Shown piece after piece: positions 1 to 43,684 of a stretch of DNA of 43,684 bases. Numbering within the stretch: position 1 is the stretch's first letter; each line of letters begins with the position of its first letter. The position numbers and the translations under genes were made by a program. The notes beneath the pieces were generated by a model. That model saw only the letters and a program-made list of their open reading frames with translations, was not told where the DNA came from and did no database searches. Source of the stretch: a virus; the IMG/VR virus record IMGVR_UViG_3300022074_000101, positions 1 to 43,684 of that record. One strand, 5' to 3'.

Positions 1-47
1 GCCCCGCCGCCTGTACTCTGGATGGTATCTGCCTTCAATACACTCAT
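1..47 (-). CDS. Tail fibre protein, N-terminal fragment (runs off window start)
   Basis: An ATG at 47-45 overlaps the TGA stop of the upstream gene at 46-44. It opens a frame that reads MSVLKADTIQSTGGG before running off base 1. That opening is one I associate with tail-fibre or receptor-binding proteins of marine phages; the family link is from memory. Only 15 complete codons are visible. The rest of the gene may be the N-truncated fibre entering at the other end of the window on the same strand, but the two frames do not join directly, so some sequence would be missing. Confidence 0.6.
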   Translation of the reverse strand, partial: MSVLKADTIQSTGGG

Positions 48-493
48 AGCGTCACCAATGTTCCACCGCTTTCAACGGTCAGGGTTACGCCACTGGCTAC
101 AGTAAACGGGCCAGTCACGTTTGCGTTCTCAGTTGCAAGGATGGTTGTATTTGCTGTCAATGACTGTGCGTTGGTACGGAACAGGCCACCACCCTTGAAG
201 TTACCCTTATTCTCTGCTGCCGGTGTGATTGTGCCAGCTTGAGGGGCAAGGTAGTTTACAAAGATGTTTCCAGTGCCGCTGGAGGGGGCGGCGGTAAAGG
301 TCAATGTTGTACCATCGGGGATAGTGTAAGCCGCTGTATCCTGTACCACGCCATCCACAGAAACCAACACATCCTGCACAGATGAAACCGTTGTGGTCAG
401 CGTGAATGTCGTATCAGACCCGTCCCCATTAAATCTCTGAACGGCTTTGGTAGACTGATAATTTGCCGGAACCTTTTGGCCAATATACCCCAT
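44..493 (-). CDS. Short tail-fibre-like structural protein
   Basis: The 149-residue product begins MGYIGQKVPANYQS and is rich in Thr, Val, Ser and Gly, with alternating beta-type sequence. The segment around residues 20-85 (RFNGDGSDTTFTL, VDGVVQD, LTFTAAPSSGTGNI) is the small beta-sandwich repeat often seen in adsorption proteins of marine phages. The C-terminal third (VTGPFTVASGVTLTVESGGTL) resembles a short right-handed beta repeat of the kind that closes trimeric fibres. No enzyme motif is visible. It lies in the fibre block between two other fibre genes and overlaps the next start by an ATGA junction. It is probably part of the distal tail and may contact the host surface; its exact role is unknown. 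Confidence 0.65.
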   Translation of the reverse strand: MGYIGQKVPANYQSTKAVQRFNGDGSDTTFTLTTTVSSVQDVLVSVDGVVQDTAAYTIPDGTTLTFTAAPSSGTGNIFVNYLAPQAGTITPAAENKGNFKGGGLFRTNAQSLTANTTILATENANVTGPFTVASGVTLTVESGGTLVTL

Positions 494-502
494 TACTAAC
501 CC

Positions 503-829
503 CTATGTGCTGATGGCATCAACAACTGACACCCATACGTCCGCGCTACTAGCTGTATCACTCTGTACCTTCAATACATCATTATTCTGCATTACAACCT
601 TTGCGCCGCCATCCAAAACCTGTAGAGCAGAGCCGACAGGTATAGGAGCGTCTTTAACTAGGTAGTAATCATTTGACCCATCATTGATAAACACATCCAT
701 AAGGATTTGCGTAGTCGTTACATTGGCAATATTTATACCAACCAAAGCATCATCAGAGTTGGCTGTTCGCACCGTTGTTGCGCCTGTGCCAACATTCCTA
801 ACTATGCTTCTCTCAAAATCCTGTGCCAT
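503..829 (-). CDS. Hypothetical structural protein of the fibre block
   Basis: A 108-residue protein starting MAQDFERSIVRNVG, with GGAGA about 7 nt upstream of the ATG. The sequence is beta-rich (VGINIANVTTTQILMDVFI, DYYLVKDAPIPVGSAL, KVVMQNNDVLKVQSDT) and ends VSVVDAIST. It resembles small virion proteins that sit beside tail fibres in marine siphoviruses, where the phrase GSALQVLDGGAKVVMQNND recalls decoration or fibre-tip domains. I recognise no named family. Its place between two fibre-type genes in one operon argues for a virion role, and an accessory baseplate or fibre-connecting function is the most economical guess. Confidence 0.55.
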   Translation of the reverse strand: MAQDFERSIVRNVGTGATTVRTANSDDALVGINIANVTTTQILMDVFINDGSNDYYLVKDAPIPVGSALQVLDGGAKVVMQNNDVLKVQSDTASSADVWVSVVDAIST

Positions 830-838
830 TATCTTCTC

Positions 839-1687
839 CTATAGGGCCACGGCCATCGCGATAGCAAAGCCAGCCGTTACCCCGCCACTTGTTTGCGAAT
901 CCACATATGCTTTGATTGACTGCTGTGTTGCTATGTGAGTTGCACTGTTTGACGACATATTGTCCTCATCCTTGATGGACGTACCAGATATTGTGCCGTT
1001 TAACACCGCGCTTGTGATTGTCTTGTTGGTCAATGTATCAGTTGTAGCTCGGCCCACAAGAGTTTCAGCACCCGTTGGCAAAGTGACTGTGCCAGAGTTG
1101 CTGATAGAAGAAATGATTGGCGTTGTCAGGGTTTTGTTTGTAAGGGTTTGTGATCCCGTAAGAGTAGCTACTGTACTATCAATAGCTATGTCATCAGCAT
1201 TTGCATCAATGCCGGTTCCACCCACAACATTTAGGGTAACATCACCAGTAGTACCGCCACCCGTCAAACCTGTACCGGCAACAACTGATGTAATGTCACC
1301 TGTAGGGATGGTAGCAACCTGTGTATCTACATAAGCTTTGATTGATTGTTGAGTGGCCAGCTTCACAGCACTGTCAGAGGCCATGTTGTCTTCATCTTTA
1401 ATGCCAGTAACCGTTGCCCCATCACCAGCAATGTTCAGGCTTGTGTTGCCGACCAATGTGGTGCCAGTGATTGCAGCAGCAGTAGAGCCGCCTATGACCG
1501 CTCCATTGATTGTTCCACCTGTGATCTGCACCGCATCAAACGTGCCAAGCTCTAGCGCATTGACTAACTCAGCGCGGGAAATCTTTTTGGTTTCATCCGC
1601 AGATGTATCAACAATTACAAAAACGTCATCTGTAGCAGTGTTTGCACCAGTTAAGGCGGCTAAATCAGATATTTTTAAATTTGCCAT
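839..1687 (-). CDS. Tail fibre / head-fibre-like repeat protein
   Basis: A 282-residue protein. The N-terminus (MANLKISDLAALTGANTATDD, with ISRAELVNALE following) is a common virion-anchoring module in marine phages. A 26-residue block, IKDEDNM-x-S-x-SA followed by ATQQSIKAYVD, occurs twice, at about residues 96-121 and 238-263. Between the copies are repeated LTNKT and GTISGT beta-turn phrases typical of trimeric fibre shafts. The C-terminus is short and hydrophobic (GFAIAMAVAL). The gene lies between the tail-collar protein and smaller fibre proteins in the late operon. It is likely a structural fibre that extends from the tail tip or capsid and helps host binding. Composition is low-complexity, so exact family assignment is uncertain. 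Confidence 0.75.
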   Translation of the reverse strand: MANLKISDLAALTGANTATDDVFVIVDTSADETKKISRAELVNALELGTFDAVQITGGTINGAVIGGSTAAAITGTTLVGNTSLNIAGDGATVTGIKDEDNMASDSAVKLATQQSIKAYVDTQVATIPTGDITSVVAGTGLTGGGTTGDVTLNVVGGTGIDANADDIAIDSTVATLTGSQTLTNKTLTTPIISSISNSGTVTLPTGAETLVGRATTDTLTNKTITSAVLNGTISGTSIKDEDNMSSNSATHIATQQSIKAYVDSQTSGGVTAGFAIAMAVAL

Positions 1688-1693
1688 GTTTAC

Positions 1694-2596
1694 CTACGTT
1701 TTTATTATGTAATTCAATATTAATGTTGGCTGTACGTTGTTGTGTGCGCCGCCCCCACCTGTGTTGTCTATAGTGAGAGGTGACGCTGATGCACGCGCAC
1801 CGCCCCGTGTGTCCCCAAAGCCTAGCGGGGTCTGCGTAGTTGATCCGCTGGTCGGGTTAAAGTCTTCACGCTGTTGAACGACACCAGTGTGGTTGTGTGC
1901 TGGCATCTCAGATATAGCCAAGGTATGACTCTCTGATCCACCAGCCGCGCCAAGAGTGTCGCCGTTAATAGGTGATGTGAGGCGGTTTGCAGATGAGCCG
2001 CCCATGTCATCTTGACCCGCAACAATCCTGCCCCTCAAATCAGGCACATTAAAGCTAGATCCGCTGCCACCGTAGGTAAACCCGATTACGGCGTGTAGAT
2101 CGGCATAAGTGCTTGTTGAAAGAGATTGCCCATAACATAACAGGAAATCAGTAGGTGCTGATGTGCCGCCGAAGGGAAGTATAACCCCCGTTGGAGTGGC
2201 CGCAGCCTGTTTAACCCTCAAGGGTGTCATCAATTCAGTATTGTTTGTGCCAGCCTTTGCGGTTGCCTCAGAGGCTACATTCAAATCAATAATTGTCGTG
2301 CCGCTGCTGTTTTTGATTGCTATGCCACCGCCGCTTGCGGCCTGTAAACTATCTGATATTAATTTGACGCGAGAATTAGTAACGTCCATTTCCGCAACGA
2401 TAATCCAGTTTGCATCATTTTTGTCGCGTATTTTCAAGTAGTTGTTGGCTGTATCCATCCACCACATATTTGCATAAGTAGTTGATGGAGCGGATGCGTT
2501 AGAATTATTTGTAGCAATGGCGGCAAGCACATTGTTCAAATCAGACCTAAAAGCAGGAGCAGTCTGGTTATCAATCACATAATCATGAATTGCCAT
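1694..2596 (-). CDS. Phage tail collar domain protein
   Basis: A 300-residue protein with a clear Phage_Tail_Collar signature at about residues 135-200: GVILPFGGTSAPTDFLLCYG, then LHAVIGFTYGGSGSSFNVPD and LRGRIVAG. The N-terminal 100 residues (MWWMDTANNYLKIRDKNDANW) are a fibre-anchoring segment often found before collar domains. The C-terminal part contains MPAHNHTGV and NNVQPTLILNYIIKT, the usual end of collar proteins, where HNH-type His clusters bind metal in related fibre tips. It probably forms a short tail fibre or tip-collar component that contacts the host receptor. It follows the tip protein J directly, within one late operon, with ATG beginning next to the upstream stop. Confidence 0.88.
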   Translation of the reverse strand: MAIHDYVIDNQTAPAFRSDLNNVLAAIATNNSNASAPSTTYANMWWMDTANNYLKIRDKNDANWIIVAEMDVTNSRVKLISDSLQAASGGGIAIKNSSGTTIIDLNVASEATAKAGTNNTELMTPLRVKQAAATPTGVILPFGGTSAPTDFLLCYGQSLSTSTYADLHAVIGFTYGGSGSSFNVPDLRGRIVAGQDDMGGSSANRLTSPINGDTLGAAGGSESHTLAISEMPAHNHTGVVQQREDFNPTSGSTTQTPLGFGDTRGGARASASPLTIDNTGGGGAHNNVQPTLILNYIIKT

Positions 2597-5224
2597 TTAA
2601 TTAAATCTCACTCTACCAGTTAACTCTACCAATGCTGGGGTCACATTGTTTGAGGAGCTTTCTAATTGAACCTTAAACCTAAACGCCCTGCCTGAAAAAT
2701 CACCGGCCTTAAACCGCTTATATGCTGACCACGTTGGCGATCCTGACGGGTCATCATCTGTTGTGCTTACGAATGCTATCACATTTGTATCCGCGAAGGA
2801 ACTGCCCCCGCTTAAATCGTCAAACAAACCGCCAAAAGAGTCAAAAAGGCCCGTAAATGTATCAAAAGTTGCCGCAGAATTATCTATTCGCAGCATTTTG
2901 GTGAGTATTTCAACTCTCGCCACCCTCACTGACGATGTGTCTATATAGTTGCTGAAAGTATAAGTGGCGGTGCTTGGAGCAGATGACGGGTCTGTAATAA
3001 TAAGTCTGCTTGATCCATCAACGGAGCAGCCACTTTTAGTGCCACTAAATGATGTGTGTTCGTTTTGATTGCTGGTGTTTGTATATCCCAAGAGATCAGC
3101 GGCAGATATGACCAGTGAGGTTGCGGCTTCTGATTGGTTTCCTGATTTGTCATGCGCTTTGATTAGATATGTGCCTGTTCTCGGTGGCACCGTAACAGTA
3201 TTTGCAGGGCGAGGTACTTTATCTACGGCAGTGGTGGCATTTGCATATGTCGCACCGCTTTCCTCATCAGATTGCCTTATTCTGTAAAATGACAAATCTA
3301 GATCAGCAACAGGCGTCCACTCAAGATGGATGCCAGCCTGTGAAATATTGTAACTGAAGTTAGTTACATTAGCGGGTGGGGCGGCCAATCCAGTAACAGA
3401 GAAATTAGAACTGGTAGTGAAGTCACCCTTGATTTGGAATGTATTGATAGCTCTCGCCCTAACATCATAATCAGCATCTAGGACGTCAATAATTTCAAAC
3501 TTTCCTAGCTCACCCGTGCCAGCACTTATGAAATCTGAATCACTTGATTTCTTATATTGAACTTCTACCGCATTAACCCGTTCTGGGAACGACGATGTGG
3601 TTGTTACGGTGATAACATTTGTTAGATGTTCGTGAATAATACGAGCTTCACTAGCTAGAGCCACGCCTATTGATGGCACATCAAACGGATCAAACAGGGT
3701 GCTGTTATTGTCTTCAAAGGCAGTTTCTTCAGCGTTCCAGTTAAAAACGCTTGAGGATATTTCTCTCAAGGTCATGTGAACAACAAAACCAGAGTCTTGA
3801 TTTATATCGAACCGCCAGTTTGCAACCTCAAATGTTTTGTTTGTAAAACCTAAACGAGTGTTTGTGAGCTTAATGATATCACCAATTTGCGCTTGCATGG
3901 CTTTTATGGTGAAGGCACCCTCAACCGTTATCTGCTCTCTATTTCTAAACAGGGCTATCTTTGCTATGCGCTGCGCGGCGGTAGAGGTGTTTGTCATTCC
4001 AAGATCAAAATCAATGGCTGATTCCTGTCCACCATCAACATCAATAAATTCCTGACTTCTTATCTCTGGGTAATCTGATGCTTGGAAATTACTTTCTGCC
4101 CCTTTGAATGTACCTCTAACAATATTGAAGTTATCCCTTCTGCTGTGCCTTGTTGATATAGTAAGGCCAGCTAACAGATCACTTTCATCAAAAGACAAGG
4201 CCGGTGTGACATAGGCCGCAGCTTTGACTCTCCATCTGCCTTGAGCGTACCAAATTGTGCCGCCCATAGACCTTAACAAAACATCTATAGCGTCTTTAGG
4301 TTTGCTTGCTGTAGTAAATGATCCGTTGCTTTCGTAGCGTTTTTGAGTACCTCCAGCCGCTAGGGCAACATCTTCATCACAAATATTTGCAGCGGCAATG
4401 AACTTGGTGTCATCTATCTCATCTGTTTCAGCCGCCAAGCCATAACTAGACACAAGGTAATCCCGTAAGCAAAGAGCGGCATTTGCTGACCACGCTGTAG
4501 AAGATGTATTTGGATTGTAAACTTTTTTGCCTTTGACCAAGGCCGTAATGCTTGGCTCTCCATTTGGATAAGCATCAGCGTCAAACTCAAGTCTAACATA
4601 AAGGTAACATATACCCTGCAACCTGTGATCTGATGTCCACTTGCCGTCAGATTCAGCTATCAAAAATGAATCAGCAGTTTGTGTGGCTGACCCCAAATGA
4701 ATTTTGACTCTTGCTTTGCTGACATACTTAGTAGGAGCAGTTACATCACCATCTGCATTTAATGTTAGTTCTTCATCGTTGAAGTAAACTTTTTCTATTG
4801 ATTGGCACTCATGCCCCGCCAAAGCTACGATAATATGCAGGAACTTATTGCCGTCTGTTGCTTCTTTGTAGACCACAACACCGCCGACCTTTGCTTGGCC
4901 ATAGATAATAGCGTGATCACCAACAGAGCTTAAACCACTGACTGTATAACCCGCTTGACTCGCACCCACAGTGCCGCCGCCGCCCAATGATCCAATCTTA
5001 GGCATAGATGGGGCCAATGACTGAGAAACATAGCTCATGGCTACATTTACAGCAAAATGAGTCAATATTAGTGTGCTGGTAATAACCGTTCCAGCAAGAT
5101 ATGCCGCGCCAACAGAACTTGCGGTTGCCACTACTGCCATAGTTATGGGATCAGCCATCGCTGCCACAGGCATAAATATCGCTAATGATACAATGGCTGT
5201 CGTGGATAGGAGCAATTTTTTCAT
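2597..5224 (-). CDS. Tail tip / host specificity protein (lambda J-like, TipJ family)
   Basis: About 875 residues from the ATG that overlaps the upstream stop (ATGA at 5224-5221); an in-frame GTG lies three codons earlier. The central region (DYLVSSYGLAAETDEIDD, GGTIWYAQGRWRVKAAAYV, IKLTNTRLGF) matches the TipJ/phage-tail-hub architecture of J-like proteins. It is followed by fibronectin-type beta domains near residues 540-700 and a distal beta domain. The protein closes the tail tip and binds the host receptor. Oddly, the first 27 residues read like a cleavable Sec signal (MKKLLLSTTAIVSLAIFMPV then AAMADP), followed by more hydrophobic stretches. Directly downstream of the NlpC-like gene, as expected for tail-tip assembly. 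Confidence 0.88.
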   Translation of the reverse strand: MKKLLLSTTAIVSLAIFMPVAAMADPITMAVVATASSVGAAYLAGTVITSTLILTHFAVNVAMSYVSQSLAPSMPKIGSLGGGGTVGASQAGYTVSGLSSVGDHAIIYGQAKVGGVVVYKEATDGNKFLHIIVALAGHECQSIEKVYFNDEELTLNADGDVTAPTKYVSKARVKIHLGSATQTADSFLIAESDGKWTSDHRLQGICYLYVRLEFDADAYPNGEPSITALVKGKKVYNPNTSSTAWSANAALCLRDYLVSSYGLAAETDEIDDTKFIAAANICDEDVALAAGGTQKRYESNGSFTTASKPKDAIDVLLRSMGGTIWYAQGRWRVKAAAYVTPALSFDESDLLAGLTISTRHSRRDNFNIVRGTFKGAESNFQASDYPEIRSQEFIDVDGGQESAIDFDLGMTNTSTAAQRIAKIALFRNREQITVEGAFTIKAMQAQIGDIIKLTNTRLGFTNKTFEVANWRFDINQDSGFVVHMTLREISSSVFNWNAEETAFEDNNSTLFDPFDVPSIGVALASEARIIHEHLTNVITVTTTSSFPERVNAVEVQYKKSSDSDFISAGTGELGKFEIIDVLDADYDVRARAINTFQIKGDFTTSSNFSVTGLAAPPANVTNFSYNISQAGIHLEWTPVADLDLSFYRIRQSDEESGATYANATTAVDKVPRPANTVTVPPRTGTYLIKAHDKSGNQSEAATSLVISAADLLGYTNTSNQNEHTSFSGTKSGCSVDGSSRLIITDPSSAPSTATYTFSNYIDTSSVRVARVEILTKMLRIDNSAATFDTFTGLFDSFGGLFDDLSGGSSFADTNVIAFVSTTDDDPSGSPTWSAYKRFKAGDFSGRAFRFKVQLESSSNNVTPALVELTGRVRFN

Positions 5225-5646
5225 ACTAACCACGCCTTTTGATCTGGCTTAACATTCAAAAACAAAAGCCCATCTGGGCCTATGTAAACAGCCTGTGTTG
5301 ATATAACTATACCCAAAGCCGCCCCCAAGACCTCACCAGCACCATCAATGTCCTTGTTGGCTACTATGGAGCCTCTAGGGGGCAATACCCCCTCAAAGGG
5401 CGTTAAAAGGCGATTAAGGGTGCTTTCGTAGCTTTTGCCAGCCTTGATGTACCGTTTGTATGCAGATAGCCCTGTTTTGGCGCAATCATATTTATAAACC
5501 TCTTTGTGCAAAGCATCGCTGCCTGTCTGCACTTTGTAAGCATCACAAATAAAGGTTAGGCAATCATTTTTACGCCACTCAAAAGGCTCATCCCTCTTGG
5601 ATTCAATAAACTTCGTAAGGTCCATATCCCAAGTTGAGGTTTTCAT
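5221..5646 (-). CDS. NlpC/P60-like tail peptidase (DUF6950-type)
   Basis: A 141-residue protein from the ATG at 5646, which overlaps the previous stop; a longer in-frame start exists four codons upstream. The N-terminal part has FEWRKNDCLTFICDAYKVQT, where W-x3-DC is the catalytic-cysteine motif of NlpC/P60-like phage tail enzymes (DUF6950). The C-terminus ends with IYGPDG-like sequence (VYIGPDGLLFLN) and QKAWLV, typical of this family. The predicted histidine of a full papain-like triad is not clear, so catalysis is uncertain. In GTA and lambda-like tails this gene precedes J, and the product cleaves peptidoglycan during DNA entry or assists tip assembly. The same order is seen here. Confidence 0.8.
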   Translation of the reverse strand: MKTSTWDMDLTKFIESKRDEPFEWRKNDCLTFICDAYKVQTGSDALHKEVYKYDCAKTGLSAYKRYIKAGKSYESTLNRLLTPFEGVLPPRGSIVANKDIDGAGEVLGAALGIVISTQAVYIGPDGLLFLNVKPDQKAWLV

Positions 5647-6266
5647 TCTCTGCCCCAATTGAATTTCTTATCCTGCAAACTATCGACAAATTCCAATCCC
5701 TTATCATTTGGGAATGTCGCTTTCTGGCTTTGATTTGAATAACGGAAAATTCTGCCACGCTCTAAATCAATTAGCTTGCTTTCAACAGCAACAGATATTG
5801 TTGATGTTTCTGAGCCTTCATCAATGATCATTTGGTCGATGTACCCCTTAAACAACTCAGCAGGGACATCATCAGTGTTCAAAATCACCTTGCCGCCATC
5901 TTGCAGCAATATAAAATCACCGCTTTGCCGCAACAGGAACACCCTTTGCAGATCAGTTACGCCGAATAGTAGGGTTAGAAGTCTGCCTTGATACTGCTCT
6001 GTTAAGGCCAAGGACAAAAGATCAGATGGCACACCGCTCAATGTAAGGGCTAACCCTTTAGCGGATATTTGAGCAGTTTCCTCAATATCACTGATATCTA
6101 AAAAAGTGCCTACACCACTATATGTTGTGCCAGAGATGCTAATATCACCAATACCTGTCCAGAGAGACAAGGTGGTGCTATCTAATACAGCCTTAATTGC
6201 GAAAAATGGCCTGTACGCAGGGGATGTAATCTGAGTGATAAGGTCAGCATTAAGATCGCGGCTCAT
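5643..6266 (-). CDS. Tail hub/tip assembly protein (DUF2163-like)
   Basis: A 207-residue protein beginning MSRDLNADLITQITSPAYRP with AGGAGG 5 nt before the ATG. The sequence is beta-rich, with LSLWTGIGDISISGTTYSGV near residues 32-51 and LFKGYIDQMIIDEG near 138-151. The order (this gene, NlpC-like peptidase, J-like tip) and the repeated short beta strands match tail-hub proteins of the DUF2163/GTA gp13 position, although I see no decisive motif. It probably bridges the distal tail ring and the tip. Its stop overlaps the peptidase start by 4 nt, suggesting translational coupling. Confidence 0.7.
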   Translation of the reverse strand: MSRDLNADLITQITSPAYRPFFAIKAVLDSTTLSLWTGIGDISISGTTYSGVGTFLDISDIEETAQISAKGLALTLSGVPSDLLSLALTEQYQGRLLTLLFGVTDLQRVFLLRQSGDFILLQDGGKVILNTDDVPAELFKGYIDQMIIDEGSETSTISVAVESKLIDLERGRIFRYSNQSQKATFPNDKGLEFVDSLQDKKFNWGRE

Positions 6267-6278
6267 ATGGCCTCCTAA

Positions 6279-6590
6279 TTATGTTTTTTTAGGACGACCA
6301 CGCTTCCTTGGCGCAACTCCACCTTCCCATGCTTCATTAACATCTGGGGTGCTTGGGTTATCCCCCATAAGTGTGCCATCAGCGTTTCTAGCCCTCTCCA
6401 CGGCCTTTGTCTCTGTGGGGGCTACAACCTTAGTGTCTTCTGCTAAACCGCCCCTTATGAGGCTCTCAGCGATTTCGCGCTGCCACGGCTCATCCGTAGG
6501 GAATGTGTCGCCAGCTTTATATGTTTTTAAGGGTTGAACGCCACGCTCATCAGAAATTGCTTTTACATTTTGCAAAATTTTAACAGACAT
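6279..6590 (-). CDS. Hypothetical protein, possibly head-tail related
   Basis: A 103-residue protein starting MSVKILQNVKAISDERGVQP, with AGGTG upstream. The first 50 residues (YKAGDTFPTDEPWQREIAESLIRGG) form a compact domain that I have seen in small proteins between capsid and tail genes of phages. The C-terminal third is charged and Pro-rich, ending GVAPRKRGRPKKT, an AT-hook-like RGRPKK tail that could touch nucleic acid. It lies between a virion protein and tail-tip genes in the late operon. Function is unknown; a minor structural or head-completion role is inferred from position only. Confidence 0.6.
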   Translation of the reverse strand: MSVKILQNVKAISDERGVQPLKTYKAGDTFPTDEPWQREIAESLIRGGLAEDTKVVAPTETKAVERARNADGTLMGDNPSTPDVNEAWEGGVAPRKRGRPKKT

Positions 6591-6611
6591 ACGTTCACCT
6601 CTTAATGGTTA

Positions 6612-6635
6612 GGGAGCAGAGTTTCCTCTGCCCCC
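6612..6635 (-). terminator. Intercistronic hairpin with GAAA tetraloop
   Basis: On the minus strand GGGGGCAGAG-GAAA-CTCTGCTCCC forms a 10-bp stem with one G.U pair and a GNRA tetraloop. There is no following U-tract, so it is more likely an RNA-processing or stability hairpin, or a weak attenuator, than a complete intrinsic terminator. It separates the gene at 6644-7108 from the gene at 6279-6590 and could set expression ratios downstream of the abundant capsid genes. Confidence 0.6.
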
Positions 6636-6643
6636 AATATTGT

Positions 6644-7108
6644 TTAGGCGTTGTGTGGCGTAAAGGCATTGTCGCCAGTGTGACGCGCATGGCCTTTGAT
6701 GACCATAGCACCGATAGGCGTTCCGTTAGAGTGTGTACCTGTTTTAGCAAGAACAACACGGATATAACGCTTACCACCGACATAACCTACACGGAAGATA
6801 GCACCAGTAGTGTCTGGGTTGCCTCCCGCTGTACCGTCAAGTTTCAGGAAAATACCGCCAGCGGCGATAGTTCCATCAACGATGCCAGCCTGTTCGACAT
6901 CAGTGAATGTTGAGTTATCATCAGATTCCTCTAATGAAACCTCAAAATAGACTGAGCCTGAGAGCGTGTCGCCCTCTGCGCCAACATCCACAAGGACGGT
7001 TGCTGATTCATAGCCTTGTAGATCAACTCCACCACCATTGACTGCCGCAGTGCGGACAGCCGAAATGATAGATACGGCTGGGCTAATTGAGTTTGAAAGG
7101 TCGTACAT
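6644..7108 (-). CDS. Probable virion protein (head decoration or related)
   Basis: A 154-residue protein beginning MYDLSNSISPAVSIISAVRT. The body is a beta-sandwich-like sequence: DLQGYESATVLVDVGAEGDT, then VYFEVSLEESDDNSTFTDVE and YVGGKRYIRVVLAKTGTHSN. This pattern (E-S-x-DN-x-TF-x-DV and KRYIRV) is common in small virion proteins encoded just after the major capsid gene in siphoviruses, thought to decorate or stabilise the head. It directly follows the capsid gene with an 10-nt gap and is followed by a stable RNA hairpin. No enzyme signature is visible. I favour a head decoration or capsid-associated role with moderate certainty. Confidence 0.65.
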   Translation of the reverse strand: MYDLSNSISPAVSIISAVRTAAVNGGGVDLQGYESATVLVDVGAEGDTLSGSVYFEVSLEESDDNSTFTDVEQAGIVDGTIAAGGIFLKLDGTAGGNPDTTGAIFRVGYVGGKRYIRVVLAKTGTHSNGTPIGAMVIKGHARHTGDNAFTPHNA

Positions 7109-7118
7109 TTACCCCTCC

Positions 7119-8336
7119 TTAAGCTGAAGTTACTTGGATACGCAGAGCTTCTGGCAGCACCACCTGACCACCAACACGACGGCGAGCTACATAACGGACA
7201 TTGCCGCTAGTTGCCTGTGTGAATGGATCGCGTAGGACGCTAAGAGCAACACGGTCAACAACCATGTATCCGCGTGAGAAATCACCAAATGCTACTGACT
7301 TAGAGCCAGCACCTACGTCAGCCATGTCTGGCATTTCAACGTAAGGGTAGCCCAAGATAGTATTCGGTACACCCGCAGTTAGCATCATGCCAGCTTGGAA
7401 CACATACTGACCAGCCGTATCCTTGAGGCTACGAATAGCCGCCAGAGTGGTACGGTTGAAGATAAATGTTCCGTTAGTGCCGTATGGCGACTTAACTGCA
7501 TGAACCAAGTCAATGAGGCCGTCACCTGTAAGGGCGGCGCTTGCTCCTGAATTGGTTGTGCCAACGCTTGAGTTTGTGATGATGCCTTCAGGCTTGCCAA
7601 CAGCATCACCAACAATCATTGCATTACCTTCTGCTTTCGCAAACTGATCTGCAAATTCCTGCTGCATTTCTGCCTCAAGATTAAAGACTGAATCCTCAAG
7701 CTCTTGCTCCGAGATGTCTACCAAAGCATACATTTCGTGAGTAGGGATTTCTTCAAGCTGTGTTGTGTAACCAGTTGTCTCAGCACGAGTGCCTGATTCA
7801 GCTACCCACTGCGCCGCAAAAGTTGCTGTGCGAGATGGAATCTGAACTGACTTCTGTGATGTTGCACGAACACGAGCAATTGAACGCATTGATGAAATCT
7901 CAGTGAGAGTTTTGATCAATTCACGAACATACTCTGGTGGGGCCAAGAAACCAGCAGCGGTATCATCGCTAACTGTGAGAGCCTTAACTTCTTGCGGCTC
8001 CATGTTCTCTTTGCCTTTACGCAGCCACTTATCAAACATTTCTGTTTTAGTGTCCACTTGCTCAGAAGTAAGACCGGCTTCAGGACGCTTGAGCAACGCC
8101 TCAAAGTCATTCAACTTTTCTTCAACTTGCTTCTGCTGCTGCTGGGCAAGTGTCAGCTTCTGGTTAATATCTTCATACCGATCCAGATCAGCTTCAATAT
8201 TCTTGAGCTTTTCTTCAACCAGCGGGTCAGACGAACCCTTCTTCTCAATTTCAGTCAATCGAGCATCGTTTGTAGCTTTGAACTCCTCAAAAGCTGTGGC
8301 GATACCTTCGACTGCATTTTTGACATCATCAGACAT
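7119..8336 (-). CDS. Major capsid protein, HK97 family
   Basis: A 405-residue protein from the ATG at 8336; AAGGAGA lies about 6 nt upstream, which favours it over the in-frame GTG one codon earlier. Residues 1-110 are a charged coiled-coil delta (scaffolding) domain. Mature sequence probably begins near ALTVSDDTAAGFLAPPEYV, the standard region cleaved by the prohead protease. Later features include YALVDISEQELEDS, the insertion-domain phrase IITNSSVGT, the P-domain and the closing GGQVVLPEALRIQVTSA. It forms the icosahedral shell. It overlaps the protease gene by 8 nt and precedes a probable decoration gene, as in many HK97-type phages. Confidence 0.95.
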   Translation of the reverse strand: MSDDVKNAVEGIATAFEEFKATNDARLTEIEKKGSSDPLVEEKLKNIEADLDRYEDINQKLTLAQQQQKQVEEKLNDFEALLKRPEAGLTSEQVDTKTEMFDKWLRKGKENMEPQEVKALTVSDDTAAGFLAPPEYVRELIKTLTEISSMRSIARVRATSQKSVQIPSRTATFAAQWVAESGTRAETTGYTTQLEEIPTHEMYALVDISEQELEDSVFNLEAEMQQEFADQFAKAEGNAMIVGDAVGKPEGIITNSSVGTTNSGASAALTGDGLIDLVHAVKSPYGTNGTFIFNRTTLAAIRSLKDTAGQYVFQAGMMLTAGVPNTILGYPYVEMPDMADVGAGSKSVAFGDFSRGYMVVDRVALSVLRDPFTQATSGNVRYVARRRVGGQVVLPEALRIQVTSA

Positions 8337-9201
8337 CACAGTCTCCTTTTAGGATTTTGGTGAGTTTTGTCATTGAATCAATGACATCCTTTTGCTCATC
8401 GCCAACCTCACGCTGGTCTAAAGCCTTAAACACGGCATTTGCCGCGACTTTTGCCTCGCTTCTGGAAAGCTCTCCTGCATCCCGCAGAACCTCCTCCCAT
8501 TCACGAACCGTGCGCTGCTCACCCTTAACCGCCTGAACCCTTGCGCGTTGGTTCATTGGGAAGGTGACAGCACTAATCTCCATAAGGTCGACTTCTTTGA
8601 GCATACGCTTTTTGCCACGCTCATCGTACATCGCACCCTTTGGAGAAACTCTATAACCAATAGATAGGCCATCAATGGCCCCCATCTTCATAAGCTCATA
8701 AACCTCACGGCCTTTCTGGGTTCCCATTGCTAGGCGACCCTTGACTCGCAAGCCCTTACGATCTTCAATAATTTCATCAAATACGCCTATTGGCTCATCC
8801 GCTTTGTGCTGATAAAGCAACTTTACGCCCTTTGCGCCTTTGCTTGCTATGGATTTAGCGAAAGCCCCCTCAACCATGACATCGCCGCCAAGGTCTTTGT
8901 TTCCGAAGATTGAGCCGTATCCTGAAAATACACCTTTTTCTTCATCATTCTCGTCATGATAAGCCTTTAGCTCTGCGCGAATATCTAGGGTTTCTGTTTT
9001 AAGCTCCTCAAATTCATTTTCAATGAACTCGGTCACTTCATCCATATCAGTCTCCTTTTTGCCGCCATCGCGGAAACTGCTAAGACAGACAGCAACCCTC
9101 TGGTCACGCTGGGCATACTCAGCTTGCATGGTATCGCTGTCCATGCACCGTTCCATAAAATCAGATTCGCTTTCACCACCACTAGGCTTTGGGATCGGCA
9201 T
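8329..9201 (-). CDS. HK97-type prohead protease with N-terminal Cys-motif extension
   Basis: A 290-residue protein. I choose ATG 9201 because GGAG sits 6 nt before it, whereas it directly abuts an ATG at 9207. Residues 1-50 (SGESESDFMERCMDSDTM, then RVAVCLSSFRDG) are a small domain often fused ahead of phage proteases. The U35/HK97 protease core follows: VFSGYGSIFGNKDLGGDVMV with the GAFAKSI phrase, LLYQHKADEPIGVFDE carrying the catalytic-type His, and IDGLSIGYRVSP with the catalytic-type Ser. It matures the capsid by cleaving the delta domain. The last third is helical. A promoter lies directly upstream, so protease and capsid may be transcribed separately from terminase. Confidence 0.93.
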   Translation of the reverse strand: MPIPKPSGGESESDFMERCMDSDTMQAEYAQRDQRVAVCLSSFRDGGKKETDMDEVTEFIENEFEELKTETLDIRAELKAYHDENDEEKGVFSGYGSIFGNKDLGGDVMVEGAFAKSIASKGAKGVKLLYQHKADEPIGVFDEIIEDRKGLRVKGRLAMGTQKGREVYELMKMGAIDGLSIGYRVSPKGAMYDERGKKRMLKEVDLMEISAVTFPMNQRARVQAVKGEQRTVREWEEVLRDAGELSRSEAKVAANAVFKALDQREVGDEQKDVIDSMTKLTKILKGDCDV

Positions 9202-9223
9202 AAGCATCTCCTAAAATTACTAC

Positions 9224-9252
9224 ATCATACACTCTGCTGAAAAATATGACAA
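9224..9252 (-). promoter_or_regulatory. Leftward sigma70-like promoter for protease-capsid genes
   Basis: On the minus strand TTGTCA (9252-9247) and TATGAT (9229-9224) are separated by exactly 17 bp. The ATG of the prohead protease is about 23-28 nt downstream of the -10 box. It lacks both repeated operators found elsewhere in the window, so it may be constitutive or late-activated. Confidence 0.65.
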
Positions 9253-9297
9253 CATATAGTGGTTGAGCAATTTTTTTGTCTATTGAGTGTTTTTATT

Positions 9298-9368
9298 GTT
9301 GACAATAGTAAACAGCATCCCTATATTAACAGGGTAAGCAGTTAACAACACAAACCACGGAGACCACG
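9298..9368 (+). promoter_or_regulatory. Early-type promoter with 16-bp dyad operator and ACCACGGAGACC leader
   Basis: The dyad GTTGACAATAGTAAAC (9298-9313) contains the -35 TTGACA (9299-9304). A 17-bp spacer leads to TATATT (9322-9327), close to the sigma70 consensus. The leader ACCACGGAGACC (9354-9365) carries the ribosome-binding site GGAG and ends 3 nt before ATG 9369. This is one of five near-identical promoter modules in the window and the best match at the -10 box. Confidence 0.8.
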
Positions 9369-9584
9369 ATGAAATTCGCAGCTTTTAAAAGAACAGTTGA
9401 AAACGCAACTCAAACTGAGCGTCAAGAGATTTTGTCTCGCCACCTTCGCACTACACCGGATATGATTGCTAGACATGATGCGGAACACACACACCTTCTG
9501 AATGCTGATAAGGTTCGCAAGGGATTGGTAAGGTGGAACAAGATGGTAAACGACCTAGCCTTCAAGTATGGCGTTACTGCTTAA
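9369..9584 (+). CDS. Small early protein of unknown function (moron-like)
   Basis: A 71-residue basic helical protein beginning MKFAAFKRTVENATQTERQE. It has no recognised domain, membrane segment or cysteine. Phrases such as RHLRTTPDMIARHDAEHTHL suggest a His-rich helix bundle. The start is well supported by the conserved leader and GGAG. It stands alone on the plus strand, with its own early-type promoter, between two minus-strand late genes, and ends 4 nt into the convergent gene at 9581. That placement is typical of a moron: a separately transcribed early gene inserted in a structural cluster. A host-takeover or regulatory role is plausible but unproven. Confidence 0.75.
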   Translation: MKFAAFKRTVENATQTERQEILSRHLRTTPDMIARHDAEHTHLLNADKVRKGLVRWNKMVNDLAFKYGVTA

Positions 9585-9802
9585 ACAAAAGCATCGTCCG
9601 GAACATTCAGCCCTAAACGCTCCACTAGATTGTCACGGTCTAGTGGAGTTTCTGCTTGTATCGCCTGTTTAACAATTCGGACGTATTCACGGGTGGTCTG
9701 ATCATCAAGTGGCATATTGAATATCCGAATATCTTCTGTGCCAAACACATCAAAATACTCTTCAATTAGATCATCAATTATAGTTGCATTCCTGAAGCTC
9801 AT
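9581..9802 (-). CDS. Small acidic protein downstream of MuF-metallopeptidase
   Basis: A 73-residue acidic protein beginning MSFRNATIIDDLIEEYFDVF, with no recognised family. Its ATG overlaps the stop of the MuF fusion by 4 nt (ATGA), so the two are co-translated. In MuF polymorphic-toxin systems the gene right after the toxin commonly encodes a cognate immunity protein, and a small acidic protein fits. It could equally be a minor virion protein. The sequence has two Asp/Glu-rich helices and a C-terminal LGLNVPDDAFV. Assignment as an immunity protein is inference from position. Confidence 0.6.
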   Translation of the reverse strand: MSFRNATIIDDLIEEYFDVFGTEDIRIFNMPLDDQTTREYVRIVKQAIQAETPLDRDNLVERLGLNVPDDAFV

Positions 9803-11640
9803 TCTGTCATTGCCTCCGCATCTGCCATCTCCGCAAACAACTCATCCATTTTTGCTAATGAGTTGGGGGCTGTGTATTGCAAGAACTTGCGCCATGTCTT
9901 TGCCCTATCACCACCCATCAACGCTGTATAGTTAGCCATCATCTCGGTTGTGTGAGCCTCAGTTATACCACGTTTGATAGCTCTGCGCTTGTTTAAGTAT
10001 GATTTGCCGTGACCCTGCCCAACCACTGCATTTGACATGGCCTCAAGAAAATCCGTAAACATAAGCCCTTCACGGTCATGAGAATAATTTATTAGCCAAT
10101 TGCCATAACCAATCTCTGTATCTGACCCAATTCTGTTTGCCTTCAAATCGTTCAAGAAAAACACAAACCGCTCTTTTTGAGTCTCATTATCATTTACTAT
10201 ATTAAGCAGACCCTTCGGACCTCCGCTTCTGATCTGACCTTTTTTATTTTTACCGTCACCAAACATTTTTACAATATCATCTAAGGTAAACGGTGTTCCT
10301 GCCAGCGTATCGTTAATGATGCTTTCATCAATATTTGTTTCTCTTAGCCATTGAGAAAAACCATCCCTATCAGATTCAACCATACTTCTTAACCTACGAT
10401 CAGGAGGCAGATAGTTTAATCTGTTATACGACTCCATGTTAATTGCAATGCCATTGGCTTTCATAAAATCCATAAAGTCACTATCAGCTTTTTCATTTAT
10501 TGCTTTGCGTTTTGCCCTACTATACATTTTCCTATCTTTTAGAGCATCATCTACCACATCTTCAGAAATAGCGCGGCCTCCCCTCAGGTGACGACCCATT
10601 GCAAAATCTATATGATGCCCATACTCATGCCGCCAAATGGTTGACTCGCCTATAGGCAGATCAACCAAATCTTTATCAGCGTGCATTGCTATTCTGTTTG
10701 CTGAATAATACGCTCTTTTGGCATTCATTATAACGCCAGCAAGAGCAGCGGTGTTTCTTATCACTGATCTAATCGTGCCTGACTTTTGCCAATCACCGAT
10801 GTTGTGGAACTTTTCTTCAAACTCGCTGGTATTTCCCCAAGGACTTTGAATAGGCTTTGCGGCTACTGGTGGTTGATCATCAACAAAGACATCATCTTCT
10901 GGAGTGACATACAGAGTTACACATCTACAGTTGATGGTGTTATGAGGCCCACCTCTGGGGTCTCCTGTATACCCCATAGCCACACCGCCTATTACAAAAT
11001 CCTCATCTAACTCAACCTCAGTACCATTAGCTGCCGCATGAGTTGGGCGTGATCTTAAATCAGCAGTAGCAACCCATCGTTTTTTTTGATTGGGTATTTT
11101 CAGACCGGCATTTACTTCATGGTTAGCATAACTAGCCGCTGAATGAGTTTCAGTTCTTGCTATGGTTGCACTTCTAAATTTGCTGAATGATCCACGCTGG
11201 CTTTCATATATGTTTTTTCCAATAACGGACACGCCAAGGCCATCAGCCTCACCAGACTTTATGACCCTGCGTATCTGATTCATCGTTGTGTTGCTTATTT
11301 GAGTGACCCTGACGGCACCGTACTGACTTATGTACTGCTGTATCAAAGCCTCAAACTGGCTATCAGCCTTTTGATTACGCAACACTCTGAGGCCAAACGC
11401 ATCAATTACCGCTCTGTAGTGGCTTGTAAGTGCGGATGCTACCTTACTGGCCACCTCTTGATCCGTTTTTATAATTCGCCCTGCTTGCGTATACTCTAGT
11501 CTTGCTTGCTGCCCCGCTTCAGCAAATACAGTTTGCATTTGTAATCGTAGCTTACGTTCAAACCCAAGGCGCAGCCTTGTTTGCTCTATAAACTCTTTGC
11601 GTACAGATACCCTCTGTCGCGCTGCTTTTTCCGCAAGCAT
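9799..11640 (-). CDS. MuF-family minor head protein fused to a zinc metallopeptidase-like domain
   Basis: A 613-residue protein. Residues 150-245 hold the MuF head-morphogenesis domain: TIARTETHSAASYANHE, KRWVATADLRSRPTHAAANG and NTINCRCVTLYV. Standard MuF proteins end soon after this, but here about 360 residues follow. They contain HEYGH at 338-342 (HExxH zincin motif) and TEMMANY near 565-571, whose Glu could be a third zinc ligand. In temperate phages MuF is known to carry polymorphic toxin domains injected with DNA or released. Here the C-terminal part may be such an effector or a virion protease. It overlaps the portal stop and the small downstream gene. Confidence 0.88.
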   Translation of the reverse strand: MLAEKAARQRVSVRKEFIEQTRLRLGFERKLRLQMQTVFAEAGQQARLEYTQAGRIIKTDQEVASKVASALTSHYRAVIDAFGLRVLRNQKADSQFEALIQQYISQYGAVRVTQISNTTMNQIRRVIKSGEADGLGVSVIGKNIYESQRGSFSKFRSATIARTETHSAASYANHEVNAGLKIPNQKKRWVATADLRSRPTHAAANGTEVELDEDFVIGGVAMGYTGDPRGGPHNTINCRCVTLYVTPEDDVFVDDQPPVAAKPIQSPWGNTSEFEEKFHNIGDWQKSGTIRSVIRNTAALAGVIMNAKRAYYSANRIAMHADKDLVDLPIGESTIWRHEYGHHIDFAMGRHLRGGRAISEDVVDDALKDRKMYSRAKRKAINEKADSDFMDFMKANGIAINMESYNRLNYLPPDRRLRSMVESDRDGFSQWLRETNIDESIINDTLAGTPFTLDDIVKMFGDGKNKKGQIRSGGPKGLLNIVNDNETQKERFVFFLNDLKANRIGSDTEIGYGNWLINYSHDREGLMFTDFLEAMSNAVVGQGHGKSYLNKRRAIKRGITEAHTTEMMANYTALMGGDRAKTWRKFLQYTAPNSLAKMDELFAEMADAEAMTE

Positions 11641-13859
11641 CAGTCACCCGTTCTAAGTGGATGGCCCTTTGGTAACAAGTCTGTGTCAAACTTGCCGCTT
11701 TTAAACCTACCTGTGCGTACAGCTCTTAAAAATGAATTTACCCTCGCATACGCCCACTGGTCACTGCTACTTACATTCGGCCTCACAGACTGAGGGTTCG
11801 TATTGTAAGCCCCCACACCCCTCCGAAACACCGCCTCAAGCATACGCTGGGTTACACGCTTGCCCTTCTTGTCTCCGTGCTTGTCGTTATGCTCTTTGAC
11901 TTTGTTGGCGAGACCCTTTTTCACAGCTTCACTAACTTTGGCCTTTTGATCTAAATCACAATCAGCAATTGATGACGATAGCATATCTGCAAAAATTTCT
12001 TGTTTGCCATCACGCTCCTTGTCTAACTGAGCGGCTTTTCTTCTTGCCCATGTCTGGCCGCTATCGCCGCCCCACAATAGCCAAGCTATTTTTCCGGCAC
12101 TTGGATAGCCTTCCTCTCCCTGCCTAAAGCCTGTGGCCCTTTTATCAACCTCATGACGACTAAAGAATGAGTGCATACGCCTTACTGTGCGGGGGGACAG
12201 TCTTTCTTTGGATACAAGTTGGACTGCTCTTGCGACACCAACCTCTGTTCCTCCTCTGTTAAATTCTTTTCGCATGGCAAGGCCGCGTTCAGCCTCTTTC
12301 GCCATTGCGTCAGTAGGCGTTGTGTCAACATCACTCTCTGCCTTTGCATCATCACCGATAGCCTCACTTGTTAAACGATCATAATCGTCATGCGATTCAC
12401 AGGGCATAAAGACCAAACCGTTTGCCGTTTCATGTGAGTGAAAGCCAACACAACCTATTTGCTCTGCCCTGTCTTCTGCTTCCTCTTGGGTTGTAAAAAC
12501 ATCCTTGTCAGTCTCTCGCTTTACGGCATCGGATTTTTGCCAAGATTCTCCAAGTATTTCCGTATCACCGTAAGCACTCTTTCCATCATCTTCCGCATCT
12601 GTCCCCTCCGCTGGCGCGACCTCTGTTGATCCCAAGGGAAAAAGATTAGCCGCGATAAAGACATCATCACCCCCTGTGATTGGCTCCATACCAAGCCGCT
12701 CTCTTGCTTCATTGCGTGATATGATACCCTCTCTCACAGCAGACACCACGTTCTCATAGATACGGCGTCTTCTCTCAGTCATAGCTGGGATTGCTTCAAA
12801 GTCATAAGCTATACGGATATCATCACCGTACATTGGAGCCAGCCATTCATTGAAGTCTGACTCTACTCGTTGTGCTAATGGGATTATTGTTTCTTCATAC
12901 AGAGCCAAACGAGCCTCTTGTACGTTGGCGTATGTCTGTGCGTCTGGAATGCCGATAAGCTGGCTTGGGATACCAAAGCAAAGCGCAATATCTTTTGCCG
13001 CTATGTGTTTCTGTTGCAAGAAATCCATATCCCTTGGGGACAGGCCCATTTCCTTCCAATCAAAATCCCCCTCAAGCAGCAAAGGTCTGCCCGCATTATC
13101 GCTGCCTTGGAACCGTGAACGCATATCATCATTAAGCTGCTGTCGCTGCCCATCACTTAGCTGCACAGGCATTCCACGGTCATCAGATGGCTTGAATACA
13201 ATAGCACCAGTAGGCCGTGCGCCGTTCCTTAACAGGGCTATGTTGTGTTTATTGATCTCATTATGGTTATCAATATCTACGGCTGCGGCCATGATTGGAG
13301 AGAGGCCATAATAATCATCAAGAGGATTCCACATTTTGAGATGCTTGACCTCTGATTCACCTGTGGTTGGGTCTACATCATAAGTGTTGATGATCTTGCC
13401 TGATATTACATATTCATATCCTGCTGGCATTGCAGTCTTACTGGGCTTAACCCTCATGCGATCCGGCCTTAACAGATGCAACTCTCTTGGTGTGCCAGCT
13501 ACATCATTGCGGATTGCGTAGCTATTGCCGCCAAGAAGCAAGTATGAATATAGCCCTTGGAAATACTCCACCCCTGCCTGTTGTGGATTGGGTCTTTTGA
13601 GCAAGCTCAATATTGGATGCTCATCAAGCTCCGTTTCGCCTTGATAAGCCTTGAAAGGTATAGCGGAAGCACCATTAGCTATTTCATTTACGCATCGGTA
13701 AACGATGGCGTTCTGTTGATAACCCTCACTGGCGTAGGTTTCGTAGTTGTCGCGCCTGTAGTGGTAAGTGTTTGTCGTGCTTAATACGACTTGCGGTGCT
13801 TCTTTTGTTTCTTGTGGGGTGTTAAGAAACGCCCTAACTCTATCCCTGATGCTAGCCAT
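11640..13859 (-). CDS. Portal protein, HK97 family, with long C-terminal extension
   Basis: About 739 residues from ATG 13859, which overlaps the terL stop (TAATG) and has GGAG upstream; an in-frame TTG lies five codons earlier. Residues 20-410 are a classic HK97-type portal: QQNAIVYRCVNEIANGASAI, YLLLGGNSYAIRND, MWNPLDDYYGLSPI and IPSQLIGIPDAQTYAN. It forms the 12-mer DNA channel at the head vertex. Residues from about 520 carry two extra blocks: LSPRTVRRMHSFFSRHEVDK with WLLWGGDSGQTWARRKA, and RRGVGAYNTNPQSVRP (DUF5824-like) ending in DLLPKGHP. Such blocks are found in other phage head or protease genes. The fusion makes this portal much longer than the usual 400-450 residues. Confidence 0.93.
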   Translation of the reverse strand: MASIRDRVRAFLNTPQETKEAPQVVLSTTNTYHYRRDNYETYASEGYQQNAIVYRCVNEIANGASAIPFKAYQGETELDEHPILSLLKRPNPQQAGVEYFQGLYSYLLLGGNSYAIRNDVAGTPRELHLLRPDRMRVKPSKTAMPAGYEYVISGKIINTYDVDPTTGESEVKHLKMWNPLDDYYGLSPIMAAAVDIDNHNEINKHNIALLRNGARPTGAIVFKPSDDRGMPVQLSDGQRQQLNDDMRSRFQGSDNAGRPLLLEGDFDWKEMGLSPRDMDFLQQKHIAAKDIALCFGIPSQLIGIPDAQTYANVQEARLALYEETIIPLAQRVESDFNEWLAPMYGDDIRIAYDFEAIPAMTERRRRIYENVVSAVREGIISRNEARERLGMEPITGGDDVFIAANLFPLGSTEVAPAEGTDAEDDGKSAYGDTEILGESWQKSDAVKRETDKDVFTTQEEAEDRAEQIGCVGFHSHETANGLVFMPCESHDDYDRLTSEAIGDDAKAESDVDTTPTDAMAKEAERGLAMRKEFNRGGTEVGVARAVQLVSKERLSPRTVRRMHSFFSRHEVDKRATGFRQGEEGYPSAGKIAWLLWGGDSGQTWARRKAAQLDKERDGKQEIFADMLSSSIADCDLDQKAKVSEAVKKGLANKVKEHNDKHGDKKGKRVTQRMLEAVFRRGVGAYNTNPQSVRPNVSSSDQWAYARVNSFLRAVRTGRFKSGKFDTDLLPKGHPLRTGD

Positions 13860-15190
13860 TAACTGATTCTCCAATACGCCTTCCCACTGGACTGGCTTAG
13901 TTCTGTTAATGCCCAGACTAAGGCATCAAGTCTATCTGGCGACTGCCTACTCCCAACGGAATATGAACACATCTGCTCCTCAAGCTCAGAAAAGACCCCT
14001 GCATGAGAAACCTTTTTTTGTTCATATAAGGCCGCTATCGGCTCTGCCCTTATTAACTTACCCCGCGCTGCGTGGACGGAAGTATAAGGGACTTCTGAAT
14101 CAATATTTCTTATCAATCTTTCAACTAAATCACCACCATTGTTGGTCTCCGCTACTATTCTATCAGCATTGTGCCTATAGTAACAGTCAACAGCCATACG
14201 GCCCCAACCATCTGGTGTCATCCTACCAGATTCATCAGCAATGACATAGTATCTTCCATTTGATGCCCTGCCACACACCACAATTCCAGTCTCATCTGAG
14301 TTCTGGCCGCTAGTTACCGCCGGATCAATTGCTACAATCACACGCTCAAAATACGGCACATCTTGAGGCTGTACTCTAGAATCATCAATCATTGAGTAGC
14401 TCCAAAGCGCACCCTCTGTATCATCAAGAACCTCAGCGTAAAGCTCCTGCCTACCTAATCTGGTGTCACCGTACTTTTCTTTAAGCTGCTCCAATGCTGC
14501 TGGCGCAAGATTGGCTGCGTTCTCAAATGTGCTTCCTCTTGTAACGAGAACATTTTTGCGTTTTAGCAAACTCTTTATAAGCGGCGTAGGCTTTGGCGTT
14601 GTTGTTATCACGCATCTGGGGTTTTGACCCAAACGCAAGCCAAACATTAGCTGGTCAAATGTTTCTGGGTAAAACCAAGCCGCCAACTCATCGCACCAAG
14701 CCCTATGAAATTGCGGCCCCCTCAAACGATCTGGTTCGGTCGCAGAAAAGCCCATTATCTTAGAGCCGTTGTACAATCTTATTTCTTGATTGGCAGCATT
14801 ATACCCCTGCCCCCTGCCTTCTAACAAAAGTTCCTTTGGTATGTTTTGAAGTATTCCTGATACGCCTCCGAAGGCCACTCGCCGCAAGTCTCCGAAGGTA
14901 GGCACAACAACTGCCACCTGAACCTCTGGGTTGTGTAAGGCGTATGTAATAACATCCATTGCACCCGTGCGGGTCTTGCCCCAACCGCGACCAGCGAGAA
15001 TCAGCCATATATTCCAATCACCCGCTAGGGGTAGCTGCTCATATCTTGCTACATCAGCCCAATCACTGAATAGTGTGCTTGCCAAGTGCTGCTTTTTGGT
15101 TGGCAAGTCCTTCCAAGTGTCTGATGAGATTGTTGTATGATTCTGGTGCGCTAACATCCGCTGATACCTTTGAAATCTCCTGTGCCTCAC
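13859..15190 (-). CDS. terL: Terminase large subunit
   Basis: A 443-residue protein. Walker A is LAGRGWGKTRTG (about residues 66-77), Walker B-like is FHRAWCDELAAW and the coupling motif is CVITTTPKPTPL. The C-terminal RNase H-like nuclease begins with IVAIDPAVTSGQNSDETG. It cuts concatemers and powers DNA packaging. The start is uncertain: 15190 is GTG, ATG 15157 is also possible, and a start near LPTKKQHLAS cannot be excluded. Either of the first two overlaps terS by about 95-130 nt, which is unusually long. It overlaps the portal start by 1 nt. Confidence 0.94.
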   Translation of the reverse strand: MRHRRFQRYQRMLAHQNHTTISSDTWKDLPTKKQHLASTLFSDWADVARYEQLPLAGDWNIWLILAGRGWGKTRTGAMDVITYALHNPEVQVAVVVPTFGDLRRVAFGGVSGILQNIPKELLLEGRGQGYNAANQEIRLYNGSKIMGFSATEPDRLRGPQFHRAWCDELAAWFYPETFDQLMFGLRLGQNPRCVITTTPKPTPLIKSLLKRKNVLVTRGSTFENAANLAPAALEQLKEKYGDTRLGRQELYAEVLDDTEGALWSYSMIDDSRVQPQDVPYFERVIVAIDPAVTSGQNSDETGIVVCGRASNGRYYVIADESGRMTPDGWGRMAVDCYYRHNADRIVAETNNGGDLVERLIRNIDSEVPYTSVHAARGKLIRAEPIAALYEQKKVSHAGVFSELEEQMCSYSVGSRQSPDRLDALVWALTELSQSSGKAYWRIS

Positions 15191-15629
15191 CTAAAGCTAA
15201 TTTACCAATCTTTTGAGCATTAGCTGTAACGTGAGATAATTCTCTCAATTCTGCTGGGCTTAGTCCTTGGGATTCTGGATTGTTTCTTTCATCCTCCATT
15301 GACCTAGCCAGCTTACGACCAACCCGTGAAAGTAACGCCTGTGCAATTTGCAGACTGTTTTTATCTAGGGCTTGGCTTTCCGCTACCAAATCTCGCAAAC
15401 GAGTTTCCTCTACTTCTTTGCTCATTTTGGATTGGTATTGATTCTTGGCTTTCTGCCAATCTTCTTTATTGGGGTTTGAGTGTCTGTATATTGTCGCCCT
15501 GCTCACATCATGCCGTTTAGCTAATGCTTCAATAGATGGGTAATTTCTTACACCCTCATCATCTATATAGCCCTCAATAAATTCTGCTTTGATTTTCTTT
15601 TTCAGGGCTTCTGTAAACTTGGTAGCCAT
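15063..15629 (-). CDS. terS: Terminase small subunit
   Basis: A 188-residue protein. Residues 25-55 form a helix-turn-helix of resolvase/terminase type (IEALAKRHDVSRATIYRH followed by SNPNKEDW), used to recognise packaging sites. The middle is a charged helical oligomerisation region, and the C-terminus overlaps the start of terL in another frame. It directs the large subunit to phage DNA. It is the first gene of the late operon and is preceded by a promoter with a 13-bp palindrome at the likely transcription start. The Shine-Dalgarno is weak. Confidence 0.88.
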   Translation of the reverse strand: MATKFTEALKKKIKAEFIEGYIDDEGVRNYPSIEALAKRHDVSRATIYRHSNPNKEDWQKAKNQYQSKMSKEVEETRLRDLVAESQALDKNSLQIAQALLSRVGRKLARSMEDERNNPESQGLSPAELRELSHVTANAQKIGKLALGEAQEISKVSADVSAPESYNNLIRHLEGLANQKAALGKHTIQ

Positions 15630-15682
15630 AGCTGTTCGTTATCACTTTTTCTCAAGTTTGTTTCATAAGAGCTTGATGCCCT

Positions 15683-15695
15683 CCCCATATCGGGG
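15683..15695. promoter_or_regulatory. 13-bp palindromic operator upstream of terS
   Basis: CCCCATATCGGGG is a near-perfect inverted repeat. It begins about 6 nt after the -10 box of the terS promoter, so it would cover the transcription start and act as a repression site. Related palindromes are CCCCACTTTGGGG at 27196 and CCCCATTTTGGGA at 20773. Confidence 0.6.
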
Positions 15696-15701
15696 CATTT
15701 T

Positions 15702-15730
15702 ACAGTATCACGATAAACCAACCCTGACAA
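15702..15730 (-). promoter_or_regulatory. Leftward late promoter for terS operon
   Basis: On the minus strand TTGTCA (15730-15725), a 17-bp spacer and TACTGT (15707-15702) make a moderate sigma70-like promoter. The palindrome at 15683-15695 overlaps the expected start of transcription. It would drive terS, terL, portal and MuF. Confidence 0.6.
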
Positions 15731-15734
15731 TGGA

Positions 15735-16112
15735 ATGAACATGATACCATGCCCAAATTGTAGAGGCCGCAACACGCGAACCAATAATAAAGCAGTTACG
15801 CTCTGGCCCAGCCCACAAGTATCTAGATTAAAATTTTGCTTTGATTGCAAATGCGTTTTTGAAACGATTGAGTCCTGCGGCAAGATTGTTAAAGAACATC
15901 TGCCTTCTGAGAAGAGGCAATACAAATTTTTTAATGAGATGAATATGTCTAAAACACTGAGGCAAATGGAAGTAGGTGACTACATGATCCTACCAAATGA
16001 CAAAGGCAGGAAAGCATTTACACAAACAATGAATAAAATTTATGGCACTGGATGCCATAGAACCAGAAGAATAACGAACACAAACAACTATCACTGCATG
16101 AGAATTAAATAA
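15735..16112 (+). CDS. Zinc-ribbon protein, possible transcription regulator
   Basis: A 125-residue protein. The N-terminal domain has CPNC (residues 6-9) and a later CFDC pair around residues 35-38 within KFCFDCKCVFETIE. The pattern resembles NrdR/Ogr-type zinc ribbons. The C-terminal half begins LRQMEVGDYMILP, a phrase known from many small phage proteins, with an aromatic/basic end (CHRTRRITNTNNYHCMRIK). It is divergent from terS and shares the palindrome-containing intergenic region, so it may be co-regulated with the late operon. An Ogr-like late-gene activator is an attractive but unproven idea. Confidence 0.7.
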   Translation: MNMIPCPNCRGRNTRTNNKAVTLWPSPQVSRLKFCFDCKCVFETIESCGKIVKEHLPSEKRQYKFFNEMNMSKTLRQMEVGDYMILPNDKGRKAFTQTMNKIYGTGCHRTRRITNTNNYHCMRIK

Positions 16113-16146
16113 AAATCATGTTTTGATTATTAATGAAAGATAATGT

Positions 16147-16221
16147 GTTGACAGTAGTAAACAGATATGGGATTGTAATTATGTCGAGAGGGGGCAACCC
16201 CTAATAACCACGGAGATCAAA
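16147..16221 (+). promoter_or_regulatory. Early-type promoter with dyad operator, leader hairpin and ACCACGGAGATC leader
   Basis: GTTGACAGTAGTAAAC (16147-16162) is one copy of the repeated dyad with -35 TTGACA inside. The -10 at 17-bp spacing is GATTGT, the weakest of the five. The leader also contains AGGGG-GCAA-CCCCT (16189-16202), a small hairpin seen only here, and ACCACGGAGATC (16207-16218) 3 nt before ATG. Confidence 0.7.
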
Positions 16222-17076
16222 ATGACCATTACACCCACCACATCACGCACATTCGGTGTTGAGTTTGAGGGATTCGGTATTCCAATTCATACTCTTGTTG
16301 ATCGCTTACGGGCTGCTGGCATCAACGCTCAGTCAGCCAGTTACTCTGGTTCAAATTATCGCGTATGGCAAGTAAAGCCAGATGGATCAATAAGCGGTAG
16401 TCACGGCTTTGAAGTTGTATCTCCTGTACTGTCTTCCATGAACGGCATATTGGAAGTAAAAAAGGTACTCCAAATTGTTCGCGCAAACGGTGGTGATGCC
16501 AACAAGTCTTGTGGCTTTCACATTCATTGGGGCGTATCTGATTGGCGCATGAAGCACTTCCGTAATTTTTACAAGCGTTGGTCAAAATTTGAGCGTGGCA
16601 TTGATATCACTCAGCCACAGTCACGTCGCGGAGACAATGCTTACTACTGCAAGTCTGTTTATGCTTTGCCAACATACACGAACAACACAACCGAAACAAA
16701 AGCCTTAGTCGGCCATATGTTTGATCGCATTGATCGCTGTCGCTCAGTCGGTCAGTTGCGTGAAATGATACAGGGTAGCCACAGTAGATACTGCAAGCTA
16801 AACCTTGCCAAGTTTCACCGCACCGGCACATTAGAGATTCGCCAGCACTCCGGTTCATTTGATGAAGCCAAGGTTTTGAATTGGATTGCACTTACTGGCG
16901 CAATGATTGCTGATGCAGATAACGGCAAGGCTGTCAAAAACTTCTCAGTTTCTCCGTCTCCAAGCAAGGTACTCGACACCCTTCTTGGAGGACTTGTGCG
17001 GGTTGGGGGCATTAGTGCCTCCACCCGTATCTTTTTCAAAAAGCGGGCAAAGGAACTCGCTGATAGGAATTCATAA
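16222..17076 (+). CDS. Amidoligase enzyme (COOH-NH2 ligase family, Amidoligase_2)
   Basis: A 284-residue protein with the family hallmarks in order: FGVEFEGFGI near the N-terminus, WQVKPDGSIS, GFEVVSPVLSS, NKSCGFHIHWG and, late, LEIRQHSGS followed by an aromatic NWIALTG. These motifs belong to glutamine-synthetase-like ATP-dependent amide ligases that join a carboxyl to an amine, often glutamate-like or peptide substrates. In other phages such enzymes are linked with GGCT/AIG2 proteins, as here. The substrate is unknown; candidates are a peptide tag, cell-wall peptide or nucleotide-linked amino acid. It is first in a three-gene operon with 1-nt overlaps. Confidence 0.9.
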   Translation: MTITPTTSRTFGVEFEGFGIPIHTLVDRLRAAGINAQSASYSGSNYRVWQVKPDGSISGSHGFEVVSPVLSSMNGILEVKKVLQIVRANGGDANKSCGFHIHWGVSDWRMKHFRNFYKRWSKFERGIDITQPQSRRGDNAYYCKSVYALPTYTNNTTETKALVGHMFDRIDRCRSVGQLREMIQGSHSRYCKLNLAKFHRTGTLEIRQHSGSFDEAKVLNWIALTGAMIADADNGKAVKNFSVSPSPSKVLDTLLGGLVRVGGISASTRIFFKKRAKELADRNS

Positions 17077-17312
17077 TGAACTATTGGATAACTTATGATG
17101 GCCGTTCATTTGTAGCATCAGATGCGGCCACCTTAGTTGATCGTTATAGGAACGACACCATAATTGAAACTAAGGATGCTAACGACTTTATGAAACAGAT
17201 GTGCGTTTGGACCAGATTATATTGCGATGCACAACTTGACCCCACGACACCAGATACTTTTGTGCAGTCACTGTTGGACAACAAACTGATCACCAAATGG
17301 GAGATGAACTAA
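17076..17312 (+). CDS. Hypothetical protein between amidoligase and GGCT genes
   Basis: A 78-residue protein beginning MNYWITYDGRSFVASDAATL, joined to the amidoligase stop by TAATG and to the next gene by TAATG. It has no recognised domain. It starts with a short beta segment and then a helical region (RYRNDTIIETKDANDFMKQM). The tight coupling on both sides suggests it works with the amidoligase and GGCT proteins, possibly as an adaptor or substrate peptide. It lacks the poly-Glu or Gly-rich tail that would mark an obvious substrate. Function unknown. Confidence 0.65.
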   Translation: MNYWITYDGRSFVASDAATLVDRYRNDTIIETKDANDFMKQMCVWTRLYCDAQLDPTTPDTFVQSLLDNKLITKWEMN

Positions 17313-17761
17313 TGGATATCATTTACATGGCATATGGATCAAACATGGACAAAGGTCAGATGGCTCAAAGATGTCCTGACGCAAAACCTTTAGGAGCGAT
17401 GCTTTTGCCTGAATGGCGGCTGGTGTTTCGCGGCGTTGCTGACATTATACCCGCAACGGGCTTCCTATGCCCCGTGGCAATGTGGAAGATTACAAAGGCT
17501 TGTGAGGACAGCCTTGATATTTATGAAGGCTACCCTCGACTCTATGGCAAGCAATACTGGCAAGGCGGTGATGGAATTGTATATATGGCTTACACCATGA
17601 ACCGTGATGGATTAGCCATGCCCCCAAAGATGTACCTAGATGGCATTGCTCGTGGGTATGACGATTTTGGTGTGGATTTAAAGTATCTACAAGAAGCCTT
17701 AGACTTTACTGATGAATACGACAGTAATGATGGACACATACCCAAAAGGTATAGGGCTTAA
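17312..17761 (+). CDS. Gamma-glutamylcyclotransferase-like protein (GGCT/AIG2 family)
   Basis: From ATG 17312 (GGAG 8 nt upstream, TAATG overlap) the product is 149 residues. It begins MDIIYMAYGSNMDKGQMAQR: YGSN is the signature substrate-binding loop of the GGCT fold. The phrase LDIYEGYPRLYGK near residue 70-82 includes the conserved catalytic-type Glu and Tyr. This family cyclises gamma-glutamyl groups to release 5-oxoproline, and in phages is often paired with amidoligases. Here it may trim or reverse a gamma-glutamyl-type amide made by the upstream enzyme. It meets the convergent ParB-like gene tail-to-tail with overlapping stops. Confidence 0.88.
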   Translation: MDIIYMAYGSNMDKGQMAQRCPDAKPLGAMLLPEWRLVFRGVADIIPATGFLCPVAMWKITKACEDSLDIYEGYPRLYGKQYWQGGDGIVYMAYTMNRDGLAMPPKMYLDGIARGYDDFGVDLKYLQEALDFTDEYDSNDGHIPKRYRA

Positions 17762-18300
17762 CCGCCCTCCATCCTGCTAAAGTCAGGAACCCACCCATCT
17801 TCAAACTCATCATCAGGGTCGCCTTTTGTATCAGGCGATCCTGCATTGTCATACAGACGCTCTATTTCATCTGGCTCCATGCCTAAATGTTGTTGAATCC
17901 ATTGATCGTCAACACCCTGCTCATCTTTCAGACTTCTAACAATATCAGCCATGCTCATGACAAAATGGCTACCTCTGGCCCTGTTATGGGTAATAGTTGC
18001 TGAAACCTGTTCAGCCATACCCATATCATCAGGTAACATCACAACAGGAACCATGCCACCTGTATATTCAGCTACCCGATCATCACCAGAAACCAACCAC
18101 CTATGAAACCCATCTACGATTTCATTGTTTGATCTGATAACCACAGGCTGAGTCCATCCGCAAGTTAGGATTGACTGTACCAGTAACTCAAGCTCAACAG
18201 GAGCAACCTTGTTAGGATTGTATGAGTTGGCGTGAAGGGTATCTCTATTGACCCAATGAACACTATTTATGGGTTGGGCTTCTGAACCTTGCTTCATCAT
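17758..18300 (-). CDS. ParB-like nuclease-domain protein (IbrB-like)
   Basis: I choose the ATG pair at 18300/18297, just after AAGGAAG; a longer frame to 18372 lacks such a site. The product is about 180 residues. An N-terminal ParB/sulfiredoxin fold is visible: INSVHWVNRDTLHANSYNPN, LVQSILTCGWTQPVVIRS, then NEIVDGFHRWLVS. The C-terminus is acidic and ends DDEFEDGWVPDFSRMEGG. It directly follows a PAPS-reductase-like gene, the same pair as IbrA-IbrB of enterobacteria and phages. The ParB-like partner may bind a nucleotide or DNA and direct the ATP-pyrophosphatase partner. The reaction is not known. Confidence 0.85.
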   Translation of the reverse strand: MMKQGSEAQPINSVHWVNRDTLHANSYNPNKVAPVELELLVQSILTCGWTQPVVIRSNNEIVDGFHRWLVSGDDRVAEYTGGMVPVVMLPDDMGMAEQVSATITHNRARGSHFVMSMADIVRSLKDEQGVDDQWIQQHLGMEPDEIERLYDNAGSPDTKGDPDDEFEDGWVPDFSRMEGG

Positions 18301-19471
18301 ACTTCCTTTTTTGCTTGAGGGCTTCCTCAGTACCGCCTTGTATGGTTGGCTGCTTCCTGCCTTTGAAATCACCCCTCACAGCTATCTTTAAAAGAAAATC
18401 CCATGATACGCCTGTGCGTGGGTGAGCGATTTTATCCATCAATGGCTCATTAGTCTTGCCGTAGTGATTCTGTATGAACCCCCGTATTCTCTCAGCTACT
18501 TGAGTCTTGTATGGCTCTGGATGCTTATCAACCCAAAACTTTATAAACTCATGCCACGACATATTTTCTGGCTTGGCAGGGGTTTTGCCATAAGAATAAA
18601 GAACTGTAGTGGAGTATCTAGCGGCTGTTGCAGCACCCGCCACTCTAGTCTGCATCTTATCCCATATATCCGGCCAAAGCTCTCTGAACTGATGCAAACC
18701 ACGCATAGGCTCCTCACCATACGGAGGCGCACAACGCTGAGCGTTAGGGCTTATACCGCCCTTATCCATACGATCATAAGCGTGATTATAGTCCCAACCA
18801 AACTTTCGCGGCGCAGTCCATATGTCTTTGGTGTTCCAATCATAAACTGGATAGACCTTGTAGATATTACCCTGTGATGATCCTTCATCATATTTGATGA
18901 TGTGCTTATCTTCACGTTTTTTGCTGTTCAGGATAGCTCTGGTTCTGGTCAGGCTCTCATCGGCCCGTATACCCATGATTATGCCCACGTTTCCGTGTTT
19001 CTCTGGAGAGAATATGTATCCATTGATTTCTGGTATAGTTAATCGCTTATCAGGATCAGTTGGAAGACCGTCTAAATGGCTCAATCCCTCTGGCGGCATT
19101 GGCCTGACCCACTTATGCTCATCTTCTGGCCCCCAAGGAAACCACCAAGGCTCTTTTACTGAGCAAGCATTTCTATGTCTGACAGGCAAACACCACCAAT
19201 ACATATCAACCATAGGCATTTGAGCGACACGCCTGACGTATTCTTCTGTATCATATGGGATTGCTTCTTCATCAAAGTGATGGACAGGAACTTTTTTTAT
19301 TCCTCGCTCCTGCGCCACTCCCAACGTCAACATCAGACACGCCGTTGAATCCTTGCCGCCACTAAACATAACGGCAACGGTATCGAATCGATCATACGCT
19401 CTGTGAATACGTTCAATAGCCAATTCATAGACGTTCTTATCTATGATTTTTTTCTTACCGAGACGGCCCAT
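18263..19471 (-). CDS. PAPS-reductase/ATP-pyrophosphatase-like protein (IbrA-like)
   Basis: A 402-residue protein. SGGKDS (residues 37-42) is the PP-loop of N-type ATP pyrophosphatases and PAPS reductases. Later parts include HFDEEAIPYDTEEYV, GIIMGIRADESLTRT (family motif G-x-R-x-DES), VYPVYDWNTKDIWTAP and CAPPYGEEP. These features match IbrA-type proteins, which are longer than metabolic PAPS reductases. The enzyme probably adenylates a substrate and may transfer sulfur or another group; related DndC/SspD-like enzymes act in DNA phosphorothioation, though that specific role is not shown here. It starts 2 nt after the bicupin gene and overlaps the ParB-like gene. Confidence 0.9.
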   Translation of the reverse strand: MGRLGKKKIIDKNVYELAIERIHRAYDRFDTVAVMFSGGKDSTACLMLTLGVAQERGIKKVPVHHFDEEAIPYDTEEYVRRVAQMPMVDMYWWCLPVRHRNACSVKEPWWFPWGPEDEHKWVRPMPPEGLSHLDGLPTDPDKRLTIPEINGYIFSPEKHGNVGIIMGIRADESLTRTRAILNSKKREDKHIIKYDEGSSQGNIYKVYPVYDWNTKDIWTAPRKFGWDYNHAYDRMDKGGISPNAQRCAPPYGEEPMRGLHQFRELWPDIWDKMQTRVAGAATAARYSTTVLYSYGKTPAKPENMSWHEFIKFWVDKHPEPYKTQVAERIRGFIQNHYGKTNEPLMDKIAHPRTGVSWDFLLKIAVRGDFKGRKQPTIQGGTEEALKQKRKYDEARFRSPTHK

Positions 19472-19473
19472 GC

Positions 19474-20157
19474 CTACTTCCCGTGATCAATGTACGTTCT
19501 GTTGATCATTGAATGATTTTCATCAGTTGGCCCTGTATCACTGTCTGGATGAAACGCTACAATATCCATTCCGCTATCTGATGTTCTAAAAGAATGAAGC
19601 TCTTGTTCTGTTAGCATAAAGATGCAGCCCTTTTTTAAAGGCTTAACCCATCCATCGCTGTGATTGCTTTTTTCTTGGAACGCTTCGCCCTCACCTTTGA
19701 TGACACAGCCCATGCGGATTGACGGGTGGGTATGCTGTGTTTGATATATACCAGTGGGGAAATGCAAATAATTTAAAACCGGATCACCCATTCTGGCCAT
19801 TGACACCAAAACACTATCTGAACAGCCATCAATGTACGAAAGCCGTCCGTTATCCTCAATCTGACCCATAACAGGCATAACCCTGTAGCCTAACTTGGTC
19901 ACTGTCCACATCTTCAGATCGTCAGATTTCATAATGTTGAATGACCCAGAAAATGCGAAATAGTTGCCTTCCTGTAATCGCCACTCTTGTTTATTGGCCC
20001 TAACAGTACAGCCGCCCTCTAAAACATATCCGTATGTTGAAGCGTGAGGCAAACCGAGATCATCCGCATCATTTGTAAAAAACATAGCGTAGGTCGGATA
20101 CATGGTCTCCAAAGCTCGGATTCCATCACTGTGTTTCGGGTCATAATTGATTTCCAT
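19474..20157 (-). CDS. Bicupin protein
   Basis: A 227-residue protein with two cupin-type beta-barrel halves. The first (about residues 40-75; YVLEGGCTVRANKQEWRLQE) lacks clear metal ligands. The second (about 135-205) has QTQHTHPS with His142 and His144, Glu156/158 in IKGEGEAF, then LHSF with His188, which together match a metal-binding cupin. It may be a dioxygenase, isomerase or ligand-binding sensor acting on the product of the neighbouring PAPS-reductase-like enzyme. ATG overlaps the ParB-like stop by 1 nt and the next gene begins 2 nt after the stop. Such a cupin is not part of the usual IbrA-IbrB pair that I know of. Confidence 0.8.
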   Translation of the reverse strand: MEINYDPKHSDGIRALETMYPTYAMFFTNDADDLGLPHASTYGYVLEGGCTVRANKQEWRLQEGNYFAFSGSFNIMKSDDLKMWTVTKLGYRVMPVMGQIEDNGRLSYIDGCSDSVLVSMARMGDPVLNYLHFPTGIYQTQHTHPSIRMGCVIKGEGEAFQEKSNHSDGWVKPLKKGCIFMLTEQELHSFRTSDSGMDIVAFHPDSDTGPTDENHSMINRTYIDHGK

Positions 20158-20765
20158 TAGACTAACTCTTTCGTTATTTTCAACAATGCTTGAGTGGTGT
20201 TTTCCAAACCTTCTTGGTTTTGGATAGATCGAAGTGCAGATAAAACCATGTCCCGATCTATTGGTGACATTACAAAGCTCATTGTCACATAATCGCCCAC
20301 TGAACCAACAACATCTGAATCCTGCACATTTGTTTCCTTGTCTGAAATCATGTCATTGAGAAACTCAATATCACTGTTTGGCAAATTAATATCAATGCTG
20401 GCCCATAAATGTCTAAACGCCTCCAACTCACCGCTATCAATAGATGCCATCTCAGCTTCAAGCAGGCCATCATCCCAAGCGGTAAGCTCATTTAGTTTGT
20501 TATCTAAAATACGGAATGCTTTTATTTGATCTTTTGTGAGGTTAGCAGAAACCTTGATTGGCACGGTATCTAAGGAAAGCCTCTTGGCTGCTAGAAACCT
20601 AGTATGACCCGCTATGATTACATTATCGCCATCAACTACAATTGGCTGCTGCCATCCAAAGCTAGAAATGCTGCTGGCAACAGACGCAACCGCTGACTCA
20701 GAAATGATGCGTGGGTTGGCGGTATAGGGTTTTACATCTGTAATTGGTACTTGCTTGATTTCCAT
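20157..20765 (-). CDS. ParB-like nuclease-domain protein
   Basis: A 202-residue protein starting MEIKQVPITDVKPYTANPRI, a typical ParB N-domain opening. It continues with SSISSFGWQQPIVVDGDNVI and IAGHTRFLAAKRLSLDTVPI, carrying the family GHTR-type motif, and ILDNKLNELTAWDDGLL. In many phages this domain is fused to a DNA methyltransferase, but here it is free. The C-terminal 90 residues are a separate acidic segment. It is first in a four-gene operon with two ParB-like proteins at its ends. It may bind CTP/ATP or DNA and provide specificity to the cassette. A palindromic operator lies just upstream of the start. Confidence 0.88.
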   Translation of the reverse strand: MEIKQVPITDVKPYTANPRIISESAVASVASSISSFGWQQPIVVDGDNVIIAGHTRFLAAKRLSLDTVPIKVSANLTKDQIKAFRILDNKLNELTAWDDGLLEAEMASIDSGELEAFRHLWASIDINLPNSDIEFLNDMISDKETNVQDSDVVGSVGDYVTMSFVMSPIDRDMVLSALRSIQNQEGLENTTQALLKITKELV

Positions 20766-20772
20766 AAATCAT

Positions 20773-20785
20773 CCCCATTTTGGGA
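20773..20785. promoter_or_regulatory. Palindromic operator before the ParB-cupin cassette
   Basis: CCCCATTTTGGGA is a 13-bp imperfect palindrome ending 8 nt upstream of the ATG of the ParB-like gene. It matches the operators at 15683 and 27196 in arms and spacing. A weak leftward -35-like TTGATG lies at 20818-20813, but I see no convincing -10 box. Confidence 0.55.
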
Positions 20786-20818
20786 CAGGCTACACCAAAA
20801 TGATTTTGATTGCATCAA

Positions 20819-20856
20819 GAAAAAAAGAAGAAAGGGAGGCGACCAAACCTCCCTTT
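20819..20856 (-). terminator. Intrinsic terminator after primase-helicase operon
   Basis: On the minus strand AAAGGGAGG-loop-CCTCCCTTT is a perfect 9-bp stem (20856-20848 with 20839-20831) with an 8-nt loop, followed at once by CTTCTTTTTTTC. It would end leftward transcription of the replication genes before the ParB cassette. Confidence 0.88.
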
Positions 20857-20919
20857 CAAACCACGAATACCAAATAACATGGAGTGCTACTGGAATCCTG
20901 CACATCATATCATCTGATG

Positions 20920-22671
20920 CTAGTCTGTCCAGTGGTTAATGACGGGCATATCAATAACTGGCTTATAAACGTGCTGTGTTAGATCATAGGTAAAGTAAGC
21001 CTCACCTATAGAGCCATACAAGCCTTGTTCCCTGACCTTCCTAGTGATTACCTTAGTTTGATTGGTCTCAAAGTCTCTATGCACTACAAGCCCCACATCA
21101 GTCATATTGTTCCAATGCGCTGAGCCGCTCACGTCATACAAACTTGGGGCTGGTATTATCCCCTCTTGGTTCCTCTGCATCTTGGCAGGGTGCGCCACCA
21201 TCCAAATGCAAATATTGTGAGTGCGGCAGAACTGCTTACAGGCAGAAATCAAATCGCGGATATGCTCATCTTCTCTCTTATTTCCCTCACGGCTTGCATC
21301 AATCTCGTTGTAAGGATCAATAACAATCCCCCTAACGCCATGCCGCAAGCAAGCGGCCTTGGCCTTGCTTAATAGCCAATCAATACTTGGAATTTTGTCA
21401 CGGCTCTCGATGAAGTAAAAATTGTCATCAAGAAACATCATGGCATCGCCAAGCTCTTGGGTGGTCATCCTCTGGCTTGGCCCATCATCAAATGGCTTGC
21501 CCACAACCTTCTCTGATAACCGCCGTATATGGTTAGCTGTAGAGTGTTCAGGGCTAAACACCGCAAACCGCCACCCCTCATTACGGGCTAGATTCACTGT
21601 AAGCTGATCAAGAAAGTTTGACTTGCCGTGGTTGGGAACCCCAGTGACCAAACAGAATGTTGACGGCATTACCTTGTATATCTCATCAAGGTTTGCAAAT
21701 CCTGTGCTTAATGGCTTTTGCACATTGCCACGGTATATATCCTGCACCTCTCGCTGGTAATCTCTCACCGTGTAAATCCCATCAATGGGATGCGGCGTAG
21801 CATTGGCTATTACCTCACCCAACACTTCCTTGCCATGCTCAACCAAACATTCGTTAGCATCCTTGATCACTATGTCATGCAAGCTAGGCCACTCAACAGT
21901 CCAGCAACGGTCTTTGCCAAAGCGGTGTATCAACTCTAACTGCAACGCTTGCCCAGCTTCATCACCATCAACGGCAACAATCACCTTGTCAGCTTCATTC
22001 AACCATTCACAATTGGCCAGTGCGGCAAATCTTTTGTCTGCCGGATCAAACTTAGCCTCTTTTGGTGCGCCATCTGGCAAGCTGATAGCGTATGGATACC
22101 CTGCCTCGTGTAATGAAAGCACATCCATCTCACCCTCTACAAAAATCACTTCCTTAATGCCGCCCTTGTCCCAATGGGTTTTAACCGCATCAATGTTGTA
22201 CAGGGTACGCTCCGCATCCTTTTCCTGCTTAAACCTCTTATCCTTGGTGCGGTGCTTAATGTTTACCAGTTCACCATTCTTGTAATAAGGAAATGATATA
22301 CAGCCTTCTGTGCTTCCATTGCCAAAATACTGATCTGATCTGTGTATATCAAAGTGGGCCACAGTCTCTAGGCTTATGCCCCTCTTAGTAAACCAATCCT
22401 GCATAGCCCCTGTTGTGTGCTGCCCTTCTGGCCTCTTTGGCCGCTTAAACGCTTTAGGAGCCGCATATACGGGCCTTGAATGCCCACCGGCACCTCCAAC
22501 CCACTCGCAGTGATGACACTTCCACACAGCCCCTCCATCTGGCTTTATAGTAACAGACAGGCACGGGTCACTCTTGTTGCGACGATTTGGTGAGCATTGT
22601 GGGCATAAGGTCTTGTGATCACCCTCTGCATAAGAGCGTAACCGTATTCCTTGATCTATTAGTTCTTGCAT
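20920..22671 (-). CDS. DNA primase-helicase (T7 gp4-like)
   Basis: A 583-residue bifunctional replication enzyme. An N-terminal zinc finger is formed by C23/C26 and C52/C55 (TLCPQC and KCHHC). A TOPRIM primase domain follows: IFVEGEMDVLSLHEAGYP, then VIVAVDGDEAGQAL. The C-terminal half is a DnaB/RecA-type helicase with Walker A GVPNHGKSN, a Walker B-like GIVIDPYNEID and the phrase VSGSAHWNNMTDVGLVVHR. It primes and unwinds phage DNA. No DNA polymerase gene is visible, so host polymerase is probably used. It lies 4 nt after the initiator gene and is followed by a strong terminator. Confidence 0.95.
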   Translation of the reverse strand: MQELIDQGIRLRSYAEGDHKTLCPQCSPNRRNKSDPCLSVTIKPDGGAVWKCHHCEWVGGAGGHSRPVYAAPKAFKRPKRPEGQHTTGAMQDWFTKRGISLETVAHFDIHRSDQYFGNGSTEGCISFPYYKNGELVNIKHRTKDKRFKQEKDAERTLYNIDAVKTHWDKGGIKEVIFVEGEMDVLSLHEAGYPYAISLPDGAPKEAKFDPADKRFAALANCEWLNEADKVIVAVDGDEAGQALQLELIHRFGKDRCWTVEWPSLHDIVIKDANECLVEHGKEVLGEVIANATPHPIDGIYTVRDYQREVQDIYRGNVQKPLSTGFANLDEIYKVMPSTFCLVTGVPNHGKSNFLDQLTVNLARNEGWRFAVFSPEHSTANHIRRLSEKVVGKPFDDGPSQRMTTQELGDAMMFLDDNFYFIESRDKIPSIDWLLSKAKAACLRHGVRGIVIDPYNEIDASREGNKREDEHIRDLISACKQFCRTHNICIWMVAHPAKMQRNQEGIIPAPSLYDVSGSAHWNNMTDVGLVVHRDFETNQTKVITRKVREQGLYGSIGEAYFTYDLTQHVYKPVIDMPVINHWTD

Positions 22672-22675
22672 AATT

Positions 22676-23305
22676 TTATCCTGCTAGTTGGTTTCTGTTC
22701 GTGGTTATTGCCTGTGCTTCTTGCACAGTTTCCCAACGCCTTTGGTTCAACCAAGTGGTCGCGTGGGGAATGTACTTTTTGTCCTTGCCGTGAGTGGTAC
22801 GCTTATATGCACAGGTTGCCAAGAATAACTCTCTTTCCCCTATGTCTCTATCTACTACCCGCTTCCAACTCTCATAAGCCTTTGATTTTGATCCATCATT
22901 GCGGGGGTAAGCGTTCCACCATTCCTCAAAGGCAGGGGCATATTTGTCACCCCTCTTTGTTTTATTATTAATGGGTATATCTCTAATAGTATTGGGGGGC
23001 AATTCTGTCACCCCCACCCCCTCAAATATGTCACCCCCATATCTTACAATAGTAAAGCTGTTGCTAGTCTGCTTACCGTCAGCGGTATAACGAGGGCAAA
23101 CTCTTATCAGCCCGTCCTCCACAAGCATTTTTATCGCCCTTTTTATAGTGCGTTCATCACAGCCACATAACTTGGCCAGCTTGGTATTTGACGGGTAACT
23201 GGAATAATTTTCATCTGCATAGTTGGCAAGCATAATTAATACCAGCTTTGCAGTTGGCGTCCGGCAATCAGCCGTAGCAGCTATTTTGAGAGCATCCCAA
23301 CTCAT
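22676..23305 (-). CDS. Replication initiation protein, winged-helix (HTH_36/DnaD-like)
   Basis: From ATG 23305, preceded by AAAGGAG, the product is 209 residues. Residues 1-85 form the winged helix common to phage O-like initiators: SWDALKIAATADCRTPTAKL, then YADENYSSYPSNTKLAKLCG and TIKRAIKMLVEDGLIRV. The C-terminal region APAFEEWWNAYPRNDGSKSK with YESWKRVV is a helicase-loader-like segment often found in these proteins. It probably recognises the origin and loads the primase-helicase encoded 4 nt downstream. Origin repeats inside the gene were not obvious by eye. An overlapping divergent promoter lies upstream. Confidence 0.85.
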   Translation of the reverse strand: MSWDALKIAATADCRTPTAKLVLIMLANYADENYSSYPSNTKLAKLCGCDERTIKRAIKMLVEDGLIRVCPRYTADGKQTSNSFTIVRYGGDIFEGVGVTELPPNTIRDIPINNKTKRGDKYAPAFEEWWNAYPRNDGSKSKAYESWKRVVDRDIGERELFLATCAYKRTTHGKDKKYIPHATTWLNQRRWETVQEAQAITTNRNQLAG

Positions 23306-23377
23306 GTTCACTCCTTTGGTCATTCGTGGTTGCCGCAACCATAATCTGATTGGAGCCATGGTCGCAAACTTTTTTTC

Positions 23378-23405
23378 TAATTATTTTACTTTTGTGTGTT
23401 GACAA
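23378..23405 (-). promoter_or_regulatory. Leftward promoter overlapping the shared dyad, for replication genes
   Basis: Minus-strand TTGTCA (23405-23400), a 16-bp spacer and TAATTA (23383-23378) make a promoter whose -35 is the other arm of the dyad at 23398-23413. Leftward and rightward promoters therefore share one operator. The leader also carries AACCACGAATGACC (23331-23318). Confidence 0.55.
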
Positions 23406-23460
23406 TAGTAAACAAACACCCCATTCTATCCATGTAACGAAAAGAACCACGGAGATCAAA
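23398..23460 (+). promoter_or_regulatory. Early-type promoter with dyad operator and ACCACGGAGATC leader
   Basis: GTTGACAATAGTAAAC (23398-23413) is identical to the copy at 9298. The -35 is TTGACA (23399-23404) and, 17 bp on, CATTCT (23422-23427) is the probable -10. ACCACGGAGATC (23446-23457) ends 3 nt before ATG 23461. Confidence 0.75.
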
Positions 23461-23781
23461 ATGGCCAATCACGCAGAAATAACTACTAGGGAAGCATGGC
23501 TCTTTTCAGATTTTGGCGCAGAGTATGCCGCTAAAGTTTTCCCCGCTGAAATGATTCAAGCTCTGCCTCGTTATGTGCGCGGCGAGAAGGCTGGGAAAAT
23601 TAAAAATCACCTCATTGGGTGGGACAAGGTTGAACGTGGCGGTTGGGTTGCTGGTGGCCAGCGAGTTGAAAACCGTGTTGGTAAGGTGATCCGTGCTCGT
23701 TTAGTGAAGAAGGATTGGGGCCAGCCTTCACAGGTGATAGCAGAGTTCACCAAGGATGATGGAAATTGGATACAGGTTTAA
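23461..23781 (+). CDS. Hypothetical early protein
   Basis: The 106-residue product starts at ATG 23461, fixed by the conserved leader; the longer open frame from 23350 overlaps the promoter and is rejected. It begins MANHAEITTREAWLFSDFGA. The middle has a basic stretch (RYVRGEKAGKIKNHLIGWDK) and a C-terminal beta region (VIRARLVKKDWGQPSQVIAE). No named domain is recognised. Immediate early position suggests a host-takeover or regulatory role, but nothing more can be said. Confidence 0.75.
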   Translation: MANHAEITTREAWLFSDFGAEYAAKVFPAEMIQALPRYVRGEKAGKIKNHLIGWDKVERGGWVAGGQRVENRVGKVIRARLVKKDWGQPSQVIAEFTKDDGNWIQV

Positions 23782-23788
23782 TTAACTA

Positions 23789-23803
23789 ACCACGGAGACC
23801 GTT
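23789..23803 (+). promoter_or_regulatory. Conserved ACCACGGAGACC translation leader without promoter
   Basis: ACCACGGAGACC (23789-23800) ends 3 nt before ATG 23804, exactly as at the five promoter modules, but no dyad or -35 box precedes it. Its presence inside an operon indicates the leader itself is selected, probably for ribosome binding or RNA-level control. Confidence 0.7.
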
Positions 23804-24028
23804 ATGAAAATTTGGAAACCAGAAAGCATAGTTTGGACTGACCTTGATACACCAATGCCAGTATCAGAGCCTTTGGTTATGGCATCTGCCGCAGGGTGGT
23901 ATGTAGGAGAAATCTGTAAGGAGTCTTATGGAGAAGGTTGGTACATGGCCCCATACGCAAGAATAACAGGCTATTACGAAACTCCAGAAGAAGCTGATGT
24001 AGTGCTGCGGGAGATAAACAATGCCTAA
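23804..24028 (+). CDS. Hypothetical early protein
   Basis: A 74-residue protein beginning MKIWKPESIVWTDLDTPMPV. It is acidic and aromatic (SAAGWYVGEICKESYGEGWY) and ends YYETPEEADVVLREINNA, a compact alpha/beta domain with a C-terminal helix like small phage proteins that contain a YxTxEEAxxxL segment. Its start is set by the repeated leader. It overlaps the next gene by 8 nt. Function unknown. Confidence 0.72.
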   Translation: MKIWKPESIVWTDLDTPMPVSEPLVMASAAGWYVGEICKESYGEGWYMAPYARITGYYETPEEADVVLREINNA

Positions 24029-25319
24029 CAACCCATTTGATGATTATTCGCCACCCATAGAAAAAACTAATTGGTACAGCACTGGAACCACTGCGCCAGA
24101 AGATATGGATATGTGGAACAAGTTTTATAATGACCAGCGTGAACTAGAGCAACCAGCCTTGGTCAATGAGGCTTTGGCCGCTCTCGCTAACCCAGAAAGG
24201 GGTGTGGCTGGATATGTGCGCGGCAGAGCATCAGAAGCCAACCGCCGTCAAACACAGCTTGATTTGGTACAAGCGCAGAAATTCATAATTGATGACAGCT
24301 TGATACGCCATTGTGTCGAAGCTGGCATGGATAACCCCAAGAACCTTGTAAAGATGTGCCAGAACGCCAAGCCGTGTTTTGATCTTATGTGGGTGGAATG
24401 GGATGACTATGTAAAAATTGATCAGATGAGCAAGACTTACCCAAAGGTTCTAAATAAGCCAATCTCTGATGAGCCTAATATGGGGGTAAGGTGTGGATAC
24501 CTTATAAAAAAATTGAATGGCAAATACCTTTGTATGCCCACCGCAAAGCTGCCAGATAACAAGATAGCATTTCTTGGCCACGGATTTTACTTTTCTCCAG
24601 ATGAGCCAATCACGCTTGAATGGTCAAATCAGATGGCTGACAACAACATACGGGACAACGACAAACAAGCGTTCTTCCGACACCAGTTTGAAAGCTGGAT
24701 CAAGTTGATGGGGCCACCTTGGGTGGATCACTATATGCCCGATTACTTTGATGAGGATGGAAACTACAGCATAAATGTAGATGATAACTATCCTGCACAA
24801 ATTGATTACAAAGCCGGATTTGAGCTGGATTGGTTGGCAAGCCGCATACTTCCATGCCAAGCAAATTTTGGGATGATTACTAAGGATGAGGTTTGGAACC
24901 GTGGCTGGCAACGTGATGAGATGGCCCGTGCTTTAGAGATGAACATTTCTGGCATGGTAGGCGATTTAAGGTTCCTGATTACAGTGTTTGGATTCCTTAA
25001 CTACCCTCACATTATTTACACGCAGGAAACGCCAAACAAGACAACCCATATACGGCATGGACGCAGAGTTCCTCAAAATGAGTACAACAAGGTGACAATT
25101 GAGTTGCCTAAACGGTGCGTAGTATCCAGACGGTCAATACTTACTGGTACTGGTACGCCTAAACGCCAACATATGAGGCGCGGCCACCCAAGAGTATATC
25201 GTGACCGCAAGACAGGCCGAGAGGTTAGGCGTGTATGGATTGAGCCACAGCTTGTGGGCAACCCTGAAAACGGCACCATTGAGCATGATTACATCTTACA
25301 GGGAAAAAAGGGCGGTTAA
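24021..25319 (+). CDS. Conserved hypothetical protein with C-terminal His/Arg-rich motif
   Basis: A 432-residue protein starting MPNNPFDDYSPPIEKTNWYS after GGGAG. The N-terminal half is helical and hydrophilic; the middle is aromatic and acidic (MGPPWVDHYMPDYFDEDGNY). The C-terminus has HMRRGHPRVYRDRKTGREVR and then RVWIEPQLVGNPENGTIEHD, a His-Arg-Gly-His block with WIxP-x-VG that recurs at the end of many phage proteins of unknown function. No nuclease or polymerase motif is clear. It is last in its plus-strand operon. The TAA stop lies in the loop of a terminator hairpin that serves the opposite strand. Confidence 0.75.
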   Translation: MPNNPFDDYSPPIEKTNWYSTGTTAPEDMDMWNKFYNDQRELEQPALVNEALAALANPERGVAGYVRGRASEANRRQTQLDLVQAQKFIIDDSLIRHCVEAGMDNPKNLVKMCQNAKPCFDLMWVEWDDYVKIDQMSKTYPKVLNKPISDEPNMGVRCGYLIKKLNGKYLCMPTAKLPDNKIAFLGHGFYFSPDEPITLEWSNQMADNNIRDNDKQAFFRHQFESWIKLMGPPWVDHYMPDYFDEDGNYSINVDDNYPAQIDYKAGFELDWLASRILPCQANFGMITKDEVWNRGWQRDEMARALEMNISGMVGDLRFLITVFGFLNYPHIIYTQETPNKTTHIRHGRRVPQNEYNKVTIELPKRCVVSRRSILTGTGTPKRQHMRRGHPRVYRDRKTGREVRRVWIEPQLVGNPENGTIEHDYILQGKKGG

Positions 25320-25327
25320 AGCCGCCC
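25304..25327 (-). terminator. Intrinsic terminator of leftward operon, loop holds two stop codons
   Basis: On the minus strand GGGCGG-CTTTAA-CCGCCC-TTTTTT is a 6-bp GC stem, 6-nt loop and six Ts. The loop includes the TAA of the minus gene (25318-25316) and, on the other strand, the TAA of the plus gene (25317-25319). It ends the operon that starts at 27159. Confidence 0.88.
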
Positions 25328-25501
25328 CGTTGCTTTGTGATCCACACAATACCAAGCCCTACCAAAATCATATGAGTAACAAGCAAGGTGACTACCACAC
25401 ACTTTGCACTCATGTGATTTAGGTGCATTGCTCTCAGGTTTTTCGTATCTGGTATTTGAAACCTTTTTGAGTGGTTTCCTGCGATACCTTGGCATCCTCA
25501 T
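25316..25501 (-). CDS. Small zinc-ribbon protein
   Basis: A 61-residue basic protein. The C-terminal half contains HECKVCGSHLACYSYDFGRA and WYCVDH, giving a C-x2-C pair and a later C-x2-H pair, likely one zinc site. The start may be ATG at 25501 or the ATG two codons later. It is last in the operon before the terminator, with the stop inside the terminator loop. It overlaps another small frame at its N-terminus. Such ribbons in phages often bind nucleic acid or host proteins; function unknown. Confidence 0.65.
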   Translation of the reverse strand: MRMPRYRRKPLKKVSNTRYEKPESNAPKSHECKVCGSHLACYSYDFGRAWYCVDHKATGRL

Positions 25502-25607
25502 ATTCCTGTTGCTTGCTTTGATGAAACTTAGCTGATTGAATGCGGGACTTTATAGAATTTATAATAGCATCCCACTCCTCAACGGACCTTATTTCCGGCT
25601 CATCCAT
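25434..25607 (-). CDS. Small hypothetical protein (57 aa)
   Basis: An open frame of 57 codons from ATG 25607, reading MDEPEIRSVEEWDAIINSIK and then a charged helix to a TGA at 25434. Composition is protein-like: acidic N-terminus, helical middle and basic C-terminus. It bridges the gap between the EF-hand membrane protein and zinc-ribbon genes, overlapping the first by 19 nt and the second by 68 nt, in an operon where such overlaps are common. The ribosome-binding site is weak. It could be a real small protein; no family is recognised. Confidence 0.45.
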   Translation of the reverse strand: MDEPEIRSVEEWDAIINSIKSRIQSAKFHQSKQQEYEDAKVSQETTQKGFKYQIRKT

Positions 25608-25906
25608 GCTGTAGTTCCCATGTAGGCTCCGACAATACCCGCGCCACTAATGTAAAATAAGCTGCTCACTTCGCTTAACGCCGATATGCGTTCAACAGAA
25701 ACCCAAGGAGTGAACATGGCTGCTGTGAACACACCCATACCTATGAGTGTCCATCGTGCCATTCGCAACTGCGCTAGGCTTTTACGCAAGTCTCTTTCTG
25801 TTTGCCTAATTTCCTTGGCGTGTTCCAATTCTTCATCAGTTACGATGCCATCACCATCCATGTCATATTTATCGTATTCGCTTTCTGATTGCAGCTTCTT
25901 GCTCAT
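25589..25906 (-). CDS. Small membrane protein with EF-hand-like motif
   Basis: A 105-residue protein beginning MSKKLQSESEYDKYDMDGDG. The loop DMDGDGIVTDEE (about residues 15-26) fits an EF-hand calcium loop (D-x-D-x-D-G-x-I-x-x-x-E). It is followed by a charged helix and two hydrophobic segments near residues 50-70 and 80-98 (WTLIGMGVFTAAMFTPW and SLFYISGAGIVGAYMGTTAW). The loop probably lies in the cytoplasm or periplasm next to two membrane helices. Similar proteins occur in marine phages and cyanophages; function is unknown. It overlaps the next gene by 4 nt. Confidence 0.75.
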   Translation of the reverse strand: MSKKLQSESEYDKYDMDGDGIVTDEELEHAKEIRQTERDLRKSLAQLRMARWTLIGMGVFTAAMFTPWVSVERISALSEVSSLFYISGAGIVGAYMGTTAWMSRK

Positions 25907-26598
25907 TTTTGACTCTCCCGAACCGCCTTCAATGTCTCTTGAATTGTCATCTGTTTTTTTGCATTTGGATCATATTTGCATTGATACTCTGATGGTATGA
26001 ACTCTAGGTATTCAAAAATTTGAGATTCAATAGTATTATTCTGGCCTCTAAAAACACAGACCATTTGACGGTTGTCCATTTTTTCACATTTAACCTTGCG
26101 ACAGGTTGTCATTATATCTGATGCGTTGGCTTGCTGAGACTTCAACAACATAATAAACGCTGTCAAAGCGGCTATGGCCAACCCAAGCATTACAATCCAA
26201 GCAACAATCTCCACAAACTTGCGCCTTCGCTCTCTTTGCAAATACAGTGTTTCTTGACGACGCTTGCGAATCTGCCCTTCCATTTTAACAAGCTCATCCC
26301 ATTTTGACTTGCCCATAGTCAAAGAAATCCACTGTTGCAATTCGTATCTCTGCTGTTGTGCTTTTTGTTTATTTGCGAAGCTGGTGATGGCTTCCTGCTC
26401 TATAGTTTGACCAGAAAACAGCTTTTTAAATATTGGGGGATTTTTTGCTTCTTTCTCCATCTGATCCAGATCAGAAAGCGCACCCATCCATCGCGACAAA
26501 TCTGACGCCATAGACTCAATATCGCGGCCCACTTGAAAGCCTCGCTTTATCGTAGTGAAAGCCGCAGACGCGGTGGCCATAGCCGTAATTGGGTCCAT
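25903..26598 (-). CDS. Membrane-anchored helical protein
   Basis: I choose ATG 26598 (GGAGA upstream), giving 231 residues; an in-frame start lies 12 codons earlier. The N-terminal 125 residues are helical and hydrophilic, with MASDLSRWMGALSDLDQMEK. A basic coiled-coil (RKRRQETLYLQRERRRK) precedes one membrane helix near residues 128-155 (IVAWIVMLGLAIAALTAFIM). The C-terminal domain contains four Cys (TTCRKVKCEKM, QMVCVF, YQCKY), possibly disulfide-bonded outside the membrane. A similar architecture occurs in conserved proteins of marine podo- and siphoviruses. It overlaps the EF-hand gene. It may change the host membrane early in infection; this is inference. Confidence 0.75.
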   Translation of the reverse strand: MDPITAMATASAAFTTIKRGFQVGRDIESMASDLSRWMGALSDLDQMEKEAKNPPIFKKLFSGQTIEQEAITSFANKQKAQQQRYELQQWISLTMGKSKWDELVKMEGQIRKRRQETLYLQRERRRKFVEIVAWIVMLGLAIAALTAFIMLLKSQQANASDIMTTCRKVKCEKMDNRQMVCVFRGQNNTIESQIFEYLEFIPSEYQCKYDPNAKKQMTIQETLKAVRESQK

Positions 26599-26660
26599 AT
26601 GCCAATCTCCTAGATTGTCCGTATGGACTCGCAATAATGCCTTATGGCTAAATCATTATA

Positions 26661-26990
26661 TCAAAAGAACTCTGTTATGACCACTGGAGGCTCATATGTC
26701 TCCAATATCTTCTTCTTGAGCCTATAAACAGGCGTAACCGTTGCTTTGCTTTTTACATCTTCAATAATCCTAACGCCGTTGCGGATATATGAAAAATCAG
26801 CGACATATTTGCCAATCTTTTTGCCGTTCACCATAAGGGGGAACTCAGGCTGCAAACGTAAATTTGATATGTATCCTGATTTTTGAAGATTCATCAAATC
26901 CACATATCGCGAGGCTTCCTTTTTAGAATGAAAGGTTATGCCATCAACAGTGGTTTTAACTGCTCTGTATTTGTTCTGCTTGAAAGTCAT
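26661..26990 (-). CDS. DUF1064 PD-(D/E)XK nuclease / Holliday-junction-resolvase-like
   Basis: I choose ATG 26990, giving 109 residues (MTFKQNKYRAVKTTVDGITF). The family pattern is clear: FHSKKEASRYVDLMNLQKSG carrying a Glu, LQPEFPLMVN, then KYVADFSYIRNGVRIIEDVK, where D and E-D-x-K form the PD-(D/E)XK-type core of DUF1064. Related proteins are predicted phage endonucleases for recombination intermediates or packaging. It overlaps the Cro-like gene by 35 nt and is second in the leftward operon. Confidence 0.9.
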   Translation of the reverse strand: MTFKQNKYRAVKTTVDGITFHSKKEASRYVDLMNLQKSGYISNLRLQPEFPLMVNGKKIGKYVADFSYIRNGVRIIEDVKSKATVTPVYRLKKKILETYEPPVVITEFF

Positions 26991-27159
26991 TTGGCATAAC
27001 CGCCCCATCTGTTGCCTTGGCAATCTTTACCATAGATGGCAACCTTGGATAACGCTCACCGTTCATCCACTTGTAAACGCCACCTTTAGACACGCCAGCT
27101 ATTTTAGCGAAATCCTCTGGCCGCAGATCGTGCAGCTTTAAATATTCCTTTAGCGTCAT
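26956..27159 (-). CDS. XRE/Cro-like repressor
   Basis: A 67-residue helix-turn-helix protein: MTLKEYLKLHDLRPEDFAKI followed by AGVSKGGVYKWMNGERYPRL and VKIAKATDGAVMPNDF. The order and length match Cro/CI-type DNA-binding domains; the recognition helix is probably GVSKGGVYKWMNG. It stands opposite the exonuclease operon across a short divergent region with a perfect CCCCACTTTGGGG palindrome, so it is the prime candidate to bind that operator. AGAGG upstream gives a reasonable ribosome-binding site. It lacks a CI-type protease domain, so Cro-like function is preferred. Confidence 0.85.
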   Translation of the reverse strand: MTLKEYLKLHDLRPEDFAKIAGVSKGGVYKWMNGERYPRLPSMVKIAKATDGAVMPNDFQAEQIQSS

Positions 27160-27195
27160 ACAAAACCTCTATCACACTCATAAAAAACAGTCTAT

Positions 27196-27208
27196 CCCCA
27201 CTTTGGGG
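27196..27208. promoter_or_regulatory. 13-bp palindromic operator in divergent regulatory region
   Basis: CCCCACTTTGGGG is a palindrome with perfect 5-bp arms (CCCCA/TGGGG) between the Cro-like gene and the exonuclease operon. It abuts the -35 box at 27209. It matches the palindromes before terS and the ParB cassette. Confidence 0.68.
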
Positions 27209-27236
27209 TTGATTGTGTGATCTATTGTGGTAATCT
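27209..27236 (+). promoter_or_regulatory. Rightward promoter for recombination operon
   Basis: TTGATT (27209-27214), 16 bp, then TAATCT (27231-27236) with an upstream TG. The start codon of the exonuclease is 28 nt beyond. The palindrome directly touches the -35 box, so the bound protein could repress or stimulate. Confidence 0.55.
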
Positions 27237-27264
27237 CTTGAGCCTTTATGATCGCGAGGACAAT

Positions 27265-28041
27265 ATGAAATCACCATTTAAGAAGCATGATGTGCAACGA
27301 CTATCCCCGTCAACTATCAATCTATGGATAAGCCAACCAGCTTTATGTTTGTTGAAAATCGCCGGTCTAAACGATCAAGAAGCAGGGCCAGCAGCTTGGA
27401 GAGGCACAGCAGCAGATAGAGCTATTACTGATGCAGCGTTTGATCCCAGCATCAATGATACGGATTTGATCCAAAAGGCTACAGATGTTTTCAATGACTC
27501 TGTGGAAAAAACAACAAATATTATTGATGAAACCAAAATTGAAAAAGAACGTAAGGCGATACAGTCATATGTAAAGATCGGCGCAGCTTTTTACAGGGAT
27601 ATTGATGATAGACCTATAGAGGCGCAAGGCAAGGTAACGGTTAATGTAGGTGATATTGATGTTCCCTTTAGAGGGTATTTTGATCTTTTGTATAATGACA
27701 AGGTGCGAGACATAAAAACAGTTGGTCGCACCGTCAACGAGCTTACGCAAGCCGCCAGTAGGCAAGCCAGCATTTATGCTCTTGGTACAGGTAGAGAGCC
27801 TTGGATTGATTATGTCACTACTAAAGAGGTGCTATCATACAAGGTGCCACGACCAGACTATTATCTGCGGCAAGTAGAGATAGCAGCTAATGGATTGCGT
27901 ACAGTACTAGCACATTCTGATGACATAATTGAATGCTGTCAGCTTGTGTACCCAGACCTAGATCACTGGATGTGGAATGGAACCATGAAACGAATAGCCA
28001 AAGATGTTTGGAATATGGAGGACTTAAATGAAAAGCAGTGA
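27265..28041 (+). CDS. PD-(D/E)XK exonuclease, RecB/Cas4-like
   Basis: From ATG 27265 (GAGGA upstream) the product is 258 residues; the longer frame from 27217 lies in the promoter and is rejected. The opening KHDVQRLSPSTINLWISQPA is the usual Cas4/RecB-like start, and AAWRGTAADRAITDAAF holds a helix with His/Arg-type ligands. The core is FRGYFDLLYNDKVRDIKTVG, matching G-x-x-D and D-x-K of the nuclease fold, followed by RQASIYALG. It probably resects DNA ends for annealing by ERF, encoded next with a 14-nt overlap. Confidence 0.9.
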   Translation: MKSPFKKHDVQRLSPSTINLWISQPALCLLKIAGLNDQEAGPAAWRGTAADRAITDAAFDPSINDTDLIQKATDVFNDSVEKTTNIIDETKIEKERKAIQSYVKIGAAFYRDIDDRPIEAQGKVTVNVGDIDVPFRGYFDLLYNDKVRDIKTVGRTVNELTQAASRQASIYALGTGREPWIDYVTTKEVLSYKVPRPDYYLRQVEIAANGLRTVLAHSDDIIECCQLVYPDLDHWMWNGTMKRIAKDVWNMEDLNEKQ

Positions 28042-28732
28042 ACAGATCGGTGAATTGCTCACCGCATTACACGCAGCCCGTAAGGGATTCAAAGAACTGG
28101 AGAAGAATGGCCAGAATTATTACTTCAAAAGCAAAGCTGGCAAGCCTCACCTGTTCTCAACACTAGATGATATCTTCACCGCCTGTAAGGATGCCTTATG
28201 GGAAAACGGCATTGAGGTATTTTACAGCACAGCATTTGATGGAACCTACAATATGGTCAGCACCACGCTAGTACACATTGCAAGTGGTCAATGGATGCAA
28301 TCAGACACCGCTATTGGTGATAGCGGCACAAAGCCACAGGAGATTGGCTCTGGCATAACCTATATGCGCCGATACCACATACAAGCCATGTTAAACCTTG
28401 AGGCTGACTTTGAGGATGATGGCAACGTGGCCAGCGGCAATGAGGGTAACATCATATCACCCCCTAAAACGCCGAATAAGCCACAACCAGTGGCCTTTGA
28501 TTATGCTGGGCCACCATACAGGGTATTTGAGGGAGAGGCTGAATCTAGGCGATTTACAGAGCTTGAGACTTGGGGCAAGCACATGAAGACCAAAGGTAAC
28601 AAGGATAACAATCTTAACCGCCAAGAGGTCGTGCGGGTTAGGTCAGAGGTAAAAGATCATCAAACAATGAATGATAATGCCAAGGCTAAGATGCTTTCTT
28701 CAATAGATAGCTTGGGGATGAGCAATGAGTGA
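28028..28732 (+). CDS. erf: ERF-family single-strand annealing protein
   Basis: A 234-residue protein with the ERF signature: NYYFKSKAGKPHLFSTLDDI, ALWENGIEVFYSTAFDGTY, then SGQWMQSDTAIGDSGTKPQE and IGSGITYMRRYHIQAMLNLE with DFEDDGN. This is the P22 ERF family of recombinases, which anneal complementary strands during recombination and circularisation. The C-terminal third is variable. It forms a pair with the upstream exonuclease, as in Red-like systems, and overlaps it. Confidence 0.95.
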   Translation: MKSSEQIGELLTALHAARKGFKELEKNGQNYYFKSKAGKPHLFSTLDDIFTACKDALWENGIEVFYSTAFDGTYNMVSTTLVHIASGQWMQSDTAIGDSGTKPQEIGSGITYMRRYHIQAMLNLEADFEDDGNVASGNEGNIISPPKTPNKPQPVAFDYAGPPYRVFEGEAESRRFTELETWGKHMKTKGNKDNNLNRQEVVRVRSEVKDHQTMNDNAKAKMLSSIDSLGMSNE

Positions 28733-29057
28733 TTTGTTTGACACCCCAGCCTATAAGCTAGTTAGGCGAGACGATCCATCAACAAGCCATGACGCTGCCG
28801 CCTCTATAGTAGCCAGCGCAATGGAATTAGTTGTGCTTAACGAAATAAGGAAGTTTGGTGCGACAGGGTGCATATCAGATCAAGTCTGCGATGCCCTGCC
28901 GCGACATCGTTATAGCACTGTGACCGCTAGATACAAACAGCTTAAAGAAAAAGGGCTTGTGATTGTAGATGGCACAAAAGTCAAAGGTGCCAGTGGCAGA
29001 CAACAGATGGTCATGTGGGCATCTGAATATTATCCAGAAGGAGCGATCAATGGATAA
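28725..29057 (+). CDS. Winged-helix protein
   Basis: A 110-residue protein: MSDLFDTPAYKLVRRDDPST then SHDAAASIVA, a common phage opening followed by a winged helix (GCISDQVCDALPRHRYSTVT and ARYKQLKEKGLVIVDGTKVK). Such proteins occur beside recombination genes in many phages, probably binding DNA, with the DDPSTSHDAA phrase as a marker. It overlaps ERF by 8 nt and the next gene by 8 nt. Confidence 0.8.
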   Translation: MSDLFDTPAYKLVRRDDPSTSHDAAASIVASAMELVVLNEIRKFGATGCISDQVCDALPRHRYSTVTARYKQLKEKGLVIVDGTKVKGASGRQQMVMWASEYYPEGAING

Positions 29058-29439
29058 AGAATATGATAACACCAACTCAGGCGTAATGTTTCCAGCAGGA
29101 TCAATGGATATTATACGCCAAGGTAAAATAGACATTGAGGGCTTTGATCACAATTTGATCTTAGTCAAATGCGTCACCAAGAAGGGCAACACAGTCTATG
29201 AAATACACAAGCAAGTCGGTGTGGCCTTTGTGGCCGGTGAAGATAAGGACTTTGATGCTCAAGGTAATTTAGATGTAGGGAGTGGTGAATATACAATCTG
29301 GCTACGGAAAAAGACCAGCCAGAACGGCAACCCAATCACGGTGGCCAGTTTGTCGCCCAAGAAAGAAACGGCAACAGAATCAACAGAAAATATGCCGGTT
29401 GTTGATAGCACCCCTGATCTTGATGATATTCCGTTCTAA
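29050..29439 (+). CDS. Putative single-stranded DNA-binding protein with DDIPF tail
   Basis: From ATG 29050 the product is 129 residues (the longer open frame from 28969 overlaps the previous gene). The body is beta-rich: SMDIIRQGKIDIEGFDHNLI and VKCVTKKGNTVYEIHKQVGV. The last third is disordered and ends VVDSTPDLDDIPF. The acidic -DLDDIPF tip is nearly identical to the protein-interaction tip of bacterial SSB. I see no clear canonical OB-fold signature, but a diverged OB fold is plausible. It sits between recombination genes, where phage SSBs are common. Confidence 0.72.
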   Translation: MDKEYDNTNSGVMFPAGSMDIIRQGKIDIEGFDHNLILVKCVTKKGNTVYEIHKQVGVAFVAGEDKDFDAQGNLDVGSGEYTIWLRKKTSQNGNPITVASLSPKKETATESTENMPVVDSTPDLDDIPF

Positions 29440-29753
29440 TGCCAAAAAGATACACAAACAAAAAGCACTTGAGCTGGGTTCACCAGTTTGAGTGCTGCTT
29501 GCAAAGCAACGGAGATTGCTTTGGCCCTGTGCAAGCACATCACCTGTTGAGGCCGTGGCAGGGAGTTAGAGGCATGGGATTAAAGGCTACAGACAGGAAC
29601 TTAATACCCCTATGCCAAAGCCATCATTCAATGCTGCACAACAGAGGTGATGAACAGGCGTTCTTTCAGGAGCAAGTTGGTGATAGCGATTTTGGGAAAA
29701 CCACGGCTGAATCTATTTGGAGCATTAGTCCATATAATGATGATGGAGAATAG
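29439..29753 (+). CDS. HNH-like recombination nuclease (DUF968/Ref-like)
   Basis: A 104-residue protein starting at TAATG. It contains FECCLQSNGDCFGPVQAHHL, then MGLKATDRNLIPLCQSHHSM and LHNRGDEQAFF. The C-C-x-HHL... PLC-x-x-HH-x-x-LH pattern is a His-Me zinc-binding core of DUF968/Ref-type endonucleases, which act in recombination or cut DNA at RecA filaments. It probably processes recombination intermediates. Size is consistent with the family's catalytic core. Confidence 0.82.
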   Translation: MPKRYTNKKHLSWVHQFECCLQSNGDCFGPVQAHHLLRPWQGVRGMGLKATDRNLIPLCQSHHSMLHNRGDEQAFFQEQVGDSDFGKTTAESIWSISPYNDDGE

Positions 29754-29755
29754 TA

Positions 29756-30079
29756 ATGATAACAGATGATGATGTTGAAAAGGCTATTGATTACCTAAGA
29801 GACAACGCCAACGCCGCCGCGCAAGCTAGGGCTAACAGAATATATATGGATGAGTTCCGCAAGTCATTGAAGGCTTTAATCATGAAGGAACACTTGGATT
29901 TGTCAGTAAACGCTCAGGAACGAGAAGCATACGCAGATCAAAGATACGCAGATCACTTGAACGCCATGAAGCAAGCCATAGCCATTGATGAAAAAATGAG
30001 ATTCACAAGAGTGGCTGCTGAAGCAAAGATTGAAGCATGGCGCAGTATGTCAGCTAATCACAGAGCTATAAAAATATAG
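29756..30079 (+). CDS. Helical hypothetical protein of recombination operon
   Basis: A 107-residue protein, MITDDDVEKAIDYLRDNANA and then a long Ala/Lys/Glu-rich helix (YADQRYADHLNAMKQAIAID) ending AWRSMSANHRAIKI. I recall this type next to HNH/recombination genes in phages of alphaproteobacteria, but it has no defined function. GGAG precedes the start, 2 nt after the HNH stop. It may be an accessory DNA-binding or structural partner. Confidence 0.72.
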   Translation: MITDDDVEKAIDYLRDNANAAAQARANRIYMDEFRKSLKALIMKEHLDLSVNAQEREAYADQRYADHLNAMKQAIAIDEKMRFTRVAAEAKIEAWRSMSANHRAIKI

Positions 30080-30080
30080 G

Positions 30081-30275
30081 ATGAGAGTTATGGACCATGA
30101 GCAAAGATGTTTGAAATTAGATGATGCCGCCTCCTACATTGGTGTTAGCACCGCAACATTCAAACGTATGGTAAAGAATGGCGAGGCCCCAAAACCTATA
30201 CAAATAAGCAAAAGACGTATAGTCTGGGATAAGAAGAAGCTAGATAGCTTCATTGAAGCTCTAGCTGACTTCTAA
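30081..30275 (+). CDS. AlpA/excisionase-like small DNA-binding protein
   Basis: A 64-residue protein: MRVMDHEQRCLKLDDAASYI then GVSTATFKRMVKNGEAPKPI with ISKRRIVWDKKKLDSFIEA. This is the MerR-like helix-turn-helix of AlpA and phage excisionases. The start may be ATG 30081 or 30090. Without an integrase nearby it is more likely a regulator or inert remnant than a true excisionase. It is followed by a strong terminator. Confidence 0.82.
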   Translation: MRVMDHEQRCLKLDDAASYIGVSTATFKRMVKNGEAPKPIQISKRRIVWDKKKLDSFIEALADF

Positions 30276-30289
30276 TTCCTCCCTGACTC

Positions 30290-30327
30290 GGACGGTAGCT
30301 TTTATAACATTTGCTACCGTCCCTTTT
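30290..30327 (+). terminator. Intrinsic terminator after recombination genes
   Basis: GGACGGTAGC (30290-30299) and GCTACCGTCC (30313-30322) form a perfect 10-bp stem with a 13-nt loop, followed by CTTTTC. It would end the operon that starts at 27209. Confidence 0.85.
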
Positions 30328-30332
30328 CACAT

Positions 30333-30572
30333 ATGAGAAAATTTAGATACAGACCAACCATAGTGAACGGCAACCCCGCTGTGCGATTTCTTTTTGAGGA
30401 GATGCACAGACAGCGATGCTGTCAAATGGATTTATCAGAACGAGTGGGACTGCATCGAGATACCCTTAGAAATTGGCGCACAAGATACTCTCCTCGCGTC
30501 AATGATCTTGAAGCCGCGCTGAACTATCTTGGATATACACTAAAGCCCATCAGAATAAAAAATGAAGAATAA
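30333..30572 (+). CDS. XRE-like helix-turn-helix protein
   Basis: A 79-residue protein starting MRKFRYRPTIVNGNPAVRFL. The middle (CQMDLSERVGLHRDTLRNWR) is a helix-turn-helix, followed by VNDLEAALNYLGYTLKPI as in small Cro/XRE proteins. It lies directly after a terminator and before a dyad-containing promoter. It is thus a candidate regulator of the GTTGAC-N4-GTAAAC operator, though this is inferred from location only. Confidence 0.75.
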   Translation: MRKFRYRPTIVNGNPAVRFLFEEMHRQRCCQMDLSERVGLHRDTLRNWRTRYSPRVNDLEAALNYLGYTLKPIRIKNEE

Positions 30573-30593
30573 TCATTTAATGTTAAATGTTGT

Positions 30594-30658
30594 GTTGACA
30601 TTAGTAAACAAGTGTATCATTATAATTAAGTAAGGAAAACAAAACCACGGAGACCAAA
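30594..30658 (+). promoter_or_regulatory. Early-type promoter with dyad operator and ACCACGGAGACC leader
   Basis: GTTGACATTAGTAAAC (30594-30609) contains -35 TTGACA (30595-30600). At 17-bp spacing the -10 is CATTAT (30618-30623), with TATAAT also present at 30621. ACCACGGAGACC (30644-30655) ends 3 nt before ATG 30659. Confidence 0.78.
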
Positions 30659-30985
30659 ATGACTGAAACAATGGAAATAGCAAACACCATTAAGCATCAG
30701 ATTGTAGCGCAATCACCAGCCGCTTTGATGAGTTATGCGGCAAGAGATTTTGTTGCCCTTAATGAAACAGATAATCGACACGGCGGCTTGCAGTTCCGCA
30801 CAAGCGGATACAAGCACAAGGGGTTGGTTGTTATTAACCTGATGTTCAACGACACCTACACCATTGAAACAGTAAAGATACGCAAGGGTGAGGTTAAGGT
30901 GTGTGACTCATATGATGATGTTTATGCAGATCAGTTGATTGAGGTTTTAGACCACATGGTAGAGGGCAGACAATATGAGCGTTAA
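30659..30985 (+). CDS. Hypothetical early protein
   Basis: A 108-residue protein beginning MTETMEIANTIKHQIVAQSP. The central part (LQFRTSGYKHKGLVVINLMF and NDTYTIETVKIRKGEVKV) is a small alpha/beta fold. It is a family I have seen repeatedly in phages from marine samples, without known function. The start is fixed by the leader. It overlaps the metallopeptidase-like gene by 11 nt. Confidence 0.76.
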   Translation: MTETMEIANTIKHQIVAQSPAALMSYAARDFVALNETDNRHGGLQFRTSGYKHKGLVVINLMFNDTYTIETVKIRKGEVKVCDSYDDVYADQLIEVLDHMVEGRQYER

Positions 30986-31370
30986 ACGTATTGATATGGC
31001 TATCCATGTACAGGAGCTTTGCGCCGCACTCAACATTGGCGTTACGTTCCAGAGCTTAGGAGAGGCCACCCCGCGATACTATGCAATTCCTGATAGGCGC
31101 ATCATCCACATACGACCAACCGCCAACACAGGATACTATGTGTCTGCCCTGCATGAGATTGGACACATCGTTGGCCAGCGACAAGGCAGGAACATCAGCA
31201 CATTAACCAAAGAACTGTATGCTTGGATATGGGCAAGGGAGAACGCCTTAGTATGGACTGATACAGCTGAGCGTATCATGCGCCGCGCTATGGATAGCTA
31301 CGGCTGGACTGAACGTCAAAAGGGTATCTGGGACAGGAGATTTGCGAATGACCAAAGTGAATATGTTTAG
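30975..31370 (+). CDS. HExxH zinc metallopeptidase-like protein (ImmA/IrrE-like)
   Basis: A 131-residue protein. HEIGH at residues 60-64 is a zincin motif within YYVSALHEIGHIVGQRQG. ELYAWIWARENAL follows; its Glu about 20 residues later could be a third zinc ligand. The arrangement is close to ImmA/IrrE-type proteases that cleave repressors and defence regulators. It could destroy a host or phage XRE repressor. The substrate is unknown. It overlaps both neighbours. Confidence 0.8.
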   Translation: MSVKRIDMAIHVQELCAALNIGVTFQSLGEATPRYYAIPDRRIIHIRPTANTGYYVSALHEIGHIVGQRQGRNISTLTKELYAWIWARENALVWTDTAERIMRRAMDSYGWTERQKGIWDRRFANDQSEYV

Positions 31371-31620
31371 CTGGACACTCAGTTACCTTTCCAGTGTTGC
31401 GGGTGAGTTCTGCACCTTGGCAGATGGCGAAAGGATTTTTAGTTGGTCTAGCAAAGGTGGCGATTATTGGCTGAACTTAATCAAAGATGATGATGGGAAT
31501 CCCCATGTTATGATTTACGCTTGGCATGATCCCAGCAATCTTTTGTATTCAATTATTGGATACTGTGAATATCACGACATAAATTATGAGGTTGATGAAA
31601 GGATACCTGATGATGCTTGA
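31348..31620 (+). CDS. Hypothetical small protein
   Basis: I choose ATG 31348 (GGAG 8 nt upstream) over TTG 31342, giving 90 residues. It starts MTKVNMFSWTLSYLSSVAGE and continues FSWSSKGGDYWLNLIKDDDG and HVMIYAWHDPSNLL. The aromatic pattern suggests a small beta-rich domain. No family is recognised. It overlaps both neighbours by a few nucleotides. Confidence 0.65.
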   Translation: MTKVNMFSWTLSYLSSVAGEFCTLADGERIFSWSSKGGDYWLNLIKDDDGNPHVMIYAWHDPSNLLYSIIGYCEYHDINYEVDERIPDDA

Positions 31621-32242
31621 GCTTGAAAAGATTAGAGGCCTACAGGGTGGTGCTGATTGGATGAACTGGCGTTACAAAATGCGCGACAAAGAAGCGGATA
31701 TGGAAGCCACCCGTGAATACCATAAACATAACCCGCCTGAAGTTGGGGATGTAGTTGTAGTTCTGCACACGGCTTCTCATCACACAATGATGAAGCCGCA
31801 TATTACTAAAATTGTAGCCATCACTGACAGAGGACGCATTGTTGTTGACCATGAACATGAGGCATGGGCGGGAAAATCTTTTTGGAAATCAGGCCAGAAT
31901 TGCAAGGCACCAACTGGTCAATGCTGGCTAATACCAGCGGAACTTTACCGTGATATTCCAATGACCCACGAGACAGAACAGAAGCAACTCTCTGAAAAAT
32001 ACAAAGCCGAATGTGATGATGAGCAGCTAACCGTATCTGAAATGTCTAAGATGTTAGGAGGCGCAAAGGAGTTTGTGAACCAAATCAACACATTAATCTT
32101 AGATTTCAAGTTGACCAAAGAACAGGCCAAGCGGCATCTCAGCCGCGAGTTAAGAAGTGAACGATTATTGGCTGGCAAACGCAATCAGTTTGGCAAGCGA
32201 ATTGATCGTGAAATGATCCGCAAGCACAGCAGAAAATTTTAA
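31610..32242 (+). CDS. Hypothetical protein with SH3-like and helical domains
   Basis: From ATG 31610 (AAGGA upstream) the product is 210 residues; ATG 31613 is also possible. Residues 40-110 (HNPPEVGDVVVVLHTASHHT, then ITDRGRIVVDHEHEAWAGKS and FWKSGQNC) look like a small beta-barrel. The C-terminal half is helical and basic (LTKEQAKRHLSRELRSERLL, ending HSRKF). The combination suggests nucleic-acid or membrane contact but no named function. It is last in its transcription unit before another early-type promoter. Confidence 0.65.
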   Translation: MMLELEKIRGLQGGADWMNWRYKMRDKEADMEATREYHKHNPPEVGDVVVVLHTASHHTMMKPHITKIVAITDRGRIVVDHEHEAWAGKSFWKSGQNCKAPTGQCWLIPAELYRDIPMTHETEQKQLSEKYKAECDDEQLTVSEMSKMLGGAKEFVNQINTLILDFKLTKEQAKRHLSRELRSERLLAGKRNQFGKRIDREMIRKHSRKF

Positions 32243-32268
32243 AAACTTGGCTAATCTGAATAACTACT

Positions 32269-32332
32269 GTTGACAATGGTAAACAGAAGCAGTATCTTAA
32301 TAAAGTAAGTTTAGTAAACCACGGAGACCAAA
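32269..32332 (+). promoter_or_regulatory. Early-type promoter with dyad operator and ACCACGGAGACC leader
   Basis: GTTGACAATGGTAAAC (32269-32284) contains -35 TTGACA (32270-32275); 17 bp later TATCTT (32293-32298) is the -10. ACCACGGAGACC (32318-32329) ends 3 nt before ATG 32333. Confidence 0.78.
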
Positions 32333-32593
32333 ATGACTAATGAGTATGTAGATCAAGCAATCATTGATGATTGTCATAATGACATGAACATCACAATGAC
32401 GCTTCGCTCAGAAATCCATAACGCCATAAAAACAGCAGCACAATTTCAAGACCAAGGAGCTATGGCTTACAATGATGAGTTCCTTACAGATATTATCGCC
32501 AAGTTAGATGATATTTTAGCAGAGGTAATTGCGCCGCTAGATAACAAGATTGAAGAGGGCATTATTCACCATGAACAAGATGGATGGCAATGA
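32333..32593 (+). CDS. Hypothetical acidic early protein
   Basis: An 86-residue, strongly acidic helical protein beginning MTNEYVDQAIIDDCHNDMNI. It contains LTDIIAKLDDILAEVIAPLD and is otherwise featureless. Start is fixed by the leader. It overlaps the following XRE gene by 23 nt. An anti-regulator or DNA-mimic role is possible from its charge, but no homology is recognised. Confidence 0.7.
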   Translation: MTNEYVDQAIIDDCHNDMNITMTLRSEIHNAIKTAAQFQDQGAMAYNDEFLTDIIAKLDDILAEVIAPLDNKIEEGIIHHEQDGWQ

Positions 32594-32777
32594 GTTCAGA
32601 TCAATGCGGAACCGCATGGGGCTATCACAAAATGATATGGCAAAACTACTAGGCTATACATCACGCTCTATGATCTGCCGCATTGAAACGGGCAGCAGAA
32701 CTGTAACACCACGAATGGCCTTGACCATGAAACTGCTAATGGAGAAGCATGATGATAAGTTGGCACAACGCGCCTGA
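32571..32777 (+). CDS. XRE-family transcription regulator
   Basis: From ATG 32571 the product is 68 residues: MNKMDGNEFRSMRNRMGLSQ then NDMAKLLGYTSRSMICRIET with GSRTVTPRMALTMKLL. This is a canonical XRE/Cro-CI helix-turn-helix (LSQxDxAKLLG, SxxxIxRxExGxR). It is promoted by the dyad module just upstream and may bind that dyad, closing a feedback loop. This is a hypothesis. Confidence 0.85.
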   Translation: MNKMDGNEFRSMRNRMGLSQNDMAKLLGYTSRSMICRIETGSRTVTPRMALTMKLLMEKHDDKLAQRA

Positions 32778-32973
32778 GCATTCCTACAAAGGATACCTCT
32801 ACAAGCCAGAGGTTGATGAGTATGACGATGGGATACGCAAGGCTTGGCACAACATTGTGAGCCGTATTGAGCCGAACAAGGTGGTATTCACTACGAACCA
32901 CTCACCCTACAGATGGATGACGTTTGAAGAGTTCAAAGCATTCATTAACCAGATGGAAAGGGCGACAGCATGA
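32749..32973 (+). CDS. Hypothetical small protein
   Basis: A 74-residue protein starting MMISWHNAPEHSYKGYLYKP after GGAG. The C-terminal part is PYRWMTFEEFKAFINQMERA, a short alpha/beta domain. ATG 32749 and 32752 are both possible. It overlaps the XRE gene and touches the lipoprotein start (ATGA). No family recognised. Confidence 0.65.
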   Translation: MMISWHNAPEHSYKGYLYKPEVDEYDDGIRKAWHNIVSRIEPNKVVFTTNHSPYRWMTFEEFKAFINQMERATA

Positions 32974-33203
32974 AACCGTTTGTTTTGATAGCCGCCCTAT
33001 CCATGACTGCCTGTACATCCCCCGTTGTTGTGGACCTACGCACCAGCGGCGACACAGCGCAGCTATACCAGCGTGATTTGCAGGAGTGTAAGCAGATCAT
33101 TAAAGACAACAGAAGCTTATGGCACAAGCCATTGCTAGGCCACGATCCAATGCTGGAGAAGTGCCTTGAAGGTAGAGGACACAGTGTTCTCACCAATTCA
33201 TGA
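32970..33203 (+). CDS. Small lipoprotein
   Basis: A 77-residue protein with a short signal: MKPFVLIAALSMTACTSPVV. LSMTAC is a lipobox-like site, with Cys15 as probable lipid anchor. The mature part is hydrophilic with two more Cys (LQECKQI and EKCLEG). Similar small lipoproteins in marine phages sit near lysis genes; a spanin-like or superinfection-exclusion role is possible. There is no obvious i-spanin partner. It is linked upstream by a 4-nt overlap. Confidence 0.72.
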   Translation: MKPFVLIAALSMTACTSPVVVDLRTSGDTAQLYQRDLQECKQIIKDNRSLWHKPLLGHDPMLEKCLEGRGHSVLTNS

Positions 33204-33216
33204 ACAGGAGGTCCAT

Positions 33217-33456
33217 ATGGAACCCACGATTAAAACTACTAATAAAGTTGTAAAGATTGAGCCTGAAGCAAAAGCCGCCCCAAAGAAGACTGGGCGTCCT
33301 CGCAAGATGCAGGACTTTACCGCCACAGAAATCTCACAGGTAGGAACCAAGCTACGTCCATTGCAGAAGTTAATAAAAGGCAAGTTTGGATTTGAGCCTA
33401 CATTGTTGCAGACCCTAGATTTTGCCATCCATATGGCAATGCCAGATGATGACTAG
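33217..33456 (+). CDS. Small basic protein with AT-hook-like motif
   Basis: From ATG 33217, with AGGAGG 5 nt upstream (the best ribosome-binding site of this operon), the product is 79 residues. The N-terminus contains KAAPKKTGRPRKMQDF, an AT-hook-like GRPRK. It ends LLQTLDFAIHMAMPDDD. It could bind DNA. A longer frame from 33166 lies within the preceding lipoprotein gene and is rejected. Confidence 0.68.
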   Translation: MEPTIKTTNKVVKIEPEAKAAPKKTGRPRKMQDFTATEISQVGTKLRPLQKLIKGKFGFEPTLLQTLDFAIHMAMPDDD

Positions 33457-33468
33457 GCGTTACAGCAA

Positions 33469-33495
33469 AGCCCCTCGCTACGGCGGGGGGTTTAT
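33469..33495 (+). terminator. Stable UACG-tetraloop hairpin with short U-tract
   Basis: CCCCTCGC-TACG-GCGGGGGG (33471-33490) forms an 8-bp stem with one G.U pair and the very stable cUACGg tetraloop, followed by TTTAT. This is a typical compact intrinsic terminator but with a short U-tract, so it may be partial. It precedes the lysis-type genes. Confidence 0.68.
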
Positions 33496-33655
33496 GATTG
33501 CGAAGGTGATGACCGCTATTGCCGCCTTTGGAATCGCCTACTTTTTGTTTTTGGCTTTGTTCATGGCCATAGTGAACACAATCATGCAGTGTGATGCCTT
33601 ATTGTGGACACAGTTGGAACATTGCGTGACAATACCTCAAATGATTGGATTTTAG
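33494..33655 (+). CDS. Small membrane protein
   Basis: A 53-residue protein if started at ATG 33494; ATG 33446/33449 would add about 15-16 residues encoded by the hairpin (KAPRYGGGF). The first 30 residues are a membrane helix (AKVMTAIAAFGIAYFLFLAL with FMAIVNTI). The C-terminus has two Cys (MQCDALL, EHCVTIP). It lies directly before the SleB hydrolase gene, so a holin-like or lysis-accessory role is possible. The start choice depends on whether the hairpin is translated. Confidence 0.55.
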   Translation: MIAKVMTAIAAFGIAYFLFLALFMAIVNTIMQCDALLWTQLEHCVTIPQMIGF

Positions 33656-33664
33656 GAGATGGCA

Positions 33665-34084
33665 ATGTTTCTTGAACCTTTAGCCTGTTTGGCAATGGCA
33701 ATTTACTTTGAGTCAAGAGGCGAACCAACAGTAGGGCAGATAGCCGTTGCCCATGTAATAATGAACAGGGTGGAAAGCCAAGACTTTCCTGATACGGTTT
33801 GCGGCGTGGTCACACAAGGGGAGACATATAAAAGCAAGCCCGATCTACCCATTCGCCACCAGTGCCAATTCAGTTTTTATTGTGATGGTAAGAGCGATAA
33901 ACCTACAGATGAGGATGCTCTATTCTGGGCTGAGTCTATAGCTTGGGGCGTTTACCACGGGCAGATATACGATCCCACACAAGGGGCGGTGTATTACCAT
34001 GCTGATTATGTAGAGCCAGAATGGGCAAGTGTGAAACAACCTGTACGCAAAATTGCAAAACATATTTTTTATAAGGAGCAATAG
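33665..34084 (+). CDS. Cell-wall hydrolase, SleB family (Hydrolase_2)
   Basis: From ATG 33665 (AGGAG 7 nt upstream) the product is 139 residues. CLAMAIYFESRGEPTVGQIA has the catalytic-type Glu of SleB lytic transglycosylases, followed by AVAHVIMNRVESQDFPDTVC and CQFSFYCDG. The end (GAVYYHADYVEPEWA) is typical of the family. It cuts peptidoglycan and is probably an endolysin or ejection-related enzyme. It is encoded on the early strand, away from the lysozyme-holin cassette, and the next gene follows its stop at once. Confidence 0.9.
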   Translation: MFLEPLACLAMAIYFESRGEPTVGQIAVAHVIMNRVESQDFPDTVCGVVTQGETYKSKPDLPIRHQCQFSFYCDGKSDKPTDEDALFWAESIAWGVYHGQIYDPTQGAVYYHADYVEPEWASVKQPVRKIAKHIFYKEQ

Positions 34085-34660
34085 ATGGCTTATGCGATAC
34101 CGCCTAAATTACGAGACAAAGAAGTGGGTGTGATGGCCGCTGATCAAATCAGCCTTTCATCTTGTGCATCCATCATAGAACTTCACAAGGATTCACGAAA
34201 CCTGTCTGTGCAGGGTAGAATACAAAAAGATAATTCAAATGTTGTGAACGTAGGTGTAAGGCAAACAGATGTTTACATAATCCATGAATTTCACAGTTGG
34301 GTTGATGAGCTTATTATTAATTGCGCCAAACTCGCCAATGACCAGTTTGACTTCAACCTCACAGGATTGTTGGAGCGTCCACAGCTATTGAAGTATTCCG
34401 CACCATCAAAAGGATATGATTGGCATTTAGATATAGGCATGGGCGATTCCTCAACACGCAAGATAAGCGTATCCATACTGCTAAATGATGATTATGAGGG
34501 CGGTGAGTTGGCTTTTTTTACAGATGGAGAGACTGACATAAAGCCAGATTTAGGAACCGCTATAGCCTTCCCCTCGTACCTTCCCCACAGAGTCTTGCCT
34601 GTCACTAAAGGTGTTAGGTGGTCGCTGGTCTGTTGGATTGCGGGTGAACCGTTCCGTTGA
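34085..34660 (+). CDS. 2OG-Fe(II) oxygenase, PKHD/prolyl-4-hydroxylase type
   Basis: A 191-residue protein. H114 and D116 (YDWHLDIG) and H168 (SYLPHRVLPVTKGVRWSLV) form the iron triad, with R178 for 2-oxoglutarate. YEGGELAF is another family phrase. It is close to PiuC-type hydroxylases. Marine phages often carry such oxygenases, suspected to modify host or virion proteins or nucleotides. It follows SleB directly, with AAGGAG before the start. Its last 111 bp overlap the convergent gene at 34550, an unusual antisense arrangement. Confidence 0.92.
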   Translation: MAYAIPPKLRDKEVGVMAADQISLSSCASIIELHKDSRNLSVQGRIQKDNSNVVNVGVRQTDVYIIHEFHSWVDELIINCAKLANDQFDFNLTGLLERPQLLKYSAPSKGYDWHLDIGMGDSSTRKISVSILLNDDYEGGELAFFTDGETDIKPDLGTAIAFPSYLPHRVLPVTKGVRWSLVCWIAGEPFR

Positions 34661-34912
34661 TTTGGGAGGCAGAGGCGCAGCCCTATCTTTCTCCACCATC
34701 AGGCCAGCTAGGGTTGCCAGCCTATCTTTCTCCTTAACACCCCTCTCAGTGAGCCTCAAAGCCCCCTCCACACGCTCTACGAACCCTTCTTGTACCAACC
34801 CACCTAAAATCCAGTCATACGGCTCCCTGTCGCTTAAAACGGCTATTAGTCCACCAAGGCGAGTATTCTGCTTGTTGGATAGGAAACTGACCTTGTGAAC
34901 CCTCTTACTCAT
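34550..34912 (-). CDS. Winged-helix-like hypothetical protein
   Basis: I choose ATG 34912, giving 120 residues (MSKRVHKVSFLSNKQNTRLG); the longer frame to 35095 overlaps the holin in full and is rejected. Residues 15-65 (GGLIAVLSDREPYDWILGGL then VQEGFVERVEGALRLTERG) resemble a winged helix. The C-terminal tail is polar and unstructured (STERFTRNPTDQRPPN). It overlaps the holin start by 4 nt and its 3' end lies antisense to the oxygenase gene for 111 bp. A regulator is possible; not recognised. Confidence 0.65.
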   Translation of the reverse strand: MSKRVHKVSFLSNKQNTRLGGLIAVLSDREPYDWILGGLVQEGFVERVEGALRLTERGVKEKDRLATLAGLMVEKDRAAPLPPKSTERFTRNPTDQRPPNTFSDRQDSVGKVRGEGYSGS

Positions 34913-35295
34913 TTTTTGCCGAAAAACTTTGTTGCTGATCTTACGGCGAAGCTTGCACTCACGATTACGCCCAAAGTATATTGATAATAATCCGGCATAG
35001 CTTCCAAAGCGGTGAAGCCTTGCGCCACAATGCCTCTGCCCCAATCCCCACAGAACGCAAGAATCAATGGTATTGAAAACAGAATGGTGAGCCACTCATC
35101 TTTCCATGACGATTGACTGCCTTTGGCCATCAACTTTTCCCAGTCAGCTGTCGATGTAGCCGCTGAAACCATGACGGCAGCTTCAGCTTCTGCCTTGGCT
35201 TTAGCAACAGCAGACTTGCCTCGCTGCTCCTCAGTCTTCTTATCCATCCACGATCCAACAAGCCCACTGATAGGGCCAATCAACGCCTGTATCAT
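34909..35295 (-). CDS. Holin, 3-TM GTA-type (PF11351-like)
   Basis: A 128-residue protein. The N-terminus is MIQALIGPISGLVGSWMDKK, followed by an Ala/Lys-rich helix (SAVAKAKAEAEAAVMVSAAT) and then SSWKDEWLTILFSIPLILAF with GVIVSASFAVRSATKFF. The S-W-K-D-E-W phrase with two or three hydrophobic segments is characteristic of GTA-release holins. It likely forms membrane holes for lysis together with the lysozyme. It lies between nuclease and winged-helix genes with 4-nt overlaps on both sides. Confidence 0.88.
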   Translation of the reverse strand: MIQALIGPISGLVGSWMDKKTEEQRGKSAVAKAKAEAEAAVMVSAATSTADWEKLMAKGSQSSWKDEWLTILFSIPLILAFCGDWGRGIVAQGFTALEAMPDYYQYTLGVIVSASFAVRSATKFFGKK

Positions 35296-35678
35296 ACAAG
35301 CCCCCTTATCTCTTTTAACGCCTCAAGGTCTTTGCTTCTGCTGCCCCCATCATATGCCCAAGCATAACCACGGGTGATCATTTCTTTGTTGATGTTCATT
35401 TGACCGCATATCAACCAGCCAAGCATACGACCATATTTTCCGTCTTTCTCAGTCTTAACCTTCAAACTAGGGCAATCACCAAGCCGTCGTTCCAAGAACT
35501 CTTTGGCATCAAGCCCAAGTTCTTTTTCCTCAAGGTCTGTGGTTCTGCTCTCTGGCGCATCTATACCAGCCAGCCTTACTCTCTCTTTCTTGGTAAGACT
35601 GAAACCAAGATCAATTACCACATCAACAGTATCGCCATCCACGACCCTTACGACTTCTTTCACAGCATATTCGTACAT
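35292..35678 (-). CDS. Thermonuclease (SNase-like)
   Basis: From ATG 35678 (TGATG overlap) the product is 128 residues. VVDGDTVDVVIDLG, RVRLAGIDAPESR and YGRMLGWLIC are the standard SNase motifs, with Arg and Glu of the active site present. There is no signal peptide in this reading. Phage SNase-like nucleases may degrade host DNA or attack DNA during entry. It is part of the lysis cassette and overlaps the small secreted-protein gene by 1 nt. Confidence 0.9.
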   Translation of the reverse strand: MYEYAVKEVVRVVDGDTVDVVIDLGFSLTKKERVRLAGIDAPESRTTDLEEKELGLDAKEFLERRLGDCPSLKVKTEKDGKYGRMLGWLICGQMNINKEMITRGYAWAYDGGSRSKDLEALKEIRGLV

Positions 35679-35866
35679 CAATACACCCTCGTATTTTCAT
35701 CTACCATTTTTGGCAAACAGTAAGCGGTGATGTTGCTGCCTTGCTTGTGCAATCGTTGAGCGAAATACACGCAGTCATCGACAGAGCGAAAGTGCATATC
35801 ATTACTGGTAAGACGCTTTTCCTCACCAATGCCAACAAATACAAACAACAAAAAAACATGAATCAT
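35678..35866 (-). CDS. Small exported or membrane protein
   Basis: A 62-residue protein with a hydrophobic start, MIHVFLLFVFVGIGEEKRLT, and then DDCVYFAQRLHKQGSNITAY with CLPK. One Cys in DDCVYF and one in YCLPK could form a disulfide. This type of protein occurs near lysis genes of marine phages. It could be a small lysis accessory or o-spanin substitute. It is not a recognised named family. Confidence 0.65.
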   Translation of the reverse strand: MIHVFLLFVFVGIGEEKRLTSNDMHFRSVDDCVYFAQRLHKQGSNITAYCLPKMVDENTRVY

Positions 35867-35880
35867 CCATGATTGCTGTC

Positions 35881-36309
35881 CTAGAAATCCTCGCTATCGT
35901 CACCAGTGCGTATCATCTCAGCTACTCTGACAGACCTTGCCCCAACTTGTTTTGCGTAATTGGAATCAAGCAATTCTTCTGCGGCGGTCTCATAATCTCG
36001 CCTTTGCAAAGCGTCTAAGGTTTTGACGAAACCGTGTAATCTGGACATCCCCATATTGAATACCAAATCTGCTAATGCCCTTTGGCGAACCTCTGACATA
36101 TCGCGCCACCACGGAAGGCTGCGATCAAGCTCCTCCTCAACAATCGTTATGTCATTTTGCAGGAGGTAATCAACCTCCACATCTGACAGACCTCTATCTA
36201 CCAGATTTCTACCAACCCCTATGGTTTCAATCCCCAAATGATCTTTGTAAACTTGATTCCTGACACCTTCGTGGAATCGCAACTGTGATATGAACCTGTT
36301 AATATTCAT
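35881..36309 (-). CDS. Lysozyme, GH24 (T4-type)
   Basis: A 142-residue protein: MNINRFISQLRFHEGVRNQV with YKDHLGIETIGVGRNL. Catalytic-type residues E14, D23 and T29 have the exact spacing of T4 lysozyme (E11, D20, T26). The later DLVFNMGMSRLHGFVKTLDA is also family-typical. No signal peptide is apparent, so export would need the holin. It is the main endolysin of the cassette. Confidence 0.94.
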   Translation of the reverse strand: MNINRFISQLRFHEGVRNQVYKDHLGIETIGVGRNLVDRGLSDVEVDYLLQNDITIVEEELDRSLPWWRDMSEVRQRALADLVFNMGMSRLHGFVKTLDALQRRDYETAAEELLDSNYAKQVGARSVRVAEMIRTGDDSEDF

Positions 36310-36319
36310 TGTGTTACCC

Positions 36320-36547
36320 TCATTCTGATTTCCCTAAAACGCGATCCAGCTTGTCTTCTACACGATGCAGAGCCTCCATCACGTTTCTCATATCATCTCT
36401 CATATCTGTGCGAGTGGCGTAATCCTCACGGGTGCGATTCAAGAGTATCTCAACCCGCTTCAATTCCTTGGCTTGGCTGCTAAGAAACCAACCACCGCCC
36501 ATTACAAGGACAGCAATCAATCCATCAATTATATGAACCATATCCAT
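36320..36547 (-). CDS. Small membrane-anchored coiled-coil protein
   Basis: From ATG 36547 (TAATG overlap) the product is 75 residues. It has one N-terminal membrane helix (VHIIDGLIAVLVMGGGWFL) and a charged coiled coil (MRDDMRNVMEALHRVEDKLD). This layout resembles an i-spanin or pinholin-associated protein and sits right before the lysozyme. It lacks a clear o-spanin partner beside it, although the small lipoprotein at 32970 could serve. Role inferred only. Confidence 0.65.
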   Translation of the reverse strand: MDMVHIIDGLIAVLVMGGGWFLSSQAKELKRVEILLNRTREDYATRTDMRDDMRNVMEALHRVEDKLDRVLGKSE

Positions 36548-37176
36548 TACAGTGCCTCTATACACGCCAAGGTAATGCCATAGACAGAAACCTCATTAGC
36601 ATCCCAGCCAACCAGATCATCTGACAGCCTGAAAACCCCCTGTGCGCTTGAAAGCACAACAGAAGCTCCTGAACTGCCAGCAGCTTTGATAGATGGCTCA
36701 ATTTGAACTGTGAAATCACCGTTGCTATCAGATGACGCGTCAGCACATATCATATGTAACTTTGCTGCTGAACCACCTCCAATTTGCAGATAGTCCCCTG
36801 CCCTCACCATATTTGAGGTGCTGGCTTGAGTTGCAGAGTTCAATTGCACCTCATAATCACCTACGCTAACACCAGCATCTAAAGTCACCGTGCCGGTCAC
36901 TACACCTCTAGGGTTCTTTGCATCTGGATCGCCAAGTAAAAAAGTCCCTCTCTTGCCATGAAGTTGCAGCAGGAACGCTTGCCAAGCAGACGCACTCTCC
37001 CTGTTCATAGGCGGCAAATTTAATTCAGTTGTCCATAACGCAAAGTCATACTCTGCAACCTGTTGATTGCCAGTGAAAGGCGACTGAGTCATGGTTGTAC
37101 GACGTTGCAAAGCCCATCTGCTAGTCTTGTAAGCTGGGCTGGTGGGCATTGTTAGTGGGTAGGTTGGTGCGGCCAT
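36547..37176 (-). CDS. Distal tail / minor tail protein
   Basis: A 209-residue protein, MAAPTYPLTMPTSPAYKTSR then WALQRRTTMTQSPFTGNQQV and AEYDFALWTTELNLPPMNRE. The phrase FLLQLHGKRGTFLLGDPDAK with the preceding MNRESASAWQAF is typical of distal tail proteins of siphoviruses that follow the tape measure. It would form the distal tail ring that joins the tip hub. It follows the tape-measure gene at 2 nt. Confidence 0.78.
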   Translation of the reverse strand: MAAPTYPLTMPTSPAYKTSRWALQRRTTMTQSPFTGNQQVAEYDFALWTTELNLPPMNRESASAWQAFLLQLHGKRGTFLLGDPDAKNPRGVVTGTVTLDAGVSVGDYEVQLNSATQASTSNMVRAGDYLQIGGGSAAKLHMICADASSDSNGDFTVQIEPSIKAAGSSGASVVLSSAQGVFRLSDDLVGWDANEVSVYGITLACIEAL

Positions 37177-37178
37177 AT

Positions 37179-39539
37179 TTAAGCTCCAAAGGCGTTAGCT
37201 AGTGTGCCGCCGCGCTTACGTTGATCAATAACAGCCGCAATCGTGTTCTGTTTAATTTGAGGCAGAAGGCTAGTAATCTCTGCGCGAACGGTTTGAGAAA
37301 CACCTGTCTCAATGTTCAATGTTTGATTGACAACGGTTGTAGAACCCCCAAGCATATTCTTGGTGTCCATGTTGTTTTTTACAACGCCAGCAGAATGAGG
37401 AACGAACAACTCTGGACCTCGCTCACCCACCAAGACAGGACCGCCCACCCTGCCCCCACCAGCGGATGGCTGTGATGCGCCTCCTCTTGTGCCAGTGCTT
37501 ACAGACCCGCCGCCAGCAAAACCACCAAAAGCAGCAGTTAACAGCCTTTTGATAATGTATGTCTTAATGGCTTCAGCTATCAATTCTTTGATAAAAGATT
37601 TGAATATATCTTGGAAGCTATCTAGGGAAAGCTTACCCTCCACCAAAGCATCAGCCAGAGAATCAGCTACAGCATCTCCTGCTTTCTCTGCCGCGTTTTG
37701 AAACGCCGCAAACATGGGGTCAAGTTCTTTCATGCTTTGAGCTATTTGAGCTTGTGCAGCGACATATTCCTCTGAACTTATTGCGCCGTCTGCATAGGCA
37801 TTGCCAACATCAATAAGATTTTGAGCAAGTTTTTCTAGCTCAGTAGCCATACCATCTACAAAAGATGAGCCTCTAGAAACAGAATCATCAAATACCGCAG
37901 ATTCTTCTGCCGCCGCATCTATGGCCTTTGAAAGTTCAAAAAATTCAGCCGTCAACGCTCTAATATTTTCTTTTTGATTTGCTGAGAGGTTGGTCATAGA
38001 CGCAAATATATCTAATGCCTTTAATTCAGATTCGCTTACGCCATCTAACTCTGCTTTTAGCAACTCATTTTCTGCGGCCAAGTCTCGCGTTACATCTTTA
38101 TATTCTTTCAATGACTCAATCTGTTTGAGTAGTGCGTTGACTGCCCTTGATGTTGCGGCTTCTTCCTGTTCTTTTCTAAACTCTCGCAAGGCATCCAAGC
38201 CTTCAGTGACTTCATCAGCCAATCGACCTGCAGTATCGGCTTGCGCTTCTTGCGCTGCATTTAATGCGTGAATATTTTCTAATAAATCAGTAATCAAGGC
38301 GGCGTATTGCATATACTCATCGCCCAAATCACTTTGAATGCCTAGCAGTTCTGATGTTATGCCTGTTGTATCTTGTTGATCAGCTTTGAGTTGTCGTAAT
38401 TGCAAATCTAATGCCCCTACAACCTTTTCTCCATCACTCATCTCTGCGGTGAGTTTGTCTGTGCTTTGTGCCGCTTCTTCAGAGGCATTGCCAACTGATC
38501 TTATTTTCTCAATGATCGGATCAAGAAGCTCATCTTGTTCTGCTAAAGCCGCATTAAGCTCTTTATTTGCTCTCTCTGCTTTCCTAATAAATGGCGCATA
38601 ATCAGGATTATCAGCTAATTTAGCTTGGGCTTCTGCAACTGCCTCTTGTGCTTTTTTAACCCTTGCTAGATTTTCAACAAGGTCATCATGTGCGCCAGAC
38701 ACAACACCGATAGCCCGTAAAAAACCTCTAAATTCTTTGGTTACTGAAATTGTTATTTCCAGCAACCCTTTCATTACAGGCAGAAGCTCATTTCCCAAAT
38801 CAGCCGCTAACAACTTCAATTCAGCATCCAATGCCCTAGATTGGTTTGCGAAACTGCCAGCAGTTTTTGCCGCATCACCTTGCGCATCTTTTGTGCCAGC
38901 AATGATCAAATTCAAACGGGCTTGTACTTTTGTTTGAGCATCTACTTCTTTGACATTTTTGGTGATGCCCATGCGGAACAATTCATTTTTCAATTCCGCT
39001 TCTGTAATGACTATACCAAATCGCCTCACCGCCTCATGATTGCCAACCAAGGCTGATTGAAAGGCATTCATTACATTTGGCTCTAGCTCATTTTTAAATG
39101 ACGCTACATCAACAGCCAATTTTGTGAGCTGAACTGAAAGATCGGCGGCTGTACCTCTAGCGAAACCTAACGGCACAAAGGTATCCTGTACGCTTGCCGC
39201 CATTGCTTCTAATTCAAACCGTGAACGCCCTACCTCAGTTCCAAAATCCTCTAATTGATGCCGCACAGAATCAACAAAGCCACCAAACACTGCTTCTGAC
39301 ATGGAAGACATTTCTTCCATATCAGATGCAAAATTAGTAAGTGACATTATCCCCCTAGCAAAAGAGGCAACCAAAACACCTCCGATTGCCGCTTGTGCAA
39401 CCGTGCCAATGGTTTTTAGCCGCCGACCAGCATTGCTACTTGTGGTTTCAACCTTTTTGTCAAATTGAGCTAATTTTCGGTTTACGTCCTTGAGGTCAGC
39501 CTCAATGCGGACGAGCAAGGTATCAACTGTTGTTGCCAT
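37179..39539 (-). CDS. Tail tape measure protein
   Basis: A 786-residue protein, mainly helical, that sets tail length. The N-terminal region contains MATTVDTLLVRIEADLKDVN and then SSMSEAVFGG and LGFARGTAADLSVQLTKLAV, typical of tape-measure domains; Ala/Gln/Glu-rich coiled coils fill the middle. The C-terminus has VLVGERGPELFVPHSAG, a phrase common to these proteins. At about 786 residues it predicts a tail of roughly 110-120 nm by the usual 1.5 A per residue rule. ATG overlaps the chaperone stop by 1 nt. Confidence 0.95.
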   Translation of the reverse strand: MATTVDTLLVRIEADLKDVNRKLAQFDKKVETTSSNAGRRLKTIGTVAQAAIGGVLVASFARGIMSLTNFASDMEEMSSMSEAVFGGFVDSVRHQLEDFGTEVGRSRFELEAMAASVQDTFVPLGFARGTAADLSVQLTKLAVDVASFKNELEPNVMNAFQSALVGNHEAVRRFGIVITEAELKNELFRMGITKNVKEVDAQTKVQARLNLIIAGTKDAQGDAAKTAGSFANQSRALDAELKLLAADLGNELLPVMKGLLEITISVTKEFRGFLRAIGVVSGAHDDLVENLARVKKAQEAVAEAQAKLADNPDYAPFIRKAERANKELNAALAEQDELLDPIIEKIRSVGNASEEAAQSTDKLTAEMSDGEKVVGALDLQLRQLKADQQDTTGITSELLGIQSDLGDEYMQYAALITDLLENIHALNAAQEAQADTAGRLADEVTEGLDALREFRKEQEEAATSRAVNALLKQIESLKEYKDVTRDLAAENELLKAELDGVSESELKALDIFASMTNLSANQKENIRALTAEFFELSKAIDAAAEESAVFDDSVSRGSSFVDGMATELEKLAQNLIDVGNAYADGAISSEEYVAAQAQIAQSMKELDPMFAAFQNAAEKAGDAVADSLADALVEGKLSLDSFQDIFKSFIKELIAEAIKTYIIKRLLTAAFGGFAGGGSVSTGTRGGASQPSAGGGRVGGPVLVGERGPELFVPHSAGVVKNNMDTKNMLGGSTTVVNQTLNIETGVSQTVRAEITSLLPQIKQNTIAAVIDQRKRGGTLANAFGA

Positions 39540-39727
39540 TAATCAGGATACCTTTCCATCATGTCCTCAAGCTCACCCGCTGTTAGTGGCGGCGGTTTAC
39601 CACCTGAATGAAACTCTGCGAACCCTTCAAATGCCGCATAAAGCTCTGGAAAGCTCATGTCCCAGAATACGCTTGGCTGGATGCCCATTTTACCTATCGC
39701 TGTTTGCATCCATAGCTCCCACGGCAA
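39539..39727 (-). CDS. Tail assembly chaperone T segment (GTA gp10.1 / TAC_6-like)
   Basis: A 62-codon frame from a TTG, but TTG lacks a ribosome-binding site and the frame is open further upstream. It reads MPWELWMQTAIGKMGIQPSV with FPELYAAFEGFAEFH, close to Rcc01693-type (Phage_TAC_6) chaperones. It is better read as the C-terminal part of a -1 frameshift fusion with the preceding gene via GGGAAAC at 39766-39760. The tape-measure start overlaps its stop. Confidence 0.75.
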   Translation of the reverse strand: MPWELWMQTAIGKMGIQPSVFWDMSFPELYAAFEGFAEFHSGGKPPPLTAGELEDMMERYPD

Positions 39728-40080
39728 TTCGTCTAAAGTAGTGCTGCCGCCTCTTCGTCGTTTCCCTCATCACCGCCAGCCCCTAGTATTGTTGAAGCTA
39801 TTTCACCAACAGCCTTCATGCCATCGCTCAAACCAGCGGCCCACAAATCCTCGCCGATATCTTTCTCGGTAACATCATTGCCCCCGCCTCGTATGGCAGG
39901 GGTAAGAATGGCGATCATTTGGGAAGTGGTAAGCTCACCTTCGGATAACGCTTGCACAATCTTGACGACACCTTTGCCAACCGATTGCTCAATACGCATA
40001 ACGACATCAAGCGTTACCTTAGCTTTATACTTCTTCTTCCCCAGAGCTACCGTTAGCTCCCCGCGCTTTGGATTTGCCAT
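39539..40080 (-). CDS. Tail chaperone GT-type fusion by programmed -1 frameshift
   Basis: Reading the 115-residue upstream gene to AAC of GGA AAC and slipping back one base continues as RRRGGSTTLDELPWELW without a stop through the T segment. The product would be about 180 residues. As in lambda G/GT, the short form and the longer fusion would bind tail tube and tape-measure proteins in a set ratio. This is a prediction from the slippery site and the open frames. Confidence 0.8.
39733..40080 (-). CDS. Tail assembly chaperone G segment (GTA gp10 / TAC_11-like)
   Basis: A 115-residue protein: MANPKRGELTVALGKKKYKA then KVTLDVVMRIEQSVGKGVVK and LTTSQMIAILTPAIRGGG, close to GTA gp10-type (Phage_TAC_11) proteins. 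Near the 3' end GAG GGA AAC contains the slippery heptamer, after which the zero frame ends EEAAALL. It overlaps the upstream gene by 56 nt. It is likely made in excess over the fusion. Confidence 0.85.
   Translation of the reverse strand: MANPKRGELTVALGKKKYKAKVTLDVVMRIEQSVGKGVVKIVQALSEGELTTSQMIAILTPAIRGGGNDVTEKDIGEDLWAAGLSDGMKAVGEIASTILGAGGDEGNDEEAAALL
39760..39766 (-). promoter_or_regulatory. Slippery heptamer GGGAAAC for -1 ribosomal frameshifting
   Basis: In the zero frame the sequence is gaG GGA AAC, an X XXY YYZ heptamer of the same class as the lambda GT site (GGGAAAG). The -1 frame is open downstream into the T segment. A short stem CGGCA/TGCCG follows on the minus strand, which may stimulate slipping. 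Confidence 0.8.
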
Positions 40081-40297
40081 CTGACTTTCCTTCGGTTTCT
40101 ACCAAATATGTTTCGCCCCTTTGGGCTACATCAGTTACGTTTACGGCTTTGTATGTCTCGCCACCGCACTCAATAGTATCCCCCACCTTAATCTTACAGG
40201 CGCAAGATACTGAAAAAACAACGACAGAATCAGAGGGCTTCATCATAGCCCCCCAATCCTTGCCTTTGATTTTTACATCAACGCTTGACCAAGCCAT
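40025..40297 (-). CDS. Small hypothetical tail-region protein
   Basis: A 90-residue protein: MAWSSVDVKIKGKDWGAMMK with VVVFSVSCACKIKVGDTIEC and KAVNVTDVAQRGETYLVETE. The middle with CAC-x-IKVGD looks like a small beta-barrel of a kind common in short phage proteins. The C-terminal tail is Gly/Ser/Lys-rich. It overlaps the G-chaperone start by 56 nt. Position suggests a tail role; function unknown. Confidence 0.6.
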   Translation of the reverse strand: MAWSSVDVKIKGKDWGAMMKPSDSVVVFSVSCACKIKVGDTIECGGETYKAVNVTDVAQRGETYLVETEGKSDGKSKARGANGSSGEEEV

Positions 40298-40300
40298 TTA

Positions 40301-40714
40301 TTAGACCGTGGCAAACGTAATAGCACCGCTGGATTCCAGCGTTACAGAATATGTTACTTCACCATTGTACTCACCAGCATATTCAAGGCTTGATACCATG
40401 AAAGCTCCCGTGTAAGTGCCGAAATCTGGGACAATAACTTGGAAGTTACTAAATGTTGACGCTCCAAACTTACCTCTAAGGGTTGTTTCAGATGCGGCGT
40501 CCGTAAACACCCCAGAACCAGAAATGCTTGTGGATTGCACCCCACCATTTGCAAGCAACGCTCTAAGGCTAGAGCTATCCTTGTTGGTGATGTCCACAGC
40601 CTCATCATTCATAGTGATTGATGTAGAACGCAGACCACCTACCGTGGTGAAAGCCTCTGGCGATGCTCCATCACCAATCTTCAAAAGTAAGGCTGAACCT
40701 TTTTGTGCCGCCAT
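40301..40714 (-). CDS. Major tail (tube) protein, TP901-1-like
   Basis: A 137-residue protein: MAAQKGSALLLKIGDGASPE then TTVGGLRSTSITMNDEAVDI with TNKDSSSLRALLANGG. The start AAQKGS, the phrase VDITNKDS and the later SVTLESSGAITF fit TP901-1/GTA gp9 tube proteins. It polymerises to make the tail tube. It is followed by a small protein and the chaperones. Confidence 0.92.
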   Translation of the reverse strand: MAAQKGSALLLKIGDGASPEAFTTVGGLRSTSITMNDEAVDITNKDSSSLRALLANGGVQSTSISGSGVFTDAASETTLRGKFGASTFSNFQVIVPDFGTYTGAFMVSSLEYAGEYNGEVTYSVTLESSGAITFATV

Positions 40715-40726
40715 GTCTATTCTCCT

Positions 40727-41137
40727 TTAACTGTCTGACACAACAGCACGAAATCGCATGATCCCATGCCGTGTTATTCCATCTCCATCAACCAGTGTTG
40801 TAAGAAACTCCTGTTTCATATTCACTGCTTGACCACCTGAAACACTCAGGCTTGCATTATTAAGAGTATCATAAACTTGCTTCATGATCACCTTAATCTC
40901 TTTTAAGCCACGATATTGTGACCAAGTGTGGATCGTAAGGGTATGTTCATGCATATCCAAGGTTTTTGTTGATATGTTGTTAGACGCCTCTTCACCAATC
41001 ACAACATATGGATATGCCGTTCCTTCAGGAACCTCATCAAAAACACCAGTAATCGCACTGCCACCAGCATCAGTAATACTGGCCCCGTTCAGGGCAGAAA
41101 ACACTGATCTTTGCAATTCCCAGCTATGGATAGACAT
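40727..41137 (-). CDS. Tail terminator-like protein (DUF3168)
   Basis: A 136-residue protein: MSIHSWELQRSVFSALNGAS then GVFDEVPEGTAYPYVVIGEE and HEHTLTIHTWSQYRGLKEIK. PEGTAYPYVVIGE and H-T-W-S are DUF3168 hallmarks. It likely closes the tail end nearest the head. It overlaps the previous gene stop by 1 nt and is followed by the tube gene. Confidence 0.9.
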   Translation of the reverse strand: MSIHSWELQRSVFSALNGASITDAGGSAITGVFDEVPEGTAYPYVVIGEEASNNISTKTLDMHEHTLTIHTWSQYRGLKEIKVIMKQVYDTLNNASLSVSGGQAVNMKQEFLTTLVDGDGITRHGIMRFRAVVSDS

Positions 41138-41562
41138 TACTTAGCCTTAATCATTCGTTGCGCCAACCTTCGTATACTTGGCCTATTTTCTTCAACGGCA
41201 GGGTGCATGAATGGCCTTGCTGCCATCTTGGTTGTACCAAATTCTAGATAGCTTGAATAGTCCGCACGACTCTCAACGCTTGCGCCAAGCCCATCAACAT
41301 CAATAGTGAGGTGTATATTGTTAGCCAAATAGCCTGTATCGCTTGCAGGAGGCTCACCAGCAGCCGATGCTGTGTGGGTGCGGCGTGGGTTATACTTGGA
41401 GTATGTAACGCCGCTCTTTGCGCCTTGCAGGATAGAATTGACCGCTGTGTTGCGAACAAGGTTTGCCGCCCTCCCCACCAGTTGCTTGGCGTCAGATGTG
41501 TATTCTTTGACAACTTGACGGGTGCGAGGCTTGCGAGTTACCTTTACTTTAATGCCAGCCAT
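41137..41562 (-). CDS. Head-tail connector, HK97 gp10-like
   Basis: From ATG 41562 (TAATG) the product is 141 residues: MAGIKVKVTRKPRTRQVVKE then LVGRAANLVRNTAVNSILQG with GEPPASDTGYLANNIHL. EFGTTKMAARPFMHPAVEEN is the standard end of HK97_gp10-type proteins. It is a neck or tail-completion component. A start 8 codons upstream would overlap the previous gene and is less likely. Confidence 0.92.
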   Translation of the reverse strand: MAGIKVKVTRKPRTRQVVKEYTSDAKQLVGRAANLVRNTAVNSILQGAKSGVTYSKYNPRRTHTASAAGEPPASDTGYLANNIHLTIDVDGLGASVESRADYSSYLEFGTTKMAARPFMHPAVEENRPSIRRLAQRMIKAK

Positions 41563-41909
41563 TATGTAGCCACGCCTTCTTCGCACATAATCTCAAGGTA
41601 TTTATCTCTTTCACCCTTATTCTCTATGCGTTTGATATTGAATGTGCGGGTATATGATGTGCCATCTACTGTGTAGGAATACAAAATCCTTTGTGCTGGC
41701 GTTAGATTGCGGCGAAACCTAATGGTAATCAAATGGGTTGTCCTTGCTTCGTTTTGATCACCAAAGAACCGCTCTCCACCGCCCTTGGCTTCAATGCGTC
41801 CCCATACCTGTGCCAAAGTACCCCAAGACGATGAGCCACCCCCACCGCCATCAGCAGAGTTGCTTCTAGTCTGTAGCGTCAAGTAATGCTGCATCTTGCC
41901 AATGGACAT
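41562..41909 (-). CDS. Head closure / head-tail joining protein (HK97 gp8/SPP1 gp16-like)
   Basis: A 115-residue protein: MSIGKMQHYLTLQTRSNSAD then SWGTLAQVWGRIEAKGGGER and HLITIRFRRNLTPAQRILYS. The phrase W-x-TLAQVW-x-RIEA is typical of head-tail joining proteins. It seals the connector after DNA packaging. ATG overlaps the previous stop. Confidence 0.92.
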   Translation of the reverse strand: MSIGKMQHYLTLQTRSNSADGGGGGSSSWGTLAQVWGRIEAKGGGERFFGDQNEARTTHLITIRFRRNLTPAQRILYSYTVDGTSYTRTFNIKRIENKGERDKYLEIMCEEGVAT

Positions 41910-42565
41910 TAGTACCCCCCGCCGAAAGCACTCTTTCCGTATCTCATTATGACATATGGCTGCAAAAGACTTTTGATCATCGGTGAAGGCTCAAGTCTTC
42001 TTCCCTCATCATCACCTCTATGCTCATAAAGAAACGTGATGTACTCCAACATTGCCACGCGAATGGCCTCTGGTACATCTGTTGTGTTAGTTCCGTATCC
42101 CGCTGTGTAGTTTACTACAACACCGTTGGCGTTCCGTAAATCAGTTGGCCATGATCCGCTATCTCGCAAAACAATACGAGCTGGCTCTCGCACTGTATCA
42201 ACAAAATAGTTAGTAGCAGCCCATGTGCTTTGAGTATTAGCATCATTGAAATAAAGAACACTACTCACACTGGATACAGGAGAACGTGGAAGCTCAATAT
42301 AATTTAAATAAGATACCTGATACGGTGCGGTGTATACGCCCTCTCTTAAGGGCATCTCAACCTCACCCACGCGATCCAAGCTCAAAGCTAAGACTGTGTT
42401 TATTAGTGTACGGTTTGTATAGTTCTCAGTCCAAATTCTAGCCGCTTTTATAAGATTGCTAATCAATGTTGTGTCTACGTTAGCATCTAAGCGGAGATAC
42501 GCTATTGTCTCAGCACTTGTGAGCGGCTCTGATTGTGGCTGTGTTGTTACGCTAAGACCGCTCAT
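41909..42565 (-). CDS. Head-tail adaptor, gp6-like connector
   Basis: A 218-residue protein: TSAETIAYLRLDANVDTTLI near the start, then SNLIKAARIWTENYTNRTLI and YLNYIELPRSPVSSVSSVLY. The C-terminus has AIRVAMLEYITFLYEHRGDD. These features match gp6/phiE125 gp8-type adaptors that bind the portal. It is the first neck gene of this block and follows the short protein at 42578. Confidence 0.92.
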   Translation of the reverse strand: MSGLSVTTQPQSEPLTSAETIAYLRLDANVDTTLISNLIKAARIWTENYTNRTLINTVLALSLDRVGEVEMPLREGVYTAPYQVSYLNYIELPRSPVSSVSSVLYFNDANTQSTWAATNYFVDTVREPARIVLRDSGSWPTDLRNANGVVVNYTAGYGTNTTDVPEAIRVAMLEYITFLYEHRGDDEGRRLEPSPMIKSLLQPYVIMRYGKSAFGGGY

Positions 42566-42577
42566 AATTAATCTCCT

Positions 42578-42754
42578 TTAATCCGCATCAGCTATGGTCA
42601 GCGTACCGGCCTCGACCTGTCGCATGATTTCGTCGTAGTGGCGGTTACCATCCTCAATAGGAACCCACATTTCAACGCCGTCAATAGTCGTCTTAATGCA
42701 GGCGTTATCACTGCCTCCAAAAACTGTTACATATTGTGCTAATGTAATATTCAT
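42578..42754 (-). CDS. Small hypothetical protein (58 aa) between fibre and neck genes
   Basis: An open frame of 58 codons from ATG 42754, starting MNITLAQYVTVFGGSDNACI. The rest is VEMWVPIEDGNRHYDEIMRQ and VEAGTLTIADAD. The pattern VPIxxGNRHYxEIxxxVxxGxLTIxxAD is common in short marine-phage genes beside fibres. It starts 1 nt from the fibre stop. It may be a fibre chaperone or virion protein; function unknown. Confidence 0.75.
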   Translation of the reverse strand: MNITLAQYVTVFGGSDNACIKTTIDGVEMWVPIEDGNRHYDEIMRQVEAGTLTIADAD

Positions 42755-43684
42755 CTACAACTCCGCATCATAAATAAGTGCAGCTTGACCATCAGCAGCT
42801 TGTCGTAAAAGCGAAGACTGACCAGCAGAGCCATTTGAAGTCATAGTTACTTGAACGCCGTGACTATCAAAACTTGCTCCATCGCCCCCACTCATAGACG
42901 AAAAAGTAAATCCACTATCAAGCGTTTGAAAGCTGCCGCTACTTGAGAAAGAAGGGCGTGACCGCATAGTTACAGGGAACTCAACAACTCCCCTATAAAG
43001 GGTGTTGCCAATACGGCTGACAGTAGCAAGGTTTCCGTATCCTGTAGAACTCCCTGTTGTCCGGAAATAATACCTCTGACACCTAGCCAACTCATCGCCA
43101 AAGGACCGATGCTCAAACGGCGTGGCCTGTTCGCCGACCTCAAGCTGGATGCCGGTCACAAAGAATGTGGCGTTAGCCGTATCGTGGAAAAGAATATTTG
43201 CATCAGGAGACTGTGCGCTGCCGCTGTGCGCTGCCCATGCGTCAAAAGAAGAACCCGCAGTATAGTCGCTACCCAACTCAAGCATTGGAAACACTTTTAA
43301 GCCGATTCCCGTGTCATTATTAATAGTCAGATTACTATTTCCGGGAAAAGTAAGTATCACTCTTTTCCACGTATTTGCTTCTAGTGTATATTGAGAGGCA
43401 ATATTGTATGCTGTTCCATCATCTGTTCTAAGGCTTGCCATGTACGTTCCGGCAACACTAGACCTAGCGTAGAACGAAAGAGTAACACTACTGTTAGGAC
43501 TTGTATAATCCCAGCCTGAGTTACGTATGTCCTGCGCTTCTACGTGATATGATATTCCAAAAAAAGCACCAGTAGCTGATGAAGCTGTTGTACACTCTTG
43601 CTTATAGCTGTGGCTAAAACCCTCTCCAGACGGAACAGTTGAATCTTGTGTCTGCGTAACAGCCGCTGTACCAAATGTGTTGAA
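42755..43684 (-). CDS. Tail fibre with carbohydrate-binding-like module (5' end off window)
   Basis: The frame is open from 43684, so the N-terminus is missing; at least 309 residues are visible. The upper part (SGEGFSHSYKQECTTASSAT then GISYHVEAQDIRNSGWDYTS and VTLSFYARSSVAGTYMASLR) and later WKRVILTFPGNSNLTI, GIQLEVGEQATPFEHRSFGD and RCQRYYFRTTG are typical of carbohydrate-binding-type fibre ends in marine phages. It likely recognises host surface sugars. An ATG at 43441 is internal. The missing N-terminus may be the fragment at bases 1-47. Confidence 0.85.
   Translation of the reverse strand, partial: FNTFGTAAVTQTQDSTVPSGEGFSHSYKQECTTASSATGAFFGISYHVEAQDIRNSGWDYTSPNSSVTLSFYARSSVAGTYMASLRTDDGTAYNIASQYTLEANTWKRVILTFPGNSNLTINNDTGIGLKVFPMLELGSDYTAGSSFDAWAAHSGSAQSPDANILFHDTANATFFVTGIQLEVGEQATPFEHRSFGDELARCQRYYFRTTGSSTGYGNLATVSRIGNTLYRGVVEFPVTMRSRPSFSSSGSFQTLDSGFTFSSMSGGDGASFDSHGVQVTMTSNGSAGQSSLLRQAADGQAALIYDAEL

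Follow-up and report, generated by a model that had tools for sequence, protein, structure and literature searches.

What does a phage gain from placing an IbrA-like PP-loop protein and its IbrB partner beside a second, free ParB-domain protein and a bicupin? We addressed this question in a virus record from IMG/VR (IMGVR_UViG_3300022074_000101, positions 1 to 43,684), whose full 43,684 nucleotides are referred to here as the window. The first-pass annotation had grouped the four genes as one operon and had proposed a chemical modification, possibly of DNA, as one hypothesis for their function, with a transcription-linked regulator as the other.

Gene order and flanking elements

The ORFs at 17758-20765 are four overlapping genes on the minus strand, in the order ParB1, bicupin, IbrA, and IbrB, as first described. 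ParB1 (20157..20765, 202 aa, GHTR motif) is a free ParB/Srx N-domain protein and shares 1 nt (TAATG) with the bicupin gene (19474..20157, 227 aa). A 2-nt gap (TAG-GC-ATG) separates the latter from IbrA (18263..19471, 402 aa); both junctions are seen in the sequence as annotated. The overlap between IbrA and IbrB (17758..18300, 180 aa), previously given as about 35 nt, is 38 nt when IbrB starts at ATG 18300. This is the best start and is preceded by the RBS-like sequence AAAAAAGGAAG; the longer alternative, GTG 18372, is less likely.

The interval between the primase-helicase gene and ParB1 holds a terminator-like intrinsic hairpin on the minus strand (20830..20857). A terminator had been placed at 20819-20856, and the hairpin bears this out with slightly different borders. 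Its stem is GGGAGG/CCTCCC in the window and GGGGGG/CCCCCC in relatives, a compensatory change. The "palindromic operator" of the first-pass annotation reduces to a short conserved inverted repeat, TCCCAAAATGGGG, on the minus strand immediately 5' of the ParB1 start (20773..20785). The repeat is a candidate leader or operator.

Downstream, a gene for a GGACT (gamma-glutamyl cyclotransferase-like) protein on the plus strand (17297..17761) is convergent with the cassette, overlaps the IbrB stop codon, and is found in most related loci. Its Pfam match is slightly under the cut-off (E 1.8e-4), and it matches PHROG 2520 at 6.5e-25. It co-occurs with an Amidoligase_2 gene (16222..17076, plus strand; Pfam 2.6e-31).

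The cassette proteins and the recruitment of cupins

ParB1: The protein matches Pfam ParB_N over the cut-off (E 2.4e-9) and PHROG 620 (3.5e-42). It also matches PHROG 498, the ParB portion of phage DNA methyltransferases (7.6e-35), and its residues 1-153 match the PADLOC model MTase_II (1.2e-20). A partition role was rejected for the ParB proteins, which scored 33.9 and 19.7 bits against the 58.45-bit cut-off of TIGR00180. Pfam and PHROG scans of the ORFs found no parA in the immediate neighbourhood of the cassette.

Bicupin: This protein matches Pfam Cupin_2. A first model built from six sequences was poor (pLDDT 67.8) and was superseded by an AlphaFold2 model with a pLDDT of 94.1 and a pTM of 0.90. 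The latter has the double-stranded beta-helix fold of the cupin superfamily, with putative His ligands suggested by their invariance, and Foldseek matches it to solved bicupins (271 PDB matches at E<=0.001). AerE, BacB, YlbA/EF2996, and oxalate decarboxylase resemble it in fold (TM 0.55-0.67), but their identity is only 9-18% and the phage family has a signature of its own, GRLxYIDGC...QTxHTHPSxR...HPDxD. C112, D114, Arg148, H203, and H215 are among the invariant residues across 49 relatives. The HxH...H motif and the entire second barrel are extraordinarily conserved in alignments of relatives. An HxH...E...H metal site had been proposed for this barrel. The H-x-H...H part is present, but the canonical Glu slot is filled by Met149 and the invariant Arg148. 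Hence, the site reads as 3-His rather than 3-His-1-Glu, and H142, H144, and H188 look like its ligands. The bicupin profile also matches AraC_binding/RhaR sensor barrels. Ectoine synthase was rejected as its identity, as NF009806 gave 14.4 against 128 bits and the EctC-type His/Glu pattern is absent.

IbrA and IbrB: PAPS_reduct and DUF3440 both score over the Pfam curated cut-offs in IbrA, which matches PHROG 2302 at 2.5e-87. The alignments show no variation in its PP-loop motif FSGGKDS (residues 36-42) or in many residues of catalytic type. PAPS reductase (CysH) was rejected as its identity because TIGR02057 gave 21.4 against 254 bits and the ECGxH motif is absent. IbrB matches ParB_N under the Pfam cut-off (E 2.9e-4), and its identity is secured by PHROG 2159 (1.2e-59); its C-terminal part reads as HTH-like. 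Searches of the PDB with single sequences were uninformative, and those with profiles returned generic PP-loop and cupin relatives only.

The IbrA tree has two strongly supported clades. The window's IbrA lies in clade 2, separate from the classical E. coli/Streptococcus IbrA (100 SH-aLRT, branch 1.16). In this clade, Cys94 is kept at 92-100% and Cys103 at 90%, and residue 94 of the E. coli-phage protein is Ala. A 12-sequence alignment had suggested that IbrA has no conserved Cys, which would have spoken against sulfur chemistry; this argument was dropped once the larger set showed the near-invariant Cys94.

All bicupin loci fall in one, mostly viral, IbrA clade, whose bicupin-less members often have a mono-cupin. 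The other clade includes an EctC-like cupin fused to IbrB in mycobacteriophage Gaia. From the distribution of these three partners across the clades, we conclude that cupins were recruited to IbrAB independently about three times. The bicupin also has another partner: in 22 of 24 loci from large phages, its neighbour is a PP-loop protein that resembles asparagine synthetase. Some cassettes also include another PAPS_reduct protein as well as a class-II glutamine amidotransferase.

The bicupin family was seen almost solely in viruses and was not found in about 800 cellular genomes. Protein searches of phage records with three different bicupins did not find it in phage isolates either, and a DNA-level search of 50,697 phage records with the cassette gave no match.

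A locus shared with DNA-hypermodification genes

Recurrence in other genomes had been set as the check on the four-gene grouping, and the outcome is decisive: the cassette is found in dozens of diverged viral contigs, usually with its gene order kept and with the two ParB-domain proteins as near-constant partners. Pure phage synteny was rejected as the explanation, as the cassette is kept in unrelated backbones and missing from close ones.

We compared 74 related loci having the window's primase-helicase, 28 with and 46 without the IbrA/cupin cassette. TET (Tet_JBP), TAGT, ADDT, or ABC-GNAT genes were nearby in 20 of the 46 loci lacking the cassette and in none of the 28 carrying it (Fisher p 1.9e-5, to be read with the non-independence of the lineages in mind). 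TAGT, TET, and ADDT are DNA-hypermodification families, and their presence in the relatives was confirmed with Pfam. In other relatives, L320 among them, the primase-helicase runs on to the terminase without any insert; thus, the cassette is accessory.

The swapped genes often adjoin the same ParB1 family. ParB1 proteins linked to TET/ADDT (L293, L328) nest within those of the IbrA cassettes, so one ParB1 family works with both and switches partners. Two further relatives encode an N6/N4 DNA methylase with a fused ParB1-like domain, confirmed with Pfam in L290 and seen by profile in L325. The cassette therefore has its locus and its ParB1 partner in common with the TET/TAGT/ADDT cassettes of sister phages.

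Proposed function and known systems

These observations give strong contextual support to the chemical modification, of DNA especially, that had been proposed at the outset; locus swapping carries it, together with the published precedent of a PP-loop enzyme with ParB-domain partners (PMC12783734). We favour, at slightly better than even confidence, the view that the four genes are an accessory cassette with which the phage hypermodifies its own DNA after replication. This reading draws on the swapping with TAGT, Tet_JBP, ADDT, and ABC-GNAT genes at one locus, on the accessory nature of the cassette, and on ParB1, which has a match to the ParB portion found in phage DNA methyltransferases, accompanies TET/ADDT genes, and has relatives fused to a DNA methylase. 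Further support comes from the repeated joining of cupins to IbrAB, the pairing of the bicupin with a second PP-loop family, the added PAPS_reduct and glutamine amidotransferase genes, and the CmoY, DndB, and DpdB precedents given below. In this scheme, which we infer throughout as to DNA substrate, adenylation, cupin role, and protection, the PP-loop of IbrA would use ATP, release PPi, and activate by adenylation a carbonyl or carboxylate, located either on the base or on the incoming group. This would let an amine or sulfur nucleophile couple. The bicupin, as a putative metal enzyme, may make or reshape the added group. IbrB and ParB1 would provide DNA binding and NTP handling, the part that ParB-superfamily companions play in other DNA-modification systems. 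The packaged, modified DNA would then be hidden from host nucleases. Several observations count against hypermodification. Among the window's scanned ORFs, a set without some small ORFs, none encodes a recognised handle-making enzyme (neither TET, TAGT, CmoA/CmoX, nor a DNA methyltransferase), and phage records describe IbrA and IbrB as co-activating the expression of prophage genes. In addition, SSF, TctC, and ALDH genes in the slot of relatives hint at small-molecule metabolism, and the near-invariant Cys94 with Cys103 of IbrA would suit sulfur transfer as well.

The co-activator annotation fits another explanation, in which IbrA and IbrB, with ParB1, sit on DNA and act NTP-dependently as a transcription co-activator or as a regulator of host takeover, the cupin serves as an AraC-type ligand sensor, and nothing is chemically modified. 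The binding of NTP and DNA by ParB folds and the sensor-barrel matches of the cupin profile agree with it. We nevertheless regard it as unlikely: the invariant PP-loop motif and catalytic-type residues of IbrA speak against it, the extreme conservation of the bicupin suits an enzyme better than a sensor, and the genes replacing the cassette are TET, TAGT, and ADDT. We would place no more weight, and no less, on an auxiliary metabolic role, in which the cassette, fed by transporters, produces or activates a small molecule (a carboxylate, sulfonate, or amino-acid derivative) and DNA is not its target. An SSF symporter, a TctC receptor, and an aldehyde dehydrogenase (ALDH) occupy the cassette slot in relatives, TctC occurs again in L260, where it accompanies the bicupin, and genes for AMP-binding and ATP-grasp enzymes are found close to other cupins. 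Small-molecule bicupins are among the nearest solved folds, and Amidoligase and GGACT are linked to the cassette. However, a metabolic pathway has no need of two near-constant ParB-domain partners, and the locus is one common to DNA-hypermodification genes.

A DndC-like sulfur transferase, with IbrA inserting sulfur into the DNA backbone or a base via Cys94/Cys103 and the ParB proteins acting like DndB, is less probable still. Among curated families, DndC (E 1e-6 in NCBIfam, 3.8e-9 in PADLOC), CysD, and PAPS reductase come closest, both cysteines are well kept in clade 2, and the ParB superfamily includes DndB. Yet the score of 27.8 bits is far below the 290-bit cut-off of TIGR03183, and DndA, D, and E were not seen among the scanned ORFs; DndC was thus rejected as the identity of IbrA. 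The Ala at position 94 of E. coli-phage IbrA and the glutamine amidotransferases accompanying some clade-2 members also argue against sulfur transfer. Modification of RNA or protein, or counter-defence by NTP depletion, is very improbable. tRNA modification is a known activity of PP-loop enzymes, as NTP hydrolysis is of ParB/Srx proteins, but no RNA-related domain was found, and the position and swapping partners of the cassette are centred on DNA.

Hypermodification of phage DNA is therefore the reading we carry forward, and it has a wider, more tentative form. The cassette may represent an undescribed class in which a PAPS-reductase-like PP-loop enzyme and a bicupin seen almost solely in viruses jointly add a new chemical group to DNA; bicupin tailoring may also serve an asparagine-synthetase-like PP-loop pathway in large phages, and classical IbrAB may be a DNA-modification enzyme, not a transcription factor. 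Hundreds of phage records and many bacterial genomes contain IbrA and IbrB, labelled vaguely as "PAPS reductase," "ParB partition," or "co-activator." Tying IbrAB to a repeatedly recruited cupin and to a swap locus of DNA-decorating enzymes gives it a concrete, testable function and flags unexplored chemistry.

Among known systems, classical IbrA/IbrB (E. coli prophages, Streptococcus, Flavobacterium phages) have the same domains, PP-loop motif, and adjacency as in the window, whereas the window's IbrA belongs to its separate clade and is linked with a bicupin and an additional ParB gene. Gaia gp103-gp104 similarly comprise IbrA and, after it, a ParB-cupin fusion, but this cupin is the EctC-like one, the IbrA belongs to clade 1, and the ParB1-bicupin pair is absent. 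In Dnd and Dpd, DndC is a PP-loop relative of IbrA, and DndB and DpdB are ParB-like companions (PMC10853773, PMC12839542); ParB/Srx proteins hydrolyse NTP (PMC12839542). DpdA/C, like DndA/D/E, were not found in the window's scanned ORFs. The TET/TAGT/amino acid:DNA transferase cassettes have the ParB1 family and the position beside the primase-helicase in common with the window, but their catalytic genes are wholly different. In phages, the asparagine-synthetase-like ligase CmoY attaches glycine to 5-carboxymethyl-C in DNA, in a pathway accompanied by ParB-domain genes and Gln-amidase-bearing ligases (PMC12783734). CmoA/CmoX/CmoY thus resemble the cassette in their PP-loop ligase, ParB-domain partners, and optional glutamine amidase. 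The Cx-SAM synthase and the C5-methyltransferase (C5-carboxymethyltransferase) were not found in the window's scanned ORFs, and the window differs in having a PAPS-reductase-like IbrA and, in addition, a cupin.

Operon anatomy and protein families

The window, a 43,684-base virus record from IMG/VR, has a siphovirus-like gene set for head, tail, packaging and replication, and no tRNA. ORF and junction reading bore out the first-pass annotation in that ParB1 (20157-20765), the bicupin (19474-20157), IbrA (18263-19471) and IbrB (17758-18300) are genuine genes of a single tight minus-strand operon. The proposed 1-nt overlap of ParB1 and bicupin (TAATG) and 2-nt gap before IbrA also hold; IbrA and IbrB overlap by 38 nt instead of about 35, assuming that IbrB begins with the ATG at 18300, a candidate start preceded by AAAAAAGGAAG. 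The terminator postulated upstream is a terminator-like hairpin with a compensatory stem change among relatives.

A primase-helicase flanks the cassette on one side and, on the other, a convergent block of Amidoligase_2, a 78-aa ORF and GGACT (16222-17761, plus strand), with terminase adjoining. The Amidoligase_2/GGACT pair, which resembles a gamma-glutamyl protect/deprotect pair, is linked in most related phages and in TctC-type loci; in L197, L199 and L200 it is relocated across the primase-helicase, still linked. The window also encodes a 2OG-Fe(II) oxygenase (34085-34660, plus strand; Pfam 5.5e-17).

ParB1 and IbrB are ParB/Srx N-domain proteins, and ParB1 additionally matches the ParB portion of phage DNA methyltransferases. 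IbrA consists of PAPS_reduct and DUF3440 domains; its nearest curated models are CysD, PAPS reductase and DndC, and all equivalog cut-offs are missed by far. The bicupin sequence matches generic barrels only. Its AlphaFold2 model, built with 49 relatives (pLDDT 94.1, pTM 0.90), has as top solved-structure matches the bicupins EF2996, YlbA, AerE, BacB and oxalate decarboxylase (TM 0.55-0.67). C112, D114, H142, H144, R148, H188, H203 and H215 are invariant in 49/49 sequences. The HxH...E...H metal site initially assigned here was not sustained, as the usual Glu is absent from this alignment; H142, H144 and H188 would fit a putative 3-His site.

Recurrence and cupin recruitment

The cassette recurs: the window's lineage and relatives retain the ParB1-cupin-IbrA-IbrB order where IbrA identity is as low as about 33%. 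In a tree, 101 IbrA sequences formed two sets (100 SH-aLRT, branch 1.16), clade 1 with the classical IbrAB loci and the mostly viral clade 2. Every bicupin locus falls in clade 2 (41/52 loci), which also contains loci pairing ParB1 with a sodium:solute symporter, TctC, aldehyde dehydrogenase, a class-II glutamine amidotransferase or an additional PAPS_reduct protein. Five clade-2 members without the bicupin (L034, L036, L039, L040 and Streptomyces L109) have an unrelated mono-cupin, and in a Gaia-like group of the classical clade an EctC-like cupin is either fused to IbrB or encoded separately next to it. IbrA/IbrB thus acquired cupin partners about three times, strong evidence of a shared function. 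Cupins are not universal partners: none was seen in L286, L288, L290, L325 or, to the extent covered by the scans, in most classical loci. A symporter, aldehyde dehydrogenase or TctC, unusual cargo for phages, replaces the bicupin between ParB1 and IbrA at L032:3599-5035, L033:919-2343, L036:3602-5008, L041:2756-3598 and L043:4160-5017.

A bicupin profile scan gave 442 candidate viral loci, 80 of them among the matches listed, and 73 newly fetched loci were examined. IbrA and/or IbrB is present in 44; five have ParB1 alone, on contigs that stop near the cupin, and the remaining 24, on contigs of large phages, lack IbrAB. Of these 24 loci, 22 place the bicupin close to a PP-loop protein that Pfam does not match but whose motif, SGGIDS or SGGADS, is asparagine-synthetase-like. 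Some loci of this second context (L238-L261) carry extra PP-loop proteins, radical SAM or ATP-grasp, and L246 has an AMP-binding-methyltransferase fusion near the bicupin; these enzymes suggest small-molecule or nucleotide chemistry. A TctC receptor near the bicupin (L260:12697-13623, minus strand) hints at a small-molecule theme shared between the contexts. Protein searches found no bicupin match in phage isolates, and across about 800 genomes from two phyla of bacteria none scored above 28 bits, against 236-353 bits for viral positive controls.

The slot beside the primase-helicase

In sister phages, we read the genes following the primase-helicase at 74 loci found by profile search. The IbrA/cupin cassette occupies 28, and in none of these does TAGT, Tet_JBP, ADDT or the ABC-GNAT fusion lie close by, whereas 20 of the 46 loci without it have at least one of these genes, 14 adjoining a ParB1 (Fisher p 1.9e-5, an overstated significance given the relatedness of the lineages and the truncated contigs). 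Pfam confirmed TAGT, Tet_JBP and ADDT. Beside the shared primase-helicase, the minus-strand run L328:5915-10188 (kinase, ADDT, GNAT-like, glutamine amidotransferase, Tet_JBP, ParB1) is a rich DNA-hypermodification operon. In a ParB1 tree, TET/ADDT-linked ParB1s nest within those of IbrA cassettes. L290 (Pfam-confirmed) and L325 (profile match) encode, near terminase, a fusion of a ParB1-like domain with a DNA methylase, and some relatives, e.g., L320, have no insert. Hence, the slot behaves as an exchangeable DNA-modification site with ParB1 as the common partner. At L171, a locus from a Prevotellaceae MAG, TAGT and ParB1 profile matches adjoin classical IbrAB, possibly a direct co-occurrence of the two systems.

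Proposed function and known systems

We consider the chances slightly better than even that this is an accessory DNA hypermodification cassette. Anatomy, recurrence, cupin recruitment and swapping are the observed part of this model. IbrA would perform an adenylation step, the cupin would synthesize or tailor the added group, the ParB proteins would target DNA, and packaged DNA would be protected. The evidence is comparative throughout: E-values and co-occurrence counts ignore phylogeny, ORFs were called mechanically, several contigs are fragments, and the counts of each scan rest on at most 80 loci among the matches listed.

Sulfur may be the nucleophile, given IbrA Cys94 (92-100%) and Cys103 (90% in clade 2), but IbrA of E. 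coli phages has Ala at position 94. Nitrogen is the candidate to which the glutamine amidotransferases and the CmoY precedent would point. The asparagine-synthetase-like ligase CmoY of phage S-B43 attaches glycine to 5-carboxymethylcytosine in DNA, and ParB-domain genes and glutamine-amidase-bearing ligases are widespread on contigs of this pathway type (PMC12783734). Our literature search found no publication combining ParB, PAPS reductase, cupin and phage. ParB-like partners are known from other DNA modification systems, namely DndB in Dnd and DpdB in Dpd (PMC10853773, PMC12839542).
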